From the NCBI GenBank assembly GCA_005239675.1, contig SBBO01000009.1, forward strand, positions 1-43,261: a DNA stretch of 43,261 bases, in the 5' to 3' direction. The notes under the pieces are model-generated. The model saw nothing but the letters and a program-made list of their open reading frames with translations. It was not told where the DNA came from and searched no databases. Origin of the DNA: Planctomycetales bacterium (GTDB taxonomy: Bacteria > Omnitrophota > Gorgyraeia > Zapsychrales > Zapsychraceae). A program made the position numbers and the translations under genes. This document shows positions 1-43,261 of the stretch, one piece after another. Positions within the stretch are counted from its first letter, which is position 1. Every line of letters starts with the position of its first letter.

Positions 1-496
1 GTAGATATGACGCCCGAAATGGTTAAGAAAGCCAAAGACAATGCAAAAAAGAACGGGGTTCATAATGTTGAGTTTAGGCTGGGCGAAATTGAGCAATCGC
101 TCGGTTGATGTGGTTATCAGCAACTGTGTAATTAATCTCTCCGCTGATAAACCAAAAGTCTTTCAAGAGGTAGTAAGGGTCTTAAAGCCAGGTGGAAGAA
201 TAGCGATTTCCGACACGGCCCTTGCCAAAGAGCTTCCCAAGAGAATTCAAGAGAACGTAGAAAGTTATGTGGGTTGTGTCGGAGGCGCAATACTTGTTGA
301 TGAGTATAAGAGACTTGTCGAGACATCGGGTTTGAAAGATGTAAGAATTTCTGTTAAAGGCTCCTCTGCCTGTATTGATCCCAACACAAAAGACCCAATT
401 GGCAGAGCTATTTTAGAGGGCTTGGAAAAAGAGGAGTCTCTTGAGGGTTATGTAGTGAGTGTTTATGTAGAGGGATGGAAGCACCCGGAGGAGTAG
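1..496 (+). pseudogene. arsM: Arsenite S-adenosylmethionine methyltransferase (ArsM), frameshifted and cut by window edge
   Basis: ArsM methylates As(III) with SAM in the cytoplasm. The 5' end lies outside the window. Bases 1-93 read [14 protein letters not shown]...FRLGEIE in frame 1, the ArsM SAM-binding region, then hit a stop at 106. The family sequence resumes in frame 2 at about base 97 as [21 protein letters not shown] and YVGCVGGA (the Cys expected to bind arsenic). The linker of about six residues usually found between GEIE and SVDVV is missing, so a deletion of roughly 17 nt explains the frame change. Downstream the frame is open to the stop at 496, which lies next to an attC-like site, so this was a cassette gene. 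An ATG at 41 opens the second frame, but a protein from it would lack the SAM site. Confidence 0.8.
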
Positions 497-584
497 GCAT
501 AACAGTTCACTGGAGCCGACCGCATAAAGCGTGGTTGATTTTAGTCCGCATCGTTTCGCGGTCGGCTCAGTTTTTTCGTTATGC
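497..584 (+). repeat. attC site 1 (integron cassette recombination site)
   Basis: The outer boxes are GCATAAC (497-503) and GTTATGC (578-584), which are exact reverse complements. The inner arms GAGCCGACCGC (513-523) and GCGGTCGGCTC (557-567) are also exact reverse complements. A short unpaired spacer separates outer and inner arms. This R''-L''-L'-R' layout, with the R' box in GTT-purine form at the 3' end and a length of 88 bp, is that of integron attC sites. It starts right at the stop codon of the arsM remnant, as cassettes do. Confidence 0.82.
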
Positions 585-946
585 CTTATGGGGGCGTAGT
601 GGCCAATTTCAATTCTGAACACAAGGCCGTTCTTGATGACCTGCTCCTTGGCCGCGCTCATGTGCGGCCTGGCAAGATGTTTGGCTTCCCCGCCTATTAT
701 GCTGGGAAGAAGCTCTGCATCTGTCTTTATGAGCAAGGCGTTGGAGTCAAGCTTCCTGAGAAATCGGTCGCAAAGCTGTTGGAGGCGGACCGGAACGCTG
801 TGCCATTCCGACCTATGGGAAAGCCGAAGATGCGTCAGTGGATTCAGATCAATCTGAGCCGCTCGGAGGACTACGTACAGTACCAACCTCTGTTTGAAGA
901 ATCTATCCGTTACCTGCTGGCGCAACAGGCGATGGGAGAATCATGA
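581..946 (+). CDS. TfoX N-terminal-domain-like small protein (cassette gene)
   Basis: A 121-residue protein. Residues about 30-85 (KMFGFPAYYAGKKLCICLY...VKLPEKSVAKLL...VPFRPMGKPKMRQWIQI) have the TfoX_N/DUF1801-like pattern: an MFG motif, a short beta-hairpin, then a PF...G..M stretch. The family role is poorly defined: TfoX proper regulates competence, while stand-alone domains are usually unassigned. The ATG at 581 falls inside the attC R' box and has no clear Shine-Dalgarno; the in-frame GTG at 599, preceded by a G-rich stretch, is an alternative start. The stop overlaps the next start as ATGA, so the two genes share one cassette and are likely translationally coupled. Confidence 0.6.
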   Translation: MPYGGVVANFNSEHKAVLDDLLLGRAHVRPGKMFGFPAYYAGKKLCICLYEQGVGVKLPEKSVAKLLEADRNAVPFRPMGKPKMRQWIQINLSRSEDYVQYQPLFEESIRYLLAQQAMGES

Positions 947-1821
947 GTGACACGAACTGGATTGACCGAGGGGAATATCCGTTTGAACCGCGTCACTTCG
1001 AGGTGTCGGCGGGAAGGCTACACTATGTTGATGAAGGTAGTGGGCAACCCCTTGTCATGATTCATGGCAACCCCACGTGGTCGTTTCTGTATCGCCATCT
1101 CATCAAGCGGCTTCGATCTGAGTACCGCTGTATCGCGGTGGATCACCTTGGCTTTGGTCTATCGGACAAGCCAAGGGATTGGAGCTATCTACCAGAAGAT
1201 CATGCCAAAAATTTAGCGGCCTTGATTGAGGGTCTGGGGTTGAAGGACATCACGCTCGTGCTGCAAGATTGGGGCGGTCCCATCGGCTTGTCCTACGCCG
1301 TTGCTCATCCCGAGAATGTTGGGCGCATCGTTCTCATGAATACTTGGGCGTGGCCGGTCAACCGGGACCTGCACTTTGTCGCCTTCAGTTCTTTCATGGG
1401 CGGACCGATTGGCCGGATGCTCATTCGGCGGTATAACTTTTTTGCTCAGACAATTCTGCGCCAAGCCTTCGGAGACAAGAGCAAGCTGAGCGATGCCGCG
1501 CATGAGCACTACCTCCACCCCCTGGCCATTCCAGAAGATCGCAAAGGGTGCCTCGTGTTTCCAAAACAGATAGTCGCATCCACCCCCTGGCTTGGCCGAC
1601 TCTGGAGCAATATTTCCGCCTTGAGCGGCAAACCTAAATTGTTTGTCTGGGGTATGAAAGACATCGCGTTCCGAGAGAAGGAGTTGAAGCGTTGGGAACG
1701 CGCCTTCCCGGAAGCCCGGTCGATTCGCTTGAGTACGGTAGGCCATTTTGTACAAGAAGAGGCGCCCAATGAACTGGCTGAGGCTCTTCTCTCTTTTCTA
1801 AAAGAGACCGCGCCGGCATAA
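943..1821 (+). CDS. Haloalkane dehalogenase-like alpha/beta hydrolase (cassette gene)
   Basis: A 292-residue single-domain alpha/beta hydrolase with no signal peptide. Visible motifs are the oxyanion HGNPTW (41-46), the nucleophile elbow LQDWGGPIG (107-115) with Asp109 followed by Trp110, the likely acid Asp240 in VWGMKDIAF, and the base His268 in STVGHFVQEEAP. The Asp nucleophile plus adjacent Trp and the acid after strand 7 match haloalkane dehalogenases of subfamily I, which cleave carbon-halogen bonds to alcohols. The substrate cannot be read from sequence, and related proteins include fluoroacetate dehalogenases and uncharacterised hydrolases. It is translationally coupled to the TfoX-like gene, and its stop codon lies inside the R'' box of attC site 2. 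Confidence 0.82.
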   Translation: MSDTNWIDRGEYPFEPRHFEVSAGRLHYVDEGSGQPLVMIHGNPTWSFLYRHLIKRLRSEYRCIAVDHLGFGLSDKPRDWSYLPEDHAKNLAALIEGLGLKDITLVLQDWGGPIGLSYAVAHPENVGRIVLMNTWAWPVNRDLHFVAFSSFMGGPIGRMLIRRYNFFAQTILRQAFGDKSKLSDAAHEHYLHPLAIPEDRKGCLVFPKQIVASTPWLGRLWSNISALSGKPKLFVWGMKDIAFREKELKRWERAFPEARSIRLSTVGHFVQEEAPNELAEALLSFLKETAPA

Positions 1822-1879
1822 CGACAGCTTGCAGCCGACGCCGCCATGTGGGCGCCGCCGCTGAACTCAGTCGTTGGGC
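1816..1879 (+). repeat. attC site 2 (integron cassette recombination site)
   Basis: GCATAAC at 1816-1822 and GTTGGGC at 1873-1879 form the outer boxes; the latter matches the consensus GTTRRRY exactly. The arms between them fold back on each other: GCAGCCGACGCCGCC pairs imperfectly with the GGCGCCGCCGCTG side. Total length is 64 bp. The orientation matches sites 1 and 3, and the site begins within the stop codon of the hydrolase gene. Confidence 0.8.
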
Positions 1880-1905
1880 CGAACCGAAGAAAAAAGAGGA
1901 CGCCA

Positions 1906-2259
1906 TTGAGTTTAAACTCCCGGTACAATTCGCCATCATCAATTGCGTACGCGGTGGCAACCGCCTGTTGGATTGTGAGCGCCGGCCTGGCTGCCCTGTG
2001 GATCGTATTTACTCCGCTTTTGAACGCGCTCGCCAAACCCTCGGACTCATTCAGTGCTGCGCTGAACCTCGGGTTAGGAATTGTCTTTGGCGGCATATGC
2101 TTTTGGGGTGCGGAAATCGTTGCGCTTATCGGGATAGCGGTCAGCGTCACGGGTATGAAATCGGCGAAAGCCGGACGCCTGCGGTTTCCCCTGGCAATAA
2201 ATATATTCATGTTCGGATCATTAATGGGCGTTCTAGTGTGTCTATCGTTTAAACGATGA
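1906..2259 (+). CDS. Small multi-pass membrane protein of unknown function (cassette gene)
   Basis: The reading frame is open from 1846, but that ATG lies in the attC site. The TTG at 1906, with the purine-rich AAGAGGA about 6 nt upstream, is the best start and gives 117 residues. Hydrophobic stretches suggest three or four membrane helices: IAYAVATACWIVSAGLAALW, the long LGLGIVFGGICFWGAEIVAL segment that may cross twice, and FPLAINIFMFGSLMGVLVCL near the C-terminus. I recognise no family. It is the only gene between attC sites 2 and 3, so it forms a one-gene cassette, which is typical for unknown ORFs in arrays. Confidence 0.6.
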   Translation: MSLNSRYNSPSSIAYAVATACWIVSAGLAALWIVFTPLLNALAKPSDSFSAALNLGLGIVFGGICFWGAEIVALIGIAVSVTGMKSAKAGRLRFPLAINIFMFGSLMGVLVCLSFKR

Positions 2260-2283
2260 GAAGGTGCGCGGGTAATTTACTCG

Positions 2284-2351
2284 GCCCAACAAGTTGTTCC
2301 AGCCGACGGCAGCCATCATCGGGCGACGCGGCTGAGCTTGGTTCGTTAGGC
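2284..2351 (+). repeat. attC site 3 (integron cassette recombination site)
   Basis: The outer boxes GCCCAAC (2284-2290) and GTTAGGC (2345-2351) match the consensus RYYYAAC and GTTRRRY perfectly. The inner arm CCAGCCGACGGC pairs with GCGACGCGGCTG with mismatches and an extra base, as usual for attC L boxes. The site is 68 bp long and begins 24 nt after the stop of the small membrane protein gene. Confidence 0.85.
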
Positions 2352-2534
2352 CCTCCGGGTTGGCGGAAACTCGCAAGACATAGGGTGAAACGTTCCCCTT
2401 AGAACAAGGGGACAGTGCACGATTCAAGCGAGGCGTGCTGCATGCACGCAGGATGCCGCCTGCTTCCCGCAGCATATGTTGAGCAGGGGACGTCCTCCTA
2501 ATAGGGGTGGTTCACTTCGAGTGTGAACGAGGTC
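2352..2534 (+). other. Noncoding leader of the fourth cassette-like segment
   Basis: About 180 bp between attC site 3 and the next gene, long for a cassette 5' leader. It contains a short hairpin-like sequence CGTGC-TGCAT-GCACG and the palindrome GGACGTCC near 2490. No convincing gene or promoter is seen. Confidence 0.4.
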
Positions 2535-3089
2535 ATGACGCGTATGCGCATATTCATCTTTCCAATACTCTTGCTCACGTTTTCTTCCATCGCGACTGCC
2601 GAGTGTATGGGGCGTATTCCGCAATACGTGCAGCTCAAGGTGATGTCCTGTGTCAGTGCGATGGAGACAGTGCAAGCGAAAATCGATGGGAAGGGGTATA
2701 CGCAGCGCGAGAGAGTCCATGTCGAGATATCCGCACGTGCTATCAGTATCATCGAGGCCTTTCCCTTAGTCGATGTTGAGATCATACGGTGGAATGTCCA
2801 AGGGCGGGAGTATCTATTTAAGGGTGCCGTGACGCCCAGCGCGTCACAAGCACCGAGGCAATATATGCTGCTTGGTACGTCGCTGGAGTCATGTCAAAAG
2901 TTCTACGCAGACAAGACGGGGTTGTTCATCGTGGATGAGCACTTTTCGTGCTGCCGGGACATGATCGACCTTGATAGGAAGGAGACCGTGGCGCAATGTT
3001 TGCTCGGTCTCCCGTCGGCTGCGTCGTCTGGGCTAGCATTGGAGAGTCTCGATCCTATTGGCATTCCTCTGCCAACACCATCTCGCTAA
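2535..3089 (+). CDS. Secreted Cys-containing protein of unknown function
   Basis: The ATG at 2535 (or 2544) is preferred over the GTG at 2523 because it puts a normal signal peptide at the N-terminus: a short basic start, the core IFIFPILLLTFSSIA and a likely cut after ATA, before Glu-Cys. The mature part has about six Cys (including a CC pair in HFSCCRDM), so disulfides in the periplasm are plausible. No family is recognised. It lies after attC site 3 in the same orientation as the cassette genes, but I find no attC after it. It may be the last, decayed cassette or the flanking chromosome. Confidence 0.6.
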   Translation: MTRMRIFIFPILLLTFSSIATAECMGRIPQYVQLKVMSCVSAMETVQAKIDGKGYTQRERVHVEISARAISIIEAFPLVDVEIIRWNVQGREYLFKGAVTPSASQAPRQYMLLGTSLESCQKFYADKTGLFIVDEHFSCCRDMIDLDRKETVAQCLLGLPSAASSGLALESLDPIGIPLPTPSR

Positions 3090-3155
3090 TGGTCCGTATC
3101 CAGGCGACGTGTTTGACAGCATGACCGTATTCCTAATGAATTTATAGACTAATGA

Positions 3156-3169
3156 TACCTTAAAAGGTA
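3156..3169. promoter_or_regulatory. HipB operator O1
   Basis: Inverted repeat TACC-TTAAAA-GGTA, the most upstream of four similar sites before hipB. Its centre is 31 bp from O2. Confidence 0.7.
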
Positions 3170-3186
3170 TAATTATTATTTATATA

Positions 3187-3200
3187 TACCCTTAGAGGTA
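3187..3200. promoter_or_regulatory. HipB operator O2
   Basis: Inverted repeat TACC-CTTAGA-GGTA, the same half-sites as O1. It is 31 bp from both O1 and O3, about three helical turns. Confidence 0.72.
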
Positions 3201-3217
3201 TAAAAATATTAATTATA

Positions 3218-3231
3218 TACCCTTAATGGTA
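3218..3231. promoter_or_regulatory. HipB operator O3
   Basis: Inverted repeat TACC-CTTAAT-GGTA, 31 bp after O2 and just upstream of the -35 box of the hipBST promoter. Confidence 0.72.
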
Positions 3232-3249
3232 ATAATCTGTAAAAATTTG

Positions 3250-3278
3250 TTGAAATTATACCCGAAAGGTGTTATATT
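3250..3278 (+). promoter_or_regulatory. hipBST promoter, sigma70-type
   Basis: TTGAAA (3250-3255), a 17 bp spacer and TATATT (3273-3278), about 40 nt before the hipB start. Operator O4 lies inside the spacer, so repressor binding would block RNA polymerase directly. Confidence 0.72.
3259..3271. promoter_or_regulatory. HipB operator O4 (in promoter spacer)
   Basis: Imperfect inverted repeat TACC-CGAAA-GGTG, one base shorter than O1-O3. It is 41 bp after O3, about four helical turns, so all four operators face the same side of the helix. Confidence 0.6.
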
Positions 3279-3318
3279 TATTTTGTTACGATGAAATCAG
3301 AAACCTTAGGAGAGATCA

Positions 3319-3516
3319 ATGACCATTAACATATCTTCTCAAGTCAAAGACTTGCGTAAAAAAATTGGTTTGACCCAAATAGAGTTTGCCAAACGAGTGG
3401 GGGTTGGCTTGCGTTTCTTAAGAGAACTTGAACAGGGCAAGACAACAGTAAGAATGGATAAACTTATGCAAGTCTTAGATTTTTTGGGATGTTACTTAGA
3501 GATAAAGAAAAAATGA
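3319..3516 (+). CDS. hipB: HipB-like HTH antitoxin/repressor
   Basis: A 65-residue XRE-family helix-turn-helix protein. Residues about 8-60 form the five-helix fold: LRKKIGLTQIEFAKRVGV, then the recognition segment GLRFLRELEQGK, then MDKLMQVLDFLGC. In HipB families the protein binds operator inverted repeats and autorepresses the operon. Four TACC/GGTA inverted repeats lie just upstream and are the obvious targets. AGGAGA about 6 nt before the ATG is a good ribosome site. The gene is first in the order hipB-hipS-hipT, 48 nt ahead of hipS. In characterised HipBST systems HipB contributes to the complex, while HipS is the antitoxin that neutralises the kinase. Confidence 0.85.
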   Translation: MTINISSQVKDLRKKIGLTQIEFAKRVGVGLRFLRELEQGKTTVRMDKLMQVLDFLGCYLEIKKK

Positions 3517-3564
3517 ATCACCATCGATTAAACATCCGAAAACTGATTTGATGGATACTAACCA

Positions 3565-3894
3565 ATGAGCATGATGAGAAAAGCCAACGTTTTTTACAAT
3601 AATGAAATAGCAGGATATCTCAGTGAATCTTTAGATGGGTATATTTTTCAATATGATCTTGAATTTTTAAAGAAAAATATACCGCTCTCGATTTCTCTGC
3701 CGCCTAGTCCAGAGCCCTACCATTCAAAAGAGTTGTTTCATTTTTTTAAAGGCCTTTTACCGGAAGGATGGTACCTGAATATCGTCACTACGACTCAGAA
3801 AATTGACAATAAAGATTATTTTGGGGTGCTAATCGGGACAGCGAGTGTGGATACAATCGGCGCTGTTACAGTGAGGAAGGAAAACCCATCATAA
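3565..3894 (+). CDS. hipS: HipS, separate HipA N-terminal subdomain (antitoxin)
   Basis: A 109-residue protein equal to the HipA N-terminal subdomain only (HipN/Couple_hipA). Family motifs are present: VFYNNEIAGYLSE near the start, ISLPPSPEPY (about 46-55), LFHFFKGLLPEGW (about 58-70), and the end IGTASVDTIGAVTV corresponding to the GxDxxGAV segment of HipA. In classical HipBA systems this region is fused to the kinase. Here a true stop (TAA) separates them, followed 20 nt later by the kinase ATG, and the kinase begins at the natural domain border. This is the HipBST arrangement, where HipS inhibits the HipT kinase. A broken hipA is less likely because both pieces are complete domains. Confidence 0.8.
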   Translation: MSMMRKANVFYNNEIAGYLSESLDGYIFQYDLEFLKKNIPLSISLPPSPEPYHSKELFHFFKGLLPEGWYLNIVTTTQKIDNKDYFGVLIGTASVDTIGAVTVRKENPS

Positions 3895-3914
3895 ACGAGA
3901 AGTTTCTTAAAGAG

Positions 3915-4754
3915 ATGTTTAATTCTTCCAAGCTGCCCAAGATTGATTTCGGTTTGGCAGACATATTGCAACAGGCTCAGAAATTGGTGGGGAAGCTATC
4001 TATCTCGGGTGTGCAGCCAAAATTATCCGTCAAACTGGACAAGAAGCAAAATTTGCTGATTGTTGTGAGTCAAGGAGGCGAATATATTTTAAAGCCGCAG
4101 ACCTCCACATTTGCCCATATCCCGGAGAACGAACAATGCTGCATGGACATGGCACAAGAGTTAGGCATCGATGCACCGCCTCATTGCTTGATTCCCTTAA
4201 AAGATAAAAGCCTTGCTTATGTGGTCCAGAGATTCGACAGAGAAAAAGGAGATAAGATTCATCAGGAAGATTTTGCGCAGATCCTTGAGGCCAATGATAA
4301 ATATAGGGGGTCGGTGGAACAGATAGGTCACAAACTCAAAGAAATATCTTCGGCCCCTGGTTACGATGCTCAACTTTTGTTTGAACGGGTTGTGTTTAAC
4401 TTTATTATTGCCAATGGTGATGCGCATTTGAAGAATTATTCTATATCATACAAAGGGGGCAATATTCGGTTAACGCCCGTTTATGATATCGTGTGCTCTC
4501 GACTTGTAATTCCTGACGAACAGGGAGAGTCTGCGATCAACATCAATGGCAAGAAAGATCGTTTATCAAGGGCAGATTTTGATAAATTAGCAGAGTATTT
4601 GAATATGCCGATTAAAGTGCGTTATGAGAAGTTCGCTGGAAAATTTGAAATCATGAAAAAATTTATCAAGGCTTCTTATTTTAGTAAAGCGGACCAGAAT
4701 AAATTTCTGGATATTATTAAAGAAAGATTGCATCGCTTAGGGTTATCGGAATAA
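3915..4754 (+). CDS. hipT: HipT serine/threonine-kinase toxin
   Basis: A 279-residue HipA C-terminal-type kinase without the N-terminal subdomain. It has the Gly-rich loop with an SIS motif (Ser29-Ile-Ser31, then GVQPK), Lys60 in EYILKPQ for ATP, the catalytic loop NGDAHLKN (Asp169, Asn174) and metal-binding Asp191 in TPVYDIV. HipT of enteropathogenic E. coli autophosphorylates the two Ser of its SxS motif and phosphorylates tryptophanyl-tRNA synthetase, halting translation; the same target here is only inference. All catalytic residues are intact. The operon is AT-rich compared with the cassettes before it and the cluster after it, suggesting acquisition as a unit. Confidence 0.83.
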   Translation: MFNSSKLPKIDFGLADILQQAQKLVGKLSISGVQPKLSVKLDKKQNLLIVVSQGGEYILKPQTSTFAHIPENEQCCMDMAQELGIDAPPHCLIPLKDKSLAYVVQRFDREKGDKIHQEDFAQILEANDKYRGSVEQIGHKLKEISSAPGYDAQLLFERVVFNFIIANGDAHLKNYSISYKGGNIRLTPVYDIVCSRLVIPDEQGESAININGKKDRLSRADFDKLAEYLNMPIKVRYEKFAGKFEIMKKFIKASYFSKADQNKFLDIIKERLHRLGLSE

Positions 4755-4945
4755 TGTGTCAAGATTTCTCCGATGAGTTCCGCGCGTGTCCTGGGGATTA
4801 GCTCCTCGGAATTACGCCTGATCGAGGGACGATATTTCACGATTTTTATAGCCGGGCGTCGACACGGAACTTGATTTTATTGCCGCTGCCCTGACGTAAG
4901 GCGAGGGCAACTCGATTTTGACAGGAGCAGTATAGAAAGGCGTGT
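4755..4945 (+). other. Noncoding region between hipT and the radical SAM cluster
   Basis: 190 bp with no gene. A TTGACA hexamer at 4918-4923 lacks a properly spaced -10 box, so I do not call a promoter. AGAAAGG just before 4946 is the ribosome site for the next gene. Confidence 0.4.
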
Positions 4946-6112
4946 ATGTTTAGCGCAAAAACATTCAAGAAACTTTCTTACCTGCTGCAAGTCTTTTCCA
5001 AAATAGATGGCCGTTACCAGAAACGGTTGCGCTCCTGGGAAGATTTTAAGCGTATCCCAGTATTGGACCGCCAGGATGTTAAGGCGTTTACCCAAGCCAC
5101 TTTGATACGCGATGCTTTTAATGTTACGGCGACATCGGGGTCGACATCGTCTCGGCTGCTTGTTGCTCATTCCTGGGCGGCGTACGCCGCTCACCTGCGG
5201 CGTTTAGTTAAGATCTACCGCCATGTCGGCGCCAGGGCCGGCGTGCTGTGTTTGAATTTGTGTTCCTATGAATTAAATAGCGGGGGCCGACTTATGGAGG
5301 CCGCGTACAAAGCGGCAGGCGCTGGGGTAATCCCCTTAGGTCCGATCAGTACACCGGAAAAAGTCCTAGCCGCGGCCCAACTCGTTGCCACCTTCAAACC
5401 CACTATCGTTAATGCCTACACGAATCAGCTGTTCGATCTTTTCGACCTTGTTGGCCGCAAACATTCCATCCATCATTGTGTAGTCAACGGAGAACCTCTA
5501 TGGCCTGAGTATCGTCGGCGTATAGAACATATGGGTGGGGTCCGTATCCACGATCATTACGGCGCGATGGAGGTCTCCGGGTTAGCGATTGCCAGCAAAC
5601 CTGATGATGAATATATGAAAGTTTTTTCTGATGGATTACTCTTGGAGGTAGTACAGAGTTCTGGAAAGGCGTCCGAAACCGGGGTTGGCGATCTTTTGGT
5701 GACCGATTTGAATAATACGTGCATGCCGTTTATCCGTTATCGCATCGGGGACAAAGTGGAGTTGGTGCGTCGTTCTAAGACGTTATGGATTAAAGTGCTT
5801 GGCCGCAGCGAGGATAGCCTACTTATTAATGGGGTGGTTGTCTTAAAGCGCGAATTGATCCGCGCCGTCAATAATTTTCTAGGCCACCCGCGCTTCTTTT
5901 TTGTCCTTGTAAAGCATTCTTTGCAATATTATGATAAACTTATTATTAACGTGGTTGATGAAGCCCCGAGGCCGTTTGCGGCCTTGACCCAAACAGTGGC
6001 GAGGACCACGGGAATGGACCGCTGTATCGATGTCAGGGCATATCATGGCGATATCCCTAGGACACCCAATGGAAAGATTAGATACTTTATTGATGCAAGA
6101 AAAAAGGCCTAA
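4946..6112 (+). CDS. Adenylate-forming enzyme, PaaK/CapK-like (ANL superfamily)
   Basis: A 388-residue ANL enzyme, shorter than typical phenylacetate-CoA ligase (about 430). Visible motifs are the phosphate loop TATSGSTSSRL (61-71), HDHYGAMEVSG (202-212, the A5-like motif), MPFIRYRIGDKVEL (260-273, A7/A8 with Asp269) and PRTPNGKIRY (371-380) with Lys377, the catalytic lysine of the first half-reaction. It should therefore activate a carboxylate with ATP, then pass it to CoA, an amine or another acceptor. CapK-type members occur in capsule and natural-product loci. It heads a run of overlapping genes and overlaps the first radical SAM gene by about 44 nt. The substrate is unknown. Confidence 0.82.
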   Translation: MFSAKTFKKLSYLLQVFSKIDGRYQKRLRSWEDFKRIPVLDRQDVKAFTQATLIRDAFNVTATSGSTSSRLLVAHSWAAYAAHLRRLVKIYRHVGARAGVLCLNLCSYELNSGGRLMEAAYKAAGAGVIPLGPISTPEKVLAAAQLVATFKPTIVNAYTNQLFDLFDLVGRKHSIHHCVVNGEPLWPEYRRRIEHMGGVRIHDHYGAMEVSGLAIASKPDDEYMKVFSDGLLLEVVQSSGKASETGVGDLLVTDLNNTCMPFIRYRIGDKVELVRRSKTLWIKVLGRSEDSLLINGVVVLKRELIRAVNNFLGHPRFFFVLVKHSLQYYDKLIINVVDEAPRPFAALTQTVARTTGMDRCIDVRAYHGDIPRTPNGKIRYFIDARKKA

Positions 6113-7127
6113 GAGCTTTAAGGTCCATTATACCTGGATCTATGTGACCGAGCGCTGCAACTTGCATTGCGATTATTGTTTTTTTCGCCACATGCACGGT
6201 CGGGAGATATCCTTAGATGCAGTCGAGCAGCTTTTTTTGCTGTTTGAAAGAGAGGAAACGGCCCCCACCACCTTGATCTTTAGCGGGGGGGAGGCGTTCT
6301 TAGCCAAGGAGAACCTATTTAAGATTTTAAACGAGGCCCACCAGCGTTTAAAAGAGACATCTTTGCATATTCAAACAAACGGTTTGTTGATCAACGCAGC
6401 GGATATTGTCCAGTTACGGGAGTTGGGGGTCAGTCTTGAGTTTGGCATTGATGGTAATTCTCAAACAACGCTGGAACACCGTTGCGGGTTAAAACCGGCG
6501 TCTTTTGAGAAGTTGACCAATACCATTGCTCAATGCGTGGCCGCGGGCATCTCGTGTGGCTCTACCATGACGGTTCATCCCCATGAAGTTGAACACATGG
6601 AGCAGGGGTTAGATTTCTTAAGAAGTATAGGGATGCCTCATGTGGACATAACCCCTGCCGCTTTTATGCCATGGACGCCTGAACTGGTTGCCTCTTTTAA
6701 GAAGAATTACCTGGCGCTGGCCCGCTGCCGCGAACGGCGACGGGTCATGTATGCCAATGAGGATATTGAGTGGATCAGTCCAGGGGTCATGGATCTAAGT
6801 CTTCACCCGCCGAATTATTTGTTTGGAGGCGATGCCTTCCTGTGCCTTCCAGAGGAGAAACGACTCGAGTTTACCCTTTGGAATCCTGTTAATGGTCAGT
6901 TCCGGCCGGAGATCATGTCGATCTATGAAGACGCCTACGCAAAAATGCACCAACAGCACCCACGACTTCCTTACCGCGAACATGTCTGCCACAGCTTTGA
7001 GTTGATGAACACGATGATGGGCACAGAATATATGAACACCTGGGCGATCAACGATATTATGCGGTTTTTAACAAAGACCCATTTGAGATTAAGGCTTAAG
7101 AAATATGGACATGATCAAGGGCATTAA
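6069..7127 (+). CDS. Radical SAM enzyme A (cluster)
   Basis: The start at 6069 is chosen because AGGA lies about 8 nt upstream; the frame is open to 6030, and 6093 is a later option. From 6069 it has 352 residues. The cluster motif CNLHCDYC gives Cys30, Cys34 and Cys37, which bind the SAM-coordinating [4Fe-4S]. The SGGEAF motif (72-77) contacts the SAM amino group, and QTNG and GIDGN mark later strands of the barrel. The C-terminal part has only scattered Cys, so no SPASM or Twitch auxiliary cluster is evident. The gene is sandwiched between the ANL enzyme and a second, similar radical SAM gene, overlapping both. The reaction is unknown. Confidence 0.85.
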   Translation: MERLDTLLMQEKRPKSFKVHYTWIYVTERCNLHCDYCFFRHMHGREISLDAVEQLFLLFEREETAPTTLIFSGGEAFLAKENLFKILNEAHQRLKETSLHIQTNGLLINAADIVQLRELGVSLEFGIDGNSQTTLEHRCGLKPASFEKLTNTIAQCVAAGISCGSTMTVHPHEVEHMEQGLDFLRSIGMPHVDITPAAFMPWTPELVASFKKNYLALARCRERRRVMYANEDIEWISPGVMDLSLHPPNYLFGGDAFLCLPEEKRLEFTLWNPVNGQFRPEIMSIYEDAYAKMHQQHPRLPYREHVCHSFELMNTMMGTEYMNTWAINDIMRFLTKTHLRLRLKKYGHDQGH

Positions 7128-8148
7128 TCATGTATGGCTATTTTTTACAGACCGTTGCAATTTAGGCTGTGGGTATTGTTTCTATAAATACCGGACCCAG
7201 CAGCAGGTGATCACGCTCAAGACTTTCGAGAATATCTTGAATTATATCCGTCCTGTTGCGCCGGTGGAATTTATCTTTTCGGGAGGTGAGCCGTTAATGG
7301 ACGCTGAACGACTCAAGGAAATGGTCACGATCATACGTCAGGAGGGTTTAAGTCGGTATATCTCCGTTCAAACCAACGCGACCTTGCTGGATGAGTCTTT
7401 GATGGAGTTTTTTCTGCAGCATGGGGTAAATCTTGAAGTCGGGATTGACGGGGATGAAGCCACCACCCAGCGCAATAGGCCTGGCATTGGCGAGTATTAT
7501 TATCGAGATATCGTCAGAGGCGTTGCTCGGGTGATCCACGCGAAGGGGCCCATGACCGCGACCATGGTGGTGCATCCCTCTAGCGTTGGGAAACTCTTTG
7601 AGAATGTGCAATATTTAGCCGCCATGGGATTAAAATCATTGGAAGTCCATCCCGCCTTCCTTGAGGTGTGGGGGCCAAGGTCTTCCGCTATCTTTTTAGA
7701 TCAATATCGTCGGGTTTGTGCGTGGGAATTAAGAGAAGGACGCCATGGGCTGATTGGCCGGGGGTATAGTGAGCCATCGCAGGGGGGTTGGGACCTGTTA
7801 TCCGTTCCTAGCGGGAAGATCCTGGCAAACTGGTTGTTGCTATCTTTTCCCGAGGAGGTACGTGAGCATCTTTACTTGATGGATTTTAGTAATGGATCGT
7901 CGGGAAAATTCCTGCCGCAGGCAAGAGGGTATTTTCAGGCATTACAAGAACATATGATGAGCCATCCGAATTGCAGTTATCGCAGTATTAGCAATTTTAA
8001 TGCCTCTTATGCGGTCAAGACACCGCCCGGGCGTCGGTACGAAGAGAGGGTTAAGCATTACATGGACCTATGTGAATGGATTGAGGCCATTGATCATAAG
8101 ATGATGAGGACGCTACCATGGCAACGATCAGGTACGAAAGTCTCTTAG
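7105..8148 (+). CDS. Radical SAM enzyme B (cluster), paralogue of A
   Basis: A 347-residue radical SAM protein with CNLGCGYC (Cys18, Cys22, Cys25) near the N-terminus and SGGEPL (59-64). It tracks enzyme A segment by segment: FIFSGGEPLM/LIFSGGEAFL, QTNATLL/QTNGLLI, LEVGIDGD/LEFGIDGN, TMVVHPSSV/TMTVHPHEV and EVHPAFLEVW/DITPAAFMPW. The two are therefore tandem, diverged paralogues. The C-terminal half lacks a Cys-rich SPASM region. It overlaps the end of enzyme A by 23 nt and the following aminotransferase by 31 nt, so all three are likely translationally coupled. A shared substrate scaffold with two successive radical steps is an inference. Confidence 0.85.
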   Translation: MDMIKGINHVWLFFTDRCNLGCGYCFYKYRTQQQVITLKTFENILNYIRPVAPVEFIFSGGEPLMDAERLKEMVTIIRQEGLSRYISVQTNATLLDESLMEFFLQHGVNLEVGIDGDEATTQRNRPGIGEYYYRDIVRGVARVIHAKGPMTATMVVHPSSVGKLFENVQYLAAMGLKSLEVHPAFLEVWGPRSSAIFLDQYRRVCAWELREGRHGLIGRGYSEPSQGGWDLLSVPSGKILANWLLLSFPEEVREHLYLMDFSNGSSGKFLPQARGYFQALQEHMMSHPNCSYRSISNFNASYAVKTPPGRRYEERVKHYMDLCEWIEAIDHKMMRTLPWQRSGTKVS

Positions 8149-9233
8149 TTGAGCAAGCCTTGGCGCGGGAATACGCATCAGCGATGGAGTGTGCCCTGAA
8201 AGGCATGAGTGGGCTTAATGATATTAAACGGATGGTTCAGGATTATGAGAAAAAATTCGCCACTTATATCGGAGTTAAGAATGCGGTAGCGGTCAATTCC
8301 GGGAGCGACGCCTTGAAGATGGCCTTGTTGGCCGCGGGGGTGAATCCCGGTGATGAGGTTATTGTCCCGGATTTGACTTATCAGGCGGTCGCCTTGGCGG
8401 TATTTTATTGCGGGGCTAAACCGGTGCCCGTGGATGCCTCTAGGCACGATCTACAAATGGACCCGGCAGCTGTTGAAGCTGCGATGACCGCCAGGACCAA
8501 GGCGGTCATCGCAGCCCATATGTTCGGGCGTCCCTGTGATGTGGAGCGCATTGGTAGGCTCTGTCAGGATCAAAAGATCGTTTTTATCGAGGATGTTTGC
8601 CAGGCGGAGAGTTCGAAGTATAAGAACCGGATGCTGGGCAGCTTTGGTGATATTGCCGTATTTTCTTTTTCCTATTACAAACCATTATCGTCCTGCGCTG
8701 GCGGCGGCGGGATGGTTGTTTTTAATGAGGAACGATACCAGCGCATTCGTCATTGGATGGAAGATTGGCGCGATGACCGTGAGTTGTTAAAATTAGGACA
8801 GCGTTTCGCCCCCATGTCATTCCTGGACCTGATTGCCCTGCAGGTCAAATTCACTCATCTCAAGGAAATCATCGCGTCCCGTCAAAAGATCAAGACGTAT
8901 TATGAGGATGAGCTTGAGCTGATCGATGGCTTGACAATTTTTAGGGATCGTCCTGATAGAGAGAGTGTCCCGCAAAATTTTGTTGTTTGCTGCGAAAATC
9001 GAGATGAGTTTTTTGATTTCTTGACGAGTCAGCAGGTCATGGCCCAGAGGCCTTACTTATCCCTTCATGAGAGACAGGCGTTCAGGGGAGCTTTAAAAGA
9101 GAGATTTCCTGTCAGCCAATGGTATGCGTCAACGGCCTTGCACCTTCCGTTATATTCGTTCATGAGCGTGACCAAGGCCGTTGGCGTTGTGGAATGTTGC
9201 CGGTCTTTTTTTGTTGGGAGTGCTCGTTCATGA
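8118..9233 (+). CDS. DegT/DnrJ/EryC1-family PLP aminotransferase
   Basis: A 371-residue fold-type I PLP enzyme. Visible are NSGSDALKMALLA (60-72, phosphate loop), VIVPDLTYQA (81-90), VFIEDVCQAE (155-164) with Asp159 for the pyridine nitrogen, and FSFSYYKPLSS (182-192) with Lys188 as the Schiff-base lysine, followed by a Gly-rich GGGGM. This family transaminates keto-sugars or cyclitols (dTDP-/UDP-keto-sugars, scyllo-inosose) or makes AHBA. The VPDLTYQA and GGMV segments are typical. It points to an amino sugar or aminocyclitol step in the cluster. It overlaps radical SAM B at the start and ends in an ATGA overlap with radical SAM C. Confidence 0.87.
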   Translation: MATIRYESLLVEQALAREYASAMECALKGMSGLNDIKRMVQDYEKKFATYIGVKNAVAVNSGSDALKMALLAAGVNPGDEVIVPDLTYQAVALAVFYCGAKPVPVDASRHDLQMDPAAVEAAMTARTKAVIAAHMFGRPCDVERIGRLCQDQKIVFIEDVCQAESSKYKNRMLGSFGDIAVFSFSYYKPLSSCAGGGGMVVFNEERYQRIRHWMEDWRDDRELLKLGQRFAPMSFLDLIALQVKFTHLKEIIASRQKIKTYYEDELELIDGLTIFRDRPDRESVPQNFVVCCENRDEFFDFLTSQQVMAQRPYLSLHERQAFRGALKERFPVSQWYASTALHLPLYSFMSVTKAVGVVECCRSFFVGSARS

Positions 9234-10243
9234 AGCCATTACTTAATGATATTACCATCGAAATAACCAATCGCTGCCAACTGCACTGTCAGCATTGCGG
9301 GATATGGGCGGAAAAAGAGCGCTACGAGATGAGCGCTTCGATGGTTATCCGCACGCTGCGAGAATTGCTTGGCCGTTATAAGATTTATTTTGTATCCTTG
9401 ACCGGGGGTGAGCCGTTCTTAAATAAGGATTGCGGTCGATTGTTAAAGGCTGTGTCTTTTTTTCGTGATCGCGGGGATATCACCGGATTCGGCGTTTACA
9501 GTAACGCGGCTTATTTTGAAGGAGTCCGGCGCGCGTTCTCTACCTATGGCGCGTATCTGCGCGGGATGCATATGGGGATCAGTATCGATGGTGGAGAAAA
9601 AACGCATGATCGTTTACGTGGTCCGGGGGCGTACCAAAAAACGTTGAAGACCATTGACTGGGTCGCCGAGAACTTCGGTAAAGACATCGTATTGGAATTT
9701 AAATTTACCATCAACCAGATCAATTATGCCGAATTAGGCGATGTCTATCATCTGGCCCGCCGTTTTAAGGCGCGGTTTTCTCCCAAGATCATGGAGACAG
9801 GCGTATTCGATTACTATCACCGCCATGAAATGCCCAATACCGACACCCTAGCTTCGATGACCCCTGAAATCATCGAGAGTGTCCACCGGCAAGTGGACGC
9901 CCTACTTAAAGACGATTATCCCGGTGTTAACAGGGAATTGGTCGAAGCCATGATGGTATTGTTATCCGCTGGCAAGCAATGTATCCGCGCTTGCGCCACC
10001 CCGGCCCGGTCTCTTTTTATCACTTCCCGGCGAGATGTCCACCCTTGTCTTTACCTACCGTCAGCAGGCAAGGTCAGCGGTGACGGAAAATTACCGCAAG
10101 AATTAGACTGTGTGCGTAAGAAACACGCGGATAATGCCGCCCTCGGTCATTGCCCGCGTTGCTTTGCCTATCATGGATTTTTGAAAGAATTTAATTTACA
10201 GTATCTTGAACGACAAGACGCGCCGCAACATCAGCCCCATTAA
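9230..10243 (+). CDS. Radical SAM enzyme C with Cys-rich C-terminus (cluster)
   Basis: The ATG at 9230 overlaps the stop of the aminotransferase as ATGA and places the cluster motif CQLHCQHC (Cys16, Cys20, Cys23) normally near the N-terminus; the frame is also open to 9119. The protein has 337 residues. TGGEPF (58-63) follows. The C-terminus holds Cys251, Cys255, Cys273, Cys294 and a CPRC pair (308-311), which suggests a SPASM/Twitch-like auxiliary iron-sulfur cluster, often seen in peptide- or sugar-modifying radical SAM enzymes. It ends the first operon and converges with the minus-strand glycosyltransferase, overlapping it by 53 nt. Confidence 0.83.
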   Translation: MKPLLNDITIEITNRCQLHCQHCGIWAEKERYEMSASMVIRTLRELLGRYKIYFVSLTGGEPFLNKDCGRLLKAVSFFRDRGDITGFGVYSNAAYFEGVRRAFSTYGAYLRGMHMGISIDGGEKTHDRLRGPGAYQKTLKTIDWVAENFGKDIVLEFKFTINQINYAELGDVYHLARRFKARFSPKIMETGVFDYYHRHEMPNTDTLASMTPEIIESVHRQVDALLKDDYPGVNRELVEAMMVLLSAGKQCIRACATPARSLFITSRRDVHPCLYLPSAGKVSGDGKLPQELDCVRKKHADNAALGHCPRCFAYHGFLKEFNLQYLERQDAPQHQPH

Positions 10244-11393
10244 ACCAATCAGCGGGAGCTGGAGTAGGGCGCCGGCGGGTCATTTGTTCTTTGATCGCAA
10301 AAGCGAGGGAATCGCCTGTCATGGTGTTACCATCAAGGACAAGACTTGAGAAGTGTTTTTGCAGCAGCTGAGCTCGGGCGATTTGGTCATTGGTGGGCAT
10401 TGAAAAATTTGTGTTTCGATAGGGAATGATGACCGATGGTATGCCATAGCGCATCAATTGGACCGATGTATTGTAGCCGCATAAGCTAACCGAGACCCGG
10501 CAATGACGCAGGTGATCATCAAGATTATCTAAATAATTGGTTAGAAAGACACGCCCTTTGTCTTGGGGCTTAAGGCAGGATTGGAATAGGGCCATCTCTT
10601 CAGGAGAGGTGGCTGGGCCGCAGGCGATGATCGTAGAGATATTGGCCCTGATGTGGCGCTGGGCCTCAATGGCAAGCTTAATCAACTTTGGATATACAGC
10701 GCCACCACCACGACTGATGACCAGGGTTTTTGACTCGGCATTCTTTTGGGTCGGCAATGGCGTGCCGCCGGTTATTATTTTTGTCGGAAAGATATAGCCG
10801 GTGTAGACAATCTTTTTTCTTAAGTCTTTGATAATAGCAGCGTAGGAGCCAGATAAGATCGGGGATTGCAGGGTGGCCTGGATGTATTGAGTTTCAAGTT
10901 CCGGGGGGGTATGGATCAAGAAAGTATCATAGAAGGCAAAGATAGCCCGCTGCAAGGCTGCGAACTTTTGATTTTGAAACCGGTCTAGATTAACGAGTAA
11001 GGGATATCCAATGCTGGCCATAATGCGAGCGCCTCTTTTGTAGAGGTAGCGTAAAGGGGCCAGGAGTTCTGGCATATAGGCTAGCCGTCCGAAAGGGAAG
11101 AACTCGGTAATAAAAACATCTGGGCAAAAATCAGCTGCTGCCTTGATAATAAATTGGGCGCGTTTTTGGAAATATACGGGTTGATGGTGTGATTTAAAAC
11201 TGGTACGGTTATCAAAAGGAAAAGGAATATCCAGCACCCGGCAGCCTTTTGGAAAACAGATGAAGGGTTGCGGTTCCGCGCCCTGGAGGACTAGTACTTC
11301 TGCGCCATAATGAGCTAGGGTTCTGGCCAGGGTGATTGTTCGGGTAGTATGCCCCAGGGTCTGTTTGTGAGTGTAATGAAGTAAGACGCGCAT
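10191..11393 (-). CDS. Predicted GT-B glycosyltransferase (COG4671/MurG-like)
   Basis: A 400-residue protein with the N-terminal Rossmann start MRVLLHYTHKQTLGHTTRT, where GHTTR matches the GH.TR loop of GT-B enzymes that act on membrane-near acceptors. A second Rossmann half begins about residue 225 with TLVISRGGGAVYPKLIKLA. Late motifs CGYNTSVQLMRYGIPSVIIPYRN (about 305-330) are the nucleotide-sugar binding loop typical of MurG and COG4671 proteins. It probably transfers a sugar to a cluster product. It is transcribed opposite to its neighbours. The region between its start and the deacetylase gene (11394-11428) holds a palindromic -10-like AGTATACT. Confidence 0.78.
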   Translation of the reverse strand: MRVLLHYTHKQTLGHTTRTITLARTLAHYGAEVLVLQGAEPQPFICFPKGCRVLDIPFPFDNRTSFKSHHQPVYFQKRAQFIIKAAADFCPDVFITEFFPFGRLAYMPELLAPLRYLYKRGARIMASIGYPLLVNLDRFQNQKFAALQRAIFAFYDTFLIHTPPELETQYIQATLQSPILSGSYAAIIKDLRKKIVYTGYIFPTKIITGGTPLPTQKNAESKTLVISRGGGAVYPKLIKLAIEAQRHIRANISTIIACGPATSPEEMALFQSCLKPQDKGRVFLTNYLDNLDDHLRHCRVSVSLCGYNTSVQLMRYGIPSVIIPYRNTNFSMPTNDQIARAQLLQKHFSSLVLDGNTMTGDSLAFAIKEQMTRRRPTPAPADWFNGADVAARLVVQDTVN

Positions 11394-11421
11394 TGTTTGG
11401 TTAGGCTATTCATAGTATACT
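11393..11421 (+). promoter_or_regulatory. Promoter for the 11429 operon (leaderless)
   Basis: TTGTTT (11393-11398), a 17 bp spacer and TATACT (11416-11421). The ATG at 11429 is only 7 nt beyond the -10 box, so the transcript would start at or next to the start codon. No Shine-Dalgarno is present. The -10 lies in the palindrome AGTATACT (11414-11421), which could also serve the divergent glycosyltransferase gene. Confidence 0.55.
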
Positions 11422-11428
11422 GTAATAT

Positions 11429-12139
11429 ATGATCCGTGCACGTCTTTTTATTCGCAACGACGATGTCTGGACGTTAGATAAGAATTTTCGTTTCTTTTTT
11501 GATCTGGCCATTGACCGTAAGCTACCGGTCATCTATGCGGTCATTCCTGGAAAAATGGAGCAGGGGCTTATTCGGTTCCTGTGTCGGGCCAAGGAAAAGA
11601 CACCCGGCTTGCTGGATATCGTCCAGCACGGATGGCTTCATGTGAACCATTCGACAAACGGTAGTCAAAAATATGAATTTGGGGAATCACGGTCTTTCCA
11701 GCGGCAGCGTGAAGACATTCAGCGAGGGTTAAAACAGATGCGTTTGGCGTTCGAGGACCATTTCATGCCAGCGTTTGTCCCCCCTTTTCATGGTTATGAT
11801 GAGCGGACATTACGGATACTAGAGCAAGAGAACTTTCAGATCTTTTCTGCTGGAGGCCGTAAGCCACAGATAAAATCACGATTAGTAGAATTGCCGTCTA
11901 GAATTTCTTTTAGTAGATATGACAGTCAAAAGGTTTCGATTAATACCGCTGGGGAGATGATGGCCATGCTGGTAAGGGACATAGGCCGTAGGCCATTGTC
12001 TGGTATAGTGACTCATCACGCAGATTTTGTGACAGCGGCATCCCGTAAAGAATTGACACAATTTTTTAGTATTGTCGAGGCGTTAAAGAACACAAAAGAA
12101 TGGCGAATATTGTTATTTTCCGATCTCTGGGGGAAATGA
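11429..12139 (+). CDS. Polysaccharide-deacetylase-like protein
   Basis: A 236-residue protein with a NodB-like pattern: FIRNDDVW near the start (Asp pair for metal and base), VQHGWLHVNH (about 65-74) supplying metal His, PAFVPPFHGYDERTL (about 113-127) like the R/P-PF.GY active-site strand, and the late ...GIVTHHADF. This fits deacetylases that remove N- or O-acetyl groups from amino sugars, close to the DUF2334/WalW-type branch. No signal peptide is seen, so it may act on a cytoplasmic or lipid-linked sugar. It starts the second short operon of the cluster and is followed 3 nt later by radical SAM D. The substrate is unknown. Confidence 0.72.
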   Translation: MIRARLFIRNDDVWTLDKNFRFFFDLAIDRKLPVIYAVIPGKMEQGLIRFLCRAKEKTPGLLDIVQHGWLHVNHSTNGSQKYEFGESRSFQRQREDIQRGLKQMRLAFEDHFMPAFVPPFHGYDERTLRILEQENFQIFSAGGRKPQIKSRLVELPSRISFSRYDSQKVSINTAGEMMAMLVRDIGRRPLSGIVTHHADFVTAASRKELTQFFSIVEALKNTKEWRILLFSDLWGK

Positions 12140-12142
12140 TCC

Positions 12143-13333
12143 ATGGTTAATACGCAAACCCTAAAAACGTTGGCCCCCCATATTAGAGATATGTTGCGCG
12201 TCCGAAGTTCGATCTTGGGACGGCCATTGATCGGTCCTCAGTCGATCAATATTCACGTGATTCAGGCCTGTGACCGCAAATGCGCGTTCTGTTGGTATTT
12301 TTCTCCACTGATTTCATCACCCCCCAAGAGGGTCATGCTGGATTATGCGGTACTGGAGGGCGTGATTGATGATTGTCATGAGATCGGAGTTGATGAGATC
12401 AATCTCGAGGGTGGAGAGATCGTCCTATATCCTTTTACGGAGCAGGCATTTCACAAGATCAAGGATCTGGGGATGCGGTTAAAGGCGTATAGTCATCTCG
12501 ATTTTGAATCAAAACACTTGCGGTATTTGTGCCTGGCCGACCGTTTGATTGTTAATTTTTCTGCAATGACCGAAGAATCCTACCGGCGTGTTCATGGGAA
12601 GATAAAAGGGTCGATGGCAAATTTGATTAAGCATTTGGATCGGTTGTTGGTTGCTCGACGCAAATATGGCAAGCCAAAGATCGTCCTGACATTCATTGCC
12701 TATGATCATAATTACAAGGAATTGCCCGCGCTGCTGGAGCTTGCCCAACAGCGTGAAATCGACAGGGTCTATATTCGCTTTTTTAAGGCCACCAAAGAAA
12801 TGAAGGAACTTGTTTTTTCAAAGCAGTCCCTAGTAGAATTCCGTGAGATTGTTGAAAATGCGCTGGGGGCCGGTTATACATTTCAACATAACCTGGAGAA
12901 TCTAAGAAATATCATTGATAATGGACATCAATTTGAGAATATCGTTGCCCTAACGTCAACGCCCATGCATAATGACCGCCTGTTCGTTTATGATTCAACC
13001 AGCGGCAAGAAAGTCAATTGTCAGGTAGGTTGGTTTTATAGTTTCATGGATGAGAATGGTCGGGTCATCGCGCCTTGTGATAGTGTGGGCGTGTGTATTG
13101 CCGGTAACGTTTATGAGCGTCGTTTTAAGGACATCTGGTTTGATAACGACTTTTTGCATAATACGCTAAGAGAGGCCAGCGCGGGGATTCACACCTGTTC
13201 GTCCAAGTGGCAGGAATGCCGGTATTGCGGTTATGTCCCTGTTAATAAAGCTCTTAATGACAAAATCAATCGTGTTCGTGGTGAAACCCTCGCAGTGCCA
13301 ACGGAAATGGATGATCAGGCCAAGAAGGCATGA
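12143..13333 (+). CDS. Radical SAM/SPASM-like enzyme D (cluster)
   Basis: A 396-residue protein with cluster motif CDRKCAFC (Cys43, Cys47, Cys50) and EGGEIV (89-94) in the GGE position. The C-terminal third carries a SPASM-like pattern: a Cys before GWFYSFMDENG, then APCD, GVC, GN.YE..FKDIW, and finally C...W..CRYC. SPASM proteins hold extra [4Fe-4S] clusters and modify peptides or sugars, and some polysaccharide-locus members have this layout. It begins 3 nt after the deacetylase gene and overlaps the next gene as ATGA. It is unlike A and B in sequence, so it is a separate lineage. Confidence 0.85.
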   Translation: MVNTQTLKTLAPHIRDMLRVRSSILGRPLIGPQSINIHVIQACDRKCAFCWYFSPLISSPPKRVMLDYAVLEGVIDDCHEIGVDEINLEGGEIVLYPFTEQAFHKIKDLGMRLKAYSHLDFESKHLRYLCLADRLIVNFSAMTEESYRRVHGKIKGSMANLIKHLDRLLVARRKYGKPKIVLTFIAYDHNYKELPALLELAQQREIDRVYIRFFKATKEMKELVFSKQSLVEFREIVENALGAGYTFQHNLENLRNIIDNGHQFENIVALTSTPMHNDRLFVYDSTSGKKVNCQVGWFYSFMDENGRVIAPCDSVGVCIAGNVYERRFKDIWFDNDFLHNTLREASAGIHTCSSKWQECRYCGYVPVNKALNDKINRVRGETLAVPTEMDDQAKKA

Positions 13334-14298
13334 CCGATGCTGATGGATATATAGAGGTTGGGCATGAGATCGATGAGGGCGCAGCCTGGGATTATATCCG
13401 CGATGGCTATCTCCTGGCCCCACGAACAGTTTTAAAGGGACGAATAAAATTCCCTCCACCTCTATTACGAGCCACCCCATTTGATTTAAATAATCTGACA
13501 GGCGCCCTCCAACAAACACTTGTCAATGCCATGGGCCCTATGGCAGGGTTACCTTTAGCAGTTATGTTCAGCGGCGGATTTGACTCGATGCTTATCTGGC
13601 TTTTGGCCCAGCAGGCTGGGGCCAAGGTTACTGCCGTGACTGTCCAATTTGATGATTTTAACTCCCTGACGGTGGCGGAGTCAACCCGGCTTGCTCATCA
13701 AGCAGGAATTGCCCATCATATCCTTCATGTTAAGGTGGTGGAATTTTTTTCTGCCTTTGAGGCGCTTGTGGGCATCACCGATGAGCCCATGCTGGATTTG
13801 GATTTGGCGGTTGTTTATGCAGCTCTAAAGAAATATGACCTTAGGATCGCTGGAAACACGTTTATTTCGGGGATGGGGAGCTGCCAGTGGTTCGGGGATC
13901 AGTCCGCAGTGGCGTGGCCAGGGGGCCTGGCAGGGCGTCTGGATTGGGCCATGACCAGTGAGCAAGCGCATCAAAAGGTAGCTAAGGCCCATGGGTGCAG
14001 TTTTGTATTTCCATTTTTGTCAGCCCCCATGTTGGCATTATCACAACAGATTCCAGCAGCGATGAAAAAAGATAAAAGGCTATTGCGTTCACTGGCTACC
14101 GGAAGCACGATTTCCCATCATAGTGGCCAGCATGAGATACAAGTTCCGGAATCGATACGGCGCATTTTGGTAAAGATGTACGGTCATCGGGCCTGGCCCG
14201 GGCCTGTCTTGGGCCACGAAAAACGCGGCCATGTGACTGAACAGGTGTTGCGTCAAATCGTGTTGGGACTATGGCAGGAGAAATGGAAGGGTTCGTGA
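13330..14298 (+). CDS. Asparagine-synthase-like ATP-dependent ligase without glutaminase domain
   Basis: A 322-residue PP-loop protein. The motif MFSGGFDSM (79-87, SGGxDS) binds ATP pyrophosphate. Residues about 20-45 (WDYIRDGYLLAPRTVLKGRIKFPPP) match the linker that precedes the synthetase domain in AsnB. ISGMGSCQWFGDQ matches the position of the TGDGGDE loop but has lost its acidic residues. The whole N-terminal Ntn-glutaminase domain is absent, so it should use free ammonia or another amine and form an amide or similar bond via an adenylate. Relatives include beta-lactam synthetase and amidotransferases of polysaccharide and antibiotic clusters. It starts in an ATGA overlap with radical SAM D. 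Confidence 0.8.
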   Translation: MTDADGYIEVGHEIDEGAAWDYIRDGYLLAPRTVLKGRIKFPPPLLRATPFDLNNLTGALQQTLVNAMGPMAGLPLAVMFSGGFDSMLIWLLAQQAGAKVTAVTVQFDDFNSLTVAESTRLAHQAGIAHHILHVKVVEFFSAFEALVGITDEPMLDLDLAVVYAALKKYDLRIAGNTFISGMGSCQWFGDQSAVAWPGGLAGRLDWAMTSEQAHQKVAKAHGCSFVFPFLSAPMLALSQQIPAAMKKDKRLLRSLATGSTISHHSGQHEIQVPESIRRILVKMYGHRAWPGPVLGHEKRGHVTEQVLRQIVLGLWQEKWKGS

Positions 14299-14379
14299 GT
14301 AAATTATTTTTGTCCGCAGTGACGGCCTCTGGGGGCTAGAAAATTCTGTCCCCAACTCTTCAGCAGTTCTGTTTAAGGC

Positions 14380-15468
14380 TTAGAATCTCCTCGCAGTTCC
14401 GCTATTTTTTAATACGTCCATAATAGATTCTTTGCTGGCCGAAAGTTGCAGCCTATAGGCCTTCACAAGGTTCGGGGGATGTTGAGCAAGGCCAGGGGAT
14501 TTTTCACGTTGGTCATTCTTCAAATATGCTTTGACTAGACCCAGGGTAATCAAGGCGTTGAGAACGAGACGATACCTTGGCTCCATCCTATGTTGGGCAA
14601 GGTAGTCTTTAATGATGTTGTTGGTTGTGGTGGTGGGTATTTTAAACTGTAGACAGGAAATGACCAGACTTGCCAGGTCGGAGAGAACGTAATCTTCTTG
14701 GATGTGGGATAGATCAAGGGTATAGACGGTTTCTTGGGCGATGAGCATGTTGCTTAAGGAGGTATTATTATGAAGCCATTGGCGGGTAAAAAGTTGTCGA
14801 TGGTTCTGGTAGGTTCGGCAGGCATCCAGTAAAGCGGCCTCAATTATTCTTTTTTGATTATAAGGCTTAATGGCGCCAGATGCCTTGGCAAGGTCATTGA
14901 TGGTTGTTGCGAAACGTTTTTTTTGTTTTGAGAAAGGATGTCCTGCATAAACAGATAAGAGGTTTTTAAGAGAGAGCATGGCGCTATTGATTTGATGGAT
15001 GACATGACTTTGTTTAAGGCATTGCCATGCCCCCAATCCATCAATGTATAAAAAGCAGGTAACGAGCCGTTCATTGCTGGCCAAAAAGGGTCGACCATCG
15101 TGGCCTGTGCGCATCAAAGGTGTTGGGAAACGATGTTTTGTTAAGAAGCGGTTGAGGGTGTAATCCATAGTGATTCTTTTGGCCGCATCGATCGGGTAGA
15201 ATTTAAGCGCGTATTGTCCACAGGTCGTCACCACAAAGACAATGAAATTGGAGTGAGAAATAATAATGCCCTTTTCTTTTTTATAATGTTTGATCTTTCC
15301 GATGGCAAAGAAGCGGCAGATTCGTTTGATATCATCGGGGGATGGATCAAAACGTCGTTTATCAAACAGTATATGATCGACACCACCAATAAAATTATTA
15401 CGATTGTCGTTTATTGGTAGATTATCGCTACAGGTCAGAGGAGCAGTGCTATTGTCATTTACGCACAT
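14380..15468 (-). CDS. APH/CotS-fold kinase-like protein with altered catalytic loop
   Basis: A 362-residue protein with an aminoglycoside-phosphotransferase/choline-kinase-like fold: the strand YALKFYP with Lys89 (ATP lysine), the catalytic-loop position WLHNNTSLSNML (231-242), and VYTLDLSHI with Asp252 (DFG-like metal ligand), followed by DLASL. The loop normally reads HxDxxxxN; here it is His233-Asn-Asn235-x4-Asn240, so the catalytic base Asp is Asn. It may be a pseudokinase, a binder of a cluster intermediate, or use a non-standard base. It lies opposite to the preceding ligase gene and may be cotranscribed with the pilin-like gene 70 nt upstream. Confidence 0.68.
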   Translation of the reverse strand: MCVNDNSTAPLTCSDNLPINDNRNNFIGGVDHILFDKRRFDPSPDDIKRICRFFAIGKIKHYKKEKGIIISHSNFIVFVVTTCGQYALKFYPIDAAKRITMDYTLNRFLTKHRFPTPLMRTGHDGRPFLASNERLVTCFLYIDGLGAWQCLKQSHVIHQINSAMLSLKNLLSVYAGHPFSKQKKRFATTINDLAKASGAIKPYNQKRIIEAALLDACRTYQNHRQLFTRQWLHNNTSLSNMLIAQETVYTLDLSHIQEDYVLSDLASLVISCLQFKIPTTTTNNIIKDYLAQHRMEPRYRLVLNALITLGLVKAYLKNDQREKSPGLAQHPPNLVKAYRLQLSASKESIMDVLKNSGTARRF

Positions 15469-15537
15469 CGAGGAAATTTGGCCTTGAGGACGCTAAGGTT
15501 GCTCTGTGGCCAAAGGCATTAGGGCTATAGAGAGGGA

Positions 15538-15744
15538 TCATCGGTCAGTGACATTGGCCTCCAGCAACGGGTCGGTCATGGCATCAATAACGGAGCCTTC
15601 CCAGCCCTTTATTTGCGCATTCCAGGAGCGGATGACATAGGGGCCGCCGATGATAATCCCAGCCATAATCAGCATCATGAGGATGATGTATTCGATGGTG
15701 TGCTGGGCGGTCTTTAGTCTTAATTTAGATGGTGGTTTGAGCAT
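15538..15744 (-). CDS. Class III signal-peptide pilin-like protein
   Basis: The start at 15744 is preferred although the frame is open to 15822, because a clear promoter (15769-15797) lies inside the longer version. The result is 68 residues: a basic N-terminus MLKPPSKLRLKTA, then QHTIEY (14-19), which fits the Q-x-x-x-E-Y rule for class III prepilins cleaved before Gln14, then the hydrophobic helix IILMMLIMAGIIIGG and a short polar tail. Such proteins form Flp- or archaellin-like pili or remain as minor pseudopilins. No pilus assembly genes are nearby. It is the only small secretable protein next to the radical SAM cluster. Confidence 0.68.
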   Translation of the reverse strand: MLKPPSKLRLKTAQHTIEYIILMMLIMAGIIIGGPYVIRSWNAQIKGWEGSVIDAMTDPLLEANVTDR

Positions 15745-15768
15745 AGAAGTGGCATCCTTGCCACTATA

Positions 15769-15797
15769 AGTATAGGGTATAGACTCTGAATATTCAA
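15769..15797 (-). promoter_or_regulatory. Promoter of the pilin-like gene
   Basis: On the minus strand: TTGAAT (15797-15792), a 17 bp spacer and TATACT (15774-15769). Transcription would start near 15762, about 18 nt before the ATG at 15744. This supports the shorter start of that gene. Confidence 0.65.
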
Positions 15798-15826
15798 TAA
15801 TTATGAGGTATTCGTTATACAAGCTA

Positions 15827-15835
15827 TGTTATACT
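15827..15835 (+). promoter_or_regulatory. Extended -10 promoter of the antiporter operon
   Basis: TGT-TATACT at 15827-15835 is an extended -10 element with no clear -35 box. The ATG at 15846 lies 10 nt beyond it and has no Shine-Dalgarno, so the leader would be only a few nucleotides. Confidence 0.45.
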
Positions 15836-15845
15836 GCTTTCATTT

Positions 15846-17609
15846 ATGGGGCCAATCAACGAACAGCATCTATTTATTTTCTTAGTTCAGATCTTTCTTT
15901 TGCTCATCTTGGCAAAGGGCACAGCAGATTTTTTTACCCGCTGGAAACAGCCTGCCTTTACCGCTGAGATGCTGGTAGGGCTTCTGGTGGGGCCAAGTAT
16001 TTTGGGGCGGTTTTTCCCTGATATTTATCGGATAGTCTTCCCCGATGATATTGTCCAGAAAACCATGCTGGAGACGATCGCGTGGATAGGATTATTTTTC
16101 TTTCTTTTAAATACTGGCCTTGAGGTAGACTTCTCTAGCGCCTGGCGCCAGCGCGGGGACGCCCTGACGATTGCCTTGACAGATATCATGGTGCCGATGA
16201 GTATTTCTTTTGCGGTATGTCTGTTTCTTCCGGACCAGTATTTGGTTGATCCCTCCCAGCGGATGATCTTTGCGCTCTTCATGGCAACGGCGATGACGAT
16301 TAGTGCCATGCCGATTACCGCCCGAGCCCTTCATGATCTGCGTATTGCGAAGACCGATTTAGGATTTTTGATTATCTGTGCGCTATCAGTCAACGACATT
16401 ATTGGCTGGCTGATATTTACAATCATATTGGGAATTTTTACGCAGGCCGGCATTAATAGTTTGAAATTGGCAGGAATTCTCACCTTAACATTGGGTTTCA
16501 CCGTCTTTTGTTTGACGGCTGGCCGGCACGTGGTTGATTTTGTGTTTTCCAAGGTCAAGGCACGACAAACGAGCCCTACGGTCGTGCCGCTGACATTGCT
16601 CTGGCTGCTGGGACTTTTTTGTGGGGCCGTAACTCAGAAGCTCGGTATCCATGCGCTCTTCGGTTTTTTTCTGGCGGGGATTATGGCTGGCGAGGCCAAG
16701 GCTATCTCCGAGCGCACCCGTCAGGTCATTTCCCATATAGTCTATGCCATTTTTGTTCCGTTGTTTTTTGTCAACATCGGCCTCAAGGTTGATTTTCTTA
16801 AGAATTTTGATGGTTTCATTGTTTTATTGGTGACGGTCGTTAGTATGGTAGGAAAATTTCTGGGGGCATGGCTCGGTGTTCATTGGACAAGGCTCCCTCC
16901 GACCAACCGTCTACCCATTGCTATCGCTCACGTCCCCGGCGGCTCTATGGAGATTATCGTTGGGTTGATTGCCTATGAACATCATTTGATCACAGAGCCG
17001 GTGTTTGTCGCTATCGTATTCGGCGCGCTTGTGTCTTCCGTTATCGTTGGTCCTTGGCTTAGTTATGCCTTGACAAAACGCCGCCGGATTAGCCTCCTGG
17101 AATATTTTTCTCATCGTAGCATTATTGCCGACTTGAAGGCCACCAGCAAGGAGGCGGTCATTGCTAGATTGTGCGATCTGGTTGCCAGTCAAGAGGAGGC
17201 TGGCGAGGCGGAAACTTTTTACAAATCTGTCTTGGAGCGCGAGCATATCATGGGCACTGCCCTGGAAGAGGGGATTGCCGTACCCCATGCCCGGATCGCT
17301 CTCTTGCGACGGCCTGTGATTGTGTTCGGTCGGTCACCCGCAGGGATAGAGTGGAATTCGCCGGATGGTAAGCCAACACAGTTTATATTTCTAATCCTCA
17401 CCCCAACGCATGAAGACGAGTTTCAGGTGCAGATACTGTCATCTATTGCCCGGGCCATGAGCGACAGCCAGATCCGTAAAAATATTCTGGAGGCCGGGGA
17501 TGCCGTCACCATTTGGGGCATCCTGCGCGCGGTGTTTGTATCAAGCGAGATTGTAAGGAAACAAGACCAGGAAATAAGACCAAGCCCCGGTGTTCCCAGA
17601 GATGAATAG
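15846..17609 (+). CDS. CPA2 Na+/H+ (or K+/H+) antiporter fused to PTS EIIA domain
   Basis: A 587-residue fusion. Residues about 1-410 form a 12-13-helix CPA2 exchanger, with NDIIGW (Asn183-Asp184) as the ion-binding ND-type motif in the sixth-helix region and a second half ending in AIAHVPGGSMEIIVG. Residues about 420-565 form a fructose/Ntr-type EIIA domain with ALEEGIAVPHAR, where His481 is the phosphoryl-accepting histidine. The exchanger moves H+ against Na+ or K+ across the inner membrane. The EIIA part suggests control by phosphorylation from HPr or NPr, linking ion balance to carbon or nitrogen state. It heads an operon of ion, iron and redox genes. Confidence 0.88.
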   Translation: MGPINEQHLFIFLVQIFLLLILAKGTADFFTRWKQPAFTAEMLVGLLVGPSILGRFFPDIYRIVFPDDIVQKTMLETIAWIGLFFFLLNTGLEVDFSSAWRQRGDALTIALTDIMVPMSISFAVCLFLPDQYLVDPSQRMIFALFMATAMTISAMPITARALHDLRIAKTDLGFLIICALSVNDIIGWLIFTIILGIFTQAGINSLKLAGILTLTLGFTVFCLTAGRHVVDFVFSKVKARQTSPTVVPLTLLWLLGLFCGAVTQKLGIHALFGFFLAGIMAGEAKAISERTRQVISHIVYAIFVPLFFVNIGLKVDFLKNFDGFIVLLVTVVSMVGKFLGAWLGVHWTRLPPTNRLPIAIAHVPGGSMEIIVGLIAYEHHLITEPVFVAIVFGALVSSVIVGPWLSYALTKRRRISLLEYFSHRSIIADLKATSKEAVIARLCDLVASQEEAGEAETFYKSVLEREHIMGTALEEGIAVPHARIALLRRPVIVFGRSPAGIEWNSPDGKPTQFIFLILTPTHEDEFQVQILSSIARAMSDSQIRKNILEAGDAVTIWGILRAVFVSSEIVRKQDQEIRPSPGVPRDE

Positions 17610-17895
17610 CCATCAAAAGACACGGCGTAAATTTAAACGGCAAGGTCCGTTTCATGTGTATATCGTTATCTGTAGTGACGGGACGTATTACACCGGTGCG
17701 ACCGGCAACCTTAAAAAGCGCATCACACGGCACAATCAAGGACGGGGTGCCAAGTATGTGCGCGGCAGACGTCCGGTTGAGCTCGTCTATGCCCATCCGT
17801 ACCCTGATTATAAGCTTGCCTTGACCGCCGAGCGTAAGATCAAGACACTAACCCGCAGGGGAAAAGAGGCATTGATGGTTTTAAAGGAGAAATGA
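17602..17895 (+). CDS. GIY-YIG domain protein (YhbQ/UPF0213-like)
   Basis: A start at 17602 (ATGAATAG, overlapping the antiporter stop by 8 nt) is preferred over 17590. It has 97 residues. The GIY-YIG-type core reads VYIVICSDGTYYTGATGNLKKRITRHNQGRGAKYVRG, with the catalytic Tyr in YTG, Arg in KKR and a late Glu in TAERKIK. Stand-alone YhbQ-like proteins are suspected nucleases; their role is not settled. The basic N- and C-termini fit nucleic-acid binding. It overlaps the next gene as ATGA. Confidence 0.85.
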   Translation: MNSHQKTRRKFKRQGPFHVYIVICSDGTYYTGATGNLKKRITRHNQGRGAKYVRGRRPVELVYAHPYPDYKLALTAERKIKTLTRRGKEALMVLKEK

Positions 17896-18578
17896 TAAAA
17901 AAGACAAACATTGTCAGGGATATTATTATACTCTTTTTATGTTTCACCGCTGGGTTTCAGGTATATAAACTCATCAGTCAGTATCTTTATGAGAAGGCGG
18001 TCCTTCAAGAGATTGTCACTCGCCTGGAAGCGGATTCGCGGGTGGCGGAAGTCTTGGTGGTTGGTGTCAATTACAACGAAACTGATCAAAAGAGTTATAC
18101 GACAATCAAATTTTTGGAGTATGATAGTCGCCACAAGCCCCTGGAGCCGAAATATTTTACATTTCCAGGCAATATCATCCAGTTTCAGTCGTTGGTGGTC
18201 CGGTTTGATGACATGTATGTCCGTGAGGCGCACCCTCTGAAAGGAAAAAGCGCTTATCTCTTCTGGAAGGTATTTATGCTTGATGGTAAAGATACTAAAG
18301 AATATACTATTACCGAAATTTATCAGGTCCCCCGAGGGTATAAACTTGAAGCTAGGGCAGAGAATCCAGTGGAGACCAGGTTCTGGGGGAGTTTTTGGGA
18401 GTACGTGCTTAATCCTACCGCTGCCCAATTGGCCGGTGTCAAAAATGCTCAAATTGAGGCGCCAGGGACTATGTTTGTCCCAGGGATTGTTTATACGATT
18501 AAAATCGAGCACGATGGCGGCTTGCGCATTGATACGGCGCTCTTGGCGCCCATTGTGCGCGGCGAGAAGATTCCTTAA
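17892..18578 (+). CDS. Membrane-anchored protein of unknown function
   Basis: A 228-residue protein with one N-terminal membrane helix (IIILFLCFTAGFQVYKLI, about 11-28) and a soluble rest, probably periplasmic or outer-leaf side. An early coiled-coil-like stretch YEKAVLQEIVTRLEADSRVAEV is followed by a beta-rich region. I recognise no domain. The start overlaps the GIY-YIG gene as ATGA, and the next gene begins 14 nt after its stop, so it is part of the operon. Confidence 0.7.
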   Translation: MIKKTNIVRDIIILFLCFTAGFQVYKLISQYLYEKAVLQEIVTRLEADSRVAEVLVVGVNYNETDQKSYTTIKFLEYDSRHKPLEPKYFTFPGNIIQFQSLVVRFDDMYVREAHPLKGKSAYLFWKVFMLDGKDTKEYTITEIYQVPRGYKLEARAENPVETRFWGSFWEYVLNPTAAQLAGVKNAQIEAPGTMFVPGIVYTIKIEHDGGLRIDTALLAPIVRGEKIP

Positions 18579-18592
18579 CAAGGTAAGATGCT

Positions 18593-18856
18593 ATGGATAT
18601 AGTCTGGGAAAAGAGAGCAGAAGGAAAGTTTCACCAACTGATCAATAAGGCGCCGGTATTCCTACGGGATATGGCGCGAAAGAAGGTTGCCCAAAAGGCC
18701 GAAAATTTAGCTGTCCAGGCCAATCATCCGCAGGTTACTGAAAAGGACATGGTCGATGCCTTTTTTGCAGAAACACCCTTCGGCTTCCATGGCCCGATGA
18801 AAACCGATATGCAGGAGCTTGGCATTGATTACACGCAATACGGCCATGATCGATAA
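18593..18856 (+). CDS. PCP_red domain small protein
   Basis: An 87-residue protein. Residues about 4-62 (WEKRAEGKFHQLINKAPVFLRDMARKKVAQKAENLAV...VTEKDMVDAFF) match the pattern of the PCP_red domain first named from protochlorophyllide reductase: W....A...L...P.F.R...R..VE..A....IT...V. The domain also occurs alone or next to iron-sulfur and electron-transfer proteins. The stand-alone function is unknown. The C-terminal HGPMKTDMQELGIDY is extra. It sits 18 nt before the MbfA-like iron transporter. Confidence 0.7.
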   Translation: MDIVWEKRAEGKFHQLINKAPVFLRDMARKKVAQKAENLAVQANHPQVTEKDMVDAFFAETPFGFHGPMKTDMQELGIDYTQYGHDR

Positions 18857-18874
18857 AGCAGGAAAATCATTCTA

Positions 18875-19744
18875 ATGAGACCGGAGCGCTACATCTTGAG
18901 TGAGTATGCGGATTCCTTGCTGTATCGGGATTTGGCCTTGGCGGAAAAAGATCCCACTAACAAGGCAATCTTAGAAAAATTGGCCGAGCAGGAGCATGGG
19001 CATTATCTATTTTGGAAGAAATTCGCGCCTTCCTATGTGCCGCAGGTAACTAATTCTTTCCTTCTGACTTTCCGCATGATGCGCCGGCTCTTTGGATTGG
19101 TCTTTACCATTAAATTCCTGGAACGCCACGAACACGCGGTTATTGAAGAATACAAGAAGGTGGTGGTCAAACTCTCCGGTCAGGACCAAAGCGACTTGGA
19201 GAAGATCATCCAAGATGAAAAAGAGCACGAAAAGTTCTTTATTGGTCAGATTCGAGAGACGGTCATTACTTACATCGGTTTTATTGCGCTCGGACTAGCG
19301 GATGCCATCGTGGAGATTACAGGCGTCCACGCCGGGTTCTTGGGGGTCACTAGTTCCACGCTCTTCGCGGGGATATCAGGGCTTATCGTTGGATTTTCCG
19401 CAGCGATTTCCATGGGTTCGGCTGCATACCTGCAGGCCAAGCAAGATCCGCACCGCACCGCTTGGCTCTCGGCGGTCATCACGGGTATTTCGTATATACT
19501 CTCCGCGATTCTCTTGGCCATTCCTTATTTCTTTACCCATCATATGGGCTATGCGTTTGCCTTTTCTACGTTAGTCGGCATTGTTTTGATCTCTTTTTTG
19601 ACGTTTTACAGCGTCGTTGTGTTCGACCGGCGGTTTTGGAAGGAATTCTTGGAAACGGTCGCGTTGATACTGATTACTGCCCTCGCCACGTTTTTGTTGG
19701 GGGTATTTCTTGGCAAGACCTTTGGCATTCATGCCAGGACGTAG
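18875..19744 (+). CDS. MbfA-like ferritin-domain/VIT1-CCC1 iron transporter
   Basis: A 289-residue protein. Residues about 1-125 form a ferritin/rubrerythrin-like four-helix domain with diiron-type motifs: EYADSLLYRDLAL, EQEHGHYLFW, ERHEHAVIEEY and IIQDEKEHEKFF. Residues about 130-289 form a VIT1/CCC1-type membrane domain with GLADAIVEITGVHAGFLG and GFSAAISMGSAAYLQAKQ. This matches membrane-bound ferritin A, which exports iron from the cytoplasm or limits its toxicity; divalent Mn is an alternative substrate. It overlaps no neighbours but is tightly spaced in the operon. Confidence 0.87.
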   Translation: MRPERYILSEYADSLLYRDLALAEKDPTNKAILEKLAEQEHGHYLFWKKFAPSYVPQVTNSFLLTFRMMRRLFGLVFTIKFLERHEHAVIEEYKKVVVKLSGQDQSDLEKIIQDEKEHEKFFIGQIRETVITYIGFIALGLADAIVEITGVHAGFLGVTSSTLFAGISGLIVGFSAAISMGSAAYLQAKQDPHRTAWLSAVITGISYILSAILLAIPYFFTHHMGYAFAFSTLVGIVLISFLTFYSVVVFDRRFWKEFLETVALILITALATFLLGVFLGKTFGIHART

Positions 19745-19765
19745 GGCACCGAGCAAGACTTGAAT

Positions 19766-20737
19766 ATGGAAATCTTAATCAATATCGCCTTCATCATTTT
19801 GAGCATTTTTCTTATTGGTAAAGGTTCGGACTGGTTTACCGATTCGCTTATTCCCATTGCTAGAAAATTGGGAACAACCACGGCAAGTGTCGGGTTAATC
19901 CTTGTCTCCATTGCCGTTAGTTTGCCAGAGATTCTGGTTGCGGTAGAAGGCGTTCTTTTAGGGCACCCGGCGTTTAGTTTTGGGGTGACTATAGGGTCGA
20001 TCGTGTGCAATATCGGCCTTATGATCGGACTTTCTGCGCTTATCAAACCTTTGAAGGTCACTGATATCATTCTCTTGCGGGACGGCATTTTTTCTATTAT
20101 TGTCCCGGTCTTGATCTTTGCTGTGGCGACAGGCGGACAAATCACCGGGATAGAAGGCGTTGCCTTTCTTTTATTGTTTATCCCTTATGTCATTAATGTC
20201 TTTTTGCAGGAGCGTAGGGACGTTATAGAAAAGGAAGAGCTCCTCAAGGGGATAGAGATCGAGCTAGATTTGCTTGGTTTTAGTTTTGCTAAGCTACGCT
20301 CTCCATGGGTTGCTTTTATTTTTGGTCTCGGGCTTCTTTTGGTGGGGGCAAATGTGTTCACCCACCAAGCGATTGATCTGGCAAGACAATTGTCTGTCGA
20401 TGAGCGGTTGATCGGCATGACAATCGGGGCCATTGGTCCTTCGATTCCTAACATTGCCGCGGCTATTCAGGCAACGCGCAGGGGAATGACGGATGTGGCG
20501 GTTTCAGAGACCCTAGGCTCTAATGTCTTCACGCTCTTGGTAACGCTGGGCATTTTGGCCATCATTTCTCCCATAACGATCTCTTTGAAGTCTTTGTTGT
20601 TTGATATCCCCGTTGTTATGGTCATGAGCTTTCTTTTTTTTATTTTTATGTTCACGGGTCGGCTCATTACCAAGAAAGAAGGTATAGTGCTTATTGTGGG
20701 ATATATTTTATTTTTTATTGTTCAGTGGGTGCTGTAG
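19766..20737 (+). CDS. Na+/Ca2+ exchanger-family (CaCA, YrbG-like) membrane protein
   Basis: A 323-residue protein with about ten helices and two inverted repeats. Start at ATG 19766 (TTG 19760 is an alternative). The alpha-1 repeat VSIAVSLPEILVA keeps Glu55 of the S-L-P-E motif. The alpha-2 repeat reads AIGPSIPNIAAAI, so Asn229 replaces the Glu expected there. The acidic pair normally binds Ca2+ or Na+, so transport specificity may differ. The family exchanges cations across the inner membrane. It lies directly after the MbfA-like transporter, so a role in metal handling is plausible. Confidence 0.82.
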   Translation: MEILINIAFIILSIFLIGKGSDWFTDSLIPIARKLGTTTASVGLILVSIAVSLPEILVAVEGVLLGHPAFSFGVTIGSIVCNIGLMIGLSALIKPLKVTDIILLRDGIFSIIVPVLIFAVATGGQITGIEGVAFLLLFIPYVINVFLQERRDVIEKEELLKGIEIELDLLGFSFAKLRSPWVAFIFGLGLLLVGANVFTHQAIDLARQLSVDERLIGMTIGAIGPSIPNIAAAIQATRRGMTDVAVSETLGSNVFTLLVTLGILAIISPITISLKSLLFDIPVVMVMSFLFFIFMFTGRLITKKEGIVLIVGYILFFIVQWVL

Positions 20738-20749
20738 GAAGAATTTTTT

Positions 20750-21241
20750 ATGAAAATCGTATGCTTGATAAGGCATGCCAAATCGAGCCGGGACGATCCT
20801 GCGCTTAAAGACATAGACCGGCCTTTAAATGCGCGCGGCAAACAGCAGGCATCGTGGCTGGGCCGACGTTTTCAAGAATTTAATCAGCCTGAGATCATCA
20901 TCTCAAGTCCGGCCAAACGTGCCCTGACAACGGCCCACGTCCTGGCCAAGGGGATTGGTTATCCCTTGAATCAAATCGTTATTAATTCAGCAATTTATCA
21001 GTTTGGGCCCCTTGCGATCTTAAAGGTTATTAAGAATATCGCGCAGGATGTTGGGCGGGCCATCGTGGTTGGCCATAATCCAGATTTGTCCGAATTAATG
21101 AGATATTTAAGTGGGGAAAAATTAGCAGATCTTCCTACGGCGGGAATTGTTTGTTTAAAATTTGATGTTGATTCCTGGCAAAAGATTGCGATGGGGACCG
21201 GCCAGGTTGAGGCGCAAGACTCCCCTTCTCATATTTTATGA
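20750..21241 (+). CDS. SixA-like histidine phosphatase
   Basis: A 163-residue histidine phosphatase. LIRHAKS (6-12) is the RH-loop with the phospho-accepting His, SSPAKRALTTA (about 53-63) supplies the second Arg region, and VVGHNPDLSEL (about 105-115) the second catalytic His. The small size without extra domain fits SixA, which removes phosphate from histidine, for example on PTS or phosphorelay proteins. With an EIIA-fused antiporter in the same operon, an action on PTS-type phosphohistidine is a reasonable inference. Its last codons overlap the next start as ATGA. Confidence 0.85.
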   Translation: MKIVCLIRHAKSSRDDPALKDIDRPLNARGKQQASWLGRRFQEFNQPEIIISSPAKRALTTAHVLAKGIGYPLNQIVINSAIYQFGPLAILKVIKNIAQDVGRAIVVGHNPDLSELMRYLSGEKLADLPTAGIVCLKFDVDSWQKIAMGTGQVEAQDSPSHIL

Positions 21242-23169
21242 AATCAGGGCGAATAAATATTTTTATAATTTTATTCCTTCTTTTTACCCAAGCGACGAAT
21301 GCGCAAACGGTCTACGACGCGCACACCCAGGTGGAGCTGGTTAGTAGCGTTAAGACCATCCGCGCTGGAGAACCGTTTGAGGTTGCAGTGCGGATGACCA
21401 TGGATCCTGGTTGGCATGTGTACTGGAAGAATCCTGGCGATTCAGGCCTGCCACCGGTCATTCATTGGAACCTGCCGGATAGTTTTCGTGCCCGTGAGAT
21501 TCGCTGGCCGATTCCGGAACGTCTTCAGGAATCTGAGTTAACGACGTACGGATATACACAAGAGGTCTTTCTTATTGCTGAGATTGCACCTTCACCCGCG
21601 ATTACCGAGAATACCGTGACGCTGCGGGCAGATATCAAATGGCTGGCATGCGAAAAAATTTGTATTCCAGGCAAGGCTGATTTATTGTTGGATCTAAAGG
21701 TAGGGCCGGTTGCCCAGCCAAGCGCCTGGGCCGATCATTTCACAAAGACACATAGCCGCTGGGTGCAGCCGAGCCCATGGCCGGTCAATGCATTTGCGGA
21801 CACGGCATCGATTGGCTTGAATGTCGCGGTTCCTTTAACGCAACGAGCCACGATTGCCTCTGTAGAATTTTTTCCAGACCAGGATGATCTCATCATCCAC
21901 TCGGCTGCGCAAACTTTGCATTTTACAGACAGCGGTCTTGAGTTGGTCATGCCCAGGTCAACGATCCAAGCAGGTAAGGTCGATAGCTTCTCTGGTATTT
22001 TGGTTGTCCAGGATACGACGGGCGCCCAGCGTGCGTTTGAAATGGCAGTGGATCAAGTAGCAATCCGGACCGTTGCAGCGCCACTAACGGTGCCGGCATT
22101 ACCCGGTATTTCCTTATGGGTAGCGCTACTTTTCGCTTTTATCGGTGGACTTATTTTGAATTTGATGCCCTGTGTCCTTCCGGTCTTATCGATTAAGGTA
22201 CTCTCGCTTGTTGATAAGGGGGGTGATCGCAAAAAAGCCCTTCTCTCGAGCCTTTTTTTTGCGCTAGGCGTTTTGGTCTCGTTTTGGATCCTGGCCGGAC
22301 TTTTGATTACGCTCAAAGCCCTAGGTCGTCCGATCGGCTGGGGATTTCAGTTTCAGTCACCGGTCTTCTTGATCATAATGTGTTTGGTTTTGTTCGTGTT
22401 TGCCCTTAATCTGTGGGGATTATTTGCGATCGATATATTCTTTCCGCAGGCCGCGGCTTATATCAATCGACATCACGGCTACGGGAAGACTTTTTTTTCC
22501 GGTGTTTTGGCTGTTTTGCTGGCAACGCCATGCACGGCGCCGTTTATGGGTACCGCCATTGGCTTTGCGATTACACAAGATGCGTTGCGCAACTTTTTAA
22601 TTTTTACGTTTCTGGCCTTGGGGTTCGCGTTTCCTGTTGTCCTTTTGTCTATGTCTCCCCGACTTCTTAAGTTTGTCCCCCGACCAGGGCCATGGATGAA
22701 TACGTTTAAGAGACTTTTGGCGCTTCTCTTGGTCGGGACGATCGCCTGGCTGATTTGGGTTTTGAGCCACGTTGTTGATAGCCGCGCCCCAATGAGGCCG
22801 GTTGAGATCGATGAAGCCTTTATTCCCTGGATGGACTATTCACCGGAACTGATGCGAGCATTACGCGAGGAGGGTAAGATAGTTTTCTTAGATTTCACGG
22901 CCAAATGGTGTCTTAGTTGTCAGGTTAATGAGCAGGTGGTTCTGCGCAACAAGGCAGTAGTGGATAAATTCCAAGAACTGGGGGTGTCTGCAGTTAAAGC
23001 GGATTGGACGCGGTTCGACGGTCGCATTACGCGGGCCTTGGCCGAATTAGGGAAAAATAGTATTCCTGTGTACGTGATTTATTACGGCCAGGATCATCAA
23101 CATAAAAAGGTCCTGCCGGAGATTATCACGCCGGCGATCGTGTTAGAGGCCTTGGAATCTGTACGGTAA
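21238..23169 (+). CDS. ScsB/DsbD-like thiol:disulfide reductase
   Basis: A 643-residue three-domain protein. An N-terminal signal peptide (INIFIILFLLFTQATNA) is followed by a periplasmic DsbD-N-type domain (about 23-280) with Cys138 and Cys142 in ACEKIC. An eight-helix DsbD membrane core (about 290-510) has LMPCVLP (Cys312) and ATPCTAP (Cys432), which carry electrons through the membrane. A C-terminal thioredoxin domain has WCLSC (Cys558, Cys561). Electrons pass from cytoplasmic thioredoxin to periplasmic thiols. A peroxiredoxin-like secreted protein follows after a promoter, and a thioredoxin gene lies downstream at 26839. Confidence 0.88.
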   Translation: MKSGRINIFIILFLLFTQATNAQTVYDAHTQVELVSSVKTIRAGEPFEVAVRMTMDPGWHVYWKNPGDSGLPPVIHWNLPDSFRAREIRWPIPERLQESELTTYGYTQEVFLIAEIAPSPAITENTVTLRADIKWLACEKICIPGKADLLLDLKVGPVAQPSAWADHFTKTHSRWVQPSPWPVNAFADTASIGLNVAVPLTQRATIASVEFFPDQDDLIIHSAAQTLHFTDSGLELVMPRSTIQAGKVDSFSGILVVQDTTGAQRAFEMAVDQVAIRTVAAPLTVPALPGISLWVALLFAFIGGLILNLMPCVLPVLSIKVLSLVDKGGDRKKALLSSLFFALGVLVSFWILAGLLITLKALGRPIGWGFQFQSPVFLIIMCLVLFVFALNLWGLFAIDIFFPQAAAYINRHHGYGKTFFSGVLAVLLATPCTAPFMGTAIGFAITQDALRNFLIFTFLALGFAFPVVLLSMSPRLLKFVPRPGPWMNTFKRLLALLLVGTIAWLIWVLSHVVDSRAPMRPVEIDEAFIPWMDYSPELMRALREEGKIVFLDFTAKWCLSCQVNEQVVLRNKAVVDKFQELGVSAVKADWTRFDGRITRALAELGKNSIPVYVIYYGQDHQHKKVLPEIITPAIVLEALESVR

Positions 23170-23221
23170 TCGTAACGAAGATAGGCTCGCCGGTCAAATA
23201 GTGGGAATTGTCAATGGGGTA

Positions 23222-23250
23222 TTGACACCGATGGCAAATTTGGTTATAAA
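23222..23250 (+). promoter_or_regulatory. Strong sigma70-type promoter before 23275
   Basis: TTGACA (23222-23227), a 17 bp spacer and TATAAA (23245-23250), the closest match to consensus in the window. Transcription would start near 23257, just upstream of the GGAGGT ribosome site of the next gene. Confidence 0.8.
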
Positions 23251-23274
23251 ATTTTATTTACTGTGGAGGTAAGC

Positions 23275-23895
23275 ATGCCAAGATTATTATCCATTTTATT
23301 AATTATCGCTGGGTTAATGGTCGGTATGATGGCGTCTGCCATTGCCCAGGTAGAGATAGGCAAGCCTGCGCCGGAGTTTACCCTCAAAGACAGCCTGGGC
23401 CACGAGGTGTCTTTGTCCCAGTTTCTAGGGAAATACCTTGTATTGGAATGGCTCAATTACGATTGTCCGTTCGTCAATAAACATTATAATAGTCGTAACA
23501 TGCAGAACCTGCAAGAAACTTACACCGGCAAGGGTGTCGTATGGCTTTCAATTATTTCTTCAGCGCCGGGCCAGCAAGGGTATTATGAGCCTGCGGATGT
23601 CAATGGTCTTAATATTCAGAAAAATGCCTCACCAACGGCAATTCTCCTGGACCCAACAGGGCGCGTGGGGAGATTGTATGGGGCAAAGACAACTCCTTAT
23701 CTATTGATCATTGACCCCAAGGGCATAATGATCTATCAGGGGGCAATTGATGATATCCCTAGTGTCAATCCTGATGACGTGCCCAAGGCCAATAATTATG
23801 TCCAGGCCGCGCTGGAAGAGGCGATGGCGGGCAAGGCCGTGAGTGTGCCATCAACAAAATCCTATGGCTGTTCGGTCAAGTATCAATCATTATAG
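23275..23895 (+). CDS. Secreted peroxiredoxin/TlpA-like thioredoxin-fold protein
   Basis: The start at ATG 23275 with GGAGGT ahead is preferred over the GTG at 23263. The 206-residue protein has a signal peptide (MPRLLSILLIIAGLMVGMMASAIA). It has the AhpC/TSA-type fold: PAPEFTLKDSLG, EWLNYDCPFVNKHY with Cys64 but no partner Cys in CPFV, and a C-terminal Cys199 in YGCSVKY. This pair of distant Cys and the DCPFV/GCSVKY motifs fit the PRX-like 1 family, not classical CXXC reductases. It probably reduces peroxides or organic disulfides in the periplasm. ScsB upstream is a likely electron donor. The next gene begins 2 nt after its stop. Confidence 0.83.
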   Translation: MPRLLSILLIIAGLMVGMMASAIAQVEIGKPAPEFTLKDSLGHEVSLSQFLGKYLVLEWLNYDCPFVNKHYNSRNMQNLQETYTGKGVVWLSIISSAPGQQGYYEPADVNGLNIQKNASPTAILLDPTGRVGRLYGAKTTPYLLIIDPKGIMIYQGAIDDIPSVNPDDVPKANNYVQAALEEAMAGKAVSVPSTKSYGCSVKYQSL

Positions 23896-23897
23896 AA

Positions 23898-25346
23898 ATG
23901 ACTGCGAAATTACCATCAGAAATTTCATATTCCAATCATAGGCTTACCGTGCGCCTCGAACTAGAAAATCAGCCAGGGGTATTTGCCTCTGTCGCCAATT
24001 TATTGGCTAAGGAAAAAGCGAATTTGGGGGCCGTGGATATTGTCGAGGCAACACGGCACAAGATGATCCGAGACGTCACTTTTGACATCGAAGACGAAGC
24101 GCACGGCGAACGGGTTCTTGTTCATCTCCCTTACCTCAACGGGGTCAAGGTGATTTCTTTTTCTGATCCAACATTTCTTCTTCATCTCGGCGGGAAGATC
24201 CACGTTCAGAATAAAGTTCCCCTGGTCACCAGGGCACAGCTTTCCATGGCCTATACCCCGGGGGTTGCCAAGGTATCTAAGGCGATCGCGAAAGATATTT
24301 CAAAGGTGCATACCTTAACTATCAAAGGCAATAGCGTAGCTGTCGTTACTGACGGCTCTGCCATCCTTGGTTTGGGGAATTTGGGTCCCGAGGCCGCGTT
24401 GCCGGTCATGGAAGGGAAGGCCATGCTTTTTAGAGAATTTGCTGGGATCGATGCCTGGCCTATTTGTCTGGCAACCCAGGATGTCGACCAGATAATCGAT
24501 ACGGTAAAATATATTGCCCCGGTCTTTGGCGGCATTAACCTGGAAGATATCAGCTCTCCGCGATGTTTCGAGATCGAAGAGCGTCTCAGGCAATCGTTGG
24601 ATATCCCGGTCATGCACGATGACCAGCACGGGACAGCGGTGGTTGTCCTGGCGGCGCTGAAAAATGCCCTGAGGATTGTTAAGAAAGATATCACCAAGAT
24701 TCGGATTGTCATGAGCGGATTGGGCGCCGCGGGGGTCGCCTGCGCCCGGATATTGCTTGCCGCTGGGGTCAGAAATTTACTGGGATGCAATCGTCAAGGA
24801 GCTGTCTTGGTTGTTGACGAGACTTCTCTGAGGGCCGCGCGTCACGACCTTTTCTTGTGTATTAAGAAAGAAGGAGAGATGACGCTAAGAGAGTCGTTGG
24901 TCGGAGCGGATGTATTGATAGGGGTTTCTGCCGGGAATATCCTGACGGTTAATGATCTTAAGAAAATGAAGAAAGATCGGGTGGTCTTTGCGATGGCCAA
25001 TCCTGACCCTGAGGTGGACCCTGCCAAAGCAAGTAAGGCCTGCCGGATCTTTGCGACGGGACGGTCGGATTTTCCTAATCAGATCAACAATGCGCTTGCC
25101 TTTCCCGGCATCTTCCGCGGTGCCCTGAATGTGCGCGTGAAGACAATTAATGAGGCAATGAAGCTCGCGGCCGCCGAGGCCATAGCGGGATTGATTCCGT
25201 CAGATCAGCTCAACGCCGAGTATATTGTCCCGAGTATTTTTGACAAGCGGGTCGTGGCAACGGTGGCGAAGGCTGTTGAGCGCGCCGCTTATAGGACTGG
25301 TGTTGCCCGTCGGCGTTCCCTGAAAGAGGGTGATTCTGGTTTATAA
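23898..25346 (+). CDS. NAD(P)-dependent malic enzyme with N-terminal ACT domain
   Basis: A 482-residue enzyme converting malate to pyruvate and CO2. Residues about 15-90 form an ACT domain (RLTVRLELENQPGVFASVANLLA...), usually an amino acid-sensing regulator. The malic enzyme core follows: AYTPGVAKV, TIKGNSVAVVTDGSAILGLGNLG (about 138-160), VMHDDQHGTAVV (about 236-247) and a nucleotide-binding VMSGLGAAGVACARI (about 270-284). Fusion of ACT to malic enzyme is known in bacteria, and supports allosteric control. The gene starts 2 nt after the peroxiredoxin-like gene and is probably cotranscribed. Confidence 0.93.
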   Translation: MTAKLPSEISYSNHRLTVRLELENQPGVFASVANLLAKEKANLGAVDIVEATRHKMIRDVTFDIEDEAHGERVLVHLPYLNGVKVISFSDPTFLLHLGGKIHVQNKVPLVTRAQLSMAYTPGVAKVSKAIAKDISKVHTLTIKGNSVAVVTDGSAILGLGNLGPEAALPVMEGKAMLFREFAGIDAWPICLATQDVDQIIDTVKYIAPVFGGINLEDISSPRCFEIEERLRQSLDIPVMHDDQHGTAVVVLAALKNALRIVKKDITKIRIVMSGLGAAGVACARILLAAGVRNLLGCNRQGAVLVVDETSLRAARHDLFLCIKKEGEMTLRESLVGADVLIGVSAGNILTVNDLKKMKKDRVVFAMANPDPEVDPAKASKACRIFATGRSDFPNQINNALAFPGIFRGALNVRVKTINEAMKLAAAEAIAGLIPSDQLNAEYIVPSIFDKRVVATVAKAVERAAYRTGVARRRSLKEGDSGL

Positions 25347-25388
25347 ATAGAAAGATAAAGCCCAAACGCCCGGTATTAATTTGGTTGG

Positions 25389-26693
25389 ATGATGGACGCT
25401 GTCGCGAAGAAAAAGAGTCTGGACACATCCCTGTATAAAGGCATCTTTGGATGTCTCACTACGGGCTTCACTCAGGAATTTTTCACGCCGTTTATCCTTT
25501 TCTTGGGTGCCAGCGCGCAGCATGTTGGGATACTCAATGGCGCGATCAATATGTTTTCCGCCCTGATTCAGCTCTTGAGTGCGCAGATTTTAGAGCAATT
25601 CAGGTCGCGCAAGAAAATGGTCAGCACTTTTATCTTGACGCAGATCATTGTCTTGGCCGTGATTGTGTCTTTAAGTATTACGGGGTGGATTAATTATTGG
25701 GTTTTTATTCCCTTGGCCGTTATATTTATTGCGTCCGCAACGATTTTTCATCCGGCCTGGTTGAGTTTTTTGTGCGATTTGGTGGATGTGGGCAAGCGGG
25801 GAAGTTATTTTGGGTGGCGTAGCCGTATCATGGGGCTCATTGGTATAGCCGGCATGATCACCGCTGGTATTATCCTGCATGCCATGGAAGAGACGAATCT
25901 ACTGTACGGATTTTCTCTATTATTCGCTCTGGGCCTGCTGAGCCGGGTGTTTTCATTTTTATCCTTACAACGGATGGAAGAACCCCCCCTGACGTACAAC
26001 AAAGAAGACACCTTTTCTTTTATACAGTTTTTTTTGAGGCTCAAGGAAAGCAATTTCGCTAAATTCGTCATTTTTGTCGCCAGTATGAATTTTGCCGTGA
26101 ACCTGGCCGCGCCGTATTTTGCTGTCTTCATGCTCCGGGACCTGTCGTTTAATTATCTAGTCTACGCAACGATCACCACGGCCGCACCGTTGATACTGTA
26201 TCTGGCGGTCCATCGTTGGGGCCGGCATGCAGACAGGGTAGGCAACCTCAAGATCATGCGCCTGACCGCACTTTTGTTCCCCTTGATTCCTCTTTTATGG
26301 ATTATGTATCAGGCGCCGTGGTATTTGGTTATGGTTGAGATGTTCTCAGGGTTTCTCTGGGCGGGATTTAATCTCTGCGCGGTCAATTTCATATATGACG
26401 CGGTCAGCCCAGCGAAAAGGACCCGCTGCATCGCTTATTTTAATGTGGTGAACGGCCTTGCCCTCTCCTGCGGGGCATTATTGGGCGGATTTATCGTCAA
26501 ACACCTACCGGCCCTTTTTGGTTATCCAATCCTCATGCTTTTTCTTGTCTCCGCACTCCTGCGCCTGGTCGTCTCCCTTTCTCTGTCACGGATAGTTAAA
26601 GAGGTTCGGCATGTAGAGCACATCAAGAATCTGGACCTTTTTTTTAGCATGATCCACCTGAGATCAATTTTAGAGAGAAATAGACCAGAGTAG
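25389..26693 (+). CDS. MFS-type transporter
   Basis: A 434-residue protein with about twelve hydrophobic helices in two halves, separated by a long polar loop (about residues 195-222, MEEPPLTYNKEDTF). Loops between helices 2 and 3 hold basic residues (EQFRSRKK), typical of MFS. The late segment MVEMFSGFLWAGFNLCAVNFIYDAVSPAKRTR resembles MFS members of uncharacterised substrate found in deep-branching bacteria. Substrate cannot be predicted. It follows the malic enzyme by 42 nt and its stop ends this operon. Confidence 0.82.
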   Translation: MMDAVAKKKSLDTSLYKGIFGCLTTGFTQEFFTPFILFLGASAQHVGILNGAINMFSALIQLLSAQILEQFRSRKKMVSTFILTQIIVLAVIVSLSITGWINYWVFIPLAVIFIASATIFHPAWLSFLCDLVDVGKRGSYFGWRSRIMGLIGIAGMITAGIILHAMEETNLLYGFSLLFALGLLSRVFSFLSLQRMEEPPLTYNKEDTFSFIQFFLRLKESNFAKFVIFVASMNFAVNLAAPYFAVFMLRDLSFNYLVYATITTAAPLILYLAVHRWGRHADRVGNLKIMRLTALLFPLIPLLWIMYQAPWYLVMVEMFSGFLWAGFNLCAVNFIYDAVSPAKRTRCIAYFNVVNGLALSCGALLGGFIVKHLPALFGYPILMLFLVSALLRLVVSLSLSRIVKEVRHVEHIKNLDLFFSMIHLRSILERNRPE

Positions 26694-26744
26694 CTAACCA
26701 TTGCCATAAACCATAAACAATTAAGCCAGCCCCAGTGAAATTGA

Positions 26745-26773
26745 TTGAACTATTGATTATGAATAGTTATAAT
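26745..26773 (+). promoter_or_regulatory. Promoter of the trx-panD-def-lipA operon
   Basis: TTGAAC (26745-26750), a 17 bp spacer and a perfect TATAAT (26768-26773). Transcription would start near 26780, giving a leader of about 60 nt to the thioredoxin gene. It is the only clear promoter before the nearly gapless gene string up to 38826. Confidence 0.78.
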
Positions 26774-26838
26774 AACATCTTATAAAAATTTAATATCCAC
26801 CCAGATTCAGTAGGAAATTTAAAGGAAAGGGAATAGAA

Positions 26839-27159
26839 ATGGCCGTGGCGCATGTGACGGATAAAAATTTTGAGGTGGAGGTATTGAAGTCCGATCTGCC
26901 GGTCTTGGTAGATTTCTGGGCACAGTGGTGTGGGCCGTGCCGGATGATCGCCCCTATTATTGATGAGGTCGCAAGCGACCTGGATGGTAAACTCAAGGTT
27001 GTCAAGGTCAACGTCGATGAATGCCAGGAAATGGCTGGGCGGTTCAATATTATGTCTATTCCAACGCTATTGATCTTCAAAAAAGGCGAGGCAATCGAAC
27101 AGATGGTTGGGGCGATGTCGAAAGATCAATTGTTGGCAAGGATTAATGCGAAAATTTAG
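26839..27159 (+). CDS. trxA: Thioredoxin
   Basis: A 106-residue cytoplasmic thioredoxin. The active site FWAQWCGPCRM has Cys31 and Cys34; VDFW before it, KVNVDE in the middle and the cis-proline motif SIPTLLIFK complete the signature. Reduced by thioredoxin reductase (not in the window), it reduces protein disulfides and could feed the DsbD-like protein at 21238. GGAAAGGG upstream is a good ribosome site, and it is first in the operon. Confidence 0.95.
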   Translation: MAVAHVTDKNFEVEVLKSDLPVLVDFWAQWCGPCRMIAPIIDEVASDLDGKLKVVKVNVDECQEMAGRFNIMSIPTLLIFKKGEAIEQMVGAMSKDQLLARINAKI

Positions 27160-27164
27160 AAATT

Positions 27165-27566
27165 GTGCTTATTCAATTCTGTAAATCAAAGATTGCCCAT
27201 GCGGTTGTAACTGAGGCTGAACTGCTGTATGAAGGGAGCATCACGATTGATAGCAAGCTGATGCGAGCAGTTGGTATTGTCCCCCATGAACGCGTGGAGG
27301 TCCTTAATATCAACAACGGCAATCGTTTTAACACTTACACCATTGCCGGCAAGGCGGGTTCGGGGGTGATTTGTCTTAATGGGCCAGCAGCACGTCTGGG
27401 TGTTGTTGGTGATCACGTCATTATTCTAAGCTATGCTTATATGACGCCGCGCGAGGCGAAGAGGGCAAAACTACGCATCATCTATATGGACGCTAAGAAT
27501 AGGATTAAATCGCGTTTTCCTTCGCAGAAAATTAAAAAGGGATATCATCCCGCCAACGTTAAATAG
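27165..27566 (+). CDS. panD: Aspartate 1-decarboxylase
   Basis: A 133-residue pyruvoyl enzyme making beta-alanine for pantothenate and CoA. SKIAHAVVTEAELLYEGSITID holds the Gly24-Ser25 self-cleavage site that yields the pyruvoyl group. Tyr58 in NTYTIAG and the GSGVICLNGPAARL loop match the family. GTG start; the usual start MLR..KSKI aligns with MLIQFCKSKI. The length is a little above the usual 117-127 residues. It starts 5 nt after trxA. Confidence 0.95.
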   Translation: MLIQFCKSKIAHAVVTEAELLYEGSITIDSKLMRAVGIVPHERVEVLNINNGNRFNTYTIAGKAGSGVICLNGPAARLGVVGDHVIILSYAYMTPREAKRAKLRIIYMDAKNRIKSRFPSQKIKKGYHPANVK

Positions 27567-27574
27567 TATTTTTC

Positions 27575-28105
27575 ATGAATGCCACCCCTTTGAGAGTTAG
27601 GTTCTACGGTGACCCCTGCCTACGTAAAAATTCTGTTCCTGTTCTCAGTGTTGGTGTTACGGAACAATCGTTGATTCAGGCAATGCTTATAACCATGCGG
27701 GAGAACAAAGGCGTAGGTCTCGCGGCCCCGCAGGTAGGGATCAATCTCCAGATTTTTATTGCCGATATCGGTGATGGGCCATTGGCTTTCATTAATCCCA
27801 AGATTACCCGTCGGTTTGGCAATAGCTCCATGGAAGAAGGCTGTTTGAGCATTCCTGGCATTGTGGTTATGGTTAGGCGTCCAGAAAAAATCGTTGTGCG
27901 TTATATCGATCAAGAAAATCGGCCGCAGGAGAAGGCATATGAGGATATGATGGCGAGAGTTATTCAGCATGAGATAGATCATCTTAATGGGAAGATGATT
28001 GTTGATTATGCTTCTCTCAGAGCAAGGATCCAGATGCATAAACAACTCAAAGAACTCGAGCGTCAGTTTAAGGGGAAGGGATATGGCACGCCTTCTGGAA
28101 GATAA
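27575..28105 (+). CDS. def: Peptide deformylase
   Basis: A 176-residue metalloenzyme that removes the formyl group from new proteins. All three motifs are present: GVGLAAPQVG (motif 1), EEGCLSIPG (motif 2, metal-binding Cys) and QHEIDHLNG (motif 3, HExxH). Length and order are normal. It begins 8 nt after panD, and its end overlaps the lipA start by 23 nt. Confidence 0.96.
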   Translation: MNATPLRVRFYGDPCLRKNSVPVLSVGVTEQSLIQAMLITMRENKGVGLAAPQVGINLQIFIADIGDGPLAFINPKITRRFGNSSMEEGCLSIPGIVVMVRRPEKIVVRYIDQENRPQEKAYEDMMARVIQHEIDHLNGKMIVDYASLRARIQMHKQLKELERQFKGKGYGTPSGR

Positions 28106-28997
28106 CGCCACTGCGGCTATAGCTCGTCTGCCGTCCTGGTTTCGTCAAGAGATTCCGGACATGGCAAAGGTAGGGACGATCAAGACGATGTTGCGTCAGG
28201 CGAGCCTGCATACCGTTTGCGAAAGCGCCTTATGCCCGAATCTGGGCAAATGCTGGGGCCGTGGGGTGGCGACATTTATGATTTTAGGTGATGTGTGCAC
28301 CCGTGCGTGCCGTTTTTGTGCCGTGCAGACAGGGCGGCCGACTGCGGTTGACCCTGATGAGCCTCGTCAGGTGGCAATGGCTGTCCAGCAGTTAAACCTA
28401 CGTTATGTGGTAGTGACTTCTGTTGCCCGTGACGATCTCCCCGATGAGGGCGCTGAGCAGTTTGTCCGCACCATCCAGGCCATCCGGGATTTAATGCCGC
28501 AGACCAAGATCGAAATCTTGATCCCTGATTTTTCTAATAAGTTGGAATCTTTGCGTTTATTGACATCGGCACGGCCGGAGGTGATCAGCCATAACATGGA
28601 AACAGTACGTCGCCTATCCCCCGCAGTACGCCCGCAGGCCGATTATGGGCGTTCGCTGGCGGTCTTGGGAGTGCTCAAGAAGTTAGCCCCAGCGAGTTTT
28701 ATCAAGTCCGGCTTTATGGTCGGCCTTGGCGAAACCGATATCGAGATTACCGAGCTGATGAGTGATTTGGTTTCGGTTGGTTGCGACCTTGTGACCATTG
28801 GCCAGTATCTGGCGCCGGGACGCAAAAAGCGGTTTTTGCGTGTCCAACGGTTTGTTCGACCCGAAGAATTTGAAGATTATAAGGCCCGGGGACTGCAGTT
28901 GGGTTTTCAACATGTGATGAGCGGGCCCTTGGTGCGCAGTTCTTATATTGCTGAAGAAGGCTATCAGGAATGTATCAATAAAATGGTGAATAGTTAA
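28083..28997 (+). CDS. lipA: Lipoyl synthase
   Basis: A 304-residue radical SAM enzyme that inserts two sulfurs into protein-bound octanoyl groups. The start at ATG 28083 is chosen; the frame is open to 27999 but the family begins near PSWFRQ. The auxiliary cluster motif CESALCPNLGKC (Cys46, Cys51, Cys57) and the SAM cluster CTRACRFC (Cys72, Cys76, Cys79) are intact, and the C-terminal GPLVRSSY holds the Ser ligand of the auxiliary cluster. No lipB lies next to it. It overlaps def by 23 nt. Confidence 0.96.
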   Translation: MARLLEDNATAAIARLPSWFRQEIPDMAKVGTIKTMLRQASLHTVCESALCPNLGKCWGRGVATFMILGDVCTRACRFCAVQTGRPTAVDPDEPRQVAMAVQQLNLRYVVVTSVARDDLPDEGAEQFVRTIQAIRDLMPQTKIEILIPDFSNKLESLRLLTSARPEVISHNMETVRRLSPAVRPQADYGRSLAVLGVLKKLAPASFIKSGFMVGLGETDIEITELMSDLVSVGCDLVTIGQYLAPGRKKRFLRVQRFVRPEEFEDYKARGLQLGFQHVMSGPLVRSSYIAEEGYQECINKMVNS

Positions 28998-30025
28998 TGG
29001 AGGGATGGTCAGTTGTGACGACAAAAAACACCCTTTCCCTTGCTGGACGTGTCCTGTTGAGCGTAGCGCTGTTGTATTATCTTTTTTCCAGGATTGACGT
29101 GGAAAAGACATGGGGGGTTCTACGCACGGCCCAGTTTGGATTTCTCGGGTACGCAGGGATTACCTTTTTAGGAATCAATGGGGTGTTGCTCCTACGCTGG
29201 TTGGTTTTTATTAAGGCCCTCGCGCTAGCCTCTCCGGTGCGAGAGGTGGTCCGTTATTATTTTATAGGACTTTTTGGGAATATTTTTTTGCCTAGTGCGA
29301 TCGGTGGGGATTTGATTAAGATGTACGGTTTATGCCGCAACAACTCCCAGAAGACCAGGGTCGTTGCCTCGGTCATATTGGACCGTTTAAGCGGATTTGT
29401 GGCCATTATCCTGGTTTCCTTTGCGGCATTGATCTTAGGGTATCGTTTGGTGCAGGATAGTGCTTTATTCGTTCCCCTGGCTGGGGTCACCGCCTGTGCG
29501 GGTTTTTTTGCCTGTGTTTTGTTTAACGAGAAGATCTACAGTTTTTGCTGTTGCATTTTTTCTCTATGGCCAAAGATTCAGGGCGCCTTGATGGACTTGC
29601 ATTATGATCTTGCCTTAATGAGAGGCAGGCGTCAACAAGGATTATTGGCAATAGGGATATCGTGTCTCTCGCAGGTGATGTATGCGGTCACGTGGTATCT
29701 TATTGCGCGGGCCCTGGGAGAAGGTGTTTCCCTTATCTGCTTTTTGATTTTTGTCCCATTAACCTGCATTGCCGCATCCTTCCCATCTATAGGTGGATTG
29801 GGCGTTCGGGAGATCGGGGCTGTTTATTTGTTCGGCAAGGTAGGCATGGAATCGGGGATCGCGGCTAGCATTTCTCTTATTAATTTTATTTTGATGGTGA
29901 TCGTCGGGTTGATGGGTGGTATCGTTTATGTCTTTACATTATCTTCTGGACGGGTACAATATCATTCATCGGATGTCTCTAGCCGAGCGAGCGACACTCG
30001 AAGATCAGCGTCGGCAATTGATTGA
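28997..30025 (+). CDS. UPF0104/LPG-synthase-TM-like flippase family membrane protein
   Basis: A 342-residue protein with about eight helices in the AglD/MprF-N-type pattern: an early RVLLSVALLYYLFSRID, RYYFIGLFGNIFLPSAIGGDLIKMY (the family GD motif), VVASVILDRLSGF and PSIGGLGVREIGAVYLF. Members flip or export lipid-linked molecules, and some bind polyisoprenyl lipids. The C-terminal tail after the last helix, rich in Ser and Arg, lies in a 98-nt overlap with the next gene and looks like read-through. GTG 29015, with GGAGGG upstream, is an alternative start. The ATG overlaps the lipA stop by 1 nt. Confidence 0.84.
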   Translation: MEGWSVVTTKNTLSLAGRVLLSVALLYYLFSRIDVEKTWGVLRTAQFGFLGYAGITFLGINGVLLLRWLVFIKALALASPVREVVRYYFIGLFGNIFLPSAIGGDLIKMYGLCRNNSQKTRVVASVILDRLSGFVAIILVSFAALILGYRLVQDSALFVPLAGVTACAGFFACVLFNEKIYSFCCCIFSLWPKIQGALMDLHYDLALMRGRRQQGLLAIGISCLSQVMYAVTWYLIARALGEGVSLICFLIFVPLTCIAASFPSIGGLGVREIGAVYLFGKVGMESGIAASISLINFILMVIVGLMGGIVYVFTLSSGRVQYHSSDVSSRASDTRRSASAID

Positions 30026-30416
30026 ATGGTTGGCATTGTGCCGCCCTCATGGAAGTTCGCGTAATACAGTTACCGTTGTCTTTGATGGCCGATCGGATGT
30101 CTGGGGCGGGGCAGGCCCAGCAAGTGAGATACAAATTATTTTTTCCAGGGACGAGAACGCCGATGCCAAACTGATACGGATGGTGGAGGAATCCGCATCC
30201 CGCAAGAGCGTGGTTGTTGTCAGCGATGATCGCGCCGTCCAGTATGCGGTGCGCGCGTTGGGGGCCAAGGTGAGCAGTGTCCAGACATTTTGGTCAAAGG
30301 CAAAATTAACGCAGAAATCGCGAGGCGCTCAAACGGAAAAATATATCTCTAAGACATTAGAACATAAGATCACTTCCGAACTTGCCAAGATCTGGTTAAG
30401 AGAGAGGAAAGAATAA
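29928..30416 (+). CDS. NYN-domain ribonuclease-like protein (YacP/Rae1-type)
   Basis: A 162-residue PIN/NYN fold. LLDGYNIIH (near residue 5) gives the first acidic motif, TVVFDGR the second, and DENADAKLIRM plus VVVVSDDRAV the later Asp residues. This fits YacP-like proteins, such as Rae1 of Bacillus, which cuts mRNA at the ribosome. It starts at ATG 29928 inside the end of the flippase gene; the active-site DGYN lies in the overlap, so a later start is not possible. MlaE begins 5 nt after it. Confidence 0.85.
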   Translation: MSLHYLLDGYNIIHRMSLAERATLEDQRRQLIEWLALCRPHGSSRNTVTVVFDGRSDVWGGAGPASEIQIIFSRDENADAKLIRMVEESASRKSVVVVSDDRAVQYAVRALGAKVSSVQTFWSKAKLTQKSRGAQTEKYISKTLEHKITSELAKIWLRERKE

Positions 30417-30421
30417 AGGCC

Positions 30422-31192
30422 GTGAGACTGTTGTTGGATTTGGGATGGCATTGGGTCGCGTGGTCAGGACGGGCGGTTTGTTTTCTTTGGGATGTCTTGG
30501 CTTGTGTTGTTCGTGGGCGCATCCGCTGGGCAGAAACGTTCAGGCAGATCTACGAACAAGGCGTCCATTCAGTGGCGATTATTGTTTTGACGTCATTTGC
30601 CTCCGGTGTTGTTTTGGCCCTTCAGGGATATATGGCCATGTCGCGGTTCGGGGCCAAAGAATATATTTCTCATTTGGTTGGACTGTCTTTGGTGCGCGAG
30701 CTCGGACCCGTCTTTACCGCCCTTATATTTTCTGGAAAGGCAGGGGCGCGTATCACTGCTGAGTTAGGAGCGATGAGCGTCAATGACCAGGTGCTGGCTA
30801 CCCGCGCCTTAGGGGTAGATCCGATTGAATATTTGATTGTCCCGCGGATGATTGCCTGTTTTCTGGTTTTACCTATCTTGACCATTATTGCGGAGTTCGT
30901 TGGCATCACCGGAGGATATGGCGTTGGCGTCCTAGAGGCGGGCATCCCAGGGGCGTTTTATATCAACCAGACGATCAGGGCTATCGGATATGTTGATTTC
31001 TGGGGAGGGTTTGCGAAGGTGTTCTTTTTTGCGATCATTATTGGGTGGATTTGCTGTTATCAAGGCTATTCGACTAGTGGTGGTTCTTTGGGGGTGGGTA
31101 AGTATACAACGAAGGCAGTCGCTTTTTCGTACATCTTTATCATCTTGTCCAATACCTTATTGACTAAAATAATTTTAACATGGTGGGGGTAA
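30422..31192 (+). CDS. mlaE: MlaE-type ABC permease (lipid transport)
   Basis: A 256-residue membrane protein with five or six helices, GTG start. MlaE signature features are FASGVVLALQGYMAM, LVRELGPVFTALIFSGKAGARITAELGAM (the EL.P...A.....GR.......M motif) and AGIPGAFYINQTI. It forms the inner-membrane channel of the Mla system, which moves phospholipids between the membranes. A lipoprotein, the ATPase and the MCE protein follow within 10 nt of each other. Confidence 0.92.
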   Translation: MRLLLDLGWHWVAWSGRAVCFLWDVLACVVRGRIRWAETFRQIYEQGVHSVAIIVLTSFASGVVLALQGYMAMSRFGAKEYISHLVGLSLVRELGPVFTALIFSGKAGARITAELGAMSVNDQVLATRALGVDPIEYLIVPRMIACFLVLPILTIIAEFVGITGGYGVGVLEAGIPGAFYINQTIRAIGYVDFWGGFAKVFFFAIIIGWICCYQGYSTSGGSLGVGKYTTKAVAFSYIFIILSNTLLTKIILTWWG

Positions 31193-31194
31193 AA

Positions 31195-31536
31195 ATGGGA
31201 TCAAGGTCATGGCGGGGTCTTTGGTCTTTAATATTTAGCCTTTGGTTATTAACCGGTTGCCGTACGACCCAGACCGGCAATATCGGTAATGTCCAGAGCT
31301 ATTTATTTCCGACGATTGAGGCTAAATGGATTCGTGATGGCGAACCCATTGAATTCGAAGGGGAGTTGTGGGCTCCCGGTGATGGGATCGAAGGCCTGCT
31401 GGATTCCGAGGTTTATCATATTGGTGAATATAAAGAGATCCAGGTTTTTATAGATCGACTTGACGTACGCCCTTATGAACGTCTTTACACCAAGTATGGG
31501 AAAAACCAATTTCGTTATTATGAACGAACGCCATAG
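31195..31536 (+). CDS. Small lipoprotein within the Mla operon
   Basis: The start at ATG 31195 gives 113 residues; a clear lipobox LLTGC ends the signal peptide, with Cys22 as the lipidated residue. The mature part has no recognised domain: IEAKWIRDGEPIEFEGELWAPGDGIEGLLDSEVY and a basic end. It sits 2 nt after mlaE and 6 nt before mlaF. MlaC and MlaB genes are missing here, so this lipoprotein may be a lineage-specific component of the transporter. Confidence 0.72.
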   Translation: MGSRSWRGLWSLIFSLWLLTGCRTTQTGNIGNVQSYLFPTIEAKWIRDGEPIEFEGELWAPGDGIEGLLDSEVYHIGEYKEIQVFIDRLDVRPYERLYTKYGKNQFRYYERTP

Positions 31537-31542
31537 CAAGTC

Positions 31543-32259
31543 ATGATTGAAGTACACCATCTCTATAAATCCTTTAATGGTCAGGGCGTTCTAGAGGATG
31601 TGAGCCTTCAGGTCAAGAAAGGCGAGATCTTGGTTATCCTAGGAGAAAGCGGGAGTGGCAAGAGTGTTTTCCTCAAACATCTGATCGGATTGTTGAGGCC
31701 CGATAGCGGCAGTGTTTCCATCAACTCCTGGGATATCACCCGAATGACCGAACAGGAATTATTAAGGATCCGTAAGGACATGGGATACCTTTTTCAGGAG
31801 GGCGCATTGTATGACTTTATGAATGTCTTTGAGAATATCGCGTTTCCGTTACGGGAACACACGGCCTTTGATGCAGAGACTATTCGGATGAAGGTCTACA
31901 ATATCTTAAAACTTATAGGCTTGGAAGGTGTCGAGCAAAAATATCCGGCGGAATTGAGCGGTGGCATGCGAAAACGGGTTGCGTTGGCGCGGGCAATCAT
32001 TCTCGATTCCAAGATATTATTTTGTGACGAGCCCACCTCTGGGCTTGACCCCTTGCGCAGTCGAAATATTTCAGATTTGTTGCATGAGGTGGCTAAGAAG
32101 CTGCATTGCACGACAGTCGTGGCCTCCCATGATATTCAGAATTCGCTACGGATCGCTGACCGCCTGGCCCTTTTGCAGAGCGGTAGGATTGTCGCCTTTG
32201 GGACGCCATCCGAATTTAAGATTTCTAGCAATATGTTCGTTAAGGAGTTTATTATCTGA
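31543..32259 (+). CDS. mlaF: MlaF-type ABC ATPase
   Basis: A 238-residue ATPase: Walker A GESGSGKS (35-42), Q-loop in LFQEGALYD, the signature LSGGMRKR (about 140-147), Walker B ILFCDEP and H-loop VASHD. The GMRKR form of the signature is typical of Mla/organic-solvent-resistance ATPases. It drives lipid movement with MlaE and MlaD. Its stop overlaps the mlaD start by 1 nt. Confidence 0.94.
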   Translation: MIEVHHLYKSFNGQGVLEDVSLQVKKGEILVILGESGSGKSVFLKHLIGLLRPDSGSVSINSWDITRMTEQELLRIRKDMGYLFQEGALYDFMNVFENIAFPLREHTAFDAETIRMKVYNILKLIGLEGVEQKYPAELSGGMRKRVALARAIILDSKILFCDEPTSGLDPLRSRNISDLLHEVAKKLHCTTVVASHDIQNSLRIADRLALLQSGRIVAFGTPSEFKISSNMFVKEFII

Positions 32260-32978
32260 TGGAAAAGCAAAAATTGGTTAATTCAACCGCCAAGTCTTCC
32301 AGTCATTGGCAAGTCATGGCGTTGACCAAAGAGATTTTGGCGGGGCTATTCTTCTTGATGGGGGTTTTCTTAATCTTTATTTTTGTACTTACCTTGGGAG
32401 GTAACAAGGGGCTAGCCCAGCCCAGGTTTGCGGTGGTTGTCCTGTATGATAATGTCGGTGGACTTATGGAAGGCGCGCCCGTGCGCCTCGCGGGTGTCAA
32501 TGTGGGGACCGTGGGGAGAATTAACTTCTTGGATACCCAAGTCGCTGGCCGTCGCGTCAAAGTGACTCTAGACATTCTGGAACAATACCGCGAGCAGCTG
32601 GATAAAAATCTTCGTTTTGGAATCAAGACAGAGGGTATCTTAGGGGAAAAGCTTGTTGAAATTGATGTCCTCGCTGAAGAGCCGAGGGCTGATTTGGGTC
32701 AACCCATCCTGGGGGAGAACCTCATTGACGTTCAGGACCTAGCCGAGGTCTTTGCCAGGGCCGCCGAATCCTTTACTACAACCGCCGATCAATTGAGCCA
32801 GATTGATATCGTGGGCTTGACTAAGGTCATGGAGGACACCTCGCAATCACTTTTGATTACCTCGCGCGGCGTCAATGCGATTATGGAAGAATTGCAGGAG
32901 ATGACCAGGAAGACTAAACGCTTATTGGATCGCATCGAACAAAAGGTGATAGAAGGTAATTTATTTAAAGTCTTTTAA
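32259..32978 (+). CDS. mlaD: MlaD-type MCE-domain protein
   Basis: A 239-residue protein: one N-terminal helix (ILAGLFFLMGVFLIFIFVLTL), then an MCE domain (about 48-125: FAVVVLYDNVGGLMEGAPVRLAGVNVGTV...) and a C-terminal helical tail that may form the hexameric tunnel. MCE proteins of this type sit in the inner membrane and hand phospholipids across the periplasm. With MlaE and MlaF it makes a minimal transporter. Confidence 0.92.
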   Translation: MEKQKLVNSTAKSSSHWQVMALTKEILAGLFFLMGVFLIFIFVLTLGGNKGLAQPRFAVVVLYDNVGGLMEGAPVRLAGVNVGTVGRINFLDTQVAGRRVKVTLDILEQYREQLDKNLRFGIKTEGILGEKLVEIDVLAEEPRADLGQPILGENLIDVQDLAEVFARAAESFTTTADQLSQIDIVGLTKVMEDTSQSLLITSRGVNAIMEELQEMTRKTKRLLDRIEQKVIEGNLFKVF

Positions 32979-32996
32979 TAAGAAGTTACATCGTTC

Positions 32997-33290
32997 ATGT
33001 TTATCTTGAGCAATTTTTTCATGGCGTGCGCAGGAATGGTAAATCTGTTGTTATCCATTGCGTCCTGGTTGATTATGATTCGCGCCTTGATTAGTTGGGT
33101 AAATCCGGATCCGTACAATCCGATCGTCCAGTTTCTTACACGGACGACCGAACCGATTTTATATCCAATCCGGAAGATCTTGCCACCAGCGGCAATTGAC
33201 ATTTCACCGATCATCGCTTTTATGTTTATTTATTTTTTGCAGTCCTTTTTGGTGGCGACGTTGCGGGATATTGGGGCGCGGTTGCAATAA
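32997..33290 (+). CDS. YggT-family membrane protein
   Basis: A 97-residue protein with two hydrophobic segments: NLLLSIASWLIMIRALISWV and the C-terminal IIAFMFIYFLQSFLVATL, separated by the family motif WVNPDPYNPIVQFLTRTTEPILYPIRKILP. The YggT fold is widespread in bacteria and chloroplasts, with roles in cell division or osmotic growth, still not certain. It follows mlaD by 18 nt. Confidence 0.88.
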   Translation: MFILSNFFMACAGMVNLLLSIASWLIMIRALISWVNPDPYNPIVQFLTRTTEPILYPIRKILPPAAIDISPIIAFMFIYFLQSFLVATLRDIGARLQ

Positions 33291-33331
33291 TGGTTGAACA
33301 TTTTGTTTAACGATGAAAGGGGGGGGTTGAT

Positions 33332-33565
33332 ATGCCTTACGATCAAGCATTGGATGTGGAGACGTTTAAAGAAACCAAAGAGTTTGAGGCAACGCGTATT
33401 ACGGTTGGCGTATTTTCTTACAACAACGGGGCGAATAAACTTCAATTGACCCGGGAAAATAAAGACCAGAACGATCAATGGCGCTTCGCTAAGCTAGGTC
33501 GGATGAGCAAGTCAGAGGCCAAGGAAGTGCTTCCGGTTATGATGCGGGCTATCGAGAAGATGTGA
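33332..33565 (+). CDS. Small conserved-looking protein, possibly PC4-like
   Basis: A 77-residue protein: ITVGVFSYNNGANKLQLTRENKDQNDQWRFAKLGRMSKSEAKEVLPVMMRAIEKM. The beta-hairpin-rich middle and a C-terminal helix resemble the PC4-like single-strand-binding fold, but this is a weak guess. A run of eight G just before the start provides a strong ribosome site. It overlaps the greA frame region as GTGA. Confidence 0.45.
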   Translation: MPYDQALDVETFKETKEFEATRITVGVFSYNNGANKLQLTRENKDQNDQWRFAKLGRMSKSEAKEVLPVMMRAIEKM

Positions 33566-33585
33566 TAACAGATGGGATACGCGCG

Positions 33586-34068
33586 ATGACGGATCAGATT
33601 TATTTAACGCGGGTTGGTTACCAGAAGCTTTGCAATGAGCTCGAGGACCTCAAAAAAGAGCGCCGTGGCATTGCCAAGGCGATCGGTGAGGCAAGGGCGC
33701 AGGGGGATATCTCTGAGAATGCCGAATATGACGCGGCCAAGGATGCCCAGGCCCATAACGCCGCCAGGATCGCTGAGCTGGAAGCCAAGCTGGCCACGGC
33801 TAGGATTATTGAAGACGAAGATATCCCTACAGATAAGATTTTTATCGGGGCGATTGTTACTTTAAAGGATTTGAGTTGCCCCTCAGGAGAAGAACTGCGA
33901 TACATGATGGTCTCACCCGAGGAGGCCAATTATGAAGAAAACAAGATTTCTATTTATTCGCCGATAGGTAAGGGCCTTATAGGGCATGCCCTCGGAGAAG
34001 AGGTTCAGATCAAGGTTCCCGCCGGCGTCTTGAAATACAAAATTGAGAAGATCGAGCGATCCAAATAG
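33586..34068 (+). CDS. greA: Transcription elongation factor GreA
   Basis: A 160-residue protein: N-terminal coiled coil (YQKLCNELEDLKKERRGIAKAIGEARAQGDISENAEYDAAKDAQ) with acidic tip residues in GDISENAEYDAAK, and a C-terminal FKBP-like domain (YMMVSPEEANYEENKISIYSPIGKGLIGHALGEEVQI). It restarts stalled RNA polymerase by stimulating cleavage. ATG 33586 is preferred to the GTG at 33562. Confidence 0.96.
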   Translation: MTDQIYLTRVGYQKLCNELEDLKKERRGIAKAIGEARAQGDISENAEYDAAKDAQAHNAARIAELEAKLATARIIEDEDIPTDKIFIGAIVTLKDLSCPSGEELRYMMVSPEEANYEENKISIYSPIGKGLIGHALGEEVQIKVPAGVLKYKIEKIERSK

Positions 34069-34082
34069 ACCAGGAGTCGACG

Positions 34083-35096
34083 TTGATTAATGTCGGTGTC
34101 ATCGGTTGCGGTCAATGGGGGCCTAACCATATCCGTATTTTTACGCAACTGCCTAATACACGCTCGACGGTGTGCGCCGATTTAAGTGAGCAGCGTCTGG
34201 CCGCGATTAAGACAAGCTTCCCGCATATTCAAACGACCACGGACTACCAAGATATCCTTAAGAATCCAGATATCCACGCTGTTTGCATTGCATCACCAAC
34301 GAATACTCATTTCGACCTGACCCGAGAAGCCCTGGAATCCGATAAGCACGTTCTTTGCGAAAAGCCGCTGGCCCTTCAAGAGAAAGAATGTAGCTATCTT
34401 AAGGATTTATCGATTAAAAGAAATAAGATCTTGATGGTTGGGCACGTGTTTTTGTTTAATGTCGGGATTGTACGTCTCAAGGAATATGTTCGTTGCGGTG
34501 AGCTCGGTCGTGTTTATTACGCTCATGCCACGAGAACCAATTTGGGCCCATTTCGTTATGATGTGAGCGCCCTTTGGGATTTAGCGCCCCATGACATTGC
34601 TATCTTTAATTATGTGTTTGATAGCGCCCCCCTCAGAGTCTCTGCGCGGGCACAAAGATGCCTAGATACACCGCGTGACGACCTGGCCTTTGGCACGCTG
34701 GAATATCCAGGCAATATCATGGCCCATATTCACATCAGTTGGATTGACCCTAAAAAAATTCGGCAGATTACGATCGTCGGTGAGAAAAAGATGATCACCT
34801 GGGACGATCTTGATGACATTGGTCCCATCAAGTTGTATGACAAGCACGTTGAAAAGACAAACGTTTGTTATAAGACTTACGGGGAGTTTCGACTCTTGTC
34901 TAAGGAGGGTGGGATTACTATCCCTAAGATTGAATCAAGGGAACCCCTGGAGGTCCAGGATCAGTATTTTATCGACTGCATCGAGCGTCGCGTCCCTGCG
35001 GACATAGCCGATGCCGATAAGGCAAGGGCGGTCGTTAGGACGCTCGTTGCCATGCAGGAATCAATCGACCGTCAGGGGGCATGCGTAGGGCTTTAA
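34083..35096 (+). CDS. Gfo/Idh/MocA oxidoreductase (WbpB/WlbA-like)
   Basis: A 337-residue NAD-dependent oxidoreductase. TTG start, supported by AGGAG 6 nt ahead and by the Rossmann motif GVIGCGQWGPNHIR at residues 5-18. CEKPLALQ (about 94-101) carries the family EKP motif with the catalytic Lys. WbpB and WlbA oxidise C3 of UDP-GlcNAc uronate for di-N-acetylated hexuronic acid sugars. The matching N-acetyltransferase gene follows 5 nt later, which strongly supports this role; the aminotransferase of that pathway is not here. Confidence 0.86.
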   Translation: MINVGVIGCGQWGPNHIRIFTQLPNTRSTVCADLSEQRLAAIKTSFPHIQTTTDYQDILKNPDIHAVCIASPTNTHFDLTREALESDKHVLCEKPLALQEKECSYLKDLSIKRNKILMVGHVFLFNVGIVRLKEYVRCGELGRVYYAHATRTNLGPFRYDVSALWDLAPHDIAIFNYVFDSAPLRVSARAQRCLDTPRDDLAFGTLEYPGNIMAHIHISWIDPKKIRQITIVGEKKMITWDDLDDIGPIKLYDKHVEKTNVCYKTYGEFRLLSKEGGITIPKIESREPLEVQDQYFIDCIERRVPADIADADKARAVVRTLVAMQESIDRQGACVGL

Positions 35097-35101
35097 TTAT
35101 C

Positions 35102-35653
35102 ATGGATTATTTTAAGCATAAGACCGCTTTAGTTGACCCCAAGGCCCAGATTGGTCAGGGCACACGCTTGTGGGCGTTCACTAATGTTCAGGCAGGTGCT
35201 GTGATCGGAGGCCATTGCAATATCTGCGATGGTAGTTTTGTGGAAAAAGGGGCCATTGTTGGCAATAACGTGACGATCAAACATCATGTGGCGGTCTTTG
35301 AGGGGGTTACGATCGGCGATGACGTGTTTGTTGGCTCTAATGTGGCGTTTATTAACAATCGCTACCCGCGCAGCAAAAAGAAAGATTGGATATTAGAAAA
35401 AACTTTGATCAGTAAAGGGGCAACGATTGGTAGCAATGCTGTTATTTTATGCGGTGTTGTGATCGGTCAATACGCCGTGGTGGGTGCCGGTAGTGTTGTC
35501 ACCAAAGATGTTGCGCCGTGGACGATTGCCCATGGAAACCCCGCTGTATTTCGGGGGTACGCCTGCCGTTGTGGGCGCAAGCTGAATAAAAATTTAAGGT
35601 GTCCGTGCGGCCAATACTATTCAAAAATTGATTTTAAAAAGTACGATGAATAA
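35102..35653 (+). CDS. Left-handed beta-helix N-acetyltransferase (WbpD/WlbB-like)
   Basis: A 183-residue protein of hexapeptide repeats (VDPKAQIGQGTRLWAFTNVQ...IGSNAVILCGVVIGQYAVVGAGSVV), forming a trimeric beta-helix with the acetyl-CoA site at the subunit border. GNPAVFRGY closes the repeats, and the tail has CRCGRKL...CPCGQYY, a Cys-pair motif common in WbpD-like enzymes and likely binding zinc. It N-acetylates the 3-amino group of UDP-3-amino-GlcNAc uronate. The start at 35102 lies 5 nt after the oxidoreductase stop. Confidence 0.86.
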   Translation: MDYFKHKTALVDPKAQIGQGTRLWAFTNVQAGAVIGGHCNICDGSFVEKGAIVGNNVTIKHHVAVFEGVTIGDDVFVGSNVAFINNRYPRSKKKDWILEKTLISKGATIGSNAVILCGVVIGQYAVVGAGSVVTKDVAPWTIAHGNPAVFRGYACRCGRKLNKNLRCPCGQYYSKIDFKKYDE

Positions 35654-36377
35654 AGTCCTTGTCTGTCCCGTTGTCTTTAACGAAAATGTGAAACTACCAA
35701 GCGTCATCCAGCGATTTCTGAAAAGCCCTATTCGAGAGAATGTTGATTATTGCATCATTGATGATGGTTCCACCGATGGCACTACCTCCCTAATCCAGAG
35801 TTTTGGTCCTAGCGGTGTGCAGATGGTCCGTCACGATACGCGTCAGGGTGTTGGTTGTGCTATTCGAACAGCCATCCATTATGGGAGGAGTAAAAAATAC
35901 GAAGTCTTGGTTGTCATGGCGGGAAATGATAAGGACAATCCCGATGAGATTCCTCGGTTGATCGATCCTATCCTGGGGCAGGGATATGATTTTGTTCAGG
36001 GGTCTCGTTATTTAGAGCCCAAGAGCGCTGGAGGGGACATGCCTTTGTACCGCAAGATAGCGACCCGCCTGCACCCGGTATTGATGTCTTGGATTGTCGG
36101 TAAAACTTTGACCGACAGCACCAATGGTTTTCGAGCCTTTCGTTTATCTATTTTTGAGGACCAGAGAATCAATATCAATCAAGATTGGTTGGATCACTAT
36201 GAATTGGAGCCATATTTGCTTTATAAGGCGGTCACGTTGGGATACAAATTTCGGGAAGTTACCGTTACCAAGGTTTATCCGCCCCAGAAATTGGGGTATA
36301 CCAAGATGCGTCCGGTTGTGGACTGGTGGAGTATTTTAAGACCGGTTGTGTATTTGGGATTAAGAATTAAAAGATAG
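35646..36377 (+). CDS. GT2-family glycosyltransferase (dolichol-phosphate-mannose-synthase-like)
   Basis: A 243-residue GT-A enzyme. CIIDDGSTDGT (about 36-46) is the nucleotide-sugar DD motif, and MAGNDKDNPDEIPRLID the later acceptor/metal region of DPM-synthase-like enzymes. GFRAFR and the C-terminal basic end fit transfer to a polyprenyl phosphate. No C-terminal membrane helices are evident. It overlaps the acetyltransferase gene by 8 nt, so the three genes form a glycan unit inserted between greA and the rRNA methyltransferase gene. Confidence 0.87.
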   Translation: MNKVLVCPVVFNENVKLPSVIQRFLKSPIRENVDYCIIDDGSTDGTTSLIQSFGPSGVQMVRHDTRQGVGCAIRTAIHYGRSKKYEVLVVMAGNDKDNPDEIPRLIDPILGQGYDFVQGSRYLEPKSAGGDMPLYRKIATRLHPVLMSWIVGKTLTDSTNGFRAFRLSIFEDQRININQDWLDHYELEPYLLYKAVTLGYKFREVTVTKVYPPQKLGYTKMRPVVDWWSILRPVVYLGLRIKR

Positions 36378-37109
36378 ATGAAACTCTTTGGGAAAAATCC
36401 GGCGTTAGAACGGTTGCGTTTTAATCCGCAGAGTATTCGTAAGATTTTTATTCAACAGGGGATGCCAGAGGCTGCCTTTATTTTCAAAAAAGCCCAAAGG
36501 CATGGCATCCCGGTTATTGTTGTCCCTGCGGCAAGATTCTCCAAGATCAGCCGGACTAGAAATACCCAAGGGATTCTGGTTGACGTGGATGAATTCATGT
36601 ATGTGCCATACGATGCATTACTAGAAGCGGCCTTGGAGAAAAGACAGACGGTTGTCTTTTTAGATGGACTCAACGACCCGCAGAATCTCGGCGCGATTCT
36701 GCGTAGCCTTGCCTGTCTAGGGGGTTTCGCGGCTGTTTTACCCACCCATGATTCTGTTAGTGTGACCGAGGCTGTATTAAGGGTGGCCTCTGGTGGAGAC
36801 AATTATGTCCCGGTCGCGAAGGTTGCCAATCTGGCCAGTGCCATCAAATCCGCCAAGGAATCGGGATTCCAGATTGTTGGGGCCGTCGTGGAGAAGGGGC
36901 AAGGTATTTTTGAGACGTCACTGACACAACCCCTTGGCCTTGTCGTTGGCTCCGAACAGAAAGGTATTCGAGAGGTTATCCGCCGCTTGCTGGATATTGA
37001 GTTGACCATCCCTATGGCGTTTCCTACTCTCTCTTTTAATGTGGCGCATGTTGTAACTATTTTATCTTATGAAATCACTAGACAGAAAAAAATTATCCCG
37101 ATCCCCTAG
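36378..37109 (+). CDS. rlmB: TrmH-family RNA 2'-O-methyltransferase (RlmB-like)
   Basis: A 243-residue SPOUT enzyme: an N-terminal substrate-binding domain (FGKNPALERLRFNPQSIRKIFI) and a knotted catalytic domain with LNDPQNLGAILRSLACLGG (motif 1, NxG.xxR), PLGLVVGSEQKGI (motif 2) and IPM...SFNVAHVVTILSYE (motif 3). RlmB methylates the 2'-OH of a G in 23S rRNA; tRNA targets are possible for this family. It follows the glycosyltransferase with no gap, and overlaps the next gene by 41 nt. Confidence 0.9.
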   Translation: MKLFGKNPALERLRFNPQSIRKIFIQQGMPEAAFIFKKAQRHGIPVIVVPAARFSKISRTRNTQGILVDVDEFMYVPYDALLEAALEKRQTVVFLDGLNDPQNLGAILRSLACLGGFAAVLPTHDSVSVTEAVLRVASGGDNYVPVAKVANLASAIKSAKESGFQIVGAVVEKGQGIFETSLTQPLGLVVGSEQKGIREVIRRLLDIELTIPMAFPTLSFNVAHVVTILSYEITRQKKIIPIP

Positions 37110-37686
37110 CGCGGAAATATTGAATGCCCTTAATCTGTTCGCAGAGACGGGACTTCTCAAGAAGATCAAGCGTAGCGGTTGGTGGGTTGCTGGCATTAAA
37201 GATCCCGAGAGCGTGGCTGAGCACTGTTTCCGGTGCGCCGTCATGGGATATTACATCGCGCATCTAGAAAAAGCAGACATATTTACCGTCGTTATGATGG
37301 CCATTTTTAACGATATCCATGAGGCGCGCATCAATGATCTCCACAAGATGGGGCATTTTTATATTGATTTTAAACAGGCTGAAAAAAAGGTCTTTGGCGA
37401 CCAGATTAGGCATCTGAATGGCGCTGTCAAGACACAATTGGAGGCGTTGCGTCGTGAGTACGAGGCTCAGAGGACCAAGGAAAGCTTGATTGCCCGCGAT
37501 GCTGATATTCTCGAGTGTTTGCTGCAGGCCAAGGAATACCACGATGCTGGATACACCAAGGCCAAGAAGTTTTTTCGTACCGCGCCGAATCATCTCAAGA
37601 CAAAGACCGCCCGTGCCCTCTGGCAAGAGATCAGGCGATGGGACAGTAGTGCCTGGTGGGAAAGGGTGGTTAAATTTGAGAGATAA
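37069..37686 (+). CDS. HD-domain (YfbR/HDDC2-like) protein with HD changed to ND
   Basis: A 205-residue all-helical protein. SVAEHCFRCAVMG holds His52, the first metal ligand. The second motif reads MAIFNDIHEARINDLHKMG, where Asn81-Asp82 replaces the usual His-Asp, and the last Asp is in IARDADILECLLQAKEY. Family members are 5'-deoxynucleotidases or related phosphohydrolases. Loss of the His ligand may stop metal binding, so the enzyme may be inactive or changed. The start overlaps rlmB by 41 nt. Confidence 0.82.
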   Translation: MKSLDRKKLSRSPSAEILNALNLFAETGLLKKIKRSGWWVAGIKDPESVAEHCFRCAVMGYYIAHLEKADIFTVVMMAIFNDIHEARINDLHKMGHFYIDFKQAEKKVFGDQIRHLNGAVKTQLEALRREYEAQRTKESLIARDADILECLLQAKEYHDAGYTKAKKFFRTAPNHLKTKTARALWQEIRRWDSSAWWERVVKFER

Positions 37687-38485
37687 ATTCTTGGCCTACA
37701 GCCTTTGGTCGCTTGTCATCAGTCTCTTGGCACAAGGATGCAGTACGCTCTATAACCCCGCAACGGGTCACAGGGAATTTATTATGATTACAACCCCCTC
37801 CGAAGTTGCCATGGGTGAGAGCGTCCATCAAAGCGTCGCGAAGAAATATAAATTCTCTAATAGCCCCCAGCAACTGGAGCGATTGCGGCGCATCGGCGAG
37901 CGCCTGACGAAAGTCTCTGACCGCCAGGATTACCAATATCATTTTTATCTCTTGGAAGAGGATGCCATGAATGCGTTCACTACGCCGGGTGGCAACATCT
38001 ATGTGTATACGGGACTCTTAGATCAATTAAAGACCGATGATCAGCTGGCCTCGGTCCTGGCCCACGAAATCGGGCATTGCGCTGCGCGGCATACGGTCAA
38101 GAAATTTCAGGCAGCGCTAGGATATAACATCTTGAGCGCCATCGCGATCAGTCAAATCACCGAAGACCAGGCCAGAAGGATTACGGCCATCAGCGCCAAT
38201 GCGGTTATGAGCATTGTCTTTTCTTCTTATAGTCGTCGAGACGAATATGAGGCAGATCGGTTGGGTCTTAAATACCTGCGCCTCGCCTGTTTTGAGCCGC
38301 AAGCCGTTGTCGAGACTTTCAAGATTCTGGGGGCTAAGGAAAAGGACCCCCAAGCGCCGTTGATCCTACGTAGTCACCCTTACCTTGAGGACCGTATCCA
38401 GAGAGCCGAACAGGAAATCAAGACCCTGGATGGCAAATACGTCCCGCGGCCTTGTCCTAACACGGGAACGATATCACGACCATGA
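37676..38485 (+). CDS. M48-family metalloprotease lipoprotein
   Basis: TTG start at 37676 (GGGAAAGGGTGG upstream), overlapping the HD gene by 11 nt, gives 269 residues. The frame is open further upstream, but the signal LRDKFLAYSLWSLVISLLAQGC with lipobox LAQGC (Cys22) sets this start. VLAHEIGHCAARH is the zinc HExxH motif, and DEYEADRLGLKY supplies the third ligand Glu. This matches LoiP/BepA-type proteases that handle outer-membrane proteins in the periplasm. Ends in an ATGA overlap with the next gene. Confidence 0.88.
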   Translation: MRDKFLAYSLWSLVISLLAQGCSTLYNPATGHREFIMITTPSEVAMGESVHQSVAKKYKFSNSPQQLERLRRIGERLTKVSDRQDYQYHFYLLEEDAMNAFTTPGGNIYVYTGLLDQLKTDDQLASVLAHEIGHCAARHTVKKFQAALGYNILSAIAISQITEDQARRITAISANAVMSIVFSSYSRRDEYEADRLGLKYLRLACFEPQAVVETFKILGAKEKDPQAPLILRSHPYLEDRIQRAEQEIKTLDGKYVPRPCPNTGTISRP

Positions 38486-38826
38486 AACGCATTGGGATTG
38501 CCGCGAGCAAGATCAGTAAGGGGAATATCTTTTTATACCATTTCTTCGTTGTTTTTATTTCCTGTTTGTTTTCTTTTTCTATTTTTATCGCTGCCGGGAC
38601 GACCGTCATGCTTGCCCTGGCCTTGATTGGCTATATCGGCACCGAGGTTGTTGGTCCCCAATTTCAGAAAGATTGGCATTTGGTGGTGATGATATGTATG
38701 GTGGTCCTGACGGTTGTGATTGTACTATTTAATATTTTTGCCATTGTGATTAATATCCGCGTGCCCCGAAGACTCTTTGGTTCGCGTACGGCAACGTTGG
38801 ATGATGAATGGCATCAGCCCTCTTAA
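38482..38826 (+). CDS. Small membrane protein of unknown function
   Basis: A 114-residue protein with two or three membrane helices: FLYHFFVVFISCLFSFSIFIAAGTTVMLALALIGYIG and LVVMICMVVLTVVIVLFNIFAIVI. The N-terminus is basic and the C-terminus polar. No family recognised. It overlaps the protease gene as ATGA and ends the long + strand operon. Confidence 0.68.
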   Translation: MKRIGIAASKISKGNIFLYHFFVVFISCLFSFSIFIAAGTTVMLALALIGYIGTEVVGPQFQKDWHLVVMICMVVLTVVIVLFNIFAIVINIRVPRRLFGSRTATLDDEWHQPS

Positions 38827-38862
38827 CCTGAAGACCCGCACTAAAAAGTATCGTCCACGGCC

Positions 38863-38891
38863 TTGACGTTGTCTAAAATGTATGTTATCTT
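38863..38891 (+). promoter_or_regulatory. Promoter of the riboswitch-controlled gene
   Basis: TTGACG (38863-38868), a 17 bp spacer and TATCTT (38886-38891). Transcription would start near 38898 and give a leader of about 290 nt that holds the riboswitch and the terminator. Confidence 0.6.
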
Positions 38892-38989
38892 TTAATTAGT
38901 TTTGTTCATTTAAAATCAGGGCATGTATTAACGATAAAGGTCAACTTCCGTTTTGCCATCGATTGTGGCGAACGGATCCGTCAGGATTT

Positions 38990-39080
38990 CTGGCGGAATC
39001 CGAAAGGATAGGGCGCAAAGCTTAAGAGAGCCTAACCTTCGTCTTTTAAAAGAGGCGAGGCAAGGCAGTCAGCTGCCGAA
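38990..39080 (+). ncRNA. Cyclic-di-GMP-I (GEMM-I) riboswitch
   Basis: The order of elements matches GEMM-I. A hairpin ATCC-GAAA-GGAT carries the GNRA tetraloop (38998-39009). GGGCGCAAAGC follows (39011-39021; consensus GGACGCAAAGCC), then GCCTAA (39030-39035). A second arm, CC...CTTTTAAAAGAGGCGAGG, comes next, then a hairpin GGCAG-TCAG-CTGCC closing near 39078, in the place of the tetraloop-receptor stem. GEMM-I aptamers bind c-di-GMP and in many bacteria control motility and surface proteins. The downstream terminator makes transcription control likely. The P1 helix is not certain. Confidence 0.75.
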
Positions 39081-39102
39081 TAAAAGTGTAGAAATTTTAT
39101 TC

Positions 39103-39139
39103 AACGCCCATTCTTTTGGAAAAGAATGGGCGTTTTTTT
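39103..39139 (+). terminator. Intrinsic terminator (riboswitch expression platform)
   Basis: A stem of about 14 bp, AACGCCCATTCTTT (39103-39116) with AAAGAATGGGCGTT (39121-39134), followed by seven T. It lies after the riboswitch and 45 nt before the gene at 39185, so it must be read through or prevented for that gene to be expressed. Confidence 0.85.
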
Positions 39140-39184
39140 GTTCGCCTGGCAGCAGGGCACACACCTTAAGGGAGGGGTAAGAAC

Positions 39185-40093
39185 ATGAACACAGCAAAAG
39201 AGAGTATGTGGTTGCCGTTGGTCGTGGTATTGTTGTCTTGGGGGGCTATGATGATTGTTGCTCCTAATACAGCCTGGGCTCTCTCTAGCGAAGAGCTCGA
39301 TAAGGTCGTTGAGGAAATTAAACATAAGGAAGAGGCCGGAGAGGTGAGCTCAAAGGAAGCGAATGTGATGTTAGAAGAGCTCAAAGAGGCGGTGGAAGAA
39401 GGCGACATCTCTTATGACGAAAAAGAGGAGCGAGACGTCATTGAAGATTTCTTGGATGATCCTCAAGAAAGGATAAAGGCTGTTGAGAAAATGTTGCAAG
39501 ACAAAGAAAAGATCCTCGCGGAAGGAGACATCACGCCAGAGGAGTTTGATAGGGTTTTACAAGCAATCCGGGAAGAAACTGACCCGGAGAAGTTTGCTAC
39601 GGTGATGAGGGAAGTGTTTGAGAAAGATGATGCCCTCAGCGAGGATCATGATGACGATGAAGATCATTGGAAAGAATTTATAGGGGCCCCTTCGGACAAC
39701 GAAGAAGGGATCGATGTCTTAAGAGAAGCCATTGAGAAACATTACGGTGATGAGGCTGAAGAACGATTTCATGAAATCGGCTTAAGTATGGAACATGAGA
39801 CACAGGGCGTCGATTTTGAGGATATGACCCCTGATCAGCAATGGGAGATGGCTGAGAAAATGGGCGTCACCAGAGAAGAGTTTGAGAAGTATCATGACGA
39901 AGGCCATGAGGCCATGGAGCGCATGGCCCGTGAGCATGGCTTTGATCGGGAGACCATGGAACGGGAGATGATGGAGAGAGAAGGCATTGAATATGAACGA
40001 CCCCCGGTAGGGGATTATCAAGAATTTACCCCTCATACCGGAGCAGATTCCTCTCATCCCGAGGGAAGTTTTCCTCCCCCTCCCGGAGGATAG
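39185..40093 (+). CDS. Acidic secreted protein under c-di-GMP riboswitch
   Basis: A 302-residue protein with a signal peptide (MWLPLVVVLLSWGAMMIVAPNTAWA) and a very acidic, helical mature part. Short repeats occur: EEAGEVSSKEA, EEGDISYDEKE and AEGDITPEEFD, each helix-loop-like; DDALSEDHDDDEDHW and repeated ERMAREHG/METMEREMM-like helices follow. The C-terminus PEGSFPPPPGG is Pro/Gly-rich. No family is recognised; the acid residues could bind Ca2+ or other cations, and the spacing recalls EF-hand loops without fitting them exactly. AGGGAGGGG gives a strong ribosome site. Likely function lies outside the cytoplasm, in biofilm or adhesion. Confidence 0.75.
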   Translation: MNTAKESMWLPLVVVLLSWGAMMIVAPNTAWALSSEELDKVVEEIKHKEEAGEVSSKEANVMLEELKEAVEEGDISYDEKEERDVIEDFLDDPQERIKAVEKMLQDKEKILAEGDITPEEFDRVLQAIREETDPEKFATVMREVFEKDDALSEDHDDDEDHWKEFIGAPSDNEEGIDVLREAIEKHYGDEAEERFHEIGLSMEHETQGVDFEDMTPDQQWEMAEKMGVTREEFEKYHDEGHEAMERMAREHGFDRETMEREMMEREGIEYERPPVGDYQEFTPHTGADSSHPEGSFPPPPGG

Positions 40094-40123
40094 CGGTTTT
40101 TGTTGTTTGATTAGCGATTTTTT

Positions 40124-41218
40124 CTAAAAGGTACAGGTGACTCCGATCTGATTTGTCATATTATCGAATTCACCTGCCGTGGCATTGGAAGTTGAAAGTT
40201 TTTGCGTTATACTGTAAGAGAGTTCCCAATTTTTGACTAGGGTATAATAGAAATCTAGTTTATATTGGGTCACATGATCGACCCTGGCGACGTTGGTATC
40301 GCGCGCCACCCGCTCATCATAGCTTTTTAATTCAAAATCAGGGGTGAAACTCACATAAAGTTTTTTGTCTTTGAGGAAACTCTTTGACAACGTGAAATAG
40401 CCCCGATAGCCATTATAATCATAAGATTCCTGGAAGAGGTCATTAGAATCATTACGATAAATCTTGCCTTTTAATCGAGCGGACCATTGGCCTATATATC
40501 GGGTGGCATACAATTCAACAGTATTGCGGGTGTCAATCCTTTCCTCAATATTGCGTTGTTCATTATCTCGCGCGAGCCTTTTGTCGTAGACCTTGTAGGA
40601 ATATTCATATTTACCGCCGTAATGCCATTTTTGGCCAACGTAATGTTTGAATTTTAAAAAGGCCTTGGTATCTTCGTAGGTGCCTGTCTCATCCCGCGGA
40701 TAAATAAGCCATTCATATTCGCCACCCGGCTGGAGTAACAATAGATGGTTGGCAAAGGGATAATATTTAAGGGAAGTATTAAAAACGTGGTCGAAGGTAT
40801 CGAGATCTGTTTGTTCAGAATAAGACTGATTGGCCAAACGATAACTAAGATCAGCACTGAGATGTTCGTTCAATGTAGGTAACCAGCTAAAGGAAAAATT
40901 TTCCTCAACGAAGACGTCACTTTTTTCGTTTTCATTATTGAGGGGATTTGTTTCAAAACCCGTGAGGAGGCTGGCGGATATCTTTGTCTTGAGGAACTGT
41001 TTCCTGCGCTCTTCCTTGATTTTTATCTCCGTCCTTTCTTGGAGCATTTTCAAGACTTCATCAACGGTATCGGGTTCTTGGGCAAGTCTTTCTATCTTGT
41101 CTTTAAATTCGGCCTCGCGCTGATCGCTGGTCTCATCGGTTTTCTGGGCATACACGGCAGGCGCAAGGACCAAAAGAAAGATCGCACCCCCAAAAAATAA
41201 CAATAAATATTTTTTCAT
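40124..41218 (-). CDS. Outer-membrane beta-barrel protein
   Basis: A 364-residue protein. Signal peptide MKKYLLLFFGGAIFLLVLAPAVYA, then a coiled-coil-like region (about 30-75: EAEFKDKIERLAQEPDTVDEVLKMLQERTEIKIKEERRKQ), then alternating amphipathic strands (FSFSWLPTLNEHLSADLSYRLANQ..., KFKHYVGQKWHYGGKYEYSYKVYDKR...) typical of a beta barrel. It ends in ...VTCTF, with the terminal Phe that guides barrels to the BAM complex. The N-terminal coil may anchor to peptidoglycan or pack against partners. It converges with the acidic-protein gene; no terminator between them is clear. Confidence 0.82.
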   Translation of the reverse strand: MKKYLLLFFGGAIFLLVLAPAVYAQKTDETSDQREAEFKDKIERLAQEPDTVDEVLKMLQERTEIKIKEERRKQFLKTKISASLLTGFETNPLNNENEKSDVFVEENFSFSWLPTLNEHLSADLSYRLANQSYSEQTDLDTFDHVFNTSLKYYPFANHLLLLQPGGEYEWLIYPRDETGTYEDTKAFLKFKHYVGQKWHYGGKYEYSYKVYDKRLARDNEQRNIEERIDTRNTVELYATRYIGQWSARLKGKIYRNDSNDLFQESYDYNGYRGYFTLSKSFLKDKKLYVSFTPDFELKSYDERVARDTNVARVDHVTQYKLDFYYTLVKNWELSYSITQKLSTSNATAGEFDNMTNQIGVTCTF

Positions 41219-41305
41219 TTTGTCTTCTTTGCTCTAATATTGTACACTACTTTTAACATCGTTTTAAGGAGACGTCAACACAATTAACGAATAATTCTAA
41301 AGAAA

Positions 41306-41330
41306 GACACTCCCCAGGGTGTCTGGGAGT
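41306..41330. other. Two alternative hairpins before 41344
   Basis: Stem one, GACACTC/GGGTGTC (41306-41312 with 41317-41323), has a 4-nt loop. A second, ACTCCC/GGGAGT (41309-41314 with 41325-41330), excludes the first. The site lies about 15 nt before the next ATG, near where the ribosome binds. Confidence 0.4.
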
Positions 41331-41343
41331 CAATGATAGAGAG

Positions 41344-42030
41344 ATGGCCATAACCAATGGGGTGATCATTGTCGGTATTATCTTTGTCATTATCTTGCTG
41401 TCGATCGTGGTTTTTATTCCCATGACTCCTAAGACCGTCAAGAGAAAACGTAAGGTTCAAGCGCCAGAGGCATCCAAGCCTGATGCGCAGGCTCAAGAGG
41501 TCCTCTTAAGGATGCAGAGAAATATCCAATCTTTGCATGGGCAGATAACGACCCTAGAGCAACGGGAAAAGGCGCGTGAACATGAGCTGATGTTAGAAAA
41601 AATCAAGGTCAACAAGTTGCAGGATAAGTTGTCCCAGGAAAGGGATTGGCACACTAAGGAACAGAAGACATGGGATAAGAAGATCCAGGAATTTCATCAC
41701 AGCAAAGACGAATTGTCTAAATTACACGATCAGTTCAGCAAAGAACATGCTGAGAATTTGCGCCAGAAGAAAGATATTGAAGAGTTCAAGAGTGAGGCCG
41801 CAAGACTTCAGGATGCCCATCGAGAGGTGCAGGCGGATTGTGCCCAATGGAAGGCCAAGGTAGAGAATTACCAGAAGGAGATCATGCAGCTACGCAAGGA
41901 AAACAGTGCATTGACTAAGAAGGCGCAAGATACAATGTGGGTCGCCAAGAGCGATCATGACAAGCTGGAGCAATTGCTGCGAGAAAAAGAGAAAGAACTC
42001 GAGCGCATCAAGCGTGGGTCCAGTCAATGA
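41344..42030 (+). CDS. Membrane-anchored coiled-coil protein
   Basis: A 228-residue protein. One N-terminal helix (VIIVGIIFVIILLSIVVFIPM) is followed by a basic/proline linker and a long coiled coil (about 50-228) with heptad-like EEL/QRE patterns, such as LRMQRNIQSLHGQITTLEQREKAREHE. It has no recognised domain; it probably spans the inner membrane with the coil in the cytoplasm, or faces the periplasm if the helix is a signal anchor. It overlaps the next gene as ATGA, so both are coupled. Confidence 0.72.
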   Translation: MAITNGVIIVGIIFVIILLSIVVFIPMTPKTVKRKRKVQAPEASKPDAQAQEVLLRMQRNIQSLHGQITTLEQREKAREHELMLEKIKVNKLQDKLSQERDWHTKEQKTWDKKIQEFHHSKDELSKLHDQFSKEHAENLRQKKDIEEFKSEAARLQDAHREVQADCAQWKAKVENYQKEIMQLRKENSALTKKAQDTMWVAKSDHDKLEQLLREKEKELERIKRGSSQ

Positions 42031-43229
42031 CCATGTTTTCTCAGCGTACCCATTGGCCTTTATCTTCCAACCGCATTACCCAGACCCTGGATGCCCTGCG
42101 TCGTGACCGGGTAGAGGTCATTGACTTAACTGAGTCTAATCCCACCCGTTGTGGGTTTCGTTATCCGGCTAGAAAAATTTTGCGACCATTTACGGCCAAA
42201 GGAAATTTGTTCTACAATCCACAGTCGCAAGGAGCCTGGCACACCCGCGAGGCGGTATGCCGGTATTACAAAAATCAAGGGCATACATTGTCGGCGCAGC
42301 GCGTATTCCTGACTGCCAGCACATCAGAGGCTTACTCATATATTTTTCAGCTGTTGTCCGATCCTGGCCAAGAAATTCTTTTTCCACAACCGAGCTATCC
42401 CTTGTTCCAGTTTTTAGGGGATCTGAATAGTATTATCCTGCGCTACTATCCTTTGGTGTATACGGATAGTTGGCGAATCGATATACAAGCCATGGAAGAT
42501 GCCGTTGGCCCTCAGGCAAGGGCGATTGTCTTGGTTAATCCGAATAATCCCACCGGTTCATTCATTAACCAGGATGAGCTGGGTGCCTTAAACAGGTTGT
42601 GCCGTCAAAGAAATATGGCGCTGATTTGTGATGAGGTATTTAACGAATTCACATTTGTCGATGATAAGCCCCCGTTGAGTTTGGTCGGTTGTGATACAGC
42701 GTTGACATTTATTCTCGGGGGCCTATCCAAGACGCTCGGACTACCCCAGATGAAGCTTGGCTGGATCATCGTTAACGGCCCAGCGGAATTGGCAGACGCG
42801 GCCTGCCAGCGCTTGGAGGTGATCGCGGATACGTATCTGTCCGTGAATACACCAGTCCAGAATGCGGCAGTATCTTGGTTTTGTTTAAAAGAAGAGCTAC
42901 AAGGACAGATCAGGCAGCGTATTCGGGGTAATTGGAAATTTCTTCGGGACGCAATGCACGGCGCGGTTCACTATGGGCTGTTGAATGCCGAAGGCGGCTG
43001 GTATGCCGTGATGAGGACCGCGACAGGCGGCTGCGAGGAAGACCTAGTCTGTACCTTGTTGGAGAAAGACCATGTCTATGTACATCCCGGATATTTTTTT
43101 GATTTTGACCCCTCACGCGTACGTAGGGTTTTTAAGGCAGAGGGTTTCTTGGTTGTCAGTTTGTTGCCCAGGCCGCCGGTTTTTCAGGAAGGAATTGCGC
43201 GCCTTACCGATCGTTTGGCGACGCGATAG
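42027..43229 (+). CDS. Class I/II PLP aminotransferase
   Basis: A 400-residue fold-type I PLP enzyme. LVNPNNPTGSF (about 172-182) contains the pyridoxal Asn, LICDEVFNEF (about 199-208) the Asp, and GGLSKTLGLPQMKLGW (about 234-249) the Schiff-base Lys and the phosphate-binding Lys/Arg region. The early ESNPTR motif is typical of aspartate/tyrosine aminotransferases; substrate is not certain. It is complete: the stop is at 43229. Confidence 0.88.
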   Translation: MTMFSQRTHWPLSSNRITQTLDALRRDRVEVIDLTESNPTRCGFRYPARKILRPFTAKGNLFYNPQSQGAWHTREAVCRYYKNQGHTLSAQRVFLTASTSEAYSYIFQLLSDPGQEILFPQPSYPLFQFLGDLNSIILRYYPLVYTDSWRIDIQAMEDAVGPQARAIVLVNPNNPTGSFINQDELGALNRLCRQRNMALICDEVFNEFTFVDDKPPLSLVGCDTALTFILGGLSKTLGLPQMKLGWIIVNGPAELADAACQRLEVIADTYLSVNTPVQNAAVSWFCLKEELQGQIRQRIRGNWKFLRDAMHGAVHYGLLNAEGGWYAVMRTATGGCEEDLVCTLLEKDHVYVHPGYFFDFDPSRVRRVFKAEGFLVVSLLPRPPVFQEGIARLTDRLATR

Positions 43230-43261
43230 TTCTCGTTCCCTATAGTTTAAGTGAAGTTTAA

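Follow-up and report, generated by a model that had tools for sequence, protein, structure and literature searches.

A cassette array of integron type, without a detected integrase, in a genome of an uncultured Omnitrophota genus

Palindromic sites near the left end of the window (the whole 43,261-bp stretch of DNA analysed here, which forms contig C45 of a 1.32-Mb bin) raise the question of whether a genome of this uncultured bacterial lineage carries an integron cassette array and, if so, where the integrase belonging to it lies.

attC sites in the window

The initial annotation had proposed three attC of 88, 64 and 68 bp in one orientation, and all three are present on the + strand. These are site 1 at 497-584 (R'' GCATAAC / R' GTTATGC), site 2 at 1816-1879 (R'' GCATAAC / R' GTTGGGC) and site 3 at 2284-2351 (R'' GCCCAAC / R' GTTAGGC), the last being the final recognisable attC of the array. 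The outer boxes read as had been claimed, with the R' of sites 2 and 3 exact to GTTRRRY and that of site 1 off by one base. The inner arms, described as palindromic, do pair, with extrahelical bases as in real attC and two extra mismatches in the inner stem of site 2. Relative to shuffled sequences, site 1 folds with a z-score of -5.6 on both strands and site 2 with -2.7 on the bottom strand against -0.3 on the top strand, and the bottom-strand fold of site 3 (z -0.3) is no better than the shuffles.

A covariance model (R1) was made from 14 class 1 integron attC of plasmid records, with zero window sequences in its training. The plasmid integrons were fetched with an AadA1 query sequence, used for this purpose only, and the structure, comprising R and L stems with two unpaired positions, was written on the 14 aligned attC. 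In the 43-kb window R1 gave exactly three matches, all on the + strand, with none further even at E<=10: site 1 at 45.8 bits (E 4.5e-10), site 2 at 33.4 bits (E 1.2e-6) and site 3 at 38.3 bits (E 5.5e-8). The initial annotation had staked its reading on such scores, and none of the three sites failed. Across the bin, R1 found attC only on C45 and on a second contig, C49; elsewhere in the 1.32 Mb there were zero matches at E<=1, so the model produces no stray matches in the bin at that threshold. A scan with Rfam at the gathering cut-off returned no match to an attC family. The R''-L''-L'-R' architecture with extrahelical bases, in a single orientation, was found both with the covariance model and in the alignment. 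It is that of class 1 integron attC (59-base elements), which also share the CAGCCGAC-type L'' and whose model finds the array; in contrast to class 1 integrons, the array is without intI1/attI1 and no resistance cassettes were seen in it, and four of its sites, 86-88 bp in length and with a longer loop, belong together as a family.

Cassette genes and probable continuation of the array on a second contig

Site 1 closes a cassette whose gene is the C-terminal part of arsM (arsenite methyltransferase; 1..496, + strand; match to NF008823 of NCBIfam), with arsenic methyltransferases as its closest PDB relatives. A frameshift near 95-105, between the two pieces that match NF008823, either reflects a true mutation or stems from faulty assembly at the end of the contig. 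The arsM stop (494-496) directly touches site 1 and the stop of the following hydrolase gene (1819-1821) falls within site 2, an arrangement that the initial annotation had already described. The hydrolase belongs to a two-gene cassette (579..1873, + strand) which starts with TTATGC and ends in R'' GCATAAC. Its first gene (581-946, + strand) encodes a TfoX_N/YjbR-like protein (Pfam TfoX_N, E 1.8e-4, below the curated cut-off) and its second (943-1821, + strand) a haloalkane-dehalogenase-like alpha/beta hydrolase (Pfam Abhydrolase_1, E 8.4e-30; NCBIfam haloalkane dehalogenase, E 6.6e-79, below the curated cut-off). The third-cassette segment (1874..2345, + strand), from TTGGGC to R'' GCCCAAC, encodes a small hydrophobic protein with no Pfam match, which probably uses an in-cassette TTG start at 1906 and a stop at 2259. 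The trailing segment (2346..3154, + strand) has no attC, a GC content of ~0.53 like the cassettes, and an ORF at 2523-3089 with no Pfam or NCBIfam match; it probably represents a final cassette from which the attC has disappeared. Other cassette products of the array are two polyketide_cyc2/SRPBCC-like proteins and a DUF6855 protein. Expression of the cassette genes probably occurs by putative read-through or from local promoters.

Homologues of the hydrolase at 69-75% identity are found in Halomonas and in MAGs of Chloroflexi, Gammaproteobacteria and Eisenbacteria. The flanks of these homologues (loci L007-L012) gave no attC at E<=1, and they therefore do not trace the donor of the cassette. 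Plasmids yielded hydrolase matches at <60% identity only.

Contig C49 (12,249 bp) carries all of its attC on the minus strand. Seven were matched by R1 at E<0.01 and two degenerate sites were read by eye from their boxes and spacing, one of these having a weak R1 match (14 bits) and the other none. In reverse-complement positions the nine lie at 6895-6980, 7629-7667 (degenerate), 8115-8181, 8669-8732, 9174-9260, 9690-9776, 10640-10692 (degenerate), 11083-11150 and 12048-12107. Read on this strand, C49 terminates within MDREKTKKVVREAYGKIAESPDSHGCCSCGPDATEFAKSV, directly after an attC with R' GTTATGC, and MDREKTKKVVREAYGKIAESPDSHGCCSCGPDATEFAKSV, the N-terminus of such an enzyme, matches positions 3-35 of the arsenite methyltransferase model NF008823. 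The start of the window covers positions 108-139 and 145-268 of this model, with no overlap with the C49 portion, and the first R'' of the window (GCATAAC) is the complement of the GTTATGC of the last C49 attC. Since the arsM halves occupy non-overlapping model positions and these R' and R'' match, C49 and the window very probably constitute, judging from their sequences, a single array interrupted within the arsM cassette, which would begin on C49, with a gap of ~200 bp (~65 codons); the physical join would run across arsM. No exact overlap of at least 15 bases was found between C49 and the window, and the first 130 bp of the window had no match in any other contig. The joined array very probably comprises ~12 attC and at least 11 cassettes over the two contigs, with an attC spacing of 0.4-1.4 kb.

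In an integron cassette, the R' at the start and the R'' at the end stem from one recombination site and hence match. Over the 12 sites in joined order, closure was exact in 7 bases for 6 of the 11 cassettes, one of them being the cassette at the C49-window join, and 69 of 77 bases agreed in total. A result as good as 69/77 was obtained in 0 of 200,000 permutations (mean 54.7), and at least six exact closures in ~2 per 100,000. Site 1 shares 78-84% identity with three of the C49 attC, and pairwise identity among the four sites is 78-86% over 86-88 bp, which indicates a common attC lineage for part of the array; the remaining attC differ. A shorter pattern for this 86-88 bp family had no match in viral contigs. 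The proposal of an integron-type cassette array is thus supported by an independent covariance model, by cassette closure and by the layout of genes and attC.

Integrase search, flanks and alternative explanations

No integrase is present in the window, as the initial annotation had stated, and the upstream search for intI that it had recommended, carried out through C49, found none on that contig. None of the proteins in the bin exceeded the TIGR02249 cut-off for IntI, although at a bin completeness of 87% this does not prove absence. The only tyrosine recombinases matched, one of 290 aa and the other of 297 aa, fall below the cut-off; both match TIGR02249 in two pieces omitting positions ~189-239, the IntI-specific extra region, and are for this reason assigned to the Xer type. 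An intI with this extra region, which marks a complete integron, was not found in the bin. A tblastn search of C49 and the window with translated phylum IntI loci (n=11) yielded no IntI remnant, a control weaker than 11 proteins because for at least one locus, L027, the longest frame was not the IntI frame. The outer flanks of the array carry ordinary chromosomal genes without intI on both sides. On C49 the left boundary adjoins a radical SAM gene, not intI, and the 6.4 kb before the first attC encode a 145-aa protein and radical SAM, glycosyltransferase-like, prepilin-peptidase-like and radical SAM/SPASM proteins.

A CALIN (cluster of attC lacking integron-integrase) consists of at least two attC <4 kb apart with no associated integron-integrase. 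Three attC at such spacing are found in the window and seven at E<0.01 on C49, and no integrase is associated with them, within the limits set by the 87% completeness and the gap in arsM. Judged by the assembly as it stands, the array is a CALIN; it is assigned as such rather than as a complete integron because no intI was found via C49. In our view it is highly likely, and the best explanation, that the left end of the window is the downstream part of a chromosomal integron-type array without a cis integrase.

A complete integron, with its intI and attI on an unassembled or unbinned piece, is improbable. It would be in keeping with an array split at contig ends in an incomplete bin, with the inflation of CALIN counts by draft genomes (PMC9024848) and with the occurrence of one same-family genome that has an IntI with an adjoining attC. 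However, the array has its left end on C49, where the 6.4-kb upstream flank is without an integrase, and the remaining gap, inside arsM, is too short at ~65 codons for intI.

The origin of the array or its contigs from another organism, through mis-binning, is very improbable. The GC content of the array (0.52-0.53) is unlike that of the flanks (0.44-0.47) and the hydrolase has its 69-75% homologues in the distinct groups named above, but the window runs unbroken from the array into 40 kb with a GC content of 0.474. The right 20 kb match all five genus relatives in pieces, with long stretches at 68-75% DNA identity, so that the contig is not foreign. Between ~4.9 and 15.5 kb the window is variable, with almost no match in the genus. 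The foreign segment is bounded on the right by position 3155, from which homology to the genus relative G328 extends, and the DNA of a hip operon (3155-4754) shares 78% identity with that genome. The left flank of C49 had no DNA match in genus relatives, and it is placed on the strength of the array and of a ~100-bp terminal sequence (L065 12150-12249) at the left end of the contig, common to the ends of ~20 other contigs of the bin. This shared sequence probably represents the border of a high-copy repeat or transposable element at which the assembly breaks up. That the attC are chance inverted repeats or transcription terminators, as their palindromes at gene ends and the poor bottom-strand fold of site 3 might suggest, is refuted by the covariance model and cassette closure, and the model scores, the confinement of the sites to one strand, the matching of their boxes and the seven additional attC of C49 leave this explanation with practically no probability.

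A number of other features were observed in the window. The hip operon adjoining the array (3319-4754) encodes a HipB-like HTH protein (over the cut-off of TIGR03070), a separate HipA N-terminal-domain protein (over the cut-off of TIGR03071) and a HipA_C kinase-like protein, and this three-gene layout is that of the HipBST toxin-antitoxin system. Upstream of the hipB-like gene, an A+T-rich stretch (3155-3275) holds repeated imperfect palindromes of TATACCCTTAGAGGTATA type, which are possible operators. A c-di-GMP-I riboswitch just over the gathering score lies at 38982-39080; the ORF downstream of it, at 39185, has no Pfam match. The final 99 bp (43163-43261) recur, reverse-complemented, at the end of contig C17, and the window therefore probably joins C17 in the assembly graph.

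Mechanism and relatives of the array

The substrate of IntI in integrons is the bottom strand of attC in folded form, which the enzyme binds and recombines at R'. In the CALIN described here, each attC is carried by the preceding cassette gene. Its bottom strand would fold into a hairpin bound by IntI, and a cassette would be excised or inserted in circular form by recombination between the G and TT of R'. Most likely the array arose by such IntI action on folded attC, through an integrase that may since have been lost or may have acted in trans from another genome. It is predicted to be a cassette store at present, movable only with IntI in trans, that is, should an IntI enter the cell. Loss of intI, rearrangement and off-target insertion have been proposed as origins of CALINs (PMC8618304), and the data do not choose among the three.

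In the phylum, R1 finds arrays around IntI genes, and the claim of the initial annotation that integrons are less documented in candidate phyla is partly answered, several genomes of the phylum having complete integrons. A literature search on integrons and Omnitrophota/Omnitrophica turned up the two only as separate topics. Within the same class, locus L103 (G119:C3:160001-179421) is a complete chromosomal integron with 14 attC, mostly of 74-77 bp, which follow an intI of opposite direction. Complete integrons such as this one resemble the array in their single orientation and in being matched by R1, but they have an intI over the TIGR02249 cut-off, and the attC run of G119 is near-homogeneous at 74-77 bp. 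In the family, attC were found at E<=0.001 in 8 of 32 genomes, and G188 was the only family member over the cut-off among the IntI matches listed. Its IntI (L028, on G188:C45) has one attC upstream on the opposite strand and adjoins genes resembling those of cobalamin biosynthesis, as read by eye. In the genus, G000, G224 and G328 all have attC, with no IntI over the cut-off among the genus genomes listed. These three genomes are the basis of a further, unlikely reading in which a genus without resident IntI repeatedly gains arrays by off-target cassette insertion, with the integrase supplied in trans by community members.

Like the CALINs reported with IntegronFinder, the array lacks an integrase, includes some degenerate attC and has two or more attC that all point the same way, and it differs from them in its ~12 attC, against a reported mean of almost 6, and in its uncultured bacterial lineage (PMC9024848; PMC8618304). 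Archaeal integrons and CALINs are likewise known through MAGs and are mostly CALINs, but the array described here is bacterial (PMC9668308). CALINs are thus a previously described kind of element; what is new is the host lineage and the cassette contents, and the array is not put forward as a first report.

The array also shows that the missing half of a split array can be located, which resolves a CALIN lying at a contig edge. Integron parts can now be tallied at phylum level, with IntI over the curated cut-off in 18 of 384 genomes and attC at E<=1e-5 in 42 of 384. With this array, the range of cassette arrays grows to include an uncultured bacterial genus, and the evidence for a native contig is good. 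Genes for arsenic methylation and for a haloalkane-dehalogenase-like enzyme are packaged in it as cassettes.

Follow-up and report, generated by a model that had tools for sequence, protein, structure and literature searches.

The window, a 43,261-nt stretch of an Omnitrophota metagenome-assembled genome (MAG), holds a cluster of eleven open reading frames, four of which encode CxxxCxxC radical SAM motifs (Table 1). Genes, motifs and spacing were present where the original prediction had placed them: when the inner ATG starts are used, the genes overlap by 44, 23, 31 and 4 nt, then stand 3 nt apart and overlap once more by 4 nt. Two points of that prediction are corrected: the first operon comprises ANL-A-B-DegT-C, and the glycosyltransferase (GT) and APH-fold genes are encoded opposite to the other enzyme genes. 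Pfam gathering scores were exceeded for Radical_SAM (all four proteins), DegT, Glyco_tran_28_C, DUF2334 and Asn_synthase.

Table 1 Genes of the cluster and the adjoining pilin gene, with positions in the window
Feature	Position	Strand	Evidence
ANL adenylate-forming enzyme, PaaK-like, 388 aa	4946..6112	+	PaaK models and structures
Radical SAM A, SPASM-type fold, auxiliary Cys lost	6030..7127, likely start 6069	+	PF04055, 1.3e-19
Radical SAM B, paralogue of A, auxiliary Cys lost	7105..8148	+	PF04055, 4.1e-18
DegT/DnrJ/EryC1/StrS PLP aminotransferase	8118..9233	+	PF01041, 260 bits
Radical SAM C, one auxiliary cluster site	9119..10243, likely start 9230	+	PF04055
GT-B glycosyltransferase, Glyco_tran_28_C, MurG-like C half	10191..11393	-	PF04101, 36.8 bits
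DUF2334, polysaccharide-deacetylase-like	11429..12139	+	PF10096, 39.8 bits
Radical SAM D with SPASM domain	12143..13333	+	PF04055 and weak PF13186
AsnB-like amide ligase without glutaminase	13330..14298	+	PF00733, 54.7 bits
APH-fold kinase-like protein	14380..15468	-	PF01636, at cut-off
Short Flp/class-III pilin adjoining the cluster, possible landing site	15538..15822	-	Synteny in congeners

The CxxxCxxC motif of radical SAM A is invariant among 12 aligned sequences, and alignments of A (12 sequences) and B (14 sequences) revealed no conserved set of auxiliary cysteines. In their predicted folds, including the C-terminal part, both proteins resemble SPASM peptide maturases such as CteB, ChlB, anSME and PapB (TM ~0.6-0.7), and the nearest folds were CteB, ChlB and anSME for A as well as for B (AlphaFold model pLDDT 89.6 for B). 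Unlike these maturases, however, neither A nor B has the cysteines of the auxiliary clusters, and their scores against the PapB ranthipeptide maturase model NF047865 (71.7 and 89.9 bits, respectively) fall below its cut-off of 340. A remote structural likeness of A and B to DesII, BlsE and viperin was also found. Judging from the models, A and B look like SPASM-type folds that are nearest to peptide maturases and less like sugar enzymes. In radical SAM C, residues C292, C310, C345 and C348 are invariant beside CxxxCxxC in 14 relatives, and in radical SAM D both C43, C47 and C50 and the SPASM residues C293, C312, C359 and C362 are invariant among 11 sequences. Contigs scanned outside Omnitrophota yielded just weak radical SAM relatives, with 20-36% identity.

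Among the remaining enzymes, the ANL protein scored just under the AMP-binding Pfam cut-off (28.8 versus 29.9 bits); its assignment is secure because both PaaK models and PaaK structures match, the latter with E 4.5e-27. Twelve aligned relatives show little or no variation in the phosphate-binding TSGS(T/S), in HDHYGAMExSG and in the GK at the C-terminus. Fold and core motifs are common to PaaK-type ANL ligases, including phenylacetate-CoA ligase and natural-product PaaK-like enzymes such as AjiA1, but the score of 71.9 bits against a PaaK model with a cut-off of 646 places the window protein in a separate subfamily. The catalytic-lysine motif SFSYYKP(L/I)SSC of DegT is kept in the window, which reads SFSYYKPLSS, and in 16 related loci. 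The GT family occurs in nearly all related clusters, with two copies in some, and the DUF2334 metal motif (N/D)DD(V/A) in most family members. The AsnB-like protein retains FSGGFDS and, judging from its sequence, is a ligase without a working glutaminase, as had been predicted: the Ntn domain is gone from the window protein and lacks its catalytic cysteine in longer relatives. No family model scored over its cut-off for this protein. The FSGGFDS synthetase domain and the missing cysteine are shared with glutaminase-less asparagine synthetase-like ligases of the beta-lactam synthetase and lasso-cyclase type, which differ from the window protein in that the latter has lost the whole N-terminal domain. 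The APH-like protein scored exactly at the Pfam threshold (23.2 bits for both), and its catalytic HxD reads HNN in the window and in the nearest relatives, with HAD retained in genomes G134 and G105; the substitution suggests that the protein is possibly inactive or altered.

ANL and radical SAM A occur in an identical set of 12 of the 384 Omnitrophota genomes, and the whole gene set is syntenic in relatives, including the closed genome G134. Co-occurrence and synteny indicate that the genes form a unit, above chance; they stay together in related genomes, in line with the original prediction. Congeners lack the cluster, and trees place its sequences among those of another family, from which we conclude that it was acquired horizontally. 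The unit is the ten enzyme genes and does not extend to the eleventh gene of the predicted set, the Flp/class-III pilin: in three congeners (G002, G004 and G005) this window-type pilin adjoins the same antiporter gene although the cluster is absent, and it is thus part of the chromosomal backbone. Its candidacy as cluster cargo is weakened accordingly.

The cluster is linked to the His-Xaa-Ser (HxS) system, a peptide-modification system that was named from sequence and is so far little understood. HxS proteins were called with the NCBI models TIGR03978 for HxsB (cut-off 370 bits), TIGR03977 for HxsC (267.9), TIGR03976 for HxsD (50) and NF038309 for HxsA (65). HxsB was found in 11 of the 12 cluster genomes versus 24 of 372 others (Fisher p ~8e-12, a value in which kinship inflates independence), and in nine genomes (G058, G134, G042, G064, G051, G053, G232, G084 and G071) it lies on the same contig, at most 20 kb from A or B. 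The source genome encodes HxsB over the cut-off (375 bits; L138:10191-11603) on contig C49, together with an HxsD-like protein, an HxsA3-like HxS-repeat peptide, an A24 peptidase and a related GT. Since the cluster itself lies on contig C45, the link in this genome is one of shared presence, not adjacency. HxsB is absent in the congeners G001, G004 and G005, and the 24 genomes with HxsB but without A/ANL indicate that HxS does not need the window set. The HxsD-like protein of the source genome (31.6 bits, E 1.6e-07) stays under its cut-off, and a gene of this type is kept beside HxsB in many genomes. The HxsA-like peptide also falls under its cut-off (22.9 bits) and has 4 H-x-S/T/N triplets; such peptides adjoining HxsB in Omnitrophota have 1-15 triplets, nearly all above expectation, and 3-15 in nearly all relatives. 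HxsC was found over its cut-off in none of 31 genomes. Radical SAM A is the sole match to the HxsC model at E<=1e-10 in the source genome, but its identity as HxsC is not supported, given that it reaches 58 of the 267.9 bits and that 8 control genomes match at the same weak level.

With the HxsABCD system the source genome shares an HxsB over its cut-off; it also encodes a candidate HxsD and a candidate small H-x-S repeat peptide, and genes of all three types lie beside related clusters in other genomes. Three proteobacterial plasmid HxS loci, by contrast, contain hxsB and hxsC with the small peptide and/or hxsD among unrelated neighbours, whereas the Omnitrophota loci lack HxsC above cut-off and additionally hold A24, several radical SAM, ANL, DegT, GT, DUF2334, AsnB-like and pilus genes. 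In genome G380, the ANL, C, D, DegT and GT genes are diverged and share ~12 kb with A24, a further radical SAM gene (family c9), HxsA, HxsB and HxsD. Radical SAM genes number 4-9 per 20 kb at most cluster or HxS loci versus 0 in adjacent or unrelated stretches.

Of 18 cluster genomes, 17 carry the A24 peptidase (family A6). Counting genomes that have the cluster or HxsB, 21 of 22 encode it, versus 0 of 20 with neither detected; 10 of 11 cluster genomes left out of model building still match. It is absent in the five congeners examined. In the HxsA peptides a putative prepilin cleavage site lies between DEDG and FVSKE, but divergent peptides lack the Glu at +5, and the hydrophobic stretch is often followed by an A-x-A site, as expected for cleavage by signal peptidase I rather than A24. 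A small HMM found pilins similar to the window pilin next to the cluster in G058, G053 and G071; related HxS loci also have pilins nearby, in genomes G057, G045 and G006. The loci in G058, G071 and G057 are bordered by pilins whose tails are rich in Cys and by genes for type IV pilus assembly (PilM, secretin, PilB and PilC types).

Given these associations, we propose, at roughly even odds (about 0.5), that Omnitrophota have an expanded HxS peptide-maturation system linked to pili and that the cluster forms its accessory, biosynthetic half; we infer substrate, chemical steps and the role of the pilus as follows. The precursor would be a small HxsA-type peptide that is basic at its N-terminus, contains a conserved (D/E)GFVSKE segment together with a hydrophobic stretch, and has an H-x-S/T/N repeat tail. 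Its cross-links or other modifications would be introduced by HxsB with the HxsD-like protein and, in addition, by radical SAM enzymes A to D. ANL may activate a carboxylic acid, DegT may supply an amino group, probably onto a sugar that the GT would transfer, DUF2334 may act as a deacetylase, and the glutaminase-less AsnB may form an amide. The dedicated A24 prepilin-type peptidase could process either this precursor or a pilin that partners it. The product may be exported or displayed on the surface, perhaps on the type IV pilus.

A surface sugar or a glycosylated product with amino modification, as in the original prediction, is possible but not established; with the cluster coupled to HxS, A24 and type IV pilus genes, the likelier target is a modified peptide or pilin. 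In a related reading, the cluster would build an amino-sugar-bearing decoration of surface polysaccharide or lipid independently of HxS, both lying in one variable pilus-linked region. DegT, GT and DUF2334 in the window, a YdjC deacetylase in G058 and GT9 proteins that resemble heptosyltransferases in G071 and G064 suit such a product, and exopolysaccharide clusters also contain ANL, AsnB and deacetylase types. We nevertheless consider it doubtful, since it explains neither how many radical SAM enzymes there are nor why the genes track HxsB and A24 so closely, and Wzx/Wzy-type flippase, polymerase and initiating transferase were not found among the ten window proteins.

Alternatively, the enzymes may act on Cys-rich-tailed type IV pilins in place of HxsA, with A24 as their private prepilin peptidase. 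The pilins that adjoin the cluster (window, G058, G053 and G071) or related HxS loci would agree with this, as would the adjoining pilus assembly genes. However, the window pilin is short, has no Cys-rich tail and also occurs in cluster-free congeners, and the other loci searched held no such pilin near the cluster, which makes this substrate unlikely. Less probable still is a free, aminoglycoside- or nucleoside-like small molecule whose sugars are the targets of the radical SAM enzymes: the pairing of DegT with a neighbouring radical SAM gene resembles DesI/DesII and BtrS/BtrN, and the remote likeness to DesII, BlsE and viperin points the same way, but the closest folds are those of the peptide modifiers CteB, ChlB and anSME, and the co-occurrence with HxS and A24 would be accidental. 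Finally, a chance gene collection or assembly artefact, for which one could cite the left-flank protein (943-1821) unmatched in 64 relatives and the 2% contamination of the source MAG, is contradicted by the shared distribution of A and ANL (12 of 12 among 384 genomes), the synteny in many genomes including a closed one, the genus backbone on the right flank and the recurrence of the pilin-APH adjacency in G058, and we regard it as negligible.

The open-access papers searched yielded nothing relevant on Omnitrophota radical SAM clusters, on radical SAM enzymes with prepilin peptidases or on radical SAM and pilin RiPPs, no report of the HxS product and, in line with the original prediction, no pathway that uses this combination of genes. 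Given its association with HxS and a dedicated pilin-type protease, this conserved, horizontally transferred set of ~10 enzyme genes of uncultured Omnitrophota probably makes an unusual, undescribed peptide or surface structure with radical and sugar modifications. G134, which carries the set, matches the closed genome NZ_CP019384, and we take it to be Ca. Velamenicoccus archaeovorus LiM, reportedly a predator of archaea in enrichment culture. More tentatively, the surface of ultra-small Omnitrophota, including this predator, might bear a new pilus-linked peptide system that combines H-x-S repeat peptides, private A24 processing, radical cross-links by at least four radical SAM enzymes and amino-sugar decoration.

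With these results the HxS system is tied to specific tailoring enzymes, a candidate processing protease and pilus genes. If the proposed maturation system is real, it would couple peptide modification to sugar chemistry in a phylum whose biochemistry has hardly been studied.

The genes originally predicted to form a unit do stay together elsewhere: the cluster is syntenic in other Omnitrophota genomes, with all ten families present in G058 (locus L022) and G052 (L024), most of them in G075, G053, G064, G042, G071 and G048, and larger, diverged versions in G134 and G105. Profiles for radical SAM A and the ANL enzyme, searched independently against the same 384 genomes of the phylum, matched an identical set of 12 with a clear score gap, thresholds having been set after such gaps were seen. 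ANL-A looks like a separable module, because G048 and G084 have B, DegT, C, GT and DUF2334 and lack A and ANL. We consider it very probable (about 0.95) that the cluster is a biosynthetic unit. The original prediction recognized no described pathway with this gene set, and we found none in the open-access literature searched.

The source metagenome-assembled genome comprises 1.32 Mb in 50 contigs, and the window is one of these (C45) in full. All eleven genes first proposed were recovered at their positions, with the proposed overlaps reproduced if inner ATG starts are taken, and family scans backed the protein labels: four radical SAM proteins, DegT, DUF2334, an AsnB-like ligase and a GT-B glycosyltransferase with a GT28-type C half. 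The ANL enzyme is PaaK-like, PaaK models and structures giving stronger support than Pfam. Relatives retain the ANL core motifs, the DegT lysine motif, the AsnB-like FSGGFDS and, for each of the four radical SAM families, CxxxCxxC. The APH-fold protein scored exactly at the cut-off and has HNN at the expected catalytic HxD position; HAD is intact in G134 and G105. Radical SAM A and B are paralogues whose AlphaFold models (pLDDT 85.8 for A, 89.6 for B) best match the SPASM peptide maturases CteB, ChlB and anSME (TM about 0.6-0.7); they share this fold but lack the auxiliary-cluster cysteines. Radical SAM C has four additional invariant cysteines besides CxxxCxxC, and D keeps the SPASM cysteine set.

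The cluster is an acquired island with its right edge by the pilin, since the backbone is shared with congeners (synteny with G002, G004 and G005 across about 15,556-17,877, which encodes the pilin, an antiporter and an endonuclease; an MFS gene beyond the cluster at 71-75% identity), radical SAM A was not found in any of the five congeners, and in the ANL, A and B trees the window gene nests among sequences of families f7 and f4, the surrounding group having starred support. The protein at 943-1821, an alpha/beta hydrolase, had no match at E<=1e-20 among 64 related genomes, which suggests either a foreign left flank as well or an island larger than the cluster as described. Directly left of the cluster (3300-4754), a short antitoxin-like HTH protein and a HipA-like protein occupy two adjacent frames; this toxin-antitoxin-like module could border a mobile stretch.

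Recurrent cluster neighbours include an A24 prepilin-type peptidase and two further radical SAM proteins, families c9 and 17. In the window's own genome another contig, C49, groups A24 and a related GT with radical SAM 17, which is HxsB by NCBIfam (375 bits, cut-off 370), and with two small proteins, one HxsD-like (145 aa; 31.6 bits, below the cut-off of 50) and one HxsA3-like (94 aa; 22.9 bits, below 65). PMC9062424 credits the His-Xaa-Ser (HxS) motif to Haft and Basu and assigns maturation 'putatively' to HxsB and HxsC. The NCBI HxsB model matches 35 of 384 genomes, comprising 11 of the 12 cluster genomes versus 24 of 372 others, co-occurrence p-values ignoring genome kinship; in nine genomes HxsB shares a contig with A or B, no more than 20 kb away. 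G380 packs divergent ANL, C, D, DegT and GT genes, along with HxsA, HxsB, HxsD and A24, into about 12 kb. No HxsC exceeded the cut-off in the 31 genomes searched, whereas the three proteobacterial plasmid loci examined have hxsB and hxsC without sugar or ligase genes. Among genomes picked by hand, an A24 profile matched 17 of 18 with the cluster versus 4 of 24 others, a count that is partly circular, the model having been trained on seven cluster loci; of the 11 cluster genomes that did not contribute to training, it also matched 10, and all four matching non-cluster genomes have HxsB. The cluster probably serves together with the HxS/A24 system; no description of a radical SAM-prepilin peptidase pairing was found in the open-access literature searched.

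Type IV pilus assembly genes flank the region in G058 (PilM and secretin on one side, PilB/PilC types on the other) and G071, and pilins with Cys-rich tails adjoin the cluster or related HxS loci in G058, G053, G071, G057, G045 and G006; the window pilin is short, in contrast to those tabulated. For Velamenicoccia, Seymour et al. report both Tad pili and predation, and a search of their text for radical SAM and biosynthetic gene clusters came up empty (PMC10066038). The window organism belongs to Omnitrophota, and among its named relatives is Ca. Velamenicoccus archaeovorus LiM (NZ_CP019384). In cluster-type HxsA-like peptides, EDGFVSKE followed by a hydrophobic stretch resembles a prepilin signal, with G, then F at +1 and E at +5. 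In divergent HxsA-like peptides the +5 Glu is lost, and an A-x-A site comes later in many, so we name no substrate for A24.

Coordinates of features in and around cluster and HxS loci (L, extracted loci)
Feature	Positions
Class-III/Flp-type pilins, long Cys-rich C-terminal parts	L130:11672-12700, L026:1183-2835, L141:14981-16225, L139:3480-4400
Cys-containing, probably exported proteins (c29, c90, c94)	L138:9040-9906, L034:12053-12952, L143:7083-7871
Methyltransferase/DUF3419-like proteins	L037:2220-3071, L029:8253-9119
HTH/HipA-like pair, adjacent frames	window 3565-3894 and 3915-4754

The tabulated Cys-containing proteins are of unknown family and turn up repeatedly next to HxsA/HxsB, and in several clusters the methyltransferase/DUF3419-like protein is paired with radical SAM family c15. 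Other Omnitrophota HxsB loci, L151 (G253), L153 (G254), L156 (G221) and L155 (G034), have 6-9 radical SAM genes per 20 kb without the ANL/A module and point to a broader family of HxS loci dense in radical SAM genes. The leading model, to which we give about even odds, is that the product would be an amino-sugar-decorated, radical-modified peptide.
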